Assembly (NCBI GenBank): GCA_018057825.1
Contig: JAGPCY010000018.1
Coordinates: 97,186 to 161,185, forward strand
Direction of reading: 5' to 3'
From: Kofleriaceae bacterium
GTDB taxonomy: Bacteria; Myxococcota_A; Polyangia; Haliangiales; Haliangiaceae
Length of the DNA: 64,000 nucleotides
Shown here: positions 1-64,000 of the stretch, one piece after another
Layout: each line of letters opens with the position of its first letter
Numbering within the stretch: the first letter of the stretch is position 1
Notes under the pieces: model-generated
Database searches by the model: none
The model's input: only the letters and a program-made list of their open reading frames with translations
Told to the model about the DNA's origin: nothing
Translations under genes and position numbers: made by a program

Positions 1-466
1 GATCGCCGCTGACCTCCGGCTGGCCGCCGCCAACGCCAAGTTCGGCTTCATCTTCCCCAAGGTCGGGCTGTGCGGCGCCGACATGGGCGCGACCTACCTC
101 TTGCCGCGGATCGTCGGCGCGACCCACGCCGCCGAGCTGTTGTTCTTTGGCGACCTGGTGCTGGCGCCCGACGCGCTGCGCATCGGTCTGGTCAACCGCG
201 TGGTCGACACCGTCGAGGACTGCCACAAGCTGGCGGCCGAGTGGGCGGCGCGGTTGGCGGCCGGGCCGGCCTTCGCCCACGCGATGACCAAGCAGATGAT
301 CGAGAGCGAGGTCACGATGGGGCTGGCCGAGGCCATCGAGGCCGAGGCCCAGGCCCAGGCGCTGTGCATGCAGCACGGCGACTTCGCCGAGGCCCACGCC
401 GCGTTCAAGGCCAAGCGGCCGCCGCGGTTCGCCGGCGCGCCCGACGCCCCCGAGGGCGCCGCGTGA
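1..466 (+). CDS. Enoyl-CoA hydratase/isomerase family protein, C-terminal part (5' end outside window)
   Basis: The reading frame is open from base 2, so the gene begins upstream of the window; about 154 residues are visible. They match the C-terminal half of the crotonase fold: the FGFIFPKVGL strand, a GADMGATYLLPR helix, the GLVNRVVD segment and the amphipathic C-terminal helix with MTKQMI. Crotonases hydrate or isomerise acyl-CoA esters in the cytoplasm. The TGA stop overlaps the next GTG start (GTGA), so translation is coupled with the acyl-CoA dehydrogenase, and the next two genes overlap in the same way. The operon suggests aromatic or cyclic acyl-CoA breakdown; the exact substrate cannot be read. 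Confidence 0.88.
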   Translation, partial: IAADLRLAAANAKFGFIFPKVGLCGADMGATYLLPRIVGATHAAELLFFGDLVLAPDALRIGLVNRVVDTVEDCHKLAAEWAARLAAGPAFAHAMTKQMIESEVTMGLAEAIEAEAQAQALCMQHGDFAEAHAAFKAKRPPRFAGAPDAPEGAA

Positions 467-1599
467 TCCCGCTGTCGACCGACGACCTGCCGTGGTTCGT
501 CGACGACGGCGACCGCGCGCTGGCCGAGCGGCTGCGGGCGGCGGCGCCGGGGTTGGCCGCCGCCGAGGACGCGCCCGATGAGCCGGCCCGCGATCGCGCG
601 GCGGTCGCGGCCCTGGCCGAGGCCGGGCTGTTCGCGCTGGTGGCCCCGGCCGACGGCCAGGTCCGGGCGCGCTCGCTGTGCCTGGCCCGCGAGCTCCTGG
701 GCTGGGTCAACGCCCGCGCCGACTCGATCTTCGCGGTCCAGGGGCTGGGCAGCTACGCGGTCCTGGCCGCGGGCGACGCCGCGCAGCGGGCGCGGCTGCC
801 CGACCTGGCGGCCGGCCGCGCGGTCGCGGCCTTCGCCCTGACCGAGCCCGAGGCCGGCAGCGACGTCGCGGCGATCGCCACGCGGGCGGTCGCCGTCGGA
901 GATGGCTACCGCCTGACCGGCGAGAAGATGTTCATCTCGAACCTCGGGTTGGCGTCGGTCGCGACGGTCGTGGCGACCGTCGATCCCGCGGCCGGCCGCA
1001 AGGGCCTGACCGCGTTCTGGCTGCCCCTCGACGGCGCCGGCGTGACGGTGGTGCCGCAGACGCCGATCGCGCCGCACCCGCTGGGTCGCCTCGTCCTCGA
1101 CGGCGCCCGCGCCACGCGGATCGGCGAGGTCGGCGCCGGCTTCGGCCTGGCGATGCGCACCCTCGACACCTTCCGCGTCTCGGTGGCCGCGGCCGCGGTC
1201 GGTATGGCCCGGCGGGCCCTCGACGAGGCCACCCGTCACGTCCGGGCCCGCGTGCAGTTCGGTCGGCCGCTGGCCGAGCAGCCCCTGGTGCAAGCGCACC
1301 TGGCCGACATGGCCACCCAGCTCGACAGCGCGCGCCTCATGACCTGGCGCGCCGCCGCGGTCAAGGACGCCGGCGCCCGCGGCACGGTCGAGGTGTCGAT
1401 GGCCAAGCTCCACGCCACCGAGGCGGCTCAGGACGTGATCGATCGCGCGGTCCAGCTCCTGGGCGGGCGCGGCGTGGTGGCCGGGGCGATGGTCGAGCAC
1501 CTGTACCGGGCGATCCGCCCGCTGCGCATCTACGAAGGCACCAGCGAGATCCAGCGCGGCATCATCGGCCGCGCGATCGCCACCGGAGGCAGTCCATGA
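463..1599 (+). CDS. Acyl-CoA dehydrogenase family protein
   Basis: 378 residues from a GTG that overlaps the preceding stop, the usual family length. The middle domain shows the flavin-binding signature ALTEPEAGSDV. The C-terminal helical domain shows RVQFGRPLAEQPLVQAHLADM and, near the end, IYEGTSEIQR, whose Glu is the position of the catalytic base in most family members. It should be an FAD-dependent cytoplasmic enzyme oxidising an acyl-CoA and passing electrons to ETF. Its place between a crotonase and an aryl-CoA ligase suggests a step in an aryl- or alicyclic-CoA route; this is inference. An open frame extends upstream to base 70, but that part overlaps the hydratase and is not coding. 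Confidence 0.92.
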   Translation: MIPLSTDDLPWFVDDGDRALAERLRAAAPGLAAAEDAPDEPARDRAAVAALAEAGLFALVAPADGQVRARSLCLARELLGWVNARADSIFAVQGLGSYAVLAAGDAAQRARLPDLAAGRAVAAFALTEPEAGSDVAAIATRAVAVGDGYRLTGEKMFISNLGLASVATVVATVDPAAGRKGLTAFWLPLDGAGVTVVPQTPIAPHPLGRLVLDGARATRIGEVGAGFGLAMRTLDTFRVSVAAAAVGMARRALDEATRHVRARVQFGRPLAEQPLVQAHLADMATQLDSARLMTWRAAAVKDAGARGTVEVSMAKLHATEAAQDVIDRAVQLLGGRGVVAGAMVEHLYRAIRPLRIYEGTSEIQRGIIGRAIATGGSP

Positions 1600-3254
1600 C
1601 CGACGTCCGCTTTCCGGACGAGTTCAACCTGGCCGACTACTGGCTGTTCGCCCGCGAGCGCGAGGGTCGCGGCGATCATCCGGCGATCCGCTTCGGCGAT
1701 CGGACCTGGACCTACGCCGAGGTCGCCGACCGGGCCCGGGCCCTGGCCCGCGGCCTGATCGCGCGCGGGCTCCGGCCCGAGGAGCGGGTGTACATCGTCC
1801 TGCCCGACGTGCCGCCGTTCGCGTGGGCGATCTTCGCGACCCTGGCCGCGGGCGGCGTCGTGACGATGGGCAACCCGGCGGTGCCACCGGCCGATCTGGC
1901 GGCGGTGATCGACTACGTCAAGGCCGCGATCGTGGTGACCACGCCGGCGGTGGCCGACGGCCTGATCCCGCACCTGACCGCGGGGCCGCGCGGCGGCTTC
2001 GTCCTGGTCCCCGACGCCGCCACCGACGACGATCCCGAGGCCGAGGCGCCGGCCGGGCCGGCCGTGCGCGACAGCGGTCGACCGGCGGTGGCGATGACCG
2101 ACGCGATCGCGCTCGGCCGCGGCGACGACCGTCCGCTGCCCCGGACCCACCGCGATGATCCTGCGATCTGGTTGTTCACCTCGGGCTCGACCGGGCGGCC
2201 CAAGGCGGCGATGCACTGCCACCGCGACTTCGCGTGGAACACCGAGGTCTACGCCAAGGCGACGATGGGCTACCGCGCCGACGACGTCACGGTCAGCGTG
2301 CCGCGGCTGTTCTTCGGCTACGCCACCGGGACCAACCTGTGGTTCCCGTTCGCGGTCGGCGCCACGACCTGCCTGTGGAGCGAGCGCCCGACCGCCGACA
2401 GCCTGGCCGCCGCGATCGCGCGCTACCGCCCGACGATCGTCACCAACGTGCCGACCATGCTCGGCAAGCTGCTCGATCACGACGACGAGCTGCGCGCCGC
2501 CGGTCGGCCCGGCCTCGATCTGTCGAGCGTGCGCTTCCACCTGTCGGCCGGCGAGGCCCTGCCGGCGGCGCTGTACCAGCGCTTCCTCGATCGCTTCGGC
2601 GGGGCGATCTACGACGGCATCGGCTCGGCCGAGATGTTCCACATCTACTGCACCAACCGCCCGGGCGACGTGAAGCTCGGATCCCTGGGCCGGGTGGTCG
2701 ATGGCTACCAATTGCGGGTCTTGCCCGAGGAGGCGCGCGGCGCCGACGCGGCGCCGGTGCCGGTCGGCGAGATCGGCGTCCTGTGGGTGCGCGGCGACAG
2801 CGTGGCCCAGGGCTACTTCCAGGATCGCGACAAGAGCTGGTCGACCTTCCACGGCCACTGGTGCCGCACCGGCGATCTGTTCCGCCTCGACGCCGACGGC
2901 TACCTGTACTTCTCGGGGCGGGCCGACGATCTGCTGAAGGTCGGCGGTGTCTTCGTCGCGCCGGCCGAGGTCGAGGACTGCCTCCTGGGCCACCCCGCGG
3001 TCAGCGCGGTGGCGGTGATCGGCGCCGACGACGCCGGGCTGGTCAAGCCCAAGGCGGTGGTGGTGGTGCGGCCGGAGGCGCGCGGCCGCCTGGCCGCCGA
3101 CCCCGACGCCCTGGCCGCCGAGCTGCAGGCCCACGTGAAGGCCCGGCTGTCGAAGTACAAGTACCCCCGCTGGGTGGTGTTCGTCGACGAGCTACCGAGA
3201 AACGATCGCGGCAAGGTCGACAAGCGCCGCCTGGCGGCCGAGGTCAACCGATGA
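1596..3254 (+). CDS. Benzoate-CoA ligase family protein (aryl-CoA synthetase, AMP-forming)
   Basis: 552 residues from an ATG overlapping the dehydrogenase stop (ATGA). It is an ANL-superfamily adenylating enzyme: the ATP loop TSGSTGRPKAAMH, the A5-like region YDGIGSAEMFH, the hinge region GRADDLLKVGG, and a C-terminal PRNDRGKVDKRRL containing the catalytic lysine. The N-terminal FNLADYWL and the IGSAEMFHIY string are typical of the benzoate / 2-aminobenzoate / 4-hydroxybenzoate-CoA ligase subgroup. It would activate an aromatic acid with ATP and CoA in the cytoplasm, the entry step of the operon. Anthranilate or salicylate are possible substrates, because related clusters elsewhere combine such ligases with a crotonase and an acyl-CoA dehydrogenase; the substrate is unproven. 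Confidence 0.9.
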   Translation: MTDVRFPDEFNLADYWLFAREREGRGDHPAIRFGDRTWTYAEVADRARALARGLIARGLRPEERVYIVLPDVPPFAWAIFATLAAGGVVTMGNPAVPPADLAAVIDYVKAAIVVTTPAVADGLIPHLTAGPRGGFVLVPDAATDDDPEAEAPAGPAVRDSGRPAVAMTDAIALGRGDDRPLPRTHRDDPAIWLFTSGSTGRPKAAMHCHRDFAWNTEVYAKATMGYRADDVTVSVPRLFFGYATGTNLWFPFAVGATTCLWSERPTADSLAAAIARYRPTIVTNVPTMLGKLLDHDDELRAAGRPGLDLSSVRFHLSAGEALPAALYQRFLDRFGGAIYDGIGSAEMFHIYCTNRPGDVKLGSLGRVVDGYQLRVLPEEARGADAAPVPVGEIGVLWVRGDSVAQGYFQDRDKSWSTFHGHWCRTGDLFRLDADGYLYFSGRADDLLKVGGVFVAPAEVEDCLLGHPAVSAVAVIGADDAGLVKPKAVVVVRPEARGRLAADPDALAAELQAHVKARLSKYKYPRWVVFVDELPRNDRGKVDKRRLAAEVNR

Positions 3255-3979
3255 GCGGCCACGACCTGCACGCGATGACCACGGTCGCGCTCCAGGCCCG
3301 GCTCGCCGCGGGTCCGGTGGTGGCGCTCGTGCCGGTCGGCTCGACCGAGCCCCACGGTCCCCACCTGGGCCTGGGCACCGACGTCGCGATCTCGCGGGCG
3401 GCGTGTGAGCGCGCGGTGGCGCTCCTGGCCGCGGCCGGCCGCGACGCGGTGATCGCGCCGGCGGTGCCCTACGGCGTGACCGACTGCGCCGCCGGCTTCG
3501 CGGGCGCGATCAGCGTGCCGGGGCCGGTCTTGACCGCCTTCGTCGGCGCGGTGTGCGACGGGCTCTTGGCCCAGGGCTTCGCCCAGGTCGCGCTGGTCAA
3601 CAACCACCTCGAGCCGGCGCACGACGCCGCGATCCGTGCGGCCGCGATCGATCGACCGCGGGTGGTGGTCGCCTGTCCGTTGACGCGGCGCTGGGCGCGG
3701 ACGTTGTCGGCCGAGTTCAAGAGCGGCGCCTGTCACGCCGGGCGCTACGAGACCTCGATCGTCCTGGCGGCCGAGCCAGCGTTGGTCGACGACGCCGCGC
3801 GGGCCGGGCTGCCGGCGGTGCCGATCAGCCTGAGCGAGCAGCTCGGTCGTGGCGTCACCACCTTCGCGGCGATGGGCCTCGGCGACGCTTACGCCGGCGA
3901 TCCGGCGGCCGCCTCGGCCGTCGAAGGTCGCGAGCAGCTCGAGCGGCTGGCCGAGATGATCGTCGGCGAGCTGGGATGA
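3251..3979 (+). CDS. Creatininase-fold amidohydrolase
   Basis: 242 residues from an ATG overlapping the ligase stop. The family metal motifs are present: PVGSTEPHGPHLGLGTD near residue 30 (Glu, His and Asp ligands), NNHLEPAHD in place of the usual NGHGGN, and ACHAGRYETS. Creatininases are cytoplasmic divalent-metal enzymes that hydrolyse cyclic amides or formamides (creatinine, and FAPy intermediates in riboflavin-type pathways). As the last gene of a tightly coupled aryl-CoA operon it may hydrolyse a ring amide or imine made downstream of the CoA ester, which would fit a nitrogen-bearing aromatic such as anthranilate. That role is inference. The gene ends 15 bp from the convergent neighbour. 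Confidence 0.88.
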   Translation: MSGHDLHAMTTVALQARLAAGPVVALVPVGSTEPHGPHLGLGTDVAISRAACERAVALLAAAGRDAVIAPAVPYGVTDCAAGFAGAISVPGPVLTAFVGAVCDGLLAQGFAQVALVNNHLEPAHDAAIRAAAIDRPRVVVACPLTRRWARTLSAEFKSGACHAGRYETSIVLAAEPALVDDAARAGLPAVPISLSEQLGRGVTTFAAMGLGDAYAGDPAAASAVEGREQLERLAEMIVGELG

Positions 3980-3994
3980 TCGCGGGCGTCGCGG

Positions 3995-4762
3995 TCAGGC
4001 CGCGGGGGCGATCGCGACGCGCAGGTCGCGGCTGACCGAGACGATCGAGCGGGGCGGGGCGAGCTCGGGCACGGCGTCCTTGCCCGGCGCGAGCGACGAC
4101 GAGATCGCGACGCCGCGGAACGACGGATCGCGCTGGCCGCGCTCGTTGGCGACGGTCAGCGCGTGCACCGCCAGCGGCTGATCGCGCGCGATCGCGACCA
4201 GGGCCCGCGAGTTCGACAGCGCGAAGGCGCCGACCGCCGGTGGCAGGCCGAGCCGCGCGCGCCCGGCGGCGAGCAGGCGCTGGGCCTCGTCCGCCACGCT
4301 GGCCAAGGCGTCGACCCGCAGCTCGAGATCGTCGGCGCGGCCCTGATCGTGGAGGAGCGCGATCACGGTGTAGAGCAGGAGCTCGCCGCAGGTCCGGCCC
4401 CGCAGGTTGCGGCGCAGGAAGTCGGGGACGTGACTGGCCAGGGCGTTCCAGGCCTCGGCCGGCAGGGGCGTGGTCGGGGTCTCGGCCAGCATCCACCGGC
4501 GGAACCGAAACGGCGGCAGATCGTCGGGATCGCCGTCGTCGCCGTCGACCGCCGCGATCGCGCAGTCGCTCCGCGGCTCTGCCAGGGCGGCGCCCAGGTC
4601 GAGGGCGGCGTCGCCCGGGCGGGGCGTCCGCGCGACCAGGATCTCGCCCGACCGCACCCACGCCATGCCCCAGCGCCCGACCGGAGCTGGCACCAGGAGC
4701 GGCAGCGGCGCCAGCGCAGCACCGAGGCGCTCGGGCTGGTTGCACATGCACGCGACGAGCAT
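3995..4762 (-). CDS. Class II glutamine amidotransferase-like (YafJ/EgtC type) protein, catalytic Cys uncertain
   Basis: 255 residues from the ATG at 4762. The Ntn-hydrolase glutamine amidotransferase fold is suggested by an N-terminal strand ending in CNQPERL, GRWGMAWVRSGEILVARTPR, PFRFRRWMLAE, GELLLYTVIALL, ALSNSRALVAIAR and a C-terminal IVSVSRDL. Such proteins use an N-terminal Cys at position 2 as nucleophile. From 4762 the protein begins MLVACMCNQ, with Leu at position 2. Starting at the internal ATG at 4747 gives an MCNQ start with Cys at position 2 but truncates the first strand. The -10-like TATACT lies exactly 7 nt before 4762 and favours the longer, possibly inactive form. Confidence 0.7.
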   Translation of the reverse strand: MLVACMCNQPERLGAALAPLPLLVPAPVGRWGMAWVRSGEILVARTPRPGDAALDLGAALAEPRSDCAIAAVDGDDGDPDDLPPFRFRRWMLAETPTTPLPAEAWNALASHVPDFLRRNLRGRTCGELLLYTVIALLHDQGRADDLELRVDALASVADEAQRLLAAGRARLGLPPAVGAFALSNSRALVAIARDQPLAVHALTVANERGQRDPSFRGVAISSSLAPGKDAVPELAPPRSIVSVSRDLRVAIAPAA

Positions 4763-4769
4763 GGCGGTC

Positions 4770-4775
4770 AGTATA
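4770..4775 (-). promoter_or_regulatory. -10-like TATACT for the amidotransferase-like gene
   Basis: On the minus strand TATACT ends 7 nt before the ATG at 4762, so transcription would start at or next to the start codon. No Shine-Dalgarno is present and no good -35 is seen. The geometry repeats at several other genes in the window. Confidence 0.55.
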
Positions 4776-4824
4776 GCAGCCCGGTCGGCTCCGACGACTC
4801 GCCGGTGGCGCCGCGCCCGCGCCG

Positions 4825-5676
4825 TCAGGCCAGGTGCGCGCGCGCGAACTCGGCCAGCGCCGCCAGCGGGACCGCCCGCTCCCGCTCGTTCCACACCTCG
4901 TGCTTGTAGCCGGCCAGGACCCGGACATCGGCGCCCGGCACGGTCCGGGCGATCCGCTCGGCGACCGCCGGGTCGGCGATCGGGTCGTCCCCGCCGATCA
5001 ACCACAGGGTCGGCACCGCGATCCGCGGCGCGCGCTCGGCGACCGCGGCCTGGGTGGTCAGGGCCTCGGTGAACCAGCGCGCCGAGGCCACGTCGTGGCA
5101 CAGCGTGTCGGCGACGCGCGCGGCCTGGCGCTCGGGGTCGCTGGTCAGGTCGGTCGGCCGCAGCTCGTTGTGCTGGGCGAAGGCCGGGTAGATCGCGCTG
5201 GCCGCCTTGGCCAACCAGATCCGCGGCGCCGGCACCTTGAGGCGCAGGGCCAGGAACGGCGACGACAGCACCGCGCCGACGCAGGCCAGCGGCGTGGCCG
5301 CGGTCAGCGCCGCCAGGGTGACGAGCGAGCCGTTGGAGTGCGCGACCACCAAGAGCGGGCGGCCGGGGGCGAGGTCGGCCGCGGCGGCGCGGGCGGCGTC
5401 GAGATCGGCCCGGTAGTCGGCGAAGCTCTGGACGTGGCCGCGCTTGCCGGCGGCGCGGCCGTGGCCGCGGTAGTCGAAGGTGAGGACGGCGCAGCCGGCG
5501 TCGTGGAGCACCCGCGCGACCTCGCGGTAGCGGCCGCAGTGCTCGGCGTAGCCGTGGACCACCAGCGCCACCGCGCGCGGGTCGGCGGGGACGAAGGCCT
5601 CGGCGTACAGCGCGGTGCCGTCGGCGGCGCGCAGCGGGACGGTGCGGGTGGGTTCCATCGGGCCGGGGGCGGTCAT
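4825..5676 (-). CDS. Alpha/beta hydrolase, monoacylglycerol lipase / lysophospholipase type
   Basis: 283 residues. It has the Hydrolase_4 pattern: ALVVHGYAEHCGRYREVA oxyanion region, TFDYRGHGRAAGKRG, nucleophile elbow VVAHSNGSL (Ser in an AHSNG form instead of GHSMG), LIGGDDPIAD with the acid Asp, and YKHEVWNE with the catalytic His. It probably cleaves an ester of a monoacylglycerol or lysophospholipid; there is no signal peptide, so it is likely cytoplasmic. The ATG at 5676 was chosen; an ATG six codons later is also possible. It is divergent from the Tgl-like gene across about 100 bp. Confidence 0.87.
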   Translation of the reverse strand: MTAPGPMEPTRTVPLRAADGTALYAEAFVPADPRAVALVVHGYAEHCGRYREVARVLHDAGCAVLTFDYRGHGRAAGKRGHVQSFADYRADLDAARAAAADLAPGRPLLVVAHSNGSLVTLAALTAATPLACVGAVLSSPFLALRLKVPAPRIWLAKAASAIYPAFAQHNELRPTDLTSDPERQAARVADTLCHDVASARWFTEALTTQAAVAERAPRIAVPTLWLIGGDDPIADPAVAERIARTVPGADVRVLAGYKHEVWNERERAVPLAALAEFARAHLA

Positions 5677-5717
5677 CGCGCGGTTCGTACCACGGCGGCG
5701 CCGGGATCGGCCGGCGG

Positions 5718-5746
5718 TTGACAGCCTCCGGACCCCTGGGCAAGCT
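5718..5746 (+). promoter_or_regulatory. Possible promoter for the Tgl-like/RodZ-like/RecO run
   Basis: A perfect -35 box TTGACA lies at 5718-5723, with a weak CAAGCT at -10 spacing (5741-5746). It would give a short leader before the ATG at 5779. The -10 matches poorly, so confidence is low. Confidence 0.3.
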
Positions 5747-5778
5747 GCCCGCCGGTCGGTCCCCCGACCCGGGCAACC

Positions 5779-6615
5779 ATGGCGCGTCGAACCTGGGCAA
5801 TGATCGCAGTCGCGGCGCTGGCCGCCGGGTGTCCCGGTGTGGAGGCCGATCCCAAGAAGAGCCAGACCCGGCTCGACCTGGCGCGGGACTTCTTCACGCG
5901 CAACGAGATGGAGGCGGCCGAGGCCGAGGCCAACAAGGCGCTCGGGTTCATGCCGCGCAACGACGAGGCCCACAACCTCCTCGGGCTGATCGAGCTGACC
6001 CGGGCGGTCAACACCCAGAAGGATCTGGAGGTCGCCGGCTGCCTGACCGGCCTCGACGCCGAGGCCTTGCGCAGCGAGGTCGATCGCCGCCTGGAGAACG
6101 CCGCCGGACACTTCCGACGGGCCGCCGCGATCTCCGACGAGTATGGCGAGGCCTGGTCCAACGTCGGGACCGTGGCGCTGCTCCAGGGCGACCCCGACCT
6201 CGGCAAGACGGCCTTCGAGAAGGCCCTGGCGGCCCCGGTTCGACTCGAGAATCCGGGGCTGACCCGAGCTCACCTGGGCTGGGCGTACTTCGCGAAAAAC
6301 GACCTGGTTTCGGCCTTCAAGGAGCTGCGCCAGGCGCTGCAGTTCCAGCCCGGGATGTGCGTGGCAACTTATCGGCTCGGACGGGTTTACTTTGCCCGGG
6401 AAGAATGGGAAAACGCCGCCGAGCAGTTTCAGGAAGTTATCGATCAGCCGACGTGCCGGTCCCAAGAAGCGGCGCTCTACCTCATGAAAGCCCGACTCGA
6501 GCAAGGCCTCCTCGACGACGCGCGTGCCGCCCAGGCGGCGTGTGTGGTCCTCGCGCCGGCGAGCTGCGTCGCCGCTGAGTGTCGAACCGCTTCGTTCGCC
6601 GGAGGGGCGCGTTGA
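5779..6615 (+). CDS. TPR lipoprotein, Tgl/PilF-like pilotin candidate
   Basis: 278 residues. A short lipoprotein signal ends in LAAGC (Cys at about residue 19), so the mature protein should be lipid-anchored. The rest is helical with about five TPR units (e.g. AEANKALGFMPRNDEAHNLL, GEAWSNVGTVALLQGD, TRAHLGWAYFAKND, ATYRLGRVYFAREEW). Length and plan match the PilF/PilW/Tgl lipoproteins that help the PilQ secretin assemble for type IV pili. It is followed directly by a RodZ-like gene, the order pilF-rodZ known in gammaproteobacteria. The role is inferred from architecture and neighbour; no other pilus gene is in the window. Four extra Cys near the C-terminus are unusual. Confidence 0.65.
   Translation: MARRTWAMIAVAALAAGCPGVEADPKKSQTRLDLARDFFTRNEMEAAEAEANKALGFMPRNDEAHNLLGLIELTRAVNTQKDLEVAGCLTGLDAEALRSEVDRRLENAAGHFRRAAAISDEYGEAWSNVGTVALLQGDPDLGKTAFEKALAAPVRLENPGLTRAHLGWAYFAKNDLVSAFKELRQALQFQPGMCVATYRLGRVYFAREEWENAAEQFQEVIDQPTCRSQEAALYLMKARLEQGLLDDARAAQAACVVLAPASCVAAECRTASFAGGAR
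6601..6614 (+). promoter_or_regulatory. Strong RBS deciding a TTG start
   Basis: GGAGG at 6601-6605 lies 6 nt before TTG at 6612. The TTG overlaps the TGA stop of the preceding gene (TTGA). This supports TTG 6612 over the in-frame GTG at 6579, which has no ribosome-binding site. Confidence 0.7.
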
Positions 6616-7904
6616 CGGCGCCCCGTGACACGGCCACGAGCCGTCCGGGCCAGAGTCGGCCGGGGACCAGCGCGCCCGAGCGCAGCCGGGCCCTGGTGAC
6701 GGCCCTCGAGCGCGCGACCCGGCTGTCGGGACGCCGCTCGAGCGAGGCCGAGGTCTCGGAGGATGTGGCCGCGGCGCGGGCCGAGCTGTCTCGCGTCCTG
6801 GTCGCCGGTCGCGAGGCCCGCGGGCTGGCCCGCGAGCACCTGGCCCGGGTCACCCGCATCCCGCTCCGCACTCTCGAGAACCTCGAGGACGGACGCTGGG
6901 ACGAGCTGCCGGCCGACGTCTTCGTGCGCGGCTTCCTGCGCAGCTACGCCAAGAGCGTCGGCCTGCCGGTCGACGAGGTCCTGGCCCGCTACGGCGGCTG
7001 TGGCTTCGCCGCCGCGCCGGTGGCCTCGGTCGCCGCCCAGGCCCTCCTCGAGACCATGGCGCCGCTGGCGCCGGTGGCGTCGCGCCCGATGGGCGCCGCG
7101 CCGATCACCCCGGCCCCCCGCATCCTCGGGTCGACGGAGATGACGGCGGTCGAGCCGCCTCCCGAGGTGATGGCCGACGTGGCGCCCGAGGTGGCCGACG
7201 TGGTGGCGTCGTCTGCTGGCGCGCCGTCCGATGGTGTCGTGGCCTCGACGACCGCCCCGATCAAGCGCCGCACGACCAAGCGGGCGGCCACGGTCGCCGG
7301 GCCGCGGGAGCGCGATGCGCGCGGCCGCTTCATCCGCAAGAGCGTCGAGATGACCGTCGTCATCCCCGACGAGGTGCGCGCCGAGGCCGCGGCCTTCGAC
7401 GACGCCGAGGTGCCGCAGGCCAACGCGGACGATCCGGCGGCGACGAATGATCCAGCCGCGACGAACGAGCTGGCCGCGACGAAGGATCACGTCCAGGTGA
7501 GCGATCCGGCCGAAGCGGGCAAGCTCGTCGCCGCAGGCCCGTCGGCCCCGGCCGCGGTGAGCGACGTGGTGGTCCGCGCCGAGCCGGTTTCGGCGACGGT
7601 GCGGGTCATGCCGCCGCGCCCGAGCCGACCCATGGCCGCGCCGACCCTGGTGATCGACGACGATCACCCCGAGGAGGCCGAGCGCACCCGCGAGGATCGC
7701 GCCCGCGCCAAGGACGGCGGCTGGCGCAGCTTCCTGCCGCCGGCCCTCCTCGATCAAGAGCGGGGTGGTCGCCAGGGCGGGCTGACCCTCGCCGTGATCA
7801 TCCTGCTGATCGTCGCCACCCTGACGCTGTCCTACTTGATGCGTCGCCCGAGCTCGACCGGCGAGGGCATCACCGCCATCCCGACCGCGCCGCGGCACGG
7901 GTAG
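6612..7904 (+). CDS. RodZ-like helix-turn-helix membrane protein
   Basis: 430 residues from TTG 6612. Residues about 57-125 form the HTH_25 domain of RodZ-type proteins (REARGLAREHLARVTRIPLR, GRWDELPADVFVRGFLRSYA). A long Ala/Pro/Asp-rich low-complexity linker follows, containing short repeats such as DPAATN. A single membrane helix at about 391-410 leaves only some 18 periplasmic residues. RodZ links MreB to the cell-wall elongation complex; here the cytoplasmic HTH is kept, but the usual periplasmic domain (DUF4115) is missing. It is translationally coupled to the TPR lipoprotein gene. Confidence 0.75.
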   Translation: MTAPRDTATSRPGQSRPGTSAPERSRALVTALERATRLSGRRSSEAEVSEDVAAARAELSRVLVAGREARGLAREHLARVTRIPLRTLENLEDGRWDELPADVFVRGFLRSYAKSVGLPVDEVLARYGGCGFAAAPVASVAAQALLETMAPLAPVASRPMGAAPITPAPRILGSTEMTAVEPPPEVMADVAPEVADVVASSAGAPSDGVVASTTAPIKRRTTKRAATVAGPRERDARGRFIRKSVEMTVVIPDEVRAEAAAFDDAEVPQANADDPAATNDPAATNELAATKDHVQVSDPAEAGKLVAAGPSAPAAVSDVVVRAEPVSATVRVMPPRPSRPMAAPTLVIDDDHPEEAERTREDRARAKDGGWRSFLPPALLDQERGGRQGGLTLAVIILLIVATLTLSYLMRRPSSTGEGITAIPTAPRHG

Positions 7905-7932
7905 CCGCGGGTCGCGGCGGCGCGGGGCACTG

Positions 7933-8718
7933 GTGACCGCCGGCGACGCCGAGCTGACCACGCGGGCCATCGTCTTGGCCCGCACCGCGGTCGGCGAGGC
8001 CGATCTGGTCGTCCAGCTCTACACCGAGGCCCGGGGGCGCCTGGGCGCGGTCGCCCGGGCCGCGCGCAAGTCGAAGCGCCGGTTCGCCGGTGGCCTCGAG
8101 CCGCTGGTCGTGTTCGACGTCGCGCTGCGGCCGCGGCGCGGCTCGGAGCTGTTCGGCCTCGAGCGCGCCGAGGCGGTCGAGGATCACCGCGCCCTGGCCG
8201 CCGATCCCGTGAGCGTGGGCCACGCCGCCTACGCCCTCGAGCTGGTGCGCGGGCTGGCTCCGCCCGAGGCCGCCGACCCCGAGCTCCTGGCCCTGGTGGT
8301 CGCGCTGTGGCGGGCCCTCGCGCCCGGGCCGTCCTCAGCGCTCCTGCGCGGCTTCGAGCTGGCGCTGTGCCGCGCCGTCGGCTCCGAGGTCGCCTTGACC
8401 TCGTGCGCGGCGTGTGGCGGCGACGTCGACGACGATCGCGCGCTGTTCGATCCCAGTCGCGGCGGCGCGGTGTGCGCTCGGTGCGCGGCGACCTCGACCG
8501 GCCTGGGCGTCCGTCCGCTGGCCGAGCGCACCCGTCGCTACCTGGCTACCTTGGCCGAGTGCTCCCTGGCCGAGGCCCGCGATCGCGAGGCCGACGATCT
8601 CGAGGCCCGGGTCGGTGGGCGCGACTGCATGCTGGCGATCGTCAGTCATCTGCTCGGGCATCCCCCGACCACGCTCGACTACGTGGCCCAGGTCCACGGT
8701 GGTCTGCGCCGTGGTTGA
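7933..8718 (+). CDS. recO: DNA repair protein RecO
   Basis: 261 residues from GTG. The N-terminal OB fold shows [21 protein letters not shown] and the basic [17 protein letters not shown]. The C-terminal part has the zinc-binding pattern CAACGG...CARC, two CxxC pairs found in many RecO proteins. RecO binds RecR and helps load RecA onto SSB-coated gaps. Family length is about 240-260, so it is complete. It begins 28 bp after the RodZ-like gene. I see no clear Shine-Dalgarno, so the start is less certain than the identity. Confidence 0.92.
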
Positions 8719-8757
8719 CGGACGGCGCAGGTCGCCCACCGCCGTCCGCGGGGATGC

Positions 8758-8763
8758 TAGATT
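8758..8763 (+). promoter_or_regulatory. -10-like TAGATT, leaderless geometry
   Basis: TAGATT ends 7 nt before the ATG at 8771, predicting a transcript that starts at the start codon. No Shine-Dalgarno lies between. The same hexamer at the same distance precedes the gene at 42371. Confidence 0.55.
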
Positions 8764-8770
8764 GCTCGTC

Positions 8771-9895
8771 ATGGGATCTCCTCGCTGCGCCTGGGCGTGG
8801 TCGGTGCTCGTCGCCCTCGGCGTGGCCGCCGGGACGGCGGCGGCCCAGGACGCGCCCGCCGAACCGCCGGTCGAGGCCGCCCCCGAGGACGCGCCGGCCG
8901 ACGCGCCGCCGGCGATGTCGGAGGCCGAAGCCAAGGCCGCCGCGCGCAAGCTCCTCGACGGTGGCGACGGCTTCCTGAAGAAGGGCGATCAGCTCACGCG
9001 CCGCAAGAAGATCGATGACGCGGCGGCGCAGTACGAGCGCGCGCTGGCCGCCTACCAGAAGGCCTACGAGCTGGTCCCCAACCCGCAGATCCTGTTTCCG
9101 ATCGCGGTCGCCGAGGAGAAGCTTGGACGCTGGGCCGACGCCGCCCGCGACTTTCGCCGGTTCCTGGTCCAGGTCGCCGAGCCCGATCCGGCGCTCAAGG
9201 CCGACGCCGAGCGCCGGCTCGAGGCGGCCAAGATCCACGTCGGGGTCCTGACCCTGGTGGTCGAGCCCGAGGGCACCGCGGTCACCCTCGACGGCGCTCC
9301 GCTCGGGGTGACGCCGCTGGCCGATCCGTTGTTCTTGCCGGCCGGCGAGTACACCCTGGGCTTCACCTCCGACGGCTACGAGCCGATGGAGCACAAGATC
9401 GCGATCGAGGCCGGCAGCGAGTCCGAGCGCAGCTTCGAGCTGAAGTCGATCCGCATCATCGTCGACATCCCGACGCCCCCGCCGCCCAAGCCGGTGGAGC
9501 CGCTGCCGCCGGCGCCGAGCAAGCTGCCGCTGTATATCGGCGGCGCCCTGGCGGTCGGCTTCCTGGGCGGAGCCACCGCCGCCGGCATCCTCGCGATCGG
9601 CCGTCACGGCGACTTCGAGTCGACCTCGGGCACCGCCCAGGAGCGCGAGGACGCGCGGGTCAGCGGCAAGCGTCTGGCCCTCATCACCGACGGACTCCTG
9701 GCCGGCGGCATCGTGGCGACCGGGGTCGTCACGTTCTACTACCTGAAGGTCTACCGCCCCAAGGCGCGGGCTCGATCCGAGCGGCAACGGCAACAGGCCG
9801 ACGCGGTCGACGAGTTCGCGGCTCGACCCAAGGTGATGATCGCGCCCTGGGTCCAAGGCTCGGGCGCGGGCCTGGTCGTGGCCGGCCACCTGTAG
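8771..9895 (+). CDS. Secreted/membrane TPR-PEGA domain protein
   Basis: 374 residues. It has a signal peptide ([17 protein letters not shown]), an acidic Pro/Ala stretch, TPR-like helices ([39 protein letters not shown]), then a PEGA domain at about residues 158-220 ([37 protein letters not shown]). A proline hinge and two hydrophobic segments follow ([20 protein letters not shown] and [17 protein letters not shown]), with a basic tail. PEGA domains are surface beta modules common in myxobacteria; no enzymatic function is visible. It sits 13 bp before another PEGA protein, so the two probably form one unit. Confidence 0.8.
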
Positions 9896-9908
9896 CTCTC
9901 GAGGAACC

Positions 9909-10649
9909 ATGAGCACGCCTAAGATCATCCCGATCCTCGTCTCCGTCGGCGTCGCCGCCGGGACCTTCTCTGGTCTGTACTTCGGTCTCGGCACCAAGAA
10001 GGACGACGCGATCGCGTCGACCGGTGAGTCGTCGGCCGGCTCGGGGTCGGGGAGCGACGTGGCGTCGGGCTCGGGCTCGGGTTCGGGCGAGGTGGCTGGC
10101 GCGGGCTCGGGTTCGGGCGAGGCGGCCGGCTCGGGCTCGGGCTCGGGCTCTGGTGAGGTCGCTGGCTCGGGCTCGGGCTCGGGCTCCGGTGAGGTGGCGG
10201 CGGGCTCGGGCTCCGGCTCGGGTGAGGCGTCGGGCTCGGGCTCTGGCTCGGGCGGCGACGTGGCGACGGGCTCGGGGTCGGGGAGCGCGGTGGCGGGCGG
10301 CTCCGGCTCGGGGTCGGGCTCCGGTTCGGCGGCGGTCGCCGGCGGCACCACCGCGGCGCCGGCGGTCACCAGCGTGACGCTGCAGTTCGTCCCCATGCCG
10401 TCGGACGCCACCATCACCGTCGACGGCAAGCCGGTGACCGACGGCACCTTCCCGCTCGAGTTCACCGGCGACAAGAAGAGCGTGAAGGTCGTGGCCAAGG
10501 CCAGCGGCTATCGCACCCTCGAGAAGAAGATCACCGTCACGAAGTCGATCGGCTCGATCCCGCTCAAGCTGGTCAAGCGAAGCTCGGGCGGTGGCGGCGG
10601 TGGCGGCGGCAACCACAACACCGGCCCGGGCGACAAGATCGACATCTGA
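9909..10649 (+). CDS. Membrane-anchored PEGA-like protein with a Gly-Ser repeat linker
   Basis: 246 residues; GAGG at 9901-9904 before ATG 9909 is a Shine-Dalgarno. An N-terminal membrane helix ([20 protein letters not shown]) is followed by about 100 residues of Gly-Ser repeats broken by GE(V/A)A blocks. A C-terminal PEGA-like beta domain comes next ([38 protein letters not shown]), with a poly-Gly tail. The plan suggests a beta domain held away from the membrane by a flexible, charge-punctuated tether. It probably works with the preceding PEGA protein; the function is unknown. Confidence 0.75.
10029..10330 (+). repeat. In-frame Gly-Ser coding microsatellite
   Basis: GGCTCG/GGCTCC/GGTTCG hexamers repeat in frame, interrupted at intervals by GGCGAGGTGGC-type blocks encoding GE(V/A)A. 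Repeat number probably varies between strains, changing tether length. Confidence 0.85.
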
Positions 10650-10659
10650 GTCCAGCGGA

Positions 10660-10697
10660 CGCTCGCGGCGGCCCGTCGCTGGCTCGTCCCGCGAGCG
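10660..10697. terminator. Hairpin between convergent genes
   Basis: CGCTCGCGG (10660-10668) pairs perfectly with CCGCGAGCG (10689-10697) across a 20-nt loop. It lies between the ends of two convergent genes and could end transcription from both sides. There is no T-run. Confidence 0.45.
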
Positions 10698-10716
10698 GGG
10701 CCCGGGCGACCCGCGC

Positions 10717-11145
10717 TCAGCTCTCGGCGGCCAGCGCCTCGAGGAGGGCGCGGAGCTGCTTGCCGCGGAGCTTGCCCAGGCGTGCGATCCAGGCGCGCTC
10801 GACCGCGTCGGCGGCCTTGCGGACCTCGGTCGCCCACTGCCGGCCCCGCGACGCCAGGCGTACGCGCTTGATGACGCCGTGATCGGGATCGGGGTAGCGC
10901 TCGACCAGGCGCTCGCGCTCGAGGTCGTCGACCAGATCGCCGAGCGTCTGCTTGGCGACGCCGAGGCGCGTGACCAGCTCGCTCAGGCGCAGGCCTGCGG
11001 GCTCGATCAGGGTGAGGAGCTGGCCCTGGACCGGCCGGAGCACCGGCAGCCCGGCCTCGCGCAGGCGGGCATCGATGGCGCTGGTCAGCTCGAGCTGGGG
11101 GCCCAGGAGCAAGGCACGGAGGTCGCGGCGTGGGTCTCGGGCCAT
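10717..11145 (-). CDS. MarR family transcriptional regulator
   Basis: 142 residues. It has the winged-helix pattern of MarR proteins: dimerisation helices at both ends, a recognition helix region with LRLSELVTRLGVAKQTLGDLV, and the wing LVERYPDPDHGVIKRVRLASRGR. Such proteins are cytoplasmic dimeric repressors, often sensing small aromatic ligands. No obvious target is adjacent on the same strand, and no palindromic operator was found in the 128 bp upstream. Confidence 0.88.
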   Translation of the reverse strand: MARDPRRDLRALLLGPQLELTSAIDARLREAGLPVLRPVQGQLLTLIEPAGLRLSELVTRLGVAKQTLGDLVDDLERERLVERYPDPDHGVIKRVRLASRGRQWATEVRKAADAVERAWIARLGKLRGKQLRALLEALAAES

Positions 11146-11273
11146 GGCTTCGACGACGAGGGGCTCGGGTCATAGCAGAAGCGCCACGGCGGTGAAACGC
11201 TCGGCCGCCACAAAGTCCGGAAAGCGGACAACCGACCGCGCCCCCCTCGGAAAGTCGCTGGTAGGGCGAGGGG

Positions 11274-11615
11274 CTACTCGGACGCCGCCGGGGCGACCCG
11301 CGCGACCTCCGCGGCCATCTGGCCGGTCGCGATGCGCTGCCACATCCGCAGGTCGCCGCGCAGCGACCACCACGCGAACTGCAGCGAGCCCCAGGTCGCG
11401 GGCCGGTTCTTCTCGAAGGCCAGGTGCCCGATCCAGGCCAGGCCGTAGCCCGCGACCGGGGCCGCCAGGAGGGCCGGCGGAAACAGCGGGCTGGCGGCGA
11501 CACAGCCGAGCGCCACCGAGGTGCCGACGAAGTGCAGCAGCCGACAGGTGGGGTCGAGGTGCTGCGAGACGTAGTAGGGCCAGAACTCGTCGAACGATTG
11601 GGGCCGATCAGTCAT
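11274..11615 (-). CDS. Mpo1-like (DUF962) membrane protein
   Basis: 113 residues. It starts with SFDEFWPYYVSQHLDPTCRLLHFVGTS, the DUF962/Mpo1 signature (His-Leu-Asp and a second His), followed by a hydrophobic stretch and AWIGHLAFEKNRPATW with a further His, then a short C-terminal part with WWSLRGDLRMW. In yeast, Mpo1 is an Fe-dependent dioxygenase acting on 2-hydroxy fatty acids; here the reaction is only inferred. A TACAAC hexamer ends 6 nt before the ATG, so the transcript may be leaderless. Confidence 0.82.
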   Translation of the reverse strand: MTDRPQSFDEFWPYYVSQHLDPTCRLLHFVGTSVALGCVAASPLFPPALLAAPVAGYGLAWIGHLAFEKNRPATWGSLQFAWWSLRGDLRMWQRIATGQMAAEVARVAPAASE

Positions 11616-11630
11616 GGCCCGGTTGTAGCG

Positions 11631-12365
11631 CTACTCGACCACCAGGTTGACGCGACCGGTGCCCGAGCCGTGGATGTGACAGTAGAAGTCATCGGCGCCG
11701 GTCGAGGTCGGGGTGACGTCGTAGCTCGCGCCGGGACCCATCGGTCCGCCCTGGTGGTCGAACCCGCCGATGCCGCCCCCGGTGTGGATCTGGTGATTGA
11801 TGCTGTCGTTGTTGCGGATGTGGAGGCGGGTGCCGGACCGCACCCGCAGGTTGGCGCCGGCCATCGGCCCCCAGTGCGCGCCGGTGGCGGCCCCGGCGCC
11901 GACGTCGATCGTGAACTCGTCGGCGACGTTCATGGTCGCGGTCGCTGAGGCCGAGAGCGCGCCGCCGGTCACCGCGATCGCCAGGGGGCGCCCGGCGGGC
12001 GCGGCCGCGCCGTTGGACGGGATGCGCACCCGGACCGTGGCGCTGGCCGACCCGCCCTCGGTGAAGTCGAGGGTCGCCGGGGTGATGTCGACCTGCCAGC
12101 CGGTCAGGCCGCCGGTCGCGGCCAGGGACACCGTGCCGCTGTAGTGCTGGGCGGTGACGGTGACCGTGAAGCTGGTGTCGCTGCCGAGCGCGGTCGAGGC
12201 GCTCGCCGGGGACACGGCGGCCGACAGCGTCGCGACCGGCGCCGCGTCGATGCCCGGGCCGGCGTCGACCCCGGGCTCGTCGTCGCCGTCGCCCCCGGGC
12301 GGCACGGAGCCGACGTCACAGGCGACGAGCGCGAAGGGCAGCGCGAGGAGCGCGAGGCGGTTCAT
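11631..12365 (-). CDS. Lipoprotein with C-terminal cupredoxin-like domain
   Basis: 244 residues. The signal peptide ends LPFALVAC, a lipobox, followed by an acidic linker. Residues about 45-140 are a beta-rich Ig-like domain. The last ~100 residues resemble a cupredoxin: IRNNDSINHQIH provides a possible His ligand, and FYCHIHGSGTGRVNLVV gives the Cys-x-x-His arrangement near the C-terminus seen in plastocyanin-type proteins. It would be an outer-membrane or periplasmic copper protein, for electron transfer or copper binding. No Met axial ligand is clear, so copper binding is inference. It lies 15 bp from the Mpo1-like gene, in the same direction. Confidence 0.72.
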   Translation of the reverse strand: MNRLALLALPFALVACDVGSVPPGGDGDDEPGVDAGPGIDAAPVATLSAAVSPASASTALGSDTSFTVTVTAQHYSGTVSLAATGGLTGWQVDITPATLDFTEGGSASATVRVRIPSNGAAAPAGRPLAIAVTGGALSASATATMNVADEFTIDVGAGAATGAHWGPMAGANLRVRSGTRLHIRNNDSINHQIHTGGGIGGFDHQGGPMGPGASYDVTPTSTGADDFYCHIHGSGTGRVNLVVE

Positions 12366-12493
12366 GTCGCGGGCAAATGCGAGCCGCGTGCCGAAGGTAA
12401 CCGTTTGAGATCGTTTGCGCGCAGGGCGTTCCGGGCTGGGGTGGGGACACCGCGGCGGGGCCGCGTGCCCCAGGTCACGACGCCTCGGGGAGG

Positions 12494-12692
<199 letters not shown>

Positions 12693-12705
12693 CTCTAGGT
12701 GCCCC

Positions 12706-12978
12706 TCAGCGCCGCTTCCACAGCGACCAGCCGCGACGGGCCCAGGTCCGGGCCTGGCTCCAGCGGTCGGTTCGCCGCGCCGCCATCACCTTGCCGCCGA
12801 AGTACCAGAGCCCGCCGAGCCAGGCGGCGTGGAGGAGATAGATCACGATCGCGATCGACAGCGGGGCGAGGCCGGCGACCACGAGGAGCCCGAGGGACAC
12901 CGCCCCTGCGATCGCCGCAGGACGCAGGCCGAAGAAGCGCGCGGTCAAGGCGGCGACGGCCAGGGCGAGGAGCAGCAC
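12706..12978 (-). CDS. Small membrane protein of unknown function
   Basis: 90 residues from GTG. Two or three hydrophobic segments (LLLALAVAALTARFFGL, IAGAVSLGLLVVAGL, SIAIVIYLLHAAWLGGLWYF) are followed by a basic, Trp/Arg-rich C-terminus likely on the cytoplasmic side. I do not recognise a family. TAACCT ends 6 nt before the GTG, matching the leaderless geometry seen elsewhere, which supports it as a real gene. Confidence 0.6.
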   Translation of the reverse strand: MLLLALAVAALTARFFGLRPAAIAGAVSLGLLVVAGLAPLSIAIVIYLLHAAWLGGLWYFGGKVMAARRTDRWSQARTWARRGWSLWKRR

Positions 12979-12984
12979 GACGAC

Positions 12985-12990
12985 AGGTTA
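12985..12990 (-). promoter_or_regulatory. -10-like TAACCT, leaderless geometry
   Basis: On the minus strand TAACCT ends 6 nt before the GTG at 12978. No ribosome-binding site is seen. Confidence 0.4.
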
Positions 12991-13010
12991 CCGCGGCGCC
13001 GCCAGCCCGG

Positions 13011-14522
13011 CTACTCCAGTCGTTCGCGGCACGGGAAGTCGCACGTCCGACGATGCGGGCAGTCGTAGGCGCACCCGGCAGCGAGCGCGAAGCGGGCCAG
13101 GATCTCGTCGGCAGGCTCGCCGCCGGCGGCGCGTCGCGCGGCCCGCGCTGCGGCCAGGAGCGCCGGGTTGTCGGCGGCGTACGGGCTCTCGAGGTAGCCG
13201 AGGCGGAACAAGGTGTCGCGGACGATGCGGTGGGGCAGGGCGGTGACCTCGCCCAGATCGTCGAAGCGCAGGACGCCGACCTGGCCGAGCATGCGCAGGA
13301 TCCAGAACAGCTCGATCCGAAACAGCCCTCGACCGAGGGCCGCCTCGAGGGTGGTCCAGGCCTCGGCCGCGGTGCGCTGCTGCTCGAGGTTCGACGCCAG
13401 CTCCGGGGCCTCGGCGCAGCGCCGGGCCGCCAGCGACGCCAGCATCAGGGCCCGGGCGTCGACGGCGGCCGGCATCACGTCGGGCACGGTGCCGTGGTAG
13501 AGGTCGCCGAGGATCGCCGCTTGCTCGAGGGCGCGGTAGGCGCGCAGGACGCCGTCGCGGTCCGCGTCGAGGCGGAACACCAGCGCCGCCGCCACCGCGA
13601 TCCGGTAGAGCAGCTCGTCGGCGCCCTCGACCCAGGCCTCGGGGTCGAAGCCGAAGTCGCTCGGCTGGTACGGCGCCGCCAGGTCGCCGAGCTCGGCGGC
13701 CCACGCGCCGATGCGCCGGGTGGTCTCGTCGAGGACGTCGGGCGCGAAGCTGCCGGACGCGAAGCGCGACACCGGCACCGCGCGGTCGCGGCCGCGGGGC
13801 GAGGTCGGGGGCGACGTCGCCAGGTGGCGCAGGTACGGCGGCAGCGGCGAGGCCTCGCGCGCCCCGCCGGGGGCGGAGGGCGGCGCGGTCGGGCTCGGGT
13901 CGGGGGCGGCCGCCTCCGCCGCCGGCGCGGACTCGTCCTCGGTGCCGGTCGGGATCACCGGCTCGGCCGCGGGCTTGTCCTCGGCCAGGAACTCGTCGAC
14001 GTCGAGGTCGGCGACCGCGGCGGCGAACCGGTCGGCGCGCGGCCCGAGCACCAGCGCGATGCCGAGGACGCGGGCCACGCCGCCGGCCACCAGCGCCGCG
14101 AAGTACTCCTCGAGATCGGGGCGCGACGGCGGCTGGCCGCGATAGGCGAAGGACCCGAGGTACTTCGACACCTCGTCCTTGCCGTGGGCCCGCTGCCCGA
14201 GGAGCTCGTAGACCGCCTTGAACAGGAGCGGGTTGAGCTCGAAGTAGCGATCGAGGACGAGGTCGACCAGATCGTCGTCGCTGGTCGCGGCCTTGAGCTT
14301 GGTCACGAACGGCGACGGCGCGATGGTCGCGCCCGACACGCCGAGCAGCCGCAGCATGCGGGCCGGGCGCTCCTTGTCCCACAGCTTGGCGCCGCGCAGG
14401 CGGCTGCGCAGCTCGCGGAACGGCTCGCCGCCCGCGGGGATGTCGCGGGCGACCCGGGCGAAGCTGACCAAGGTCGCGCGGGGCTCGCCGGCGATCGGGA
14501 TGAACTCGAGGACCTGCGGCAT
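13011..14522 (-). CDS. Conserved-looking protein of unknown function with C-terminal Cys cluster
   Basis: 503 residues from the ATG at 14522. The N-terminal ~165 residues are helical, followed by a disordered acidic Ala/Pro linker (about 165-225) and a second helical domain. The end carries CAYDCPHRRTCDFPC, four Cys and one His that could bind zinc or an iron-sulphur cluster. I do not recognise the family. An ATG three codons earlier (14531) overlaps the -10-like TAGGAT, which ends 7 nt before 14522, so the second ATG is preferred. No signal peptide or membrane segment is seen; likely cytoplasmic. Confidence 0.7.
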   Translation of the reverse strand: MPQVLEFIPIAGEPRATLVSFARVARDIPAGGEPFRELRSRLRGAKLWDKERPARMLRLLGVSGATIAPSPFVTKLKAATSDDDLVDLVLDRYFELNPLLFKAVYELLGQRAHGKDEVSKYLGSFAYRGQPPSRPDLEEYFAALVAGGVARVLGIALVLGPRADRFAAAVADLDVDEFLAEDKPAAEPVIPTGTEDESAPAAEAAAPDPSPTAPPSAPGGAREASPLPPYLRHLATSPPTSPRGRDRAVPVSRFASGSFAPDVLDETTRRIGAWAAELGDLAAPYQPSDFGFDPEAWVEGADELLYRIAVAAALVFRLDADRDGVLRAYRALEQAAILGDLYHGTVPDVMPAAVDARALMLASLAARRCAEAPELASNLEQQRTAAEAWTTLEAALGRGLFRIELFWILRMLGQVGVLRFDDLGEVTALPHRIVRDTLFRLGYLESPYAADNPALLAAARAARRAAGGEPADEILARFALAAGCAYDCPHRRTCDFPCRERLE

Positions 14523-14529
14523 CGCGGGC

Positions 14530-14535
14530 ATCCTA
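14530..14535 (-). promoter_or_regulatory. -10-like TAGGAT, decides the start at 14522
   Basis: TAGGAT on the minus strand overlaps the first in-frame ATG and ends 7 nt before the second. It favours a leaderless start at 14522. Confidence 0.5.
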
Positions 14536-14574
14536 CCGCGGCGACGGCGCGGCGGCGGTGGACCCGGGCGGTTT

Positions 14575-14715
<141 letters not shown>

Positions 14716-14738
14716 CTAGGCCGGCGCGCGCCGGTCGT

Positions 14739-16802
14739 TCACTCGACGATCAACGTATAGGCGTTGGTGGCCCCGCCGTAGCCGATCACCTGCACCGCGC
14801 CGCCGGCCGGCACCGCGACCCGCTCCTGGTCGGTGATGCCGTCGGAGGTCGCGACCCGGACGCCGGCGGCGTCGTAGGCCACCAGATCCAGATCGCCGTC
14901 GGCGTGGCGGAAGCGGATGGTCACGGTGCGCGCGGCCGCGACGCGGTACCAGTCGGCGTCGCCGGGACACAGCGCGACCGCGGTGGAGCTGGGCCCGACC
15001 GCGGCTGCGGTCGCGGCGCTGTCGTTGGGCTCGAGGCCGTCGGCGCAGCTCGGCGCCGGCGGCGCGCTGCAGAACGCCGGCGCGGCGTTGGTCGCGATCG
15101 CATCGTCGTCGACGCCGCGCTGCGGGCAGCTCTCGTCTTCGGACCAGGCCCGCCACAGCGCGGCCCGGCCGGTGGCGGCGGCGTGGTCGGCCCATCGGTC
15201 GTAGCCGCCGTCCTCGGCCCGGAACACCGTCGGCGCGACGCAGGTGCCGGCCGCGGCCGCCGCCGCCTGCTCGGCGCGCGCGTAGTCGAGGACGATCTCG
15301 GCCATCGCCGCGGTCGTCGAGTTCCAGCAGCAGGTCTTGCTCGCGGTGTAGGTCAGCTCGGCGAAGACGTAGTCCTCGAGCTGCCGGTGGGCGCGGTCGA
15401 CCTCGGCCCGGTCCTGGCCGAAGGCCCGCTCGCTCAGGTCGTACAGCTCGGCGAAGGCCGCCTCGCGGCGCTCGCGCGCCGAGCACGACGCCGGGTAGCT
15501 GCGCAGGTGGCGGCGGGCATCGGCGATCTGGGCCACCAGCTCGGCCCGCTGCTGGGCCGGCGCCACCTGGCCCAGGAGCTGCTCGAACCGCGCCGGCCGC
15601 GCGGCGATGCGGGCGTCGTCGGTCGAGTTGATCCAGTGGGCCTCGTCGCCGCGCGCCCAGGTGTTGGTCCAGAACCCACCGACGTTCTTGGCGACGCGGA
15701 AGCGCTTGGCGCCGCCGCCCAGGCGGGCGTAGGCGACGCCGTCGGGGTTCGCGCCCGGACCGCCGGCGTAGGCCGAGGTGAAGTAGCTCTTCGACGCCAC
15801 CCCCGACTCGCGCTTGCCCTGGCGGCGCGGCATCGAGCCCGAGATCGTCGTGACGTCGAGGTTGCCCTCGCCGAGGACCGCCACCTCCTTGACCACCAGG
15901 GTGTGGCCGATGCCCGATCGCTGCCAGCGCTCGATCAACATGTCGCCGGCGCGCACCGCCTCGGGCACCAGGTTGTAGGTGTTGGCGCTGTCGGCCAGGT
16001 TCATCGAGCCGAGGTAGTTGAGGGCCATCACGGTGAAGTACGCGGCCCGCTTGTTCAGGTGGAGCTCGTCGAGATACGCGCCCAGCGGCGCGCCGCCCAG
16101 GGCCGGCTGGACGTCCTCGCCGCCGGAGACCTTCTTGGTCCGCAGGTTGGCGTCGCTCGGCCACGCCGCCTGGTACTGCGCCGGCGCCAGGCCGCTGTGA
16201 TCGGCGTAGCGGATCGCGAACTCGGGGGTCGCGGCGTAGCGCCCGGTCGCGGTGCGCACGCCGTTGTGCCCGAAGTACACGCGCTGGCCGCTGCCGTCGA
16301 CGGTCTCGAAGAACAGCGGCAGCTCGTACCAGGCCGCGAACGTGATGCGCAAGAACAGCGACAGCTCGGCGCACTCGAGGGACGGCGAGTCGAGGGTCTT
16401 GCCCCAGGGCGTCGTCAGCCGGATCGTCGTGCTGTAGCCGTCGGCCGCCGGGATCCACGCCAGGCCGTCGAGCCACGCCGCGTACTTCTGATCCCAGGTC
16501 AGGCCAGAGTCGGCGCCCCAGGCCAGGCCGGCGGCGCGGGCTGCCGGGGTCGCGGTGTCGTCCCAGGCGTTCTTCGCGGTCCAGACCTGGGTCCGCCGGG
16601 TGTCGGTCGCCACCCGCAGGCCGCGGCGGAACTCGCTGTCCTCCTTGCCCGGCGGCGGCGTCGGGGCCAGGGCCTCCTCGATGCCCCACTCCGGGTCGTA
16701 GCTCGGGGCCGCGTCGTCCGCGCACCCCGCGACCCACCACACCACCGTCGACAGCGCGATCCGCGCGAGCGAGCGCAGCTTCCGTCCCATGGATCGACCC
16801 AT
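14739..16802 (-). CDS. Large lipoprotein with possible papain/NlpC-like fold and C-terminal PPC domain
   Basis: 687 residues. The signal ends WWVAGC (Cys27), a lipobox. A central domain has SLECAELSLFLR (Cys144) and, much later, GDMLIERWQRSGIGHTLVV (His300). This Cys...GD...GHT pattern resembles NlpC/P60 or transglutaminase-like cysteine peptidases; that is inference. The C-terminal ~90 residues (LEPNDSAATAAAV, DADWYRVAAARTVTIRFRH, DLDLVAYDAAGVRV) form a bacterial pre-peptidase C-terminal (PPC) beta domain, common in secreted hydrolases. The protein is Trp- and Tyr-rich with about ten Cys, and likely faces the periplasm or surface. An ATG four codons downstream is an alternative start. Confidence 0.68.
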   Translation of the reverse strand: MGRSMGRKLRSLARIALSTVVWWVAGCADDAAPSYDPEWGIEEALAPTPPPGKEDSEFRRGLRVATDTRRTQVWTAKNAWDDTATPAARAAGLAWGADSGLTWDQKYAAWLDGLAWIPAADGYSTTIRLTTPWGKTLDSPSLECAELSLFLRITFAAWYELPLFFETVDGSGQRVYFGHNGVRTATGRYAATPEFAIRYADHSGLAPAQYQAAWPSDANLRTKKVSGGEDVQPALGGAPLGAYLDELHLNKRAAYFTVMALNYLGSMNLADSANTYNLVPEAVRAGDMLIERWQRSGIGHTLVVKEVAVLGEGNLDVTTISGSMPRRQGKRESGVASKSYFTSAYAGGPGANPDGVAYARLGGGAKRFRVAKNVGGFWTNTWARGDEAHWINSTDDARIAARPARFEQLLGQVAPAQQRAELVAQIADARRHLRSYPASCSARERREAAFAELYDLSERAFGQDRAEVDRAHRQLEDYVFAELTYTASKTCCWNSTTAAMAEIVLDYARAEQAAAAAAGTCVAPTVFRAEDGGYDRWADHAAATGRAALWRAWSEDESCPQRGVDDDAIATNAAPAFCSAPPAPSCADGLEPNDSAATAAAVGPSSTAVALCPGDADWYRVAAARTVTIRFRHADGDLDLVAYDAAGVRVATSDGITDQERVAVPAGGAVQVIGYGGATNAYTLIVE

Positions 16803-16920
16803 GGTTGGACCACGAGCACATCGCGTGCCGAGGTCGGACCCTTCGCACGGGCCAAGACCGGCGCTCGCCCCCGGCGCCTCGGGTTGGCGGCGGCTCGACT
16901 AGCCAGGGTCGACGGTCCCC

Positions 16921-17107
<187 letters not shown>

Positions 17108-17124
17108 CCCGTCCCCAGCGACCG

Positions 17125-18735
<1,611 letters not shown>

Positions 18736-18753
18736 GGTCGTGGAGTCGGGCGG

Positions 18754-20214
18754 TCAGGGCTTCTTGCGGGCGCGCGCGGCCTGCGCGGGAGTATAGACCG
18801 GGGCGTAGGCGATGGCGCACTCCGCGCCGCCGCCGAAGTCGACCAGCACCGGTTCGGGGCACTCGTCGAGGCTGACCGCGATGGTCTCGGCGCCGAACCG
18901 GAAGGTGGTGTGGCCGGCCGCCGGGGTGCCGAAGGACACCCGGACCTTGCCGATCACCGTGTTGCTGCGGCCGTACAGGTCGAGCATCGCGTCGCGATCG
19001 ATGTGGACCGCGACCGACGGCCGGCCCCCGGCCTTGCTGACGAAGGACGACAGGCCCTTCACGTGGAGCTGCCGGCTCCCGCCGATCGGCGGCATCGCGG
19101 TCAGGCGCAGGCGGGCGCTGCCACCCAGCCCGGCGACGTCGGCCACGCCGCCGACCAGGGTGATGAACTGCCCGGTCCGCTGCGCGACCTGGAACGGCGC
19201 CCCGACCGCGAGGCGGCGCGGCGGATGGGCCCGCGCGGCGCGCTCGCCAGCGCTGGCCACCACCTCGATCGGCGGGCTCGGGCGCCCCTCGGGCAGGACC
19301 GCGGTCGGCGCGGTGATCGGCTCGAAGGCGTCGGCCAGGTCGAGGGCGAAGCTGCCAGCGTCGGTCGGCCGCTCGTCGGGGTGGAAGCGAAGGGCCCGCG
19401 CCAGGAGCGCGACCGCTCGGCTGGGCAGGTCGAGGGGCGCCAGCGCCGCCGCCACCAGCTCGTCGGACTCGCGGCGCTTGCGGTAGCCCTCGTAGACGTC
19501 CTCGTCGGCGAAGATCGCGGTGCCGGTCAACATGTAGACCGCGACCGCGGCCAGCGAGTAGAGGTCGGCGACCGGGGTGACCTCCTGGCCGGCGAGCTGC
19601 TCGGGGGCGGCCCAGCTCGGCGAGTACATCGCCATGCGCTGGCCGGACACCACCTGGGTGTCGCCGGCCCGGGCCGCGGGGCTCTCGGCGGCGCCGTCCT
19701 CGTGCCACTTGGCGACGCCGAAGTCGGCCAGCTTGGCCAGGCGCGTCGCGCCGACCACGGCGAACAGGATGTTGTGGGGTTTGACGTCGCGGTGGACGAT
19801 GCCGAGCGCGTGGGCCTCGGCCAGGGCCTCACACATCGCCCGGGTCACGCGCAGGACCTCGTCGCCGCCCAGGGGCCCGCGCTCGCGGACGAGCTGGGTC
19901 AGGGTCCCGCCATTCATGAACTCCGAGACGTGGAACGGCACCGCATCGCCGAGGTGACCGAAGTCGTAGATGCGCAGCGTGTGCGGGTGGGTCAGCCGCG
20001 ACAGCGCGAAGGCCTCCTGGACGAAGTGCTCGTAGCTGGTCTTGGCGACGCCGGGATCCCCGGGGACGCTGGTGAACACCTTGATGCACACCGGCCGATC
20101 GAGCCGGGTGTCGGTGCCGCGGTAGACCGCGCTGTGGCCGCCGGTCGCGATCTGCTCGACCACATGGTAGCGGTCGAGGACCGAGTCGCCGGGGGCGAGG
20201 GTGGCGGTGGACAC
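18754..20214 (-). CDS. Ser/Thr protein kinase with C-terminal beta domain
   Basis: 486 residues from GTG. The kinase domain spans about residues 15-290: ATGGHSAVYRGTD, VCIKVF, HRDVKPHNIL, LADFGVAK and WAAPEQLAG, all canonical, so likely active. The C-terminal ~150 residues (GAPFQVAQRTGQFITLVGG, LHVKGLSSFVSKAG, LYGRSNTVIGKVRVSFG) look beta-rich and are not a named domain to me; they may bind substrate or ligand. No membrane helix. It shares a transcription unit with the kinase downstream. TACGAT ends 8 nt before the GTG. Confidence 0.9.
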   Translation of the reverse strand: MSTATLAPGDSVLDRYHVVEQIATGGHSAVYRGTDTRLDRPVCIKVFTSVPGDPGVAKTSYEHFVQEAFALSRLTHPHTLRIYDFGHLGDAVPFHVSEFMNGGTLTQLVRERGPLGGDEVLRVTRAMCEALAEAHALGIVHRDVKPHNILFAVVGATRLAKLADFGVAKWHEDGAAESPAARAGDTQVVSGQRMAMYSPSWAAPEQLAGQEVTPVADLYSLAAVAVYMLTGTAIFADEDVYEGYRKRRESDELVAAALAPLDLPSRAVALLARALRFHPDERPTDAGSFALDLADAFEPITAPTAVLPEGRPSPPIEVVASAGERAARAHPPRRLAVGAPFQVAQRTGQFITLVGGVADVAGLGGSARLRLTAMPPIGGSRQLHVKGLSSFVSKAGGRPSVAVHIDRDAMLDLYGRSNTVIGKVRVSFGTPAAGHTTFRFGAETIAVSLDECPEPVLVDFGGGAECAIAYAPVYTPAQAARARKKP

Positions 20215-20222
20215 GAGCGCGG

Positions 20223-20228
20223 ATCGTA
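20223..20228 (-). promoter_or_regulatory. -10-like TACGAT upstream of kinase GTG
   Basis: TACGAT on the minus strand ends 8 nt before the GTG at 20214. There is no Shine-Dalgarno, so the mRNA may be leaderless. Confidence 0.45.
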
Positions 20229-20417
20229 CACCGCGCCCGCCGGGCCCGCGAGGTGGGGCCGCTGACCTGGAGTGACGTGTCGCGCCGTCGCCGGACCGCG
20301 CCCCGTCGTAGGGCCCGCGAAAGCCATCCGGGCGCCTCGACCGCGATCTTCGACCGACTTGTTCATTCGCGGGCCCTTACACTCGAGCCCGCCCACGAAG
20401 CTCGAGGAGCGCCGCGA

Positions 20418-21716
<1,299 letters not shown>

Positions 21717-21822
21717 ACGGGTACTCCCTCGATCGTTTGAGCCTTGGATGCCGCAGCGCGGCGAGTCGACGCGCGGACCCTAGCAGATCTCGACCGCGCG
21801 CCCGGGATTGCGAGGGTGCAAA

Positions 21823-22095
21823 ATGCGTCCGGCCGTGTGGTTCGTGTACATACTTTGTTCCGCTGGTGGGCGGACCTACGTCGGGGTCACGACCGACGTG
21901 GCCCGCCGGGTGCGCCAGCACAACGGCGAGCTGGCCGGGGGGGCCCGCGCCACCCGGGCCCATCGGCCGTGGCAGATCGGGCGGGTCCACGGGCCGGTCG
22001 CCACGCGGGCGGCGGCGCAAAAACTCGAGGCGGCGGTGAAGCGACGCCGCGGCGCCCTGCGCCTGACCGCGCTTCCGGTAGACTCCACCTCGTGA
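21823..22095 (+). CDS. GIY-YIG domain endonuclease-like protein
   Basis: 90 residues from ATG 21823, with GAGGG 6 nt upstream. It shows WFVYILCSAGGRTYVGVTTDVARRV, the GIY-YIG nuclease core (here VYI...YVG), and a following R-x3-H. This single-domain size matches the UPF0213/YhbQ group, linked to DNA repair or structure-specific cutting. Metal-binding Glu appears as AQKLEAAVKR. An in-frame TTG at 21808 is an alternative start. The stop overlaps the GTG of the next gene. Confidence 0.85.
   Translation: MRPAVWFVYILCSAGGRTYVGVTTDVARRVRQHNGELAGGARATRAHRPWQIGRVHGPVATRAAAQKLEAAVKRRRGALRLTALPVDSTS
22079..22084 (+). promoter_or_regulatory. -10-like TAGACT inside the end of the GIY-YIG gene
   Basis: TAGACT ends 7 nt before GTG 22092. 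It could drive a leaderless transcript of the membrane TPR gene in addition to readthrough. Confidence 0.45.
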
Positions 22096-23027
22096 GCAAG
22101 TCCGACACCGCGCTGACCCTGGTCGGCGACGCCGCCCCGCCGTGGCGGGTGTCTCGGTCGCTCGCCGACGCCAAGCCCGGCGAGGTCCTGCTCCTCGACG
22201 ACAGCGGCCAGGTCATGGGGGAAGGGGCGCTGCGCAAGCAGCAGACCCTGGCGTGGGCGGCGGTCGGCGGGGTGGCCGGGGTCGGGGTGGCGGCGCTGTC
22301 CTTGGCCACCGGGCCGCTGTTCGGCGCCCTGGCCGGCGGCGTCTTCGCGCTCTTGATGTGGCGCCAGAGCCAGGCCTGGCGCAGCGCCCGGGCCGCCCTG
22401 GTCCTGGCCTCGGCTGGGCGCCGCGACGAGGCCCTGGCCGCGGTCGACGCCCTCGAGCGTGGCCGCACGGCCGAGCCCCTGCGGCCGTTTCTGGCCTACC
22501 TGCGAGGCAAGCTCGAGTGGCAGCGCGGTCAGTTCGACGCCGCCCTGGCGCTCTACGATCGGGCCATGGGCTCGGTGGCGCCGCGGCGCCGCCGCGCCAT
22601 GTACTGGGTGTGCGCCTTCGATCGGGCCCAGCTCCTGGCGGTCATGGGGCGCCTGCCGGCCGCGCGGACCGCGCGGACCGAGCTCGGCCAGGCCCCGAGC
22701 GGCGACTACTTCGCGCTCGAGCTGGCCCTCACCGATCTGGTGCTGGCGTTTTGCGCCGACGACCCCAGCGAGCTGCCGGCCGACGAGGAACTCTACGACT
22801 GGGCCAAGGTCGCCCTGGGCTGCAGCCGGTTCGGCACCAACCTCGTGCTCCTGGCCTGGGCCCTCGGCCGGCGCGGCGATCGCGACTTCGAGACCATGCT
22901 CCTGCGCGAGGCCGGGCCCCGGCTGGCCACCGAGTTCCTGTCCGACAGCTTCCCAGCCCTCGCGCGCTACTACGAAGCCCGCAAGGTCGAGCTCGGCGCC
23001 GACCGGCCCGACGACGACGATCCGTAG
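22092..23027 (+). CDS. Membrane protein with TPR-like C-terminal domain
   Basis: 311 residues from GTG, overlapping the previous stop. A hydrophobic hairpin at about residues 50-90 (LAWAAVGGVAGVGVAALSL, LFGALAGGVFALLMW) is followed by TPR-like helices (ARAALVLASAGRRDEALAAV, FLAYLRGKLEWQRGQFDAALALYDRAM) likely in the cytoplasm. No enzyme motif was seen. The N-terminal 45 residues are soluble, with PGEVLLLDDSGQVM. Function unknown. It converges on the hybrid kinase gene with a 21-bp gap. Confidence 0.75.
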   Translation: MSKSDTALTLVGDAAPPWRVSRSLADAKPGEVLLLDDSGQVMGEGALRKQQTLAWAAVGGVAGVGVAALSLATGPLFGALAGGVFALLMWRQSQAWRSARAALVLASAGRRDEALAAVDALERGRTAEPLRPFLAYLRGKLEWQRGQFDAALALYDRAMGSVAPRRRRAMYWVCAFDRAQLLAVMGRLPAARTARTELGQAPSGDYFALELALTDLVLAFCADDPSELPADEELYDWAKVALGCSRFGTNLVLLAWALGRRGDRDFETMLLREAGPRLATEFLSDSFPALARYYEARKVELGADRPDDDDP

Positions 23028-23048
23028 CGGCGGTCGCGGCGACCCGCG

Positions 23049-26000
23049 TCAGCGTCCGGTCCGGGCCAGGAGCGCGGCGATCGCGGCGCGCAGGTCCGGG
23101 GTGGCCACCGGCTTGGCCAGGTAGCGATCGCCCATCGCCTTGACGAAGGCGTCGCCGCGGGGCGTGAAGGTCCCGCCGCTGATGAACAGCATCCGGTCGG
23201 CCTGCGCCGGATCGATCGCGGCCACCGCGGCGTGGAGCTCGGGGCCATCGAGCTCCGGCATCATGAGGTCCGAGATGATGCAGTCGTAGCGTTGGCCGGC
23301 GGCGATCGCCGCCAGCACGGCCCGCGGGTGGGCCGAGGTCTCGACGTCGTGGACCCGCGCGAGCCCGCGGCGGATCACCTCGGTGACCCGAGGCTCGTCA
23401 TCCACGACCAGCACCCGGGCGCGGGTCGGCGGCGCCGCTGGGGCCGACGGCGCGGGCGGGCGGGTCGCGGTCGCTGCCGGCAAGACCGCGCGGAACGTGC
23501 TCCCGCGGCCGACCTCGCTCTCGACCTCGAGGGCGCCGCCGAAGCGCGTCAGGATGCCGTGGACGATCGACAGCCCGAGGCCGGTGCCCTGGCCGATCGG
23601 CTTGGTGGTGAAGAACGGATCGCACAGGCGAGGCAGATCGGCCGGCTGGACCCCGCACCCGGTGTCGGCGACGGCGATCTCGACCCGGCCATCGGGGCGC
23701 TGGCGCGTCCGCACGGTCACGCGGTTGGTCGCGACTGCGCCTTCGGCGATCGCCTGCGCCGCGTTGACCAGGAGGTTGAGCACGACCTGGCCGAGGCGGT
23801 GCGCGTTGACCCACACCGGCGGGACGTCGGCCAGGTCGACGACCAGCTCGGCGCGGTGGCGGATCTCGTTCTTGCAGATGCCCAGGGTGGATTCGATCAC
23901 CGGCGCGAGCTCGATCGGGCCCTCGTGGTCGTCGTTGGGGCGGCTGAACGTGCGCAGGTCGCGCACGATGCGCGCCACTCGGCCGGCGCCGTCGAGCGCG
24001 TCGGTGACCGCGCCCTCGAGGGCGGCGCGGTCGGGTTCGGCCCCCGGGGCCGCGCGCAGCTCCACGGCGATCATCTCGAGGTTCCCGATCACGTAGGTGA
24101 GCGGGTTGTTGATCTCGTGCGCGACCCCGGCGGCCAAGGTCCCGATCGACGCCATGCGCTCGGTGGTGCGCAACATCGTCTCGAGCTGCTTGCGCTTGGT
24201 CACGTCGCGACCGACACACAGCACCGCGGGCTGCCCCTCGTGGACGAGCGCGAGGTACCACAGGTCGGCGAGGGCGAAGCCGCCGCCCCGGTGCTCGAAG
24301 CGCTGCTCGCCGGCGACCGGCGTCGCCGGGGCCTGGGCGGTGGCCGCGGCGGCCGTGGTCGGCGTGGTCGACGTCGGCGCGGTCGGTGGCGCGGTCGGTG
24401 GCGCGGTCGGTGGCGCGGTCGGCGGCGCGGTCGGTGGCGCGGTCGCGAACGGCGTCCCGCCGAGCTCGCTGGCGGTCGTGGCCCCGGCGATCCGGAGCGC
24501 CTCGTCGTTGGCGTACAGGACCTGGCCATCTTGGACCAGCGCCACCGCGACCGGCATGCGCGCGAGCAAGTGGCGAAAGTTGGCCTCGCTGGTGGCGGTG
24601 CGGGCGAGCGCCAGGTCGAGCTCGCGGGTGCGCTCGCGAACCCGCTCCCGCAGCGCGAGCTCGCGACGCCGCGCCGCGGTGGTGCCGACGTAGACCAGGG
24701 CGGCGAGGGCGGCGAGGCCGGCCAGCCACGCCAACCAGCGAAACCAGTCGGTCTCGTAGACGTGCGGCGGCAGCACCACCTCGAGCGCGGCCGGTGGGCC
24801 CCAGGTCGTGTCGGGCAGGCGAGCCGAGACCTCGAAGCGGTAGCGGCCGGGGCCGAGGTTGGTGTACGCGGCGGCGCGGCGATCTCCGACGTCGAGCCAG
24901 GTCTGATCGTAGCCGAGCAGGCGATAGCGAAACCGGAGCTGACCCGGGGCCGCGAACTCCGGCGCGGTGAACCCGACCTCGAAGTCGCGATGCCCCAGCC
25001 GCAGCCGGGCCGCGGCCTCCGTCGGCGCGCGCCGATCGCCGCGGTGGTCGTCGAGGAGCTCGATGGTCGCGCGCGGCGCCGCGGCGGGGGCGCGCCAGCG
25101 CTCGAGATCGAACAGCGCGAGGCCGGCCACGGTCGGGATCCAGACCCGGCCGTCGTGCGCCACCAGGAGCGAGGTCGCGCCCGCGGTGTTGCACTCCGGC
25201 GAGCGCATGCCGTCGTGGGTGCCGTAGCGCACCGGTGCGACGCGCGCGGCGCGCCCGTCGAAGTACGCGTCGAGGTCAGCGGCCGCGATGCGGTACGGGC
25301 CCTGGTTGGAGGTGAGCCACACCTGATCGCCGCGCGCGGCCATGGCCAGCACCTGTCCGGTCGGGAGCCCATCGTCGGGCCGCAGCCATCCGACGTCGTC
25401 GGCGGTGACCCGAGCCACGCCGTTGCCGGTGCCGACCAAAACGCCGCCCGTGGTCGGCAGGATGCTCGAGACGCTGGGTCGGCCATCGAGGGCGCGGGGC
25501 GTGAACTGCTCGCCGACCAGGACCCCGAACACGTCCATGCCACCGAGCCACAGGCCGCCGCCCTGGCGGTCCTCGATCACCAGATCGTAGGCGACCGGTG
25601 GCAGGTGGTAGCGCGCGGTGACGTCGACGAAGCCCCCGTCGGCGTCGCGGCGCGCCAGCCCACGCGCGGTGCCGACCCACATCGCGCCGGCGTGATCGAA
25701 CGCGATCGCGCGCGCGTCGGAGTTCGGGAGCCCCTGGGCGGTGGTGAACTGCTCCCAGCGGTCGCCGCGGTGGTGCCACAGGCCGACCGAGGTGCCGACC
25801 CACATCGAACCGTCGGGGGCGAGGACGATCGTGCCGACCGAGCTGTCGGGATGGAACGTCGGTGGGGCGCGCTGGACGAAGCGATCGCCGACCAGCTCGC
25901 CCAGGCCGCCGGCCTCGGTTCCAACCCAGATCGTGCCGTCGCGCGCCTGCGCCACGGCCCACACGACGTCCGCGGCCAGGCCGTCGGCGGTGGTGTAGGT

Positions 26001-26903
26001 GCGGACTCGGCGCGGGCGCAGCATCGACAGCCCGGTGAGCTGGCCGCCGATCCAGGTCAGGTCGCCGTCGGAGGTGATCGAGGCGCTCGCGCGGTCGAGC
26101 CCGGGCGTCGCGGGCCGGACGAAGCGGGCCCCGTCGAACCACGCCACGCCCCCGAGGGTCGCGACCCACACCGTGCCATCGGGGAAGACCGAGACGTCCT
26201 TGACGGCGAGAGAGGGCAGGCCGTCGGTCGCGGTGTAGCGCCGGCTCGCGCCGTCGTCGTCGAGGCTGCACAGGCCGTGGTCGCGGCTCGCGACCCACAG
26301 GCGGCCCGGGCTCACCGCCAGCGACCACAGGTTGTCACTGGGCTCGATGCAGCTATCGAACCAGCGCACGCCGGCGGCGCCGACCTCGCCCAGCCGGGTG
26401 CGGGTGGCGATCACGATCGTGTCGTCGCCGCGCACCGCGATGGCGACCACCTCGTCGCCCGGGTAGCGCTCGGCCTGGACCCCGCCGCCCGTCGCGACCA
26501 GGCCATGGTCGGTGCCCCACCACAGCCGGCCGTCACCGGCGCGCGCCACGGCGCGCACGCGCGCGTCAGCCGGGACGTCCGGAACCCGTCGGAGGTCGCC
26601 ATGGATCAGCGCGAAGGCCCCGCAGCCCTCGGTCCCGACCGCGATCCCGCCGGCGCCGTCGGCCTCGAGGGCCAGCACCGACGGGCACGGCAGGTCGCCG
26701 TGGACGACGAAGCGGTCGCCGTCGAAGCGGACCAGCCCCTCCTGGGTGCCGAGCCAGAGGAAGCCGTCGCCATCCTTGGCGACCGCGGTCACCGTGTTCT
26801 GCGGCAGGCCGTCGTCGGTGCTCCAGCGCGTGACCTGCCACGGGTCCTCGCCGCCGGGCGGCTCGGTCGCCACCGCCGCAGCGAGGACCAGCGCGATCCA
26901 CAT
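23049..26903 (-). CDS. Hybrid sensor histidine kinase with two-component propeller sensor
   Basis: 1284 residues. It has a signal peptide, then about residues 20-600 of Reg_prop repeats forming periplasmic beta-propellers (WSTDDGLPQNTVTAVAKDGD, LWLGTQEGLVRF and many like it), and a Y_Y_Y domain (about 614-708, FRYRLLGYDQTWLDVG). A membrane helix follows at about 711-735, then a PAS domain (about 781-900), a HisKA domain with GVAHEINNPL (His about 928), an HATPase with DTGCGVQ and GTGLGLSIVHG, and a C-terminal receiver with the phosphoacceptor Asp in CIISDLMMPELDGPEL. There is no DNA-binding output domain, so signalling passes to another protein. The PAS domain holds an APPT repeat insertion. 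Confidence 0.93.
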   Translation of the reverse strand: MWIALVLAAAVATEPPGGEDPWQVTRWSTDDGLPQNTVTAVAKDGDGFLWLGTQEGLVRFDGDRFVVHGDLPCPSVLALEADGAGGIAVGTEGCGAFALIHGDLRRVPDVPADARVRAVARAGDGRLWWGTDHGLVATGGGVQAERYPGDEVVAIAVRGDDTIVIATRTRLGEVGAAGVRWFDSCIEPSDNLWSLAVSPGRLWVASRDHGLCSLDDDGASRRYTATDGLPSLAVKDVSVFPDGTVWVATLGGVAWFDGARFVRPATPGLDRASASITSDGDLTWIGGQLTGLSMLRPRRVRTYTTADGLAADVVWAVAQARDGTIWVGTEAGGLGELVGDRFVQRAPPTFHPDSSVGTIVLAPDGSMWVGTSVGLWHHRGDRWEQFTTAQGLPNSDARAIAFDHAGAMWVGTARGLARRDADGGFVDVTARYHLPPVAYDLVIEDRQGGGLWLGGMDVFGVLVGEQFTPRALDGRPSVSSILPTTGGVLVGTGNGVARVTADDVGWLRPDDGLPTGQVLAMAARGDQVWLTSNQGPYRIAAADLDAYFDGRAARVAPVRYGTHDGMRSPECNTAGATSLLVAHDGRVWIPTVAGLALFDLERWRAPAAAPRATIELLDDHRGDRRAPTEAAARLRLGHRDFEVGFTAPEFAAPGQLRFRYRLLGYDQTWLDVGDRRAAAYTNLGPGRYRFEVSARLPDTTWGPPAALEVVLPPHVYETDWFRWLAWLAGLAALAALVYVGTTAARRRELALRERVRERTRELDLALARTATSEANFRHLLARMPVAVALVQDGQVLYANDEALRIAGATTASELGGTPFATAPPTAPPTAPPTAPPTAPPTAPTSTTPTTAAAATAQAPATPVAGEQRFEHRGGGFALADLWYLALVHEGQPAVLCVGRDVTKRKQLETMLRTTERMASIGTLAAGVAHEINNPLTYVIGNLEMIAVELRAAPGAEPDRAALEGAVTDALDGAGRVARIVRDLRTFSRPNDDHEGPIELAPVIESTLGICKNEIRHRAELVVDLADVPPVWVNAHRLGQVVLNLLVNAAQAIAEGAVATNRVTVRTRQRPDGRVEIAVADTGCGVQPADLPRLCDPFFTTKPIGQGTGLGLSIVHGILTRFGGALEVESEVGRGSTFRAVLPAATATRPPAPSAPAAPPTRARVLVVDDEPRVTEVIRRGLARVHDVETSAHPRAVLAAIAAGQRYDCIISDLMMPELDGPELHAAVAAIDPAQADRMLFISGGTFTPRGDAFVKAMGDRYLAKPVATPDLRAAIAALLARTGR
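24378..24445 (-). repeat. 12-bp tandem repeat inside the PAS domain
   Basis: Five to six units of GCGGTCGGTGGC (plus strand) encode (A/T)PPT repeats followed by an Ala/Thr/Pro stretch, inserted between the PAS segments LGGTPFA and EQRFEHRG. They keep the frame. Copy number likely varies. Confidence 0.85.
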
Positions 26904-26958
26904 GGATCCTGATTCGACCAGACCGTCCCTCCGTTCACCTGCACCTCGGGATCGCCCC

Positions 26959-27158
26959 GCGCCTCCGCCCCGCCTCCGCCTCCTCCTCGGACTCGGACTC
27001 GGACTCGGGTTCGGGTTCGGGTTCGGGTTCGGGTTCGGGTTCGGGTTCCGGTTCCGGTTCCGGTTCCGGTTCCCGTCTCGGTCTCCGCCTCGGTCTCCGC
27101 TTCGGCCTCGGTCTCGGTCTCGGTCTCGGCCTCCGCCTCGGCCTCCGCCTCGGTCTAG
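26959..27158. repeat. Hexanucleotide array 4 (CTCGGT/TTCGGG, reverse orientation)
   Basis: About 200 bp. On the plus strand it reads CTCGGA, then a run of TTCGGG, then TTCCGG, then CTCGGT/CTCCGC, ending CGGTCTAGG. It is in the opposite orientation to arrays 1-3. It lies upstream of the hybrid kinase start; the 176-bp tandem element separates it from the next stop codon. Confidence 0.9.
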
Positions 27159-27327
27159 GTCACCGCGACCCGCCACGCAGCAGCAGAAAAGCCCTCAGGC
27201 AACACCGCCGGAGGTCACCACCTCCGGACGTGCATGCGGTCAGCGGCTGAACGCCGGCCCTCACTCACCAACGCCGCCGGTGACACCGACGGCGACGCTC
27301 CCGCGATCCGGACGTTTTGGGAGGGGG

Positions 27328-27359
27328 CCCCTTCGCTTCGCGAAGGGGGAGGTTTTTTT
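27328..27359 (+). terminator. Intrinsic terminator, copy 1
   Basis: CCCCTTCGC pairs with GCGAAGGGG around a 3-nt loop, followed after GAGG by seven T. It works on the plus strand, opposite to both flanking genes. Confidence 0.75.
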
Positions 27360-27503
27360 CGAAAAGCCCTCAGACCTGTTTCGTCGGTGGCCACCACCCT
27401 CGGAGGTGCGTGCAGACAGCGGCTGAACGCCGGCCCTCACGCACCCACGCCGCCGGTGACACCGACGGCGACGCTCCCGCGATCCGGACGTTTTGGGAGG
27501 GGG

Positions 27504-27535
27504 CCCCTTCGCTTCGCGAAGGGGGAGGGTTTTTT
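27504..27535 (+). terminator. Intrinsic terminator, copy 2
   Basis: Same 9-bp stem and loop as at 27328, followed by GAGGG and six T. Exactly 176 bp downstream of the first. Confidence 0.75.
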
Positions 27536-27578
27536 CGAAAAACCCTCAGGCAACACCGCAGGAAAAACCCTCCGAAGA

Positions 27579-28784
<1,206 letters not shown>

Positions 28785-28900
28785 GGTTCCTCCGGACGTT
28801 CGGCGCGCCGACGCCCGCCGATAGATAGATGACGGCCCGCGCAGCATACCATTCACCGCGGGGCGCCACCGGTGCGGCCACCGTCACGATCGCGCGCGGA

Positions 28901-30337
28901 TCACGATCCGGCGCGGCTGCGCAGGGCCTCGATGAGGACCATGCGCGCCGCGGTGTGGGCCTTGAGCTGCCACAGCTCGGGGTTGCCGAGCAGGACCGAG
29001 ACCGAGAGCTGGGGCTTGTCGACGGGCGCATAGCCGACGAACCACGAGTACTGCATGTAGAACGGGTCGTCGTCCGACAGCGTCCCGGTCTTGCCGGCGA
29101 CCGCCACGCCGGGGATACGCTCGCGGCCGGCGAAGGCCTTGGCCGCGCTGCCGTCGGCGCAGGTGGCGGCCATCATCGTCCCGACCTCGTCCGCCACCGA
29201 CTCCTCGAGGACCCGCTGGCCGGCTGGCGTCGGCGCCGCCGGCAGCTCCTGCGCGCCGTCGAGGTACCCGGAGACGAGCTGCGGGGGCATCGCCATGCCC
29301 CCCGCGGCCACGGTGTTGGCGAGCATCGCGCCGCCGACCGCCGACAAGGTCACGCCCTGAAAGCCGGCCGCGGTCCGCGCGAAGTCGACGCCCTTGTCGG
29401 CGGGCATCGCGGTGAGCTCGCCGACCTCCCCGTCGAGGGGGGCGGGCAGCGGGCGATCGAACCCGAGGCGGCGCGCCACCTCGGTGAGCTGGCCCGGGGT
29501 CAGCTTCTGGTGGGTCAGCTTGGCGATGATCGCGTTCTGCGAGTGGGCGACGCCGTAGGATAGGTCTTCGCAGCGACGGTCGAGGCGCGAGGCGGTGAGG
29601 TTGGACTCCATCACCGAGCGGACGCCGCCGTGGAAGCACACCCGGTCGGACTTGCGCACCCCGGCCTCGACCAGGGCCGCCGCGGTCACGACCTTGAAGA
29701 TCGACGCCGACGGCGCCCAGGCGTCGAGGGCCAGCCGGGGATCGGCGATACCTTCGCCGGCCCCGGTCGGGTCGTCGGTGCGGCGACCGGCGAGCGCCAG
29801 GATTCGGCCGTCGGGGTGGGTGACCACGATGGCGCCGCGCGGGGCCTTCGCGCGACGCAGCACCTTCTCGGCGACCGCCTGGATCTTGGGATCGAGGGTG
29901 AGGATCGCCCACCGCCCGTCGCGCATCGGCGCCAGGTAGCGATCGCCTCGTAGCTCCATGCGCGCCAGGTCGAGCTCCGGGGTGCGGTCTGCGGCGGCGC
30001 CGCCGATCGGGCGCGGCGGCGGCAGCGGCGCCATGGCCCCGGCCGCCATCTCCCCGGCCGCCATCTCCCCGGCCGCCATCTCCCCGGCCGCCGATAGCCC
30101 GGCCGCCGACAGCGCGGCAGCGGCCGGCCCGGTCGTCGGAGGCGGCGCGTTGGCCGCCGCCGGCGCGACCGCCAGCGGGGGGACCAGGGCCAGCGGGGAC
30201 ACGGCGGCATGGGCGGCGACGTCGCGGCGCCCCAGGTCGGGGGCGACCCGGTCGTCGTCCCGCCCGAGCGCCAGCACCGCCGCGCCGAGCGCGAGGCCGA
30301 CGCCGAGGAGCAGGTTACGGCGGACGCGGCGAACCAT
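28901..30337 (-). CDS. Penicillin-binding protein, class B-like transpeptidase
   Basis: 478 residues. An N-terminal membrane anchor (LLLGVGLALGAAVLALG) and a long Ala/Pro linker precede a transpeptidase domain. The active-site motifs are PSASIFKVV (SxxK), SQN (SxN) and AGKTGTLS (KTG). YGVAHSQNAIIAKL and GFQGVTLSAVGGAMLANTV match penicillin-binding transpeptidases. It would cross-link peptidoglycan in the periplasm. It lacks the usual PBP dimerisation domain, so it may be a specialised or L,D-independent monofunctional enzyme. The linker contains AAGEM pentapeptide repeats. It is divergent from pgi. Confidence 0.88.
   Translation of the reverse strand: MVRRVRRNLLLGVGLALGAAVLALGRDDDRVAPDLGRRDVAAHAAVSPLALVPPLAVAPAAANAPPPTTGPAAAALSAAGLSAAGEMAAGEMAAGEMAAGAMAPLPPPRPIGGAAADRTPELDLARMELRGDRYLAPMRDGRWAILTLDPKIQAVAEKVLRRAKAPRGAIVVTHPDGRILALAGRRTDDPTGAGEGIADPRLALDAWAPSASIFKVVTAAALVEAGVRKSDRVCFHGGVRSVMESNLTASRLDRRCEDLSYGVAHSQNAIIAKLTHQKLTPGQLTEVARRLGFDRPLPAPLDGEVGELTAMPADKGVDFARTAAGFQGVTLSAVGGAMLANTVAAGGMAMPPQLVSGYLDGAQELPAAPTPAGQRVLEESVADEVGTMMAATCADGSAAKAFAGRERIPGVAVAGKTGTLSDDDPFYMQYSWFVGYAPVDKPQLSVSVLLGNPELWQLKAHTAARMVLIEALRSRAGS
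30036..30095 (-). repeat. 15-bp in-frame repeat in the PBP linker
   Basis: CCGGCCGCCATCTCC-type units (plus strand) encode AAGEM three times, then AAGAM. Confidence 0.8.
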
Positions 30338-30467
30338 GGGACCGTAGGCTTACCCCAGGGGCACGGCCGGCCGCAACTATCGTGTACTCCCGGCGCCCAC
30401 CTGCCGCGGCCATTCCCAGGTCGACCCCGCGAGCGATCGCCCGCCGTAGGCTACAGTCCCGCCCCAC

Positions 30468-31863
<1,396 letters not shown>

Positions 31864-31874
<11 letters not shown>

Positions 31875-32382
31875 CTGGGTCGCGGCGCTCGCGGCGGTGG
31901 CCTTGGGCTGCGGTGGACCGCGCGCGGCGGGGCCCCGTCCGCCGTCGGCGACCCAGGTGCCGACGCCTCAGGTCAAGGTCGGCGAGTGCGCCACGCCCGA
32001 GCGCGATGGGGTCATGTCGGCCACCCCGGCCCGGCAGCGTCACGACACCGATCTCGACGGCGACGGCGAGCCCGAGGTGGTGATCGCCGATCGCGCCCTG
32101 TGCCAGGGCGACAACTGTCACTGGAACGTGTTCGTCGCCGACGGCGCCGCCGGGTGTCAACGGTTCGCCGGCACCCTGGCCGGGACCGCCCTCGAGCGCG
32201 GCCCGGCCGCGCCTGGCCAGTTCGCGCCGGTCCGGGCCTACTGGCACCTGGGCGGGGACCGCGTGCTCCTCCACGACTACCAGTTCCGCCGCGGCGGCTA
32301 CCAGCTCGTCGAGGTGATCCTGTGTCGGCGCAGGGGCGATGATCGGCTGGCGTGCGCGGAACCCGACGCGAGCGGACGTTGA
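31864..32382 (+). CDS. Small lipoprotein of unknown function
   Basis: 172 residues. The signal ends AALGCGG, a lipobox. The mature part has [17 protein letters not shown], an FG-GAP-like or calcium-binding-like acidic loop, and six Cys ([35 protein letters not shown]) that could form disulphides. It overlaps pgi by 11 bp and is probably translated with it. I do not recognise a family. Confidence 0.75.
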
Positions 32383-32413
32383 CGCCCGAGATGCGGTACG
32401 CTGGGCAACGCGC

Positions 32414-33312
<899 letters not shown>

Positions 33313-33316
<4 letters not shown>

Positions 33317-34020
33317 CCGACGACGCCCAAGCGGGGCGCGACTACGCCGCGGTGGTGGCGAACCTGGTCCACGATCTGCGCAACCCGCTGGCCGCGCTGG
33401 CCGGCAACCTCGCGCTCCTGCGCGAGGAGCTCTTGGGTGCGTCGGTGCCCGACTCCGCGCTCGCCTGTCTGGCCGACGCCGACGCGCTGGTGGCCCGGGC
33501 CCTGGGGATGGTCGCGACGATCGCCGACGCCGACGCCCTCGGGCGGGGCGCGATCGTGGCTCGGCCGGCGCCCCTGGTGGTGGCGCCGGAGGTCGCGCGT
33601 GGCCTGGCGCTGGTCGCCGCCACCTGTGACGCCCGCGCCCTGACCGTCGAGGTCGCGGTGCCGCCCGAGCTGACCGCGCAGGTCGATCAGCGTCTGTTCG
33701 CGCGGGTGCTCCAGGCGTTGCTCGACAACGCGGTTCGGTTCGCGCCGCGCGGCGGCCGGATCACCGTGCGCGCGGCCGGCGACGGCGATGAGCTAGTGTT
33801 CGCGGTCGGCAACGACGGGCCGCGCCTCACCGCCAGCGAGCGGGCGCGCGTGTTCGCCCCCGACTTCCGCACCGCCCAGCGACTGACGGCGGCCCGCCGC
33901 GGGCGGGGCCTCGGCATGTACTTCTGTCGGCTGGTCGCCGAGGCCCACGGCGGGACGATCGCGGTCCGCGAGCGCGTGGACCTGCCGGTCGAGTTCGAGC
34001 TGCGCCTGCCGATCGCGTAG
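33313..34020 (+). CDS. Small cytoplasmic sensor histidine kinase
   Basis: 235 residues from GTG, overlapping the previous stop. The HisKA H-box is [19 protein letters not shown] (His about 20). The HATPase has [13 protein letters not shown] (N-box), VGNDGPRL (G1), and [18 protein letters not shown] (G2). It has no sensor or membrane domain, so it must take input from a partner; its coupling with the FHA-diguanylate cyclase suggests a shared pathway, inferred from the overlap. No response regulator is adjacent. Confidence 0.9.
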
Positions 34021-34113
34021 CCCGCAGCGTTCGCGCGCGAAGACGACGCCCCGGCCTGGGCGCGCATCGTCGCTATGGGCGGTACCGCGATCGTCGACCG
34101 GCGGTCGAGGGGC

Positions 34114-37623
<3,510 letters not shown>

Positions 37624-37882
37624 CGAAAAGGCCTCGCTTGGGTCGACCCGCGCCGACCTGATCGGGCGAGTCGCGCCCCACTCCCGCCATGGATGCATGG
37701 TCCGTCGAGTGGTCGGGAACCGGCCGGAGACTCCGGCGCGCTTCCATCGCGTCGCTCGTAACCCAGCACGAACGACGCGCGCACGACGACCTTACCACGG
37801 GTGGTCGCGGTGGCGAGCGGCCTGGGCGAATCTTTGCGCCGGGCCCCCGGCGACTGGGGCGCTGGTGGTAAGAACGTTTCAT
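37624..37882. other. Divergent spacer between recQ and plsB-like gene
   Basis: 259 bp. A TAAGGT (minus strand, 37789-37794) and a TAAGAA (plus strand, 37869-37874) could act as -10 elements. Otherwise no palindrome or gene was seen. Confidence 0.4.
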
Positions 37883-39496
37883 ATGGCGAGCGATCGGCCG
37901 GTCCTCGAGGCCCGCAGTCGGCTCGACGGCTTCAACGCCGATCGCGACCGTGTCCTGCGTGAGGTCGAGCGCCGCGTCGTCGAGCGCGTGACCCGCAAGG
38001 CCGCGGCCGGCGGCGATGCGTCCCTCGAGTACGTCTTAAACGATGTGTGCGTGAGCGAGATCAAGCGCCTCGACGGCAGCGGCGGCGACGCCGGGCGGTG
38101 GCGCGATCTGGCCCATCGCCTCGGCGCGATGTCGCCGGCGCAGCTCGCCGGTGAGCTGCGGGCCCTGGTCGCGCACTACGGCAAGGACATCGTCGGCAAC
38201 TTCGATCCGCGGGTCTACCGCTTCGCGACCAAGGTCCTGACCCCGGGGTTGGGCTTCTTGTTCTCGCCGACGCGCAGCGTCCGCGGCGGCGTCGGCGGTC
38301 TGCTCGCCGAGCTCGACAGCCGGATCCAGGTCGAGGGTCCCCTCGAGCACCTGCGCGCGATGGCCGAGCGCGGCACCCTGGTGGTCACGCCGACGCACTC
38401 GTCGAACATGGACTCGGTGGTGATCGGCCTGGCCCTCGAGCGCGCCGGGCTGCCGCCGGTGACCTACGGCGCCGGTAAGAACCTGTTCACCAATCCGTTC
38501 ATCTCCTTCTTCATGCACAACCTCGGCGCCTACCGCGTCGATCGTCGGCTGCGCTTCGAGCTGTACAAGGAGATCTTGAAGGAGTACTCGACGGTCCTCC
38601 TCGAGAGCGGCTACCACTCGCTGTTCTTCCCGGGCGGCACCCGCTGCCGCTCGAACGTGATCGAGCCCAGCTTGAAGCTCGGGCTCCTGGGGACCACGGT
38701 CACCGCCTATCGCAACCAGCTCGCGGCCGGCGGCGCCCACAAGAAGATCTACGTCGTGCCGGCCACGATCAACTACCGGCTGGTCCTCGAGGCCGAGACC
38801 CTGATCGGCGACTACCTCGCCGAGACCGGCAAGAGCCGCTACATCATCACCGACGACGAGTTCTCGCGCCTCGGGCGGATCGTCGAGTTCGTCCGCAAGA
38901 TCTTGGTCCACGAGGGCGCGGTGGTCATCCGCTTCGGCCGGCCCCTCGACGCGCTCGGCCACGACGTCGACGACGACGGCCGCTCGCTCGATCGCCGCGG
39001 TCGTCCGGTCGACCTGCGCGGCTACTTCACCGACGCCGCGGGCGCGATCGCGGTCGACGAGCAGCGCGACGCCGAGTACACCCGCTTGCTCGGCCGCCGC
39101 CTGGTGGCCGCGTTCCCGCGCGAGTCGGTCTTCCACGCCACCGCGGTCGCGGCGCGCGCGATCTACGATCGGCTGTGCGCGGCGGCCGGGACCCGCGACA
39201 TCTACCGCCTGACTCGGCTGCCGCCCGGCCGCACGGTGGCGGTCGCCGACGTCGTCCGCAGCCTGGGGGCGCTGCGCGCGCAGCTCGCCGCTCGCCCCGA
39301 GGCCGGTCGGCTCCACGCCCGGGTCGCCGCCGCCGGCGACAGCGCGGTCCTCGACGACGCGGTCCGCGCCCTCGGCACCTACCACAGCCACCCGGTGATC
39401 GAGCGGGTGAGCGACCAGGTGCGGGTCGGCGACGTGAAGCTCCTCTACTACTACCAGAACCGCCTGGCTCACCTGCCCGTCGAGGTGGTGCCGTGA
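37883..39496 (+). CDS. PlsB-like glycerol-3-phosphate O-acyltransferase family protein (altered motif III)
   Basis: 537 residues. The LPLAT core shows TPTHSSNMDSVV (H172-x4-D177), TYGAGKNLFTNPFISFF, GAYRVDRR and FFPGGTRCRS. The last replaces the usual (P)EG(T/G)RSR, so the conserved acidic residue that helps position glycerol-3-phosphate is Gly251. It would acylate a polyol phosphate at the membrane; whether glycerol-3-phosphate is the substrate is open. The gene overlaps a GpsA-like gene by 4 bp, which links the pair to phospholipid-type synthesis. TAAGAA ends 8 nt before the ATG. Confidence 0.82.
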   Translation: MASDRPVLEARSRLDGFNADRDRVLREVERRVVERVTRKAAAGGDASLEYVLNDVCVSEIKRLDGSGGDAGRWRDLAHRLGAMSPAQLAGELRALVAHYGKDIVGNFDPRVYRFATKVLTPGLGFLFSPTRSVRGGVGGLLAELDSRIQVEGPLEHLRAMAERGTLVVTPTHSSNMDSVVIGLALERAGLPPVTYGAGKNLFTNPFISFFMHNLGAYRVDRRLRFELYKEILKEYSTVLLESGYHSLFFPGGTRCRSNVIEPSLKLGLLGTTVTAYRNQLAAGGAHKKIYVVPATINYRLVLEAETLIGDYLAETGKSRYIITDDEFSRLGRIVEFVRKILVHEGAVVIRFGRPLDALGHDVDDDGRSLDRRGRPVDLRGYFTDAAGAIAVDEQRDAEYTRLLGRRLVAAFPRESVFHATAVAARAIYDRLCAAAGTRDIYRLTRLPPGRTVAVADVVRSLGALRAQLAARPEAGRLHARVAAAGDSAVLDDAVRALGTYHSHPVIERVSDQVRVGDVKLLYYYQNRLAHLPVEVVP

Positions 39497-40470
39497 CCCG
39501 GGGCGACACCGTCGGGATCGTCGGCGCCGGTACGTTCGGCACCGCGCTCGCCGTGGCCCTGGCCCGGGCCGGCCGCGAGGTCGTGCTCTACACCCGCACC
39601 CCCGTGGTCGCGGCCGCGATCGCCCAGACCCGGCGCTGCCCGCGCTTGCCCGAGGTCGAGATCCCGGCCGCGGTCCGCGTGGTCGTCGACCCGGCCGACC
39701 TGGCGGCGGCGGCGCGCTTCCTGGTCGTGGCGGTGACCTCGGCCGACGTCGCGGCGCGCCTGACCGAACTCGGCGCGGTGGTCGATGGCGGTCACCTGAT
39801 CGTCCACGCCATCGGCGCCCTGGCGGCCCCCGACGACGTCCGGGTCAGCGAGCTGATCGAGCGGCTGACCCCGGTCTTGCGGGCCGGGGTCCTGGCCGGG
39901 CCGGCCCTGCCGGGCGATCTGGCGAGCGGCCGCTTCGCGTCGATGGTCGTGGCCTCGAGCTTCGACGAGGTGGTGGCGGAGGCGCGGCGCCTGCTCAACC
40001 TGCCGCCGACCTTGCGGCTGTACGGCTCGCGCGACCTCGCGGGCGTCGAGCTGGCCTCGGCGCTGGCTGGCGCGTACACCGTCGCCCTCGGGCTGGCCGA
40101 CGGCGCGGCGGTCGGCGCCGGGCCGCGCGCGGTCTTCATCACCCGCGCGGTGGCCGAGGCGACCCGGCTGGTCGAGGCCACCGGCGGCGCGGCGCGGACC
40201 TTCGCCGGCCTGGCCGGGCTCGGCAACCTGCTCATCCGCGCCGCCAGCGACGACGATCCCGACTACCGGTTGGGCCGGGCCCTGGCGCGCGGCGAACGCG
40301 ATCGCCCGCGCACCGAGGGCGCCCACGCCGCCCTGACCGGCCTGCGCCTGGCCGAGCGCCGCCGGGTGCGGATGCCGCTCCTCGCCGGTCTGGCCGCGGT
40401 CCTCGACGGCAAGCTCGATGTCGCCGCCGCGGCCCGCCTGGCCGCAGACACGGTGGCGGTGGAGGAGTGA
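39493..40470 (+). CDS. GpsA-like dehydrogenase lacking catalytic residues
   Basis: 325 residues from GTG overlapping the previous stop. The N-terminal Rossmann motif VGIVGAGTFGTALAVALARAG is intact, and GVELASALAGAYTVALGLADG and TFAGLAGLGNLL align well with glycerol-3-phosphate dehydrogenase. The reaction residues are replaced: the first Lys (KG) is Ile107, the catalytic Lys-Asn is Ala192-Gly193, the Asp is Asn245, and the substrate Arg-Asn is Pro256-Asp257. It may bind NAD(P)H but is unlikely to reduce dihydroxyacetone phosphate by the usual mechanism. It could be a regulatory partner of the acyltransferase or use another substrate. Confidence 0.8.
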   Translation: MTRGDTVGIVGAGTFGTALAVALARAGREVVLYTRTPVVAAAIAQTRRCPRLPEVEIPAAVRVVVDPADLAAAARFLVVAVTSADVAARLTELGAVVDGGHLIVHAIGALAAPDDVRVSELIERLTPVLRAGVLAGPALPGDLASGRFASMVVASSFDEVVAEARRLLNLPPTLRLYGSRDLAGVELASALAGAYTVALGLADGAAVGAGPRAVFITRAVAEATRLVEATGGAARTFAGLAGLGNLLIRAASDDDPDYRLGRALARGERDRPRTEGAHAALTGLRLAERRRVRMPLLAGLAAVLDGKLDVAAAARLAADTVAVEE

Positions 40471-41765
40471 TGCGGGCTCTTGCCGCGGCGCTGGCGTTGG
40501 CCGCGCTCGGCTGCGCGCGCGGACCGGCGCCGACGGCGACCGCCGACGGTGCGACTCCGGCGATCGCGATCCACGCCGATCGATCCGGTGGTCGCGCGGT
40601 GGCGGTGATCGCCGAGCGCCGCGAGGTCGAGATCGTCGACGGCGCCTTCACCGTCGACGACCTGCTGGGCGAGGTGGTGCTGGCCAGCCTCGCGGTCGAG
40701 GCGATCGACGGCGGCTCGCGCCTGGTGGTGCGGCGGTGCGCGCGCCCGTCCCTGGGCGAGGGCGCGTCGGTCGCGCTCGGCCATCAGGTCTCGGTCACGT
40801 CCGCCGGGGGCGCCCGGGTGGATGGCGCGCTGCGCTCGGCCGATCCGGCCGGCGTGATCGTCGCCGGTGCCGACGGTCGCGACCACGAGCTGTCGCTCGA
40901 CGCGGTCGCGGACCTGGCGGTGGTCGAGCCGCTGGCCACCGGCCTGCGCTGCGAGGTCGAGGGAGGTACCGGGCGGCGCCAGCTCCGGCTGGTCTACACC
41001 TCGTGGAGCTTCGCGTGGTCGGCGCGCTACCATCTGCGGCTGGCCGCGGACGGCGAGGCGCGCGGCGGCGCCGCGGCGATGACCCCGCGCTTCGCGATCG
41101 TCGCGCCGCGGGTGGCTCGGCCGCGGCCGGTCGCGGTGACTTTGGTCGCGGGGCTGCCCGGCGACGGGACCCTGGCGCCGGCTCAGGTCTGGTCGGGGAC
41201 GGTCACGCTCGACGGTGACGTCGAGGTCGCCGGCGCACCGACGACGCGCTCGGCCTCCGTCGGGTGGGTCTACCGCGGCCTCGATCCCGCGGGCGCGCGC
41301 GACGAGCGCCACGATCTCTCGCACACCCTGGTGACCGAGGAGCTCGAGCTCGCGCCGAGCGCGACCGACGTGCCCGGTCCGGTGGAGATCGAACGGGCCG
41401 ACGGCGCGCGGGTCCGGTCGGCGATGCCGCCGGTCGGCGAGCCCGACAGCCGCGGAGTCCGCCCGGCGATACGGCTGGTGCTGGCGACCTCGGCCGAGCT
41501 GGTCGGCTATCGCCGCTGGCGGTTCCTGGCCAGCGATGGCGCGGGCGCGATCGACGAGCTGGTCTACTCGGTGGCCAACCGCGGCGACGCCCCGGCCCGG
41601 GTCCGGATCGAGGAGCCGCTGCGCGGTCGGCCGGCGGCCATCCGGTTCGCCGCGCCCGAGGGCCAGGGCGAGGTCGATCGCCAGCGGTTCTGGCGCGAGG
41701 TCACGGTGGCCCCGGGCGGCTTAGTCCGCGGCGCGGTCGTGCTCGCGTACGGCCGGATCGATTGA
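40470..41765 (+). CDS. Lipoprotein, DUF4139-like
   Basis: 431 residues from ATG 40470 with GGAGG just upstream; the preceding stop overlaps by one base. The signal ends ALAALGC (lipobox). A central YTSWSFAWSARYHLRL and the C-terminal ELVYSVANRGDAPARVRIEEPL, FWREVTVAPGG resemble the DUF4139 domain (mucoidy-inhibitor-A-like proteins), which are beta-rich envelope proteins of unknown function. It is probably outer-membrane anchored and cotranscribed with the PlsB-like/GpsA-like pair. A GTG three bases earlier is a possible start. Confidence 0.68.
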   Translation: MRALAAALALAALGCARGPAPTATADGATPAIAIHADRSGGRAVAVIAERREVEIVDGAFTVDDLLGEVVLASLAVEAIDGGSRLVVRRCARPSLGEGASVALGHQVSVTSAGGARVDGALRSADPAGVIVAGADGRDHELSLDAVADLAVVEPLATGLRCEVEGGTGRRQLRLVYTSWSFAWSARYHLRLAADGEARGGAAAMTPRFAIVAPRVARPRPVAVTLVAGLPGDGTLAPAQVWSGTVTLDGDVEVAGAPTTRSASVGWVYRGLDPAGARDERHDLSHTLVTEELELAPSATDVPGPVEIERADGARVRSAMPPVGEPDSRGVRPAIRLVLATSAELVGYRRWRFLASDGAGAIDELVYSVANRGDAPARVRIEEPLRGRPAAIRFAAPEGQGEVDRQRFWREVTVAPGGLVRGAVVLAYGRID

Positions 41766-41766
41766 C

Positions 41767-42336
41767 ATGGCGGCGATCGACACGCCGCCGGGGTTGGGCC
41801 TGCCCGGCACCCCCGTCGGCTGGTACCGGGCCCACGCCGGGGCGCGCCGGCTGGCCCGGTGGTGCCTCGCCGTCGCGGTCATCGCCGCGGCGGTGGCCTG
41901 GCTCGCGACCGCGCGGCGGCCGCCGCCCGATCGCGGCGCCGCGCGCGTGGTGGCGTTGTTCACCGCGCTGGCCCTGTGCGGCTTGGCCGCGGCCGTCCGA
42001 GCGGCGCGGGTCGGGGTGGCCGCCGACGGGGTCCGCTGGGGCTGGGGGGGCCTGACCGTGCGCCTCGACGCCGCGCGGGTCGTGCGGGCTACGCTCTACC
42101 GCGACGCGGTCGCGCTGGTGCCGCGGCGCGGCTCGCCGTGGCTCCTGTTCGCGCGCGACTGGGACGGCTTCGTCGGGCTGACGCGCGCGGTGCGGGCCGC
42201 CGGGCTGCCGTGCGAGGATCGCGACGGCCCGGCGCCGTGGCGGGCGCGGCTCCAGAGCTACGGCCGGGTGGTCGACGGGCTGGCGGTCGTCGGCGCCGCG
42301 GTCGCCGCGGTCACGGCGGCGATCGCGATCGGGTGA
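41767..42336 (+). CDS. Small multi-pass membrane protein with bPH-like middle
   Basis: 189 residues, starting 1 bp after the preceding stop. Two hydrophobic segments near the N-terminus (ARWCLAVAVIAAAVAWLA, VVALFTALALCGLAAAV) are followed by a short beta-rich part (GVAADGVRWGWGGLTVRL, AVALVPRRGSPWLLF) resembling bacterial PH domains, and a final membrane helix (GLAVVGAAVAAVTAAIAI). Function unknown. Confidence 0.7.
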   Translation: MAAIDTPPGLGLPGTPVGWYRAHAGARRLARWCLAVAVIAAAVAWLATARRPPPDRGAARVVALFTALALCGLAAAVRAARVGVAADGVRWGWGGLTVRLDAARVVRATLYRDAVALVPRRGSPWLLFARDWDGFVGLTRAVRAAGLPCEDRDGPAPWRARLQSYGRVVDGLAVVGAAVAAVTAAIAIG

Positions 42337-42357
42337 GCGCGATCGTCGAAGTCGGGG

Positions 42358-42363
42358 TAGATT
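42358..42363 (+). promoter_or_regulatory. -10-like TAGATT, leaderless geometry
   Basis: TAGATT ends 7 nt before ATG 42371, the same arrangement as at 8758. Confidence 0.55.
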
Positions 42364-42370
42364 GCCGCCG

Positions 42371-43099
42371 ATGAAGCGCGCGTTTCTGTTCGCCGCGGCG
42401 TCGGCCGCGATCCTCGCCGGCTGCGATCGCAAGAAGCCCGACGGGCTGCCGCCCGCGCCCGACTGGCAGGCGCCGGTCGCGGCTCCGCCGTCAGGCGCGA
42501 TGCCGGGCACGCCCAGCGGTCCGGCGGCGCGCTCGACCGATCCCCACGCCGGGGTGCCGGGGGCGCCACCCCTGGGCGGCGCCGGGATCGATCCCCACGC
42601 CGGGGTGCCGGGAGCACCGCCGTTGGGTGGGGCCGCGGGCGGCGATCCCCACGCCGGGGTGCCGGGTGCGCCGCCCCTGGGCGGGGCCGGCACCGCCGAC
42701 ACGATGGGCCTGCCGCCGCCCGATCCCAACCGCCCGGTCGATGACAGTAAGTACATCGCCGGCACCGTCGACGTCCCGGCCGCCATGCGGTCGAAGGTGC
42801 CGAGCGGCGCCGCGATCTTTCTCTCGGTGCGCGCCCGCGACGCCGCGACCGGGCAGGGCGTCGGGACGCCGCTGGCGGTCGATCGGCTGGTCTCGACCGG
42901 GACGTGGCCGCTCGCCTGGAAGCTGACCGAGGCCCAGGCGATGGTCGGCGGCACCGGGTTCGCCGGCGAGGTGGTCGTGAACGCGCGCTTCGATCAAGAC
43001 GGCGACGCCATGACCAAGCAGCCCGGCGACGTCACCGGCAAGGCCGCGGCCACGATCCCGGCGGCCGGCGTCGCGATCGTCCTCGACACGGCGCTGTGA
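42371..43099 (+). CDS. Lipoprotein with repeat region and CcmI/CycH-like C-terminal domain
   Basis: 242 residues. The signal ends SAAILAGC (lipobox). Residues about 56-108 are three Pro/Gly-rich units with the core DPHAGVPGAPPLGG. The C-terminal ~120 residues (YIAGTVDVPAAMRSKVPSGA, IFLSVRARDA, PLAVDRLV, QPGDVTGKAAATIPAAGV) match the Ig-like C-terminal domain of the cytochrome c maturation protein CcmI/CycH. No TPR domain or haem-lyase gene is present, so the domain seems to be reused in a stand-alone lipoprotein. Function unknown. Confidence 0.75.
   Translation: MKRAFLFAAASAAILAGCDRKKPDGLPPAPDWQAPVAAPPSGAMPGTPSGPAARSTDPHAGVPGAPPLGGAGIDPHAGVPGAPPLGGAAGGDPHAGVPGAPPLGGAGTADTMGLPPPDPNRPVDDSKYIAGTVDVPAAMRSKVPSGAAIFLSVRARDAATGQGVGTPLAVDRLVSTGTWPLAWKLTEAQAMVGGTGFAGEVVVNARFDQDGDAMTKQPGDVTGKAAATIPAAGVAIVLDTAL
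42539..42690 (+). repeat. Three 51-54-bp in-frame direct repeats
   Basis: Copies start at 42539, 42590 and 42644 with GATCCCCACGCCGGGGTGCC. They encode 17-18-residue units. High identity suggests recent duplication. Confidence 0.9.
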
Positions 43100-43124
43100 A
43101 AGCGCCGAGGGCCGGGGGCCGCGG

Positions 43125-43757
43125 TCACAGCCCGCGGAGGTGCGCGGTGTCGTTCAGCGAGACGATGCGCCAGCGGTCGGCGCGACGCTCGACGTGGGTG
43201 ATCGAGGCGTTGTCGACCAGCACGAACACCGGCGTGGTCGGCCCGGGCACGCCGAGCCCGCAGATGTGCGCGAACGCGTGATAGAGCGCCAGACCGTGGC
43301 TCACCACCACGACGCGCCGGCCGGCGTGGTCGGCGCAGATGGTCTCGAGGGCGGCCGTGACCCGGGCATAGACCGTCGCCGGCGCCTCGCCGCCCTCGGG
43401 GATCGCGTCGGGGTCGCGGGCGCGCATGCGCCGCCACAGCTCGGGGTAGCGAGCCTCGACCTCGGCGAAGGCCAGCCCATCGAAGACGCCGAGGGTGCGC
43501 TCGCGCAGCCCGGGCAGGGACCGGACCTCGAGCCCCAGCGCGGCGGCGATCGGCGCCGCGGTCTGGGCCGCGCGCGGCAGATCGCTGGCGATCACCGCGG
43601 TGGGGCTTCGACCGACCAGCTCGGCGGCCGCGGCCGCGGCCTGGCGCTGGCCTAGCTCGGTCAAGGGGGCGTCGCTCCAGCCGCCGAAGCGGCCGTCGCG
43701 GTTCGAGTCGGCCTCGCCGTGGCGGACCAGGAACAGTTCGGTCGGCGCGTCGGCCAT
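43125..43757 (-). CDS. Histidine phosphatase family protein
   Basis: 210 residues. The phosphoglycerate-mutase-like fold is clear: LFLVRHGEADSNRDGRFGGW with the catalytic RHG, VIASDLPRAAQTA, LRERTLGVFDGL with the acid-base Glu, and VVVVSHGLALYH with the second His. Substrates of this family range from phosphoglycerate to alpha-ribazole-5-P and sugar phosphates; none can be chosen. It is cytoplasmic. The start codon lies 8 nt from a TATACC on the minus strand, within a divergent promoter. Confidence 0.92.
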   Translation of the reverse strand: MADAPTELFLVRHGEADSNRDGRFGGWSDAPLTELGQRQAAAAAAELVGRSPTAVIASDLPRAAQTAAPIAAALGLEVRSLPGLRERTLGVFDGLAFAEVEARYPELWRRMRARDPDAIPEGGEAPATVYARVTAALETICADHAGRRVVVVSHGLALYHAFAHICGLGVPGPTTPVFVLVDNASITHVERRADRWRIVSLNDTAHLRGL

Positions 43758-43765
43758 AGCCTCGT

Positions 43766-43773
43766 GGTATACG
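43766..43773. promoter_or_regulatory. Shared divergent -10-like GGTATACG
   Basis: GTATAC is palindromic. Read forward, TATACG ends 10 nt before ATG 43784; read backward, TATACC ends 8 nt before ATG 43757. Both mRNAs would have almost no leader. Confidence 0.5.
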
Positions 43774-43783
43774 TCGCCCCGTC

Positions 43784-44041
43784 ATGCCCGACTACTCGAA
43801 GCTCCACGATCTCGTCAGCCACCGCGTCGCCATCGAGTACGACACCGGCGCCAAGGTCGTCGGCATGTTGGCCTCGTGTCAGCCGGCGAGCGGCCCGGTC
43901 GAGTTCATCGTGATCCACGACGCCAAGCTGTTCGGCTCGTCGGGCGCGCTGGTCCGCGAGGTCAAGGAGTTGACCTTGTCGCCCAACGTCACGGTCGGCG
44001 TGTCCCGCGACGAAGGCCCGCGCGGTCGCGCCGTCCGCTGA
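43784..44041 (+). CDS. Small protein with SH3/Sm-like beta pattern
   Basis: 85 residues. A short helix is followed by alternating beta segments (RVAIEYDTGAKVVGMLASC, VEFIVIHDAKLFG, LVREVKELTL, VTVGVSRD), a layout like Sm or SH3 small beta-barrels. No signal peptide or membrane segment, so probably cytoplasmic. It may bind nucleic acid or protein; this is a guess from the pattern. I do not recognise a named family. Confidence 0.6.
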   Translation: MPDYSKLHDLVSHRVAIEYDTGAKVVGMLASCQPASGPVEFIVIHDAKLFGSSGALVREVKELTLSPNVTVGVSRDEGPRGRAVR

Positions 44042-44102
44042 GCCGGGCCTGGGTCTCGATCATCCAGTCGCGATCCTCCGATCGCGAATCAGGGCGTCGC
44101 GA
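44041..44102. other. Short convergent spacer
   Basis: The 61-bp spacer between two convergent genes contains the hairpin at 44068-44087 and nothing else recognisable. Confidence 0.5.
44068..44087. terminator. Perfect hairpin between convergent genes
   Basis: TCGCGATC (44068-44075) and GATCGCGA (44080-44087) form a perfect 8-bp stem with a CTCC loop. There is no T-run. The position fits a two-way terminator. Confidence 0.5.
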
Positions 44103-44555
44103 TCATCCGCCGGTGCCGCGGCGGGCGCCGTGGCGCGCGGCCAGATCGTCGTCCAGATCGTCGGCCAGGGTGGCGGTGCGGTGGATCATGTCGTGGACCT
44201 CGGTGCGATCGAGATCGAGGGTCGAGCGCTCGGCCACCAGCAGCACTTGATCGCCGCGCACCGCAAAGGCGACCCCACACAGGTCGGCGTTGCGGGTCAA
44301 TAGCTCGTGCCAGAGCGCCGGTCGGTCGGTGGTCGGCCCGGCGTAGACCACGGTCGAGGCGACCCGCAGGTGCGAGTCGGTGGCCGCCCCGACCAGCGAG
44401 ATCTCGACGGTCGCCGAGCCGTGGCGGATCCGCCACGCGCCGGCGTCGCCGCGGCATTCGTTCAGGTAGTGGCCGAGCGTCACCAGGACGTCCTCGACCA
44501 TGGCGATGGTCGACGCGGTCCGGACCTCGCTGGCGTGATCGAACAGGCCGCTCAT
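44103..44555 (-). CDS. YbjN / secretion-chaperone-like small protein
   Basis: 150 residues. The alpha-beta pattern (an N-terminal helix, WRIRHGSATVEISLVG, HLRVASTVVYAG, LWHELLTRNADLCGVAFAVRGDQVLLVAERS, and a C-terminal helix) matches the YbjN/CesT-like fold. In related proteins this fold works as a chaperone or regulator. Cytoplasmic. TAGCAT ends 7 nt before the ATG. Confidence 0.7.
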   Translation of the reverse strand: MSGLFDHASEVRTASTIAMVEDVLVTLGHYLNECRGDAGAWRIRHGSATVEISLVGAATDSHLRVASTVVYAGPTTDRPALWHELLTRNADLCGVAFAVRGDQVLLVAERSTLDLDRTEVHDMIHRTATLADDLDDDLAARHGARRGTGG

Positions 44556-44562
44556 CGTCGCG

Positions 44563-44568
44563 ATGCTA
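44563..44568 (-). promoter_or_regulatory. -10-like TAGCAT, leaderless geometry
   Basis: On the minus strand TAGCAT ends 7 nt before ATG 44555. No Shine-Dalgarno is visible. Confidence 0.5.
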
Positions 44569-44622
44569 CCGCGAAGCCCCGGTCGCGTGCATCGGCCGGG
44601 CGGCGATGCGAGGATGTCAGGG

Positions 44623-47286
44623 ATGGCCGAGCCCGACGATCCGGCGGCCGCGCCCGAGGACGGCGCCGCGCCCGCCGACCCCGCGCCCGCCGACCCCGCG
44701 CCGCCCGAGGCACCGCTCGCCGACGCCGGGTCTGGCGAGGACCCCGCCGCCGGCGCCGCGCCGGCGATCCGTCGACGCTGGCATCGCTGGCTCGCCGGCG
44801 TGCTGGCCGCGATCGCGGCGGTGGTCGCGATCGCGGTCTACCTGGTCGCGACCCGCCCCGGGATCGCCCTGGGGCCACGCCTGGTCGTGCCGACCCCGCC
44901 GACGGGGCCCGGGGCGCTCTTGCCGGTCGATCCCCCCGCGCTGCCGGCGCCGGTCGACGGCCCGGGCGATCAGCAGCTCGCTGGCCTGGTCGTCGACGGC
45001 GCCGGCCTGCCGGTCGGGCAGCTCGCGGTCACGGCCCTGCCGGAGGCCGCTGACCCGGCCGCGGTCGCGGTGGTCGCGGTCACCGGCCCCGACGGTCGCT
45101 TCGAGCTGCGCGGCCTCGTCCCCGGGCGCTATCGGATCGCCCTCGAGGGCGACGCGATCTTCGACGCCGAGGTCCGGTTCGTGCCGGTGCCCGCCGATCT
45201 GGTGCGGTTCGTGGTCGCCCGTCGGGTCGCGATCGCCGGCCTGGTCACCGACGGCGGCCAGCCGGTGGCCGGCGCCACCGTCGCCGTCGACAGCGACGCG
45301 CTCCTCGGCGAGCGGACCGCGACCACGGACGCCGCCGGCCGCTTCGAGGTGACCGGACTCCCCGAGGGCAGCTACCGGGTGTGGGCCTGGGCCGGCGCGC
45401 GGGTCGCCCGCGCGGTCCGCGTGCCGCGCCTCGGCCGCGGGCCGTTCCCCGACGTCGCGGTCGCCCTCGAGGCCGGCGCCGCGGTCGCCGGGCGGGTCGT
45501 CGATCGCCAGACCGGCGGGGGCGTCGCCGCCGCGGTCACGGTGCGCGCCGACGCCGACGAGCCGCCGCGCCATGTCCGCACCGAGGCCGACGGGCGGTTC
45601 CAGATCGCCGCGGTGCCGCCGGGGCGCTGGTCGGCCGACGCCTGGGCTCCGGGGTGGCTGTCGGCCGGGACCGTCGACTTCGCCGCTGGCGCCGGGGCGA
45701 TCACGATCGAGCTGGTGCCCGGCGGCATCGTCGAGGGCGTGGTGGTCGATGCCGCCGGCGCGCCGGTGGCCGGGGCCACGGTGGCCGCCGTCGAGGACGG
45801 GCCCGGCGGGCGCGAGCTGAGCGCCGCCGCCGCCGAGCAGGCGCTGCGGCTGGCCCTCGGCCAGGGCGTGCGGCGGGTCGCCGATCCGGGGCAGTCCGCG
45901 GGGGCCGACAACCAGTTCCTCCCGCGCGGCGAGCTGGGGGTCATGCTCGGCCCGATCCCGTTCGCGCCACCGCCCGGCGCGGCGCCGACCGCCGCCGCCG
46001 CGATCATCTCCGATCCCGCCGATCCGAGCGTCGGCGGCGGCCCGGCGATCGCGCCGCTCGCCGTCGATCCGGCGTACCAGCCGACCTGGACCACCGGCGG
46101 CGATGGCCGGTTCCGCCTGACCGGGCTCCCGGCGGGCGCGTTCGTGGCGGTCGCCGAGGCCCCGGGCTACGTCGCCGCGCGCAGCCCGCGCCTGACCCTC
46201 GGCCTCGGTCAGATCGTCACCGGCGTCGAGCTGGTCCTCGAGCGCGGCGTGGCGGTGGTCGGCCAGGTCCGCGATCAGCACGGCGCGCCCGTGCCCGGCG
46301 CGCTCGTGCGCTTCACGCCCGACGGCGCGCCGGCGGGCCGCGGCGCCGTCGAGGCCGCCACCGACGCCGACGGCCGGTATCGCGCCGGTCCCTTCGCCGG
46401 GCGGTTGACCGTCGCGGCTCGGGCCTGGGGCCACGGCGACTGGACCGGCACCCTCGACACCCGCCGGGTGGCGCCGGGCGCGGATCCGACCGCCGATCGG
46501 ACCCTCGACATCACCCTGGTGGTCGCCGACGCCGCGGTCGAGGGGGTGGTCGAGGACCCGGCCGGGCTGCCGCTGGTCGGCGCCCGGATCGCCGTCGACG
46601 GCGGCGCCGCCGACGGTCGCGCCACCGTGGCCGGCCCCGGCGGCCGGTTCCGCATCGCGATGCTGCCGGCCGGGCCGCTGCACCTGCGCGTCGAGCACCC
46701 CGACTACCCGCCGCAGCGGTTCCTCGACGACACCGGCGACGACGCCCGGCTGCGCCTGGCCTACGGCGGCGGCCTCGAGCTGGTGGTCTTCGATCACCAC
46801 ACCGGGTCGAACCTGGCCGGCATCCCGGTGATCGCGACCGGGCCGGATCGCGATCGCCGCGAGGTCACCACCGACCCCAGCGGTCGGGTCCGCCTGGTGC
46901 CGATCGCCGCCGGGCCGTGGCGGCTCGCGGTCCGGACGCCGGGCTACGTCGCGGCGCGCCTCGACGCCACGGTGCCGGTCGGCCAGCGCGGCGGCCAGAT
47001 CACCGCCACCGACCTGCGCCTCGAGCTCGAGCGCGGCGCGATCGTCGCCGGCACCGTGCGCGATCGCGCCGGCGATCGGGTGGCGCGCGCGACCATCGCG
47101 ATCCGGCGCGGCGACCTCGAGGTCACGGCCACCGCCGACGCCCAGGGCGAGTTCCGCGCGGTCGACGTCCCGACCGGCGCCGTCACCGTGACCGCGACCA
47201 AGGGCCCGGCCACCGCCACCGCCACCCTCGAGCTGCGCCCGGGCGACGAGCGCGGCGGGGTCGAGCTGATGGTGGTCGCGCCGTAG
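44623..47286 (+). CDS. Membrane-anchored protein with multiple carboxypeptidase regulatory-like repeats
   Basis: 887 residues. An acidic Pro/Ala N-terminus is followed by a basic stop and a single membrane helix at about 57-77. Then come some eight carboxypeptidase-regulatory/Cna-B-like beta modules, each with signatures such as GLVVDGAGLPVGQLAVTALP...GPDGRFELRGLVPGRYRIA, GLVTDGGQPVAGATVAV...DAAGRFEVTGLPEGSYRV and similar. These modules are extracytoplasmic structural or binding domains; no enzyme domain is seen. GAGG 9 nt before ATG 44623 favours this start over an ATG three codons earlier. It is long, modular and repeat-rich. Confidence 0.85.
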   Translation: MAEPDDPAAAPEDGAAPADPAPADPAPPEAPLADAGSGEDPAAGAAPAIRRRWHRWLAGVLAAIAAVVAIAVYLVATRPGIALGPRLVVPTPPTGPGALLPVDPPALPAPVDGPGDQQLAGLVVDGAGLPVGQLAVTALPEAADPAAVAVVAVTGPDGRFELRGLVPGRYRIALEGDAIFDAEVRFVPVPADLVRFVVARRVAIAGLVTDGGQPVAGATVAVDSDALLGERTATTDAAGRFEVTGLPEGSYRVWAWAGARVARAVRVPRLGRGPFPDVAVALEAGAAVAGRVVDRQTGGGVAAAVTVRADADEPPRHVRTEADGRFQIAAVPPGRWSADAWAPGWLSAGTVDFAAGAGAITIELVPGGIVEGVVVDAAGAPVAGATVAAVEDGPGGRELSAAAAEQALRLALGQGVRRVADPGQSAGADNQFLPRGELGVMLGPIPFAPPPGAAPTAAAAIISDPADPSVGGGPAIAPLAVDPAYQPTWTTGGDGRFRLTGLPAGAFVAVAEAPGYVAARSPRLTLGLGQIVTGVELVLERGVAVVGQVRDQHGAPVPGALVRFTPDGAPAGRGAVEAATDADGRYRAGPFAGRLTVAARAWGHGDWTGTLDTRRVAPGADPTADRTLDITLVVADAAVEGVVEDPAGLPLVGARIAVDGGAADGRATVAGPGGRFRIAMLPAGPLHLRVEHPDYPPQRFLDDTGDDARLRLAYGGGLELVVFDHHTGSNLAGIPVIATGPDRDRREVTTDPSGRVRLVPIAAGPWRLAVRTPGYVAARLDATVPVGQRGGQITATDLRLELERGAIVAGTVRDRAGDRVARATIAIRRGDLEVTATADAQGEFRAVDVPTGAVTVTATKGPATATATLELRPGDERGGVELMVVAP

Positions 47287-47372
47287 CCGCTGTCACCCCC
47301 TCGCACCCTCATCGATCGACACGAGCCGGCGCAGGGGCGGCGGTGGCGGTGGCACGTCGCGATGTTGTGTGC

Positions 47373-47401
47373 TTGACACCACGAAGGAACTGTGGTAGTT
47401 G
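47373..47401 (+). promoter_or_regulatory. Promoter TTGACA-17 bp-TAGTTG for the Cys-rich gene
   Basis: A perfect -35 TTGACA at 47373-47378 and TAGTTG at 47396-47401 with a 17-bp spacer. The -10 ends 6 nt before ATG 47408, so the transcript should be leaderless. This is the best -35/-10 pair in the window. Confidence 0.6.
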
Positions 47402-47407
47402 AAAGGG

Positions 47408-47641
47408 ATGTATTGGTCTGTAGGTTTCGGGGTTGTCATCGCTTCGCTCGTTGCTTCCATGAGTTCGGTGCGGGCGCTGCCAAAGGTTCTTGACCCTGGT
47501 GGCACGAAGTGCTGGGTTTGCGAGTGGAACCCGTATGAGTTGCAGAAGACCTGCAAGTCCGTAATTCAGGGCGTGGATAGCTGCACGGATGACGTTACGT
47601 GCAAGCTTTCGACCACTGCCTGCCTCGAGTTCCCGGTCTGA
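47408..47641 (+). CDS. Small secreted Cys-rich protein, atypical composition
   Basis: 77 residues from ATG 47408. A signal peptide (VGFGVVIASLVASMSSVRA) precedes a mature part of about 53 residues with six Cys (KCWVCEW, QKTCKS, DSCTDD, VTCKL, TACLEF), likely disulphide-bonded and extracytoplasmic. Its DNA is noticeably lower in GC than its surroundings, with codons such as TAT, TTG, AAA and AGT that are rare elsewhere here, suggesting recent acquisition. An in-frame TTG at 47399 would add Lys to the signal but overlaps the -10. I do not recognise a family. Confidence 0.6.
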   Translation: MYWSVGFGVVIASLVASMSSVRALPKVLDPGGTKCWVCEWNPYELQKTCKSVIQGVDSCTDDVTCKLSTTACLEFPV

Positions 47642-47659
47642 TACCTCGAGGACACACTG

Positions 47660-48310
47660 TTGCGCCTCATCTGGCTCGCGGCAGCGGTAGGCGCATTGGT
47701 GGCAGCCGTGGTGTGGCTGTCTCAAGAGCCAACGACCACGGCCAGACGGTCCGATGCTGGTCGTGCACCACCGGTGGACGCACGTCGACCAGACGCGGAC
47801 GGCGCAACTCAACCGACGTACGACCCATCATCTCGCCCTTCGCGCCTCCGTCCTGACGGCGCCACGTCGGCCCACGATGGCCGCGCGGCCCGGGAGCGGC
47901 GGTTCGTGCCGGTGGAGGAGATCATTGAGCGCGATCCGGCGCTGCGGGCGGCCTTCGCGGCCACGCCCGACAAGGCCGGGCTACTCGAGTACATCGAGCA
48001 GGTGCGGTTGATCGTCTACGAAGTGTGGGACGACCACGCCTGTCTCGATCCCCACGGCTGGATCCGGGACGGCAAGGCCCGCCAGGTGGCCTTCTCGCTC
48101 CGGGTCCGGGCCGATCCCGACGACGACGCGGTGTGGCTCCTCGATGACGTCGAGGTGCCGGACGAGCCCGATGGCGAGGCCCTGCGCGCCTGCCTGCTCG
48201 AGATGTTCGGCGGCGTCCGCCTGCCACGCCGGCTCAAGGACGGTGACGCGATGGTGTTGCGCATGCGCTGGGGCCTGACCGGGGCCGGGATCGAGTCGAT
48301 CTACCAGTAG
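47660..48310 (+). CDS. Membrane-anchored or secreted protein of unknown function
   Basis: 216 residues from TTG 47660, supported by GAGG 8 nt upstream. An N-terminal membrane anchor or signal (LIWLAAAVGALVAAVVWL) is followed by a disordered Arg/Asp/Pro stretch, then a soluble domain with VPVEEIIERDPALRAAF, YIEQVRLIVYEVWDDHACL and VAFSLRVRADPDDDAVWLLDDVEV. The domain's alternating strands resemble TonB-C or AgmX/PglI-like C-terminal domains of myxobacteria; that is weak. It lies 18 bp after the Cys-rich gene in the same direction, so the two may be expressed together. Confidence 0.65.
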   Translation: MRLIWLAAAVGALVAAVVWLSQEPTTTARRSDAGRAPPVDARRPDADGATQPTYDPSSRPSRLRPDGATSAHDGRAARERRFVPVEEIIERDPALRAAFAATPDKAGLLEYIEQVRLIVYEVWDDHACLDPHGWIRDGKARQVAFSLRVRADPDDDAVWLLDDVEVPDEPDGEALRACLLEMFGGVRLPRRLKDGDAMVLRMRWGLTGAGIESIYQ

Positions 48311-48322
48311 CCTCCCGCCCCG

Positions 48323-49747
48323 TCACGGTCGGCGCAGGCGGGCGCGGTCGAGGATCATGGTCTGCTCGCGGTGGATGTCGTCGTCCCAGTCGAGGCCGGC
48401 CGGGGGCGCCGGCGGGGGCGGGGGCGGGGGCGGCCGCGAGCCGGGGCGCGGGCGGGGCGGGGGCGGGGGCGGGGGCACGCCGCGCGGACGCTCGGGCAGC
48501 GGCGGCGCGCCGGTGCGCGACCGCCGGGCCGGATCGAGGATCACGGTGTTGGCGGCGTGGAGGTCGGGGACGTCGGTCGCCGCGCGCAGCGCCGGGGGCT
48601 CGCCGCGCGGCACCGTGGTGTGGCTCTCGCCGTCGGCGAAGTCGTCGGGCGCGGCGGCGTGGGTCCCGGTCGGGCGGGGCTGGAACGGCACCGGCGCGGC
48701 CGCGAAGTCGGGCTCGCTCGGGCTGCGCGGGCTGGCGATCAGGTTCTCGCCGACGTCGTCGGACACCTCGTCGGCGACCACGTACTCCTCGAGCATCCGC
48801 AGCTCGCGCTCGATCTCGGCGGCGAAGGCCTTGCGGACGTAGCGGCCGAGGTGGCTGCGCGAGTAGTTCGGGACGTAGCGGCGCAGGAACGCCCGCAGGT
48901 CGGCCTCGACCTCGGCCGCGGTCTGGTAGCGCTGGGCCCGGCTGCGGGTCAGGGCCTTGTCGGCGATCGCCTCGATCTCGGGGGGCGTCGACGGCACCAG
49001 CTCGGAGATCGGCCGGTACTTGGCGTCGCGGACCTTGATCAGGAGGTCCATCTCGTTCGACGCGGTGAACGGCGGCACCCGGGTCAACATCTCGTACAGG
49101 CACGAGCCCAGGCTGAACACGTCGGAGCGATGATCGAGCTTGCGCCCGAGCGCCTGCTCCGGGCTCATGTACTTGACCTTGCCCTTGATGACGCCGGTCT
49201 TGGTGTTGACCTTCGACAGGGTCGCCTTGGCGATGCCGAAGTCGCACAGCTTCACCTCGCCGGTGTACGAGATGATGATGTTCGACGGCGAGACGTCGCG
49301 GTGGACGATCCGCAGCGGACGGCGCCGGGCGTCGACCGCGGTGTGGGCGCTGTGCAGGGCGCTGGCGACCTCGGCGGCGACGTAGGCCGCGTGCTCGGGC
49401 GGCATCGGCTTCTTCTTCTGCCGGCACCGCTCGAGGATCGTGCGGGTGTCCTTGCCGTCGACGTGCTCCATCGCGATGAAGTACTCGCCCTGGGCGCGCG
49501 CGAACTCGTAGACCCGCGCGATCGACGGGTGGCGCAGGAGCGAGGCGATCTTGGCCTCGTCGACCAGCATCTGGATGAAGTCGTCGTCCTCGGCCAGGTG
49601 GGCCAGGACCCGCTTGACCGCGACCAGGTGGGCGTGGCCGTGGGCGTCGAAGGTCTTGGCGCGGTAGATCTCCGCCATCCCGCCGAACGCGATGCGATCG
49701 AGCAGGTGATAGCGGCCGAGCTGTTGCGCCCTTCGCACCGTCACCAT
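48323..49747 (-). CDS. Ser/Thr protein kinase, HRDVS type
   Basis: 474 residues. The kinase domain (about 10-290) has FGGMAEIYRAK, VAVKRVL, LCDFGIAK and KVKYMSPEQALG. The catalytic loop reads HRDVSPSNIII, with Ser where most kinases have Lys; this HRDVSP form is common in myxobacterial kinases, so activity is still possible. A long Pro-rich tail follows, with HTTVPRG and AANTVILD, TMILD-type motifs resembling FHA-docking phosphosites. No membrane helix. A TACCAT ending 7 nt before the fourth codon (GTG) suggests the true start may be 9 bases downstream. Confidence 0.9.
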   Translation of the reverse strand: MVTVRRAQQLGRYHLLDRIAFGGMAEIYRAKTFDAHGHAHLVAVKRVLAHLAEDDDFIQMLVDEAKIASLLRHPSIARVYEFARAQGEYFIAMEHVDGKDTRTILERCRQKKKPMPPEHAAYVAAEVASALHSAHTAVDARRRPLRIVHRDVSPSNIIISYTGEVKLCDFGIAKATLSKVNTKTGVIKGKVKYMSPEQALGRKLDHRSDVFSLGSCLYEMLTRVPPFTASNEMDLLIKVRDAKYRPISELVPSTPPEIEAIADKALTRSRAQRYQTAAEVEADLRAFLRRYVPNYSRSHLGRYVRKAFAAEIERELRMLEEYVVADEVSDDVGENLIASPRSPSEPDFAAAPVPFQPRPTGTHAAAPDDFADGESHTTVPRGEPPALRAATDVPDLHAANTVILDPARRSRTGAPPLPERPRGVPPPPPPPRPRPGSRPPPPPPPPAPPAGLDWDDDIHREQTMILDRARLRRP

Positions 49748-49862
49748 GGTATCGGACCCGGCCGCGGCCACAATGGCCGCCGGCCGGCCACCGTGGGCCG
49801 CGATCGCCTCGGTGTGGGCCGCAGGCCCACCCGGCCCGACGGGCGTCGCGGCGCGCGGCTGC

Positions 49863-49868
49863 TATAGT
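49863..49868 (+). promoter_or_regulatory. -10-like TATAGT, leaderless geometry
   Basis: TATAGT ends 7 nt before ATG 49876. No ribosome-binding site. Confidence 0.55.
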
Positions 49869-49875
49869 CCCGGCC

Positions 49876-50412
49876 ATGAACCGCTGGGTCCTCCTCGCGC
49901 TCCTGGCCGCCGCGGCCTGCAGCAAGTCGAACAAGTCGGGTGCGGCCGGCGGCGCGCCGCCGGTCGAGACCGGGCCGGCGACCGCCGGAGCTGGCGCCGC
50001 CCGCGGTGGGCCGGGGGAGGGCGCGGTGGCCGGTGGTCCGGCGGCCGAGAAGGTCATCGCGCCCGGCACCGACAGCGAGTTCGCCGTCGAGGCCACCCCG
50101 GCCGCCGGCGCCGCCGGCGCCGAGCTGGTGGCGCGGGTGGTGGTGCGGCCCGGCAAGGGCTTCCACATGAACAAGGACTACCCGACCAAGCTCACCCTCG
50201 AGGTGCCGGCCGGGGTCACCACCGCCAAGCCGGTGCTCCTGCCGGCCGACGCCGAGGCCTTCGACGACAACCAGCTCGCCTTCGCGGTCAAGCTGACGCC
50301 GGCCGCCGCCGGCGACTACAGCGTGCCGGCGACGCTCAAGTTCGCGGTGTGCACCGAGTCGACCTGCAACCCGAAGAAGACCGCGGTCGCGCTCGCGCTC
50401 AAGGCGCAGTAG
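49876..50412 (+). CDS. Lipoprotein with DsbD-N-terminal-like domain
   Basis: 178 residues. The signal ends LAAAAC (lipobox, Cys15), followed by a Gly/Ala-rich linker. The C-terminal ~110 residues (VVVRPGKGFHMNKDYPTKLTL, VPATLKFAVCTESTCNP) resemble the periplasmic N-terminal domain of DsbD-type proteins, with the two-Cys VCTESTC pattern that exchanges disulphides. It could shuttle electrons to envelope proteins. No DsbD membrane domain is in the window, so the role is uncertain. Confidence 0.75.
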   Translation: MNRWVLLALLAAAACSKSNKSGAAGGAPPVETGPATAGAGAARGGPGEGAVAGGPAAEKVIAPGTDSEFAVEATPAAGAAGAELVARVVVRPGKGFHMNKDYPTKLTLEVPAGVTTAKPVLLPADAEAFDDNQLAFAVKLTPAAAGDYSVPATLKFAVCTESTCNPKKTAVALALKAQ

Positions 50413-50445
50413 CCGATCCGGCGCCGCCATCGGCGGCAAAACCGA

Positions 50446-50474
50446 TCGACAACCCCAGGCTGCGGCCCTATCGT
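50446..50474 (+). promoter_or_regulatory. Promoter TCGACA-17 bp-TATCGT for prkA
   Basis: TCGACA (50446-50451) and TATCGT (50469-50474) are 17 bp apart; the -10 ends 7 nt before ATG 50482. Predicted leaderless. Confidence 0.55.
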
Positions 50475-50481
50475 CGGGGCG

Positions 50482-52713
50482 ATGACGTCCTCGACGGTCA
50501 AGGCGCGGTTGGCCAGCCTCGGCGAGGCCATCCGCGGCCAGTTCGCCCACACCCGGCGGATGATGTCGTTCGCCGAGTACCTCGACCTGGTGCTGGCCCA
50601 GCCGCGCCAGCAGCTCCGGTCGGCGCCGCAGTACCTGCTCGACTGCTTCGCGCACTACGGCACGACCACGGTCCGCTATCCGTGGGGCGAGGCCACGCGG
50701 TGGAGCCTGTTCGACGCGCCGTGGGCCGGGGGCGAGGGCCGCCTGATCGGCCAGGAGGCGGCCCAGGGCCAGGTCCACCGCGCGCTCGCCGGCTTCGTCC
50801 GCGACGGCGCCCCCAGCCGGTTGATCCTCCTGCACGGCCCCAACGGCTCGGCCAAGTCGACGCTCCTGCGCTGCCTGGGCCGCGCCCTCGAGCACTACTC
50901 GACCGAGGACGCCGGCGCGCTGTACCGCCTGGCCTGGGTCTTCCCGTCGGGCAAGACCGGCAAGTCCGGCATCGGGTTCGGCGGCGCCGCCGGCGGCGAG
51001 GCCCACGCCGCCGACACCTTCGCCTACCTGCCCGACGAGGCGGTCGACGCCCGCCTGGCCGACGAGCTGCGCGATCACCCGCTGCTCTTGGTCCCCCTCG
51101 AGCATCGGGCCGCGCTCCTCGCCGAGGTCACCGCCGCCGCGCCCGACCTGCTGATCTCCGACTACCTGCGCTTCGGGCAGCTCTCGCCCAAGAACCGAGC
51201 GATCTACGAGGCCCTGCTGGCCAGCTACCACGGCGACTACACCAAGGTGCTGCGCCACGTCGCGATCGAGCGGTTCTACGTCTCGCACCGCTACCGGGTC
51301 GGCTACGTCACGGTCGAGCCGCAGATGTCGGTCGACGCCAGCGAGCGGCAGATCACCGCCGATCGCTCGCTGGCCGCGCTGCCGCCGTCGCTGGCCGCGG
51401 TGTCGCTCTACGAGTACGGCGGCGAGATCGTCGGCGCCAACCGCGGCCTGCTCGAGTTCGACGACCTGCTCAAGCGCCCGCTCGAGGCCTGGAAGTACCT
51501 CTTGACCGCGGTCGAGCGCGGCGCGGTGTCGCTGACCAACGCCAACCTGTTCCTCGATCTGGTCTTCGTCGGTTCGACCAACGACGTCCATCTCCAGGCC
51601 TTCAAGGAGATCCCCGACTTCGCCAGCTTCCGCGGGCGGCTCGAGTTGGTCCGCGTCCCGTACATCCTCCACCTGCCGCATGAGACCGCGCTGTATGAGG
51701 CCCAGCTCCGCGAGGTCGCCGGCGGCCGCCACGTCGCGCCCCACACCGCCTACGTCGCCGCGCTGTGGGCGATCCTGACCCGGATGCGGCGGCCGCAGCC
51801 CGAGCGTCACGCCGCGTCGCTGGCCGAGGCCCTCGGCCGCCTCGGGCCGCTCGAGAAGGCCGAGCTGTACGCCGACGGCGCGCCGCCCCCCGGGTTGCCG
51901 GCCGCCGCCGCCAAGGAGCTGGCGGCCCACCTGCGCGAGCTCTACGGCGAGACCGACACCCACCCGACCTACGAGGGCAAGCTGGGGGCGTCGCCGCGCG
52001 AGCTCCATGGCGTGCTGCTCAACGCCGCGGCGTCGAGCCGCTACGCCTACCTGTCACCGCTGGCGGTCCTCGACGAGCTGACCGAGCTGGCCCGCCAGAC
52101 CTCGCTCTACGAGTTCCTGCGCCAGGACGTCACCCCCGGGGGCTTCCACGACCACAAGCGCTTCGTCGAGCTGTGCCGCGAGCGCCTGCTCGACCGGGTC
52201 GACGACGAGGTCCGCGGCGCCCTGGGCATGGTCGAGGAGGCCGAGTACCAGCGGGTGTTCGAGCGCTACCTGGCCCACGTCAGCCACTGGCTGCGCAAGG
52301 AGAAGCTGCGCAACCCGGCCACCGGCCGCCTCGACGATCCCGACGCGGCCTTCCTGGCCGAGGTCGAGCAGACCCTGGGCGTGACCGCCAAGCCCGAGGA
52401 CTTCCGCGGCGGGCTGATCGCCAAGATCGGCGCGTGGTCGCTCGATCACAAGGGGGCCAAGCCGGTGCCGGCCGAGATCTTCCCCGAGCTGGTCAAGCAG
52501 CTCCGCGACGCCTACTTCGTCAAGCACCGGGCGGCGATCGCCAGCGGCGTGGCCGACCTGGTGGCGCTCCTGACCGCGGACGGCGCCGGGCTGTCGGCCG
52601 ACGCGCGGGCCCGGGCCGAGGCCGCCCTGGCGACGCTGGCGGAGCGCCACGGCTACCAGCGCGACAGCGCGCGCGATCTCGTGACGCTGCTGGCGCGCAG
52701 CCGCTATCGGTGA
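50482..52713 (+). CDS. prkA: PrkA-family AAA protein / serine kinase
   Basis: 743 residues, longer than the ~640 of typical PrkA. The N-terminal AAA domain has SFAEYLDLVLAQPRQQLRSA, PQYLLDCFAHYGTT, and Walker A HGPNGSAKST, as in PrkA. DLLISDYLRFGQLSPKNRAIYEALLASY and later NLFLDLVFVGSTNDVHL match the family. The C-terminal part corresponds to the PrkA kinase-related domain. In other bacteria PrkA works with SpoVR/YeaH and affects stress or sporulation; neither partner is in the window. Cytoplasmic. It has its own promoter. Confidence 0.9.
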   Translation: MTSSTVKARLASLGEAIRGQFAHTRRMMSFAEYLDLVLAQPRQQLRSAPQYLLDCFAHYGTTTVRYPWGEATRWSLFDAPWAGGEGRLIGQEAAQGQVHRALAGFVRDGAPSRLILLHGPNGSAKSTLLRCLGRALEHYSTEDAGALYRLAWVFPSGKTGKSGIGFGGAAGGEAHAADTFAYLPDEAVDARLADELRDHPLLLVPLEHRAALLAEVTAAAPDLLISDYLRFGQLSPKNRAIYEALLASYHGDYTKVLRHVAIERFYVSHRYRVGYVTVEPQMSVDASERQITADRSLAALPPSLAAVSLYEYGGEIVGANRGLLEFDDLLKRPLEAWKYLLTAVERGAVSLTNANLFLDLVFVGSTNDVHLQAFKEIPDFASFRGRLELVRVPYILHLPHETALYEAQLREVAGGRHVAPHTAYVAALWAILTRMRRPQPERHAASLAEALGRLGPLEKAELYADGAPPPGLPAAAAKELAAHLRELYGETDTHPTYEGKLGASPRELHGVLLNAAASSRYAYLSPLAVLDELTELARQTSLYEFLRQDVTPGGFHDHKRFVELCRERLLDRVDDEVRGALGMVEEAEYQRVFERYLAHVSHWLRKEKLRNPATGRLDDPDAAFLAEVEQTLGVTAKPEDFRGGLIAKIGAWSLDHKGAKPVPAEIFPELVKQLRDAYFVKHRAAIASGVADLVALLTADGAGLSADARARAEAALATLAERHGYQRDSARDLVTLLARSRYR

Positions 52714-52801
52714 GCGCGCGGTCGCACGGGCAAGCGCGGTCGCTGCGCCGCTCGTGACCTCGCCGGCCCGGGGTGAGCGCCGCGCGGCCGGCGCGCGAAA
52801 C

Positions 52802-52831
52802 TTGCCGACGGTGGCGGCCCGGCCCTAGCAT
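52802..52831 (+). promoter_or_regulatory. Promoter TTGCCG-18 bp-TAGCAT
   Basis: TTGCCG (52802-52807) and TAGCAT (52826-52831) are spaced 18 bp. The -10 ends 6 nt before ATG 52838. Confidence 0.5.
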
Positions 52832-52837
52832 CGGTCG

Positions 52838-54139
<1,302 letters not shown>

Positions 54140-54801
54140 CCTTGCCCGCTGGCCCGCGCCGGCGCTCGCCCCGATGCTCGCCGCCGTCCTCGCTCGCCTG
54201 GCCCGTCTGCACGCTCACCGCGCCGCCAACCTCGCGGTCGTCAACCTGCGGATCGCGATCGGCTTCGCGTACATCCCGGCCGGGTTGAAGAAGGTCCTGG
54301 GGCAGCCGTTCACCGATGCCGACAACCGCGGCGCGTTCCACGACTTCCTCCACGCCTTCCTCGCCACCGGCGGCTTCTATCGGTTCGTCGGCGCCATGCA
54401 GTTGGTCGCCGCGGTCCTGCTCATGACCCAGCGTCGCGCCACCCTGGGCGCGGTCGTGGCCCTGCCGATCGCGACCGCGATCGCCGGGTTCTGCTGGAGC
54501 ACCGCGCGGCCGCCGACCGTGATCGTCACGACCCTCATCGTCGTCGGGCTCCTCGGCCTCATCGCCTGGGAGCCGCGGGCCTGGCTGGGTCTCGTCGCGC
54601 CGAGCGCGCCGCCGCCGCCGGCCGCGCCGCCGCCGCCGATCGACCTCACGCTCTGGGCGATGTGCGGCCTGGCGGTCATCGCGACGTATGCTCTCCTGTG
54701 CCTGGCGGTCGGCGAGGTCTATCGCCCGCGGCGCCCGACGCCCGACTCGGCGGCGTACTACGTGCTGCCGGCGATGCTGCTTTTGCCGATCGCGACCGCG
54801 G

Positions 54802-56085
<1,284 letters not shown>

Positions 56086-56094
56086 GGCGCGCGG

Positions 56095-56100
56095 ACCCTA
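56095..56100 (-). promoter_or_regulatory. -10-like TAGGGT for hisS
   Basis: TAGGGT on the minus strand ends 9 nt before ATG 56085. Close to, but slightly further than, the leaderless distance seen elsewhere. Confidence 0.4.
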
Positions 56101-56159
56101 GCACGGGCCCTCCGGCCCGTCGCCACGGCCCCCGCCAGCGCGGGGCTGCGGGATCGGGA

Positions 56160-56366
<207 letters not shown>

Positions 56367-56367
56367 C

Positions 56368-57102
56368 CTACTCCGCGGTCCTTCGGACCACCGCCGCGCC
56401 CAACCGCGCGGCCAGCTCATCCGCGGCAGCCGCCACCGGCCCCGCGCCGTCGCCCTCGAGCGTGACGATCACCTGGAAGGTCGGCTCGTCGAACCGCGGG
56501 TAGCTGCCGACCTTGATCGACGGGTGGGCCGCGACCACGGCGTCGAGGTCCGCGGCCAGGGCGCCCTCCTCGCGGGCGATCCACAACCGCGCGATCGCGA
56601 CCGGCGCGGCGCGGAACCGCTCGCGGATATCGACGAACTTCGAACGGAACAACGACGGCACGCCGGGCAGGATATGGACGTTGCCGATCGCCACCACCGG
56701 CCAGACCTTGGAGCTGCCCCACAGGAGCGTCGCGCCGCGCGGCACGTCGGCCAGGCGCAGGTTGGCCGGCGCGATCGCGTCGCCCCAGTAGGCCCGAACC
56801 CGGGCCTCGAGGTCGGGGTGGCGGATCACGTCGGTGCCCATCGCGCGGGCGACGGCGGCGATCGTGACGTCGTCGTGGGTCGGGCCGACCCCGCCCGACG
56901 TGAAGACGTGGTCGACCGCGGCGGCCGCCGCCGCGACGGTGGCGGCGATCTCGTCCAGGTCGTCGGGGATGATCGTGATCCGCCGCAGGTCGACGCCGAG
57001 CGAACGCAGCTCACCGATCAGAAACGCGGCGTTCTCCTCGGCGAACTTGCCAGACAGGATCTCGTCGCCGATGACGACGATGGCGGCGGTCGGGCGGGGC
57101 AC
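56368..57102 (-). CDS. Molybdopterin-binding-fold (CinA/MoCF-like) protein
   Basis: 244 residues from GTG 57102. The MoCF_biosynth fold shows AIVVIGDEILSGKFAEENA, LGVDLRRITIIPDDLDEI, and VFTSGGVGPTHDDVTI. LLWGSSKVWPVVAIGNVHILPGVPSLFR and a C-terminal ferredoxin-like part follow. Proteins like this include CinA and FAD-synthase-like hydrolases; no nicotinamide deamidase domain is present, so it is not full CinA. Function probably nucleotide- or cofactor-related; exact reaction unknown. Start is inferred (no Shine-Dalgarno). Confidence 0.82.
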   Translation of the reverse strand: MPRPTAAIVVIGDEILSGKFAEENAAFLIGELRSLGVDLRRITIIPDDLDEIAATVAAAAAAVDHVFTSGGVGPTHDDVTIAAVARAMGTDVIRHPDLEARVRAYWGDAIAPANLRLADVPRGATLLWGSSKVWPVVAIGNVHILPGVPSLFRSKFVDIRERFRAAPVAIARLWIAREEGALAADLDAVVAAHPSIKVGSYPRFDEPTFQVIVTLEGDGAGPVAAAADELAARLGAAVVRRTAE

Positions 57103-57204
57103 GGGGCGCCAGGGTAGCGCGTCGGCCGGGATCCCGCGCGGCGCGTGGGCGATCTGGCGTCGGCGCTTGAACCCGCGGTGGCCCCGGGGTAAGACGCCCC
57201 CCCG

Positions 57205-58494
57205 ATGGACCTCGTCTTGCGCGGCGGTCGTGTCCTCGGAGCCGGCGCCGACGGCGGCTGGCGAGACGTCGCCGCCGACGTCCGGATCCGCGACGGGCGG
57301 ATCGTCGAGATCGCCGGCGGCCTGCGCGGCGGCCGCGAGGTCGTGGTGGCTGACCTGTGGCTCTGTCCCGGCCTGGTCGATCTCCACGCCCACCTGGGCG
57401 AGCCCGGCGCCGAGCACAAAGAAGATCTGACCTCGGGCGCGCGGGCCGCTGCCCACGGCGGGTTCACGACGGTGTGCGCGATGCCCGACACCGCGCCGTG
57501 CAACGATCAGCGCACCGTCACCGAGCTGATCGTGCGGCGGGCCGCCGAGGTCGGGCTGGCCCACATCCGGCCGATCGGCGCGGTCACGCGCGGCCGCGGC
57601 GGCGACCGCTTGGCCGACGTCGCCGACATGAAGGACGGCGGCGTGGTCGCGCTGTGCGACGGCGACCGGCCGATCGCCGACGCCGCGGTCCTGCGCCGCG
57701 CGCTCGAGTACGCCCGCACCTTTGGGCTGCCGCTCATCCAGCACGCCGAGGATCTGGCCCTGGCCGAGGGCGGGGTCATGCACGAGGGCGCGCTGTCGAC
57801 GCGGATCGGCCTGCGCGCCCACCCGGCGATGGCCGAGGCCGCGGTGGTGGCGCGCGACCTCGAGATCGTCGCCGGCACCGGCGGGCGCTACCACCTGGCC
57901 CACGTCTCGGCCGCTCGCACCGTCGAGCTGCTCCGCGACGGCAAGCGCCGGGGCCTGCCGATCACCGCCGAGGTCAGCCCGCTGCACCTGGCCCTGACCG
58001 AGGCCGCGTGCGCCGACTACGATCCCCACGCCCGGCTGTCGCCGCCGCTGCGCGCCGAGGTCGACCGTCAGGCCCTCCTGGCCGCGGTCGCCGACGGCAC
58101 GATCGACGCCATCGCGACCTCCCACGCGCCGTGCGCGTTGACCGAGAAGGAAGGGCTCTTCGAGGAGGCCGCCGCCGGGGCGGTCGGGCTCGAGACCACG
58201 CTGGCCGTGGTCCTCGGCCTGGTGGCCGCCGGCGCGCTGCCCCTGGCCCGGGCGATCGACGCGTTGACCCGCGCCCCGGCCGCCGCCTTCGGCCTCGACG
58301 CCGGGCGCTGGGCGATCGGCGGCGCCGCCGACCTGTGCGTGATCGATCCCGGACGGAGGTGGACCGTGGGGCCCGACGAGCTGGTCGGCAAGTCGAAGAA
58401 CACGCCGCTCACCGGGCGGACCGTCACCGGCCGCGCGGTCCTGACGCTCCTCGGTGGCGTCGCCACTTGCGATCGCGATCGGAGGATGACGTGA
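57205..58494 (+). CDS. Dihydroorotase-like protein, probably non-catalytic (PyrC' type)
   Basis: 429 residues, type I dihydroorotase length and fold. Zinc ligands H61 and H63 ([10 protein letters not shown]), D152, H180 and H233 are present. The usual HLREPG Arg is Gly65, the MPNT Asn is Asp95, PHHL reads PLHL, and the catalytic TDHAPH reads TSHAPC, so the Asp is Ser306. These are key substrate and catalytic residues, so it is unlikely to cyclise carbamoyl-aspartate. Inactive paralogues of this kind (PyrC'/PyrX) support aspartate transcarbamoylase assembly in other bacteria; no pyrB is in the window. It overlaps carA by 4 bp (GTGA), which ties it to pyrimidine or arginine synthesis. Confidence 0.85.
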
Positions 58495-59627
58495 GCTACC
58501 CGGCGGTCTTGGTGCTCGAGAATGGCCGGGTGTTCCGCGGCCGCGGCTTCGGCGCGCGCGCGGTTCGCCACGGCGAGGTGGTCTTCAACACCTCGCTCAC
58601 CGGCTACCAGGAGATCGTGAGCGATCCGTCGTACTGCGGACAGATCGTGGTCATGACCGCGGTCGAGATCGGCAACGTCGGCGTCAACGCCGCTGACCGC
58701 GAGGCCGCGGCGCTGGCGTGCGCCGGGCTGGTCGTGCGCGAGCACGCCCCGGCCTCGAGCTGGCGGGCCGAAGAGGAGCTCGACGCGCACCTGGCCGCCG
58801 CCGGGGTCGCCGGCATCGACGACGTCGACACCCGGGCCATCACCCGCGTGCTGCGGACCGAGGGCGCGATGCGCGGGGCGGTCGCGCCGGCCCCGGCCGA
58901 CGCCGCCGGCGAGCAGGCCTTGCTCGACGAGATCCGCCGCCAGCCGGCGATGGACGGCCTCGATCTGGTGCCGCGGGTGACCTGCGGCGCGCGCTACCCG
59001 TGGACCGACGGCGTGTGGGCCGCGCCCGACGCGGTGCCGTCGCCGTCGGTGGCGGGGCCGATCGATCACGTCGTGGCCTACGACTTCGGCGTCAAGCGCA
59101 ACATCTTGCGCCGCCTGGTCACCAGCGGCTGTCGAGTCACCGTGGTCCCGGCGACGACCTCGGCCGCCGAGGTCCTGGCCCTGGCGCCCGACGGCGTGTT
59201 TCTGTCGAACGGCCCGGGCGATCCGGCGGCGGTGACCTACGCGATCGCGGCGGTGCGCGAGCTCCTGGCGGCCGATCGCCCGATCTTCGGCATCTGCCTC
59301 GGTCATCAGATCTTGGCCCTGGCGCTGGGCGCGCGCACGTACAAGCTGCCGTTCGGTCACCACGGCGGCAACCACCCGGTCAAGGACCTGGCCACCGGCA
59401 AGGTCGAGATCACCGCCCAGAACCACGGCTTCGCGGTCGATCCGGATCGCCTGCCCGACGGAGTCCGGGTCAGCCACCAGAACCTCTACGACGGCACGGT
59501 CGAGGGGCTCGCCGTCGACGGCCGCCCGGTCTTCAGCGTGCAGTACCACCCCGAGGCCAGCCCCGGCCCCCACGACGCGCACTACCTGTTCGAGCGCTTC
59601 CGGGCCGCGATGCGGGCGGCGCGGTGA
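58491..59627 (+). CDS. carA: Carbamoyl-phosphate synthase small subunit
   Basis: 378 residues from GTG. The N-terminal CarA domain has [21 protein letters not shown] and the glutaminase has [15 protein letters not shown] with the nucleophile Cys. The remaining triad His/Glu lies in [13 protein letters not shown]. It releases ammonia from glutamine and channels it to CarB. carB is not in the window. Coupled to the dihydroorotase-like gene upstream and to the next gene by GTGA overlap. Confidence 0.96.
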
Positions 59628-60283
59628 CCGATCCGTCGGCGACCGCCGCCGAGCTCGCGCTGGTGTTCGATCGGCTGGTCGCCGAGGGCACCCGCGACGC
59701 CGACGCGGTGTTCGCCGCCCGCACCGCCTACGAGGCGCGGCGCGGCAAGGTGTTCCAGGACGAGGAGCTGTGGGAGACCTGGAGCGCGGGGTTCGTCGAG
59801 TGGTTCGTGCTCGAGGCCGATCGCGACGGGCGTGGACCGACGGCGGCGCTGGCGCTGGCCGAGGCCCGGGCCGCCGGCGATCCGATCCGCGCGGCGGCGA
59901 TCCGGGCCTGGCTGACCTCGCACCGCAGCCTGTGGTCGGTCGAGCGCCTGGGCGCGGGCTGGGTCGAGCTCCTCGATCTCCTGGGCGGTGCGCAGGTCCG
60001 GGTCACCGAGCCCCGCGAGCTGGCCGGGGTCGCGGTCGGCGAGGTCGCCGAGGTGCGGGTCCTCGGCTACGCCGACCTCGTGTGGTTCGGGCGGGCCTTC
60101 CTCTATCACCCGCGCGGGACCCGCGACGCCCTGGTCGAGCTGGCCCGGGTGGTGACCGCGGCCGGCGGCGACCGGCGCGCCGTGCTCGATCACGCCGCCC
60201 AGCTCCGCGCCAAGGGGCTGCGCTACCGCCACGTCCCGCCGGCCAAGCTGTACGAGCGTGGCCTCGATCGAGGTGGCCGGTGA
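59624..60283 (+). CDS. Conserved-looking protein of unknown function
   Basis: 219 residues from GTG overlapping carA's stop. Helical, soluble, no signal peptide. [58 protein letters not shown] and [23 protein letters not shown] are distinctive strings, rich in Trp and Arg. I do not recognise the family. The coupling with carA may be incidental. The stop overlaps the next GTG. Confidence 0.72.
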
Positions 60284-61467
60284 CCGCGCGGGTCGCCTTC
60301 GCCCTCGGCGCGTTGACCGTGGCGCTGGCCGCCGACCGCGCCCAGGCCCAGATCGCGGTGTCCGAGCAGCCGGGCTTCTCGGTCGAGCGCTTCACGCCGG
60401 CGCCCGGCGGCGCGCTGTTCGTGGGGGTCGAGGACGCCGACGTCCCCGCTGGGGGGCGGTGGACCGTGACCAGCTCGCTGTGGCTGATGTCGCGGCCGAT
60501 CGTCTTGCGCGCGCTGCGCACCGGCGAGGAGGTGAGCGATCCGGTGGCGCTGCGCCTCGGCCAGGAGGTCAGCGTCGGCCGCGGCCTGGGCGATCGCTGG
60601 CTGGTCGGCCTGGCCGCCCCGACCGCGCTGCAGTGGGGCGATCGCCTGACCGGGATCGGGCTGTCGGAGGCGCCGCTGCGCAACCTCGTCGTCGGCGACC
60701 TGCGCCTGCACGTCCGGGCCCGCATCGTCGGGGCGCCCGGCGCCGACGGTCTGGCGATCGCCGTTGCGGGCGCGCTGACCGTGCCGACCGGGGCCGAGCG
60801 CCACTTCGCGGGCGAGGCCGGGCCGGTGGTCGCGTGGAGCCTGCGCGGCGGCTACCGCAACCGCGACTGGGCGGTGACCGGCGGCCTCGGGTTGCGGGTC
60901 CGCACCGAGGAGGTCGTGCTCTTGTCGCCGGCGCGGCCTCACGGCAACGAGCTGACCGCCGCGGCCGGCGCGGCCTGGCGGTTCGCCGCGCTGGGGCGGC
61001 CGTTTGGCGCCGACGACCGCGGCTGGCTCCTGGCCGAGGTCGAGGGCGTCCTCGGCGACGACGCCGGCACCGGCGCGCGGGGGCCGTCGCCGGCCGAGGC
61101 GCGGCTGGGCGCGCGGGTCGAGGTCGGCCACTGCTGGTCGGTCGCGGTCGCCGGCGGCGGCGGGTTTCGCCCCGACGAGGTCGGCAGCCCGGGCTACCGC
61201 CTGATCGCCCAGGTCACGTTCCACCAAGATCCGATCCACGACCGCGATCGCGACGGCATCCCCGACGGCCGCGACGCCTGCTGGCGCGAGCCGGAAGATC
61301 GCGACGGCGTGGCGGACCGCGATGGCTGCCCCGATCTCGACGACGACGGCGACGGCGTGCCCGACGAGCTCGATCGCTGTCGGCGGGCCCGCGAGGATCA
61401 CGACGGCTATCGCGACACCGACGGCTGCCCCGATCGCGAGGACCAGGCGACCGAGCGCGCGGACTAG
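60280..61467 (+). CDS. Outer-membrane protein with thrombospondin type 3 repeats
   Basis: 395 residues from GTG. A signal peptide (LGALTVALAADRAQAQ) is followed by an alternating beta region of about 290 residues, probably a barrel (WLVGLAAPTALQWGDRL, LVVGDLRLHVRARIVG, YRLIAQVTFHQ). The tail has calcium-binding-like DxDxDG loops (DRDRDGIPDGRDACW, DRDGCPDLDDDGDGVPDELD, DHDGYRDTDGCPD), the thrombospondin type 3 motif often found before OmpA domains. No OmpA domain follows, so it ends earlier than many relatives. Confidence 0.82.
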   Translation: MTARVAFALGALTVALAADRAQAQIAVSEQPGFSVERFTPAPGGALFVGVEDADVPAGGRWTVTSSLWLMSRPIVLRALRTGEEVSDPVALRLGQEVSVGRGLGDRWLVGLAAPTALQWGDRLTGIGLSEAPLRNLVVGDLRLHVRARIVGAPGADGLAIAVAGALTVPTGAERHFAGEAGPVVAWSLRGGYRNRDWAVTGGLGLRVRTEEVVLLSPARPHGNELTAAAGAAWRFAALGRPFGADDRGWLLAEVEGVLGDDAGTGARGPSPAEARLGARVEVGHCWSVAVAGGGGFRPDEVGSPGYRLIAQVTFHQDPIHDRDRDGIPDGRDACWREPEDRDGVADRDGCPDLDDDGDGVPDELDRCRRAREDHDGYRDTDGCPDREDQATERAD

Positions 61468-61478
61468 CGCGCGCTAGC

Positions 61479-62582
61479 TCATCGCCCGAGCTGGGTCAGG
61501 ATGAGCGGCTGGATCGCCTGCTCGAGATCGAGGGCGAAGTTGGAGATGCCATCGGCGCCGGTGGTGTCGAGCTGCATGCCGAGGATCGCGTAGTAGCCGT
61601 TGGCGCGATCGACCCACGGCGTGAAGCCGAAGGCGCCGGCCGACGACAGCACCGGGCAGTCGACCGCCGGCGGCGTGCACTCGAGCCACGTGGTCAGGCC
61701 GTAGTGCCACGGCAGGCCGTGGCCCTCGGCGGGCGAACCGCCGATGCGCGCGTCCGGGTACGGCTCGCTGGCCTGGGCCGCGAAGGTCGCGGCGGTGCCG
61801 ACCGTCAGGCTCGGCGTGACGCCGCGGTGAAACACCAGCCGGAGCAGCGGCGCGTACTCGGCCATCGACGCGCGCAGGCCGCCGGCCACCAGCGGGTTCT
61901 GGGTCCCGGCCGCCTGCCGCGGGTAGGTGAAGTACGCGACCTCGGGCGGCAGGCCGAGGGGGTCGGCCAGGCGGGCGCGGAACAGCGCCGCCCAGCTCTG
62001 CCCGGTCGCGACCTCGGCCATGCGGGCCGCGACGTGCAGGTGAGACGAGCCGTAGTCGTAGCGAGCGCCCGGGGCGGTCACCAGGCTCTCGGCGGCGATG
62101 AGGTCGACGCAGGCGGCCAGGGTGACGTTGGCCTGGCCCGTGCAGTCGTGATCGCGCGGCAGCCCGGAGGTGAACGACAAGAGGTGGCGGAGCGTGATGG
62201 CCGCCTTGGGGCCGGTCCAGCCCAGGACCGCGCCGGTCGTCGAGTCGAGGGTCAGCTCGCCGGTGCGGATCACGTCGAACAGCACCAGCCCTGAGATCAT
62301 CTTCGAGGCCGACGCGATCGCGACGCGCTGATCGATCGCGAAGCCGTTCCAGGTCGCGCGGTGGAGCTCGCGATCCTGCGCGTCGAAGATGATGAGGCCC
62401 GCGGCGGTGTTGCCGTTGGCGGTCAGCGCGGCGGCGACCGCCTGGTCGAGGGCCGACCAGTCGGGGCCGGCGTCGGCGGGCGCGTCGGCAGGTGTGGCGT
62501 CGATCGACGAGGTGTCGCCATCGCCACCATCACATGCGGCGAAAAGCGACAGCGCGAGCACGAAGCGGGCGGGCTTGAACAT
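61479..62582 (-). CDS. Serine hydrolase (class C beta-lactamase family) lipoprotein
   Basis: 367 residues. The signal ends ALSLFAAC (lipobox) with an acidic linker. The catalytic SxxK is ASASKMISG, the second motif YxN-like is YDYGSSHLH, and a HxG-like end appears in SSAGAFGFTPWVDR. LLSFTSGLPRDHDC and LHVAARMAEVATGQSWAALF are typical of esterase/DD-peptidase-like family members. It probably works in the periplasm or on the surface as a peptidase or esterase; not necessarily a beta-lactamase. Ends 11 bp from a convergent gene. Confidence 0.88.
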   Translation of the reverse strand: MFKPARFVLALSLFAACDGGDGDTSSIDATPADAPADAGPDWSALDQAVAAALTANGNTAAGLIIFDAQDRELHRATWNGFAIDQRVAIASASKMISGLVLFDVIRTGELTLDSTTGAVLGWTGPKAAITLRHLLSFTSGLPRDHDCTGQANVTLAACVDLIAAESLVTAPGARYDYGSSHLHVAARMAEVATGQSWAALFRARLADPLGLPPEVAYFTYPRQAAGTQNPLVAGGLRASMAEYAPLLRLVFHRGVTPSLTVGTAATFAAQASEPYPDARIGGSPAEGHGLPWHYGLTTWLECTPPAVDCPVLSSAGAFGFTPWVDRANGYYAILGMQLDTTGADGISNFALDLEQAIQPLILTQLGR

Positions 62583-62617
62583 CGCCCCCAGGTCTCAGCA
62601 AGCGGCGGGCCGGTCCG

Positions 62618-63883
<1,266 letters not shown>

Positions 63884-64000
63884 GCAGGTGGGACGACGCG
63901 CCGGGTCGCTCCATTCACCGCCGCGGCTGGCCTGCGATCGTCTCCCGATGTGAGCCGGCCCACGGCGATTTCGCGCCGCCTCGTCGACGGCGATTGACCG

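Follow-up and report, generated by a model that had tools for sequence, protein, structure and literature searches.

A catalytically dead GpsA paralog paired with a PlsB-like acyltransferase in Myxococcota

Results

An acyltransferase gene overlaps a gene for a GpsA-like protein

We analyse a 64,000-nucleotide stretch of DNA from a Kofleriaceae bacterium (the window, whose positions serve as coordinates below). The first gene of the pair studied here (37763..39496, + strand) encodes a 577-aa acyltransferase of the PlsB/GPAT type, with a PF01553 match of 55.5 bits and intact HX4D (HSSNMD), GAYRVDRR and FPGGTRCRS motifs. The second (39493..40470, + strand) begins with GTG and encodes a 325-aa catalytically dead GpsA paralog, which we call pseudo-GpsA; it has both GpsA domains, PF01210 and PF07479, and 0/7 of the active-site residues. 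The stop of the acyltransferase gene and the start of pseudo-GpsA share the four nucleotides GTGA (39493..39496, + strand), an overlap from which we infer translational coupling. Within the family of the host, a 4-nt overlap of the two genes is possible in 21/25 cases and a 1-nt overlap in 2 more, and among the other linked pairs, outside this family, one or the other is possible in 76/100. We also looked for a single ORF joining the acyltransferase to GpsA and found no such frame.

The surroundings of the pair offer a few further observations. A 432-aa ORF (40467-41765) starts by a 4-nt overlap with the pseudo-GpsA stop; it has no Pfam match, is conserved in the genus and has an apparently lipoprotein-like N-terminus (MMRALAAALALAALGCA). 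On the opposite strand, a RecQ-like helicase ORF of 1194 aa (34114-37698, - strand) contains a long run of acidic Asp/Glu residues and has extensions rich in Ala/Pro. In another genome (G018), about 1.9 kb separates the acyltransferase and pseudo-GpsA (L060 3815-5728), and this interval holds no ORF >200 aa.

Pseudo-GpsA keeps the GpsA fold

Both Pfam domains of pseudo-GpsA score far over their cut-offs (PF01210 83 bits, PF07479 80 bits), and a pairwise alignment to Coxiella GpsA (3k96) covers about 306 residues with an E of 5e-27. The GxGxxG nucleotide-binding motif is present as GAGTFG at residues 11-16 (39523..39540, + strand), with Gly 11, 13 and 16 invariant in the 26-member family. The AlphaFold2 model has a mean pLDDT of 95.5 and a pTM of 0.93, and it matches 3k96 at a TM of 0.91 (Z 42.4, 317 residues at 1.8 A). 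The motif and the good overall alignment reported in the original prediction are thus borne out, and the structure prediction and GPD1/GpsA alignment that it called for confirm a GpsA fold and show the catalytic Lys, Asp and Arg to be replaced. What pseudo-GpsA shares with the known enzymes (3k96, 1z82, 1evy and human GPD1, 6e90) is the whole fold, both Pfam domains, the NAD motif and common descent; what sets it apart is the loss of all seven network residues, translation with an acyltransferase and scores below all the NCBIfam cut-offs for GpsA. Against NF000942 it reaches 194 where the cut-off is 257, and against NF000940 it reaches 164 where the cut-off is 202, while the other GpsA of the same genome passes both (410 and 366). 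Judged from its sequence, pseudo-GpsA is GpsA by descent and fails as an enzyme, by its residues and by these curated cut-offs. The pseudo-GpsA of the host family probably binds NAD(H).

The active site is replaced throughout

We read the active-site residues from multiple alignments to which the intact GpsA of the same genome was added, and we give them in human GPD1 numbering. Pairwise and multiple alignments agree that Gly108 (39814..39816, + strand) replaces the catalytic Lys K120, that Ala192-Gly193 (40066..40071, + strand) replace the Lys-Asn pair K204-N205, and that Pro256-Asp257 (40258..40263, + strand) replace R269-N270, the Arg-Asn of the substrate phosphate. In the multiple alignments, Asn245 replaces Asp (D260) and Arg249 replaces Thr (T264; 40225..40239, + strand). 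The replacements at 192, 193, 245 and 256-257 are those listed in the original prediction, which had placed the first lysine position at Ile107, one residue off; the change from T264 to Arg249, the seventh network residue, was absent from its list. The entire protein has a single lysine, K307, so no misaligned lysine can have taken over. We considered a misalignment hiding a real catalytic lysine near the position given earlier and rejected it, K307 being the sole Lys.

In human GPDH the seven network residues either contact DHAP or hold those contacts; the K120A and K204A mutations each lower kcat about 300-fold, and R269A lowers kcat/Km 4.5 million-fold (PMC12874384). Within the family the pocket has settled on particular residues: Gly108 and Arg249 are invariant and Asn245 is at least 90% conserved, a pattern that fits a ligand site free of hydride chemistry and also allows for a new reaction.

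The 8.9 Mb genome (99.7% complete) encodes an intact GpsA on a different contig, about 30% identical to pseudo-GpsA; this is the second canonical copy that the original prediction had suggested looking for. An intact unlinked GpsA is present in every checked genome with a degenerate linked copy, and all seven active-site residues are kept in 39/39 unlinked GpsAs fetched from relatives and checked. Because the unlinked copies are complete at these sites and 26 family orthologs lack the same residues, the losses in pseudo-GpsA are not due to chance. A lone GpsA in the genome would have pointed to hidden activity; we rejected that possibility, as a second copy exists and is intact.

The 26 family members have kept an open frame, the fold-critical glycines and E186, E222 and E275. 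Nei-Gojobori estimates among five genomes of the genus, rough at such high GC, give a dN/dS of 0.17-0.47 for pseudo-GpsA; in the same genomes the adjacent acyltransferase has 0.19-0.54 and intact GpsA 0.14-0.42. Since its values lie near those of these two genes, pseudo-GpsA is a functional gene under purifying selection and is not decaying. The claim that selection has kept the fold and let the chemistry go is well supported by the model, the match to 3k96, the dN/dS values and the pattern of residue retention.

Degenerate partners are widespread in Myxococcota

A scan of genome contigs with the pseudo-GpsA protein alone found nothing. A profile of the acyltransferase, used on genome contigs, found relatives in Kofleriaceae, Polyangium, Sorangium, Minicystis and Labilithrix, which puts the window in Myxococcota, and the acyltransferase is present in 86/143 sampled Myxococcota genomes. 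At 67 of the 87 acyltransferase loci in these 86 genomes (duplicates removed by hand) a GpsA-like gene is adjacent (9 intact, 57 degenerate and 1 truncated), and the remaining 20/87, several of which lie at contig ends, have no such neighbour. In the host family the dead copy comes after the acyltransferase at every locus found. The association with a PlsB-like acyltransferase that was first proposed for this one locus therefore holds up, the pairing being conserved across the phylum. In one genome (G131, L202) a divergent GpsA-like frame seemingly adjoins the acyltransferase on the opposite strand; it is scored as having no partner in the tree described below.

Degenerate linked copies outside the family (n=89) keep 0-3 of the 7 active-site residues and never 4-6. 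On average they retain the seven sites in 13% of cases and the other positions invariant in intact GpsA in 59%; inside the family the figures are 1% and 61% (Mann-Whitney p of 0.001 outside and 0.0003 inside, with columns taken as independent). For the K204-N205 pair, the copies outside the family keep the Lys in 0% and the Asn in 1%. The 89 copies show 53 different replacement patterns at the active site, and all three GxGxxG glycines are present in 70/89 and incomplete in 19/89; for the most divergent copies (e.g. L187, L196, L231) the alignment is uncertain residue by residue.

The acyltransferase partner

The acyltransferase shares with PlsB/GPAT enzymes (E. coli PlsB; human GPAT1, 8e4y) the acyltransferase core and the HX4D and arginine motifs, and in the 25 members compared H212 is nearly invariant and D217 invariant. 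Its likeness to PlsB/GPAT is weak but specific. Its profile matches the GPATs 9vuq and 8e4y in the PDB, and a Foldseek search with its model (pLDDT 76) returns human GPAT1 8e4y as the only significant PDB match (E 1.2e-11). It differs from PlsB in being smaller (577 aa), in falling far below the PlsB equivalog cut-off (57 bits against 618 for TIGR03703) and in having FPGGTR for FPEGTR in block III. This block III Gly, in place of the Glu of PlsB/PlsC, is invariant in the window and all 25 relatives, which keep HX4D intact.

The acyltransferase is the sole plsB-like gene of its genome. PlsY (PF02660) was not detected in this 99.7%-complete draft, nor in 7/7 searched genomes of the genus; PlsY is present in most of the wider family, and the genome itself has two PlsX genes. 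With no other plsB-like gene present and PlsY undetected, the acyltransferase is probably the main G3P acyltransferase and, in this genus, the enzyme through which phospholipid synthesis begins. Some clades have lost the linked GpsA-like gene and kept the acyltransferase, and there it can therefore do without a partner. We searched for an acyltransferase segment that is lost wherever the partner is lost and found none.

History of the pair

Linked copies with an intact active site are found both in Myxococcota and in Candidatus Tanganyikabacteria. When intact and dead states are placed on the acyltransferase tree, at least 3-4 changes are needed, and grouping the intact-linked copies as one clade is rejected (AU p 1.9e-7), in trees that are quick searches without bootstrap. 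Because these copies do not form one clade, either the loss of catalysis happened more than once or intact pairs were transferred horizontally; the tree accommodates repeated losses as well as a single loss combined with horizontal transfer of intact pairs. One genome (G031; L067, L037) has two acyltransferase-GpsA pairs, one dead and one intact, together with an unlinked intact GpsA, so spread or duplication does occur.

Discussion

How did a dehydrogenase come to be kept beside an acyltransferase once its active site was gone? The ancestral state may have been an acyltransferase gene followed by a gene for an active GpsA, with GpsA producing the G3P that the acyltransferase consumes, an arrangement still seen today in some Myxococcota and Candidatus Tanganyikabacteria. 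In most Myxococcota, G3P would now be supplied by the second, unlinked, intact GpsA. The linked gene would have lost its Lys/Asn/Asp/Arg active site but retained the fold and, with translation coupled, the position behind the acyltransferase; its product would now stabilise, anchor or tune that enzyme without catalysis, presumably through physical contact. That dead copies stand beside the same acyltransferase across Myxococcota points to an enzyme that has become a partner or regulator, and we consider it fairly likely that pseudo-GpsA is a pseudoenzyme of this kind, a non-catalytic partner acting on the acyltransferase in one of these three ways. The regulator or subunit raised in the original prediction is thus the explanation we favour. 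If, as is probable, pseudo-GpsA still binds NAD(H) in the host family, it could convey redox or glycolytic state to the first phospholipid step. Since GxGxxG is incomplete in 19 of the 89 other copies, NAD sensing cannot account for every lineage; a structural or allosteric role is more likely for the phylum as a whole, and NAD(H) sensing is possible in the host family. Only tentatively would we go further and propose that the dead GpsA, after repeated loss of catalysis in the same operon, has become the dedicated regulatory subunit of the Myxococcota glycerol-3-phosphate acyltransferase, one that reads the level of NAD(H) or glycerol-phosphate and sets membrane-lipid synthesis.

Against the partner reading stand the clades that have lost the gene, where the enzyme does not need it, and the failure to find any acyltransferase region tracking its presence; adjacency and coupling also fall short of proving a complex. 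A further counterpoint comes from the pocket itself, whose conserved G108, N245 and R249 could serve a new ligand or chemistry. Pseudo-GpsA might then be an oxidoreductase with a rebuilt active site and another substrate, for which one can cite the invariant GxGxxG of the family and a pocket that is re-specified and not random. We regard this as unlikely: K307 leaves no lysine near the site, the general Lys-Asn of the beta-hydroxyacid dehydrogenase superfamily is lost as well, and sister clades have unrelated residues at the same sites (53 patterns among 89 copies) and in some cases have lost the nucleotide motif. The particular version raised by the original prediction, activity on another polyol phosphate, finds no support, as the phosphate-binding Arg and both catalytic lysines are gone and other lineages carry unrelated replacements. 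That ordinary or residual GpsA activity survives the changes is hardly credible, even with the same fold and domain families, given that every first-shell residue is lost, that single losses in the human enzyme lower kcat 300-fold or kcat/Km by factors in the millions (PMC12874384), and that the protein falls below the NCBIfam GpsA cut-offs.

A dead copy could also be useful as an adaptor: by joining the intact GpsA in mixed oligomers, it would recruit that enzyme to the acyltransferase and so channel G3P. The fully kept fold, the intact unlinked GpsA in every checked genome with a degenerate copy, and the genomes in which the linked gene is itself an intact GpsA all speak for it; the two paralogs are only about 30% identical, however, which gives no prior reason to expect mixed oligomers, and we think the adaptor reading quite improbable. 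The gene could also be a pseudogene in decay, held only by its operon position. Its loss in some clades is what such decay would look like, and still we find this very improbable in view of 26 open frames, a dN/dS well below 1, the retained glycines and E186, E222 and E275, and a nearly conserved 4-nt overlap.

A non-catalytic partner of the acyltransferase would have relatives in kind, as dehydrogenase-fold pseudoenzymes are a known class. N-PAC/GLYR1 (2uyy), for example, is a beta-hydroxyacid-dehydrogenase-like protein that serves as a chromatin co-factor, and it resembles pseudo-GpsA in how it works, a dehydrogenase fold turned to a partner role. It differs in belonging to another branch of the superfamily, in its partner and in being eukaryotic, and it is only a distant Foldseek match to pseudo-GpsA. 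A literature search, which covered few subscription papers, found no published report of a PlsB-linked dead GpsA.

One acyltransferase family with intact, dead or absent partners offers a natural series in which the passage from enzyme to pseudoenzyme can be studied. There is a practical side as well: domain-based annotation would label the dead copies GpsA, and metabolic models would be misled. It is an open question how bacteria keep membrane synthesis in step with growth, and pseudo-GpsA may bear on it. In E. coli, posttranslational control of PlsB is enough by itself for this matching, and the signals are unknown (PMC7439487). In Myxococcota, an enzyme resembling PlsB has a conserved, coupled partner in a pseudo-dehydrogenase that descends from the producer of the PlsB substrate. 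If pseudo-GpsA is a subunit of the acyltransferase, it would be a direct, testable control point.
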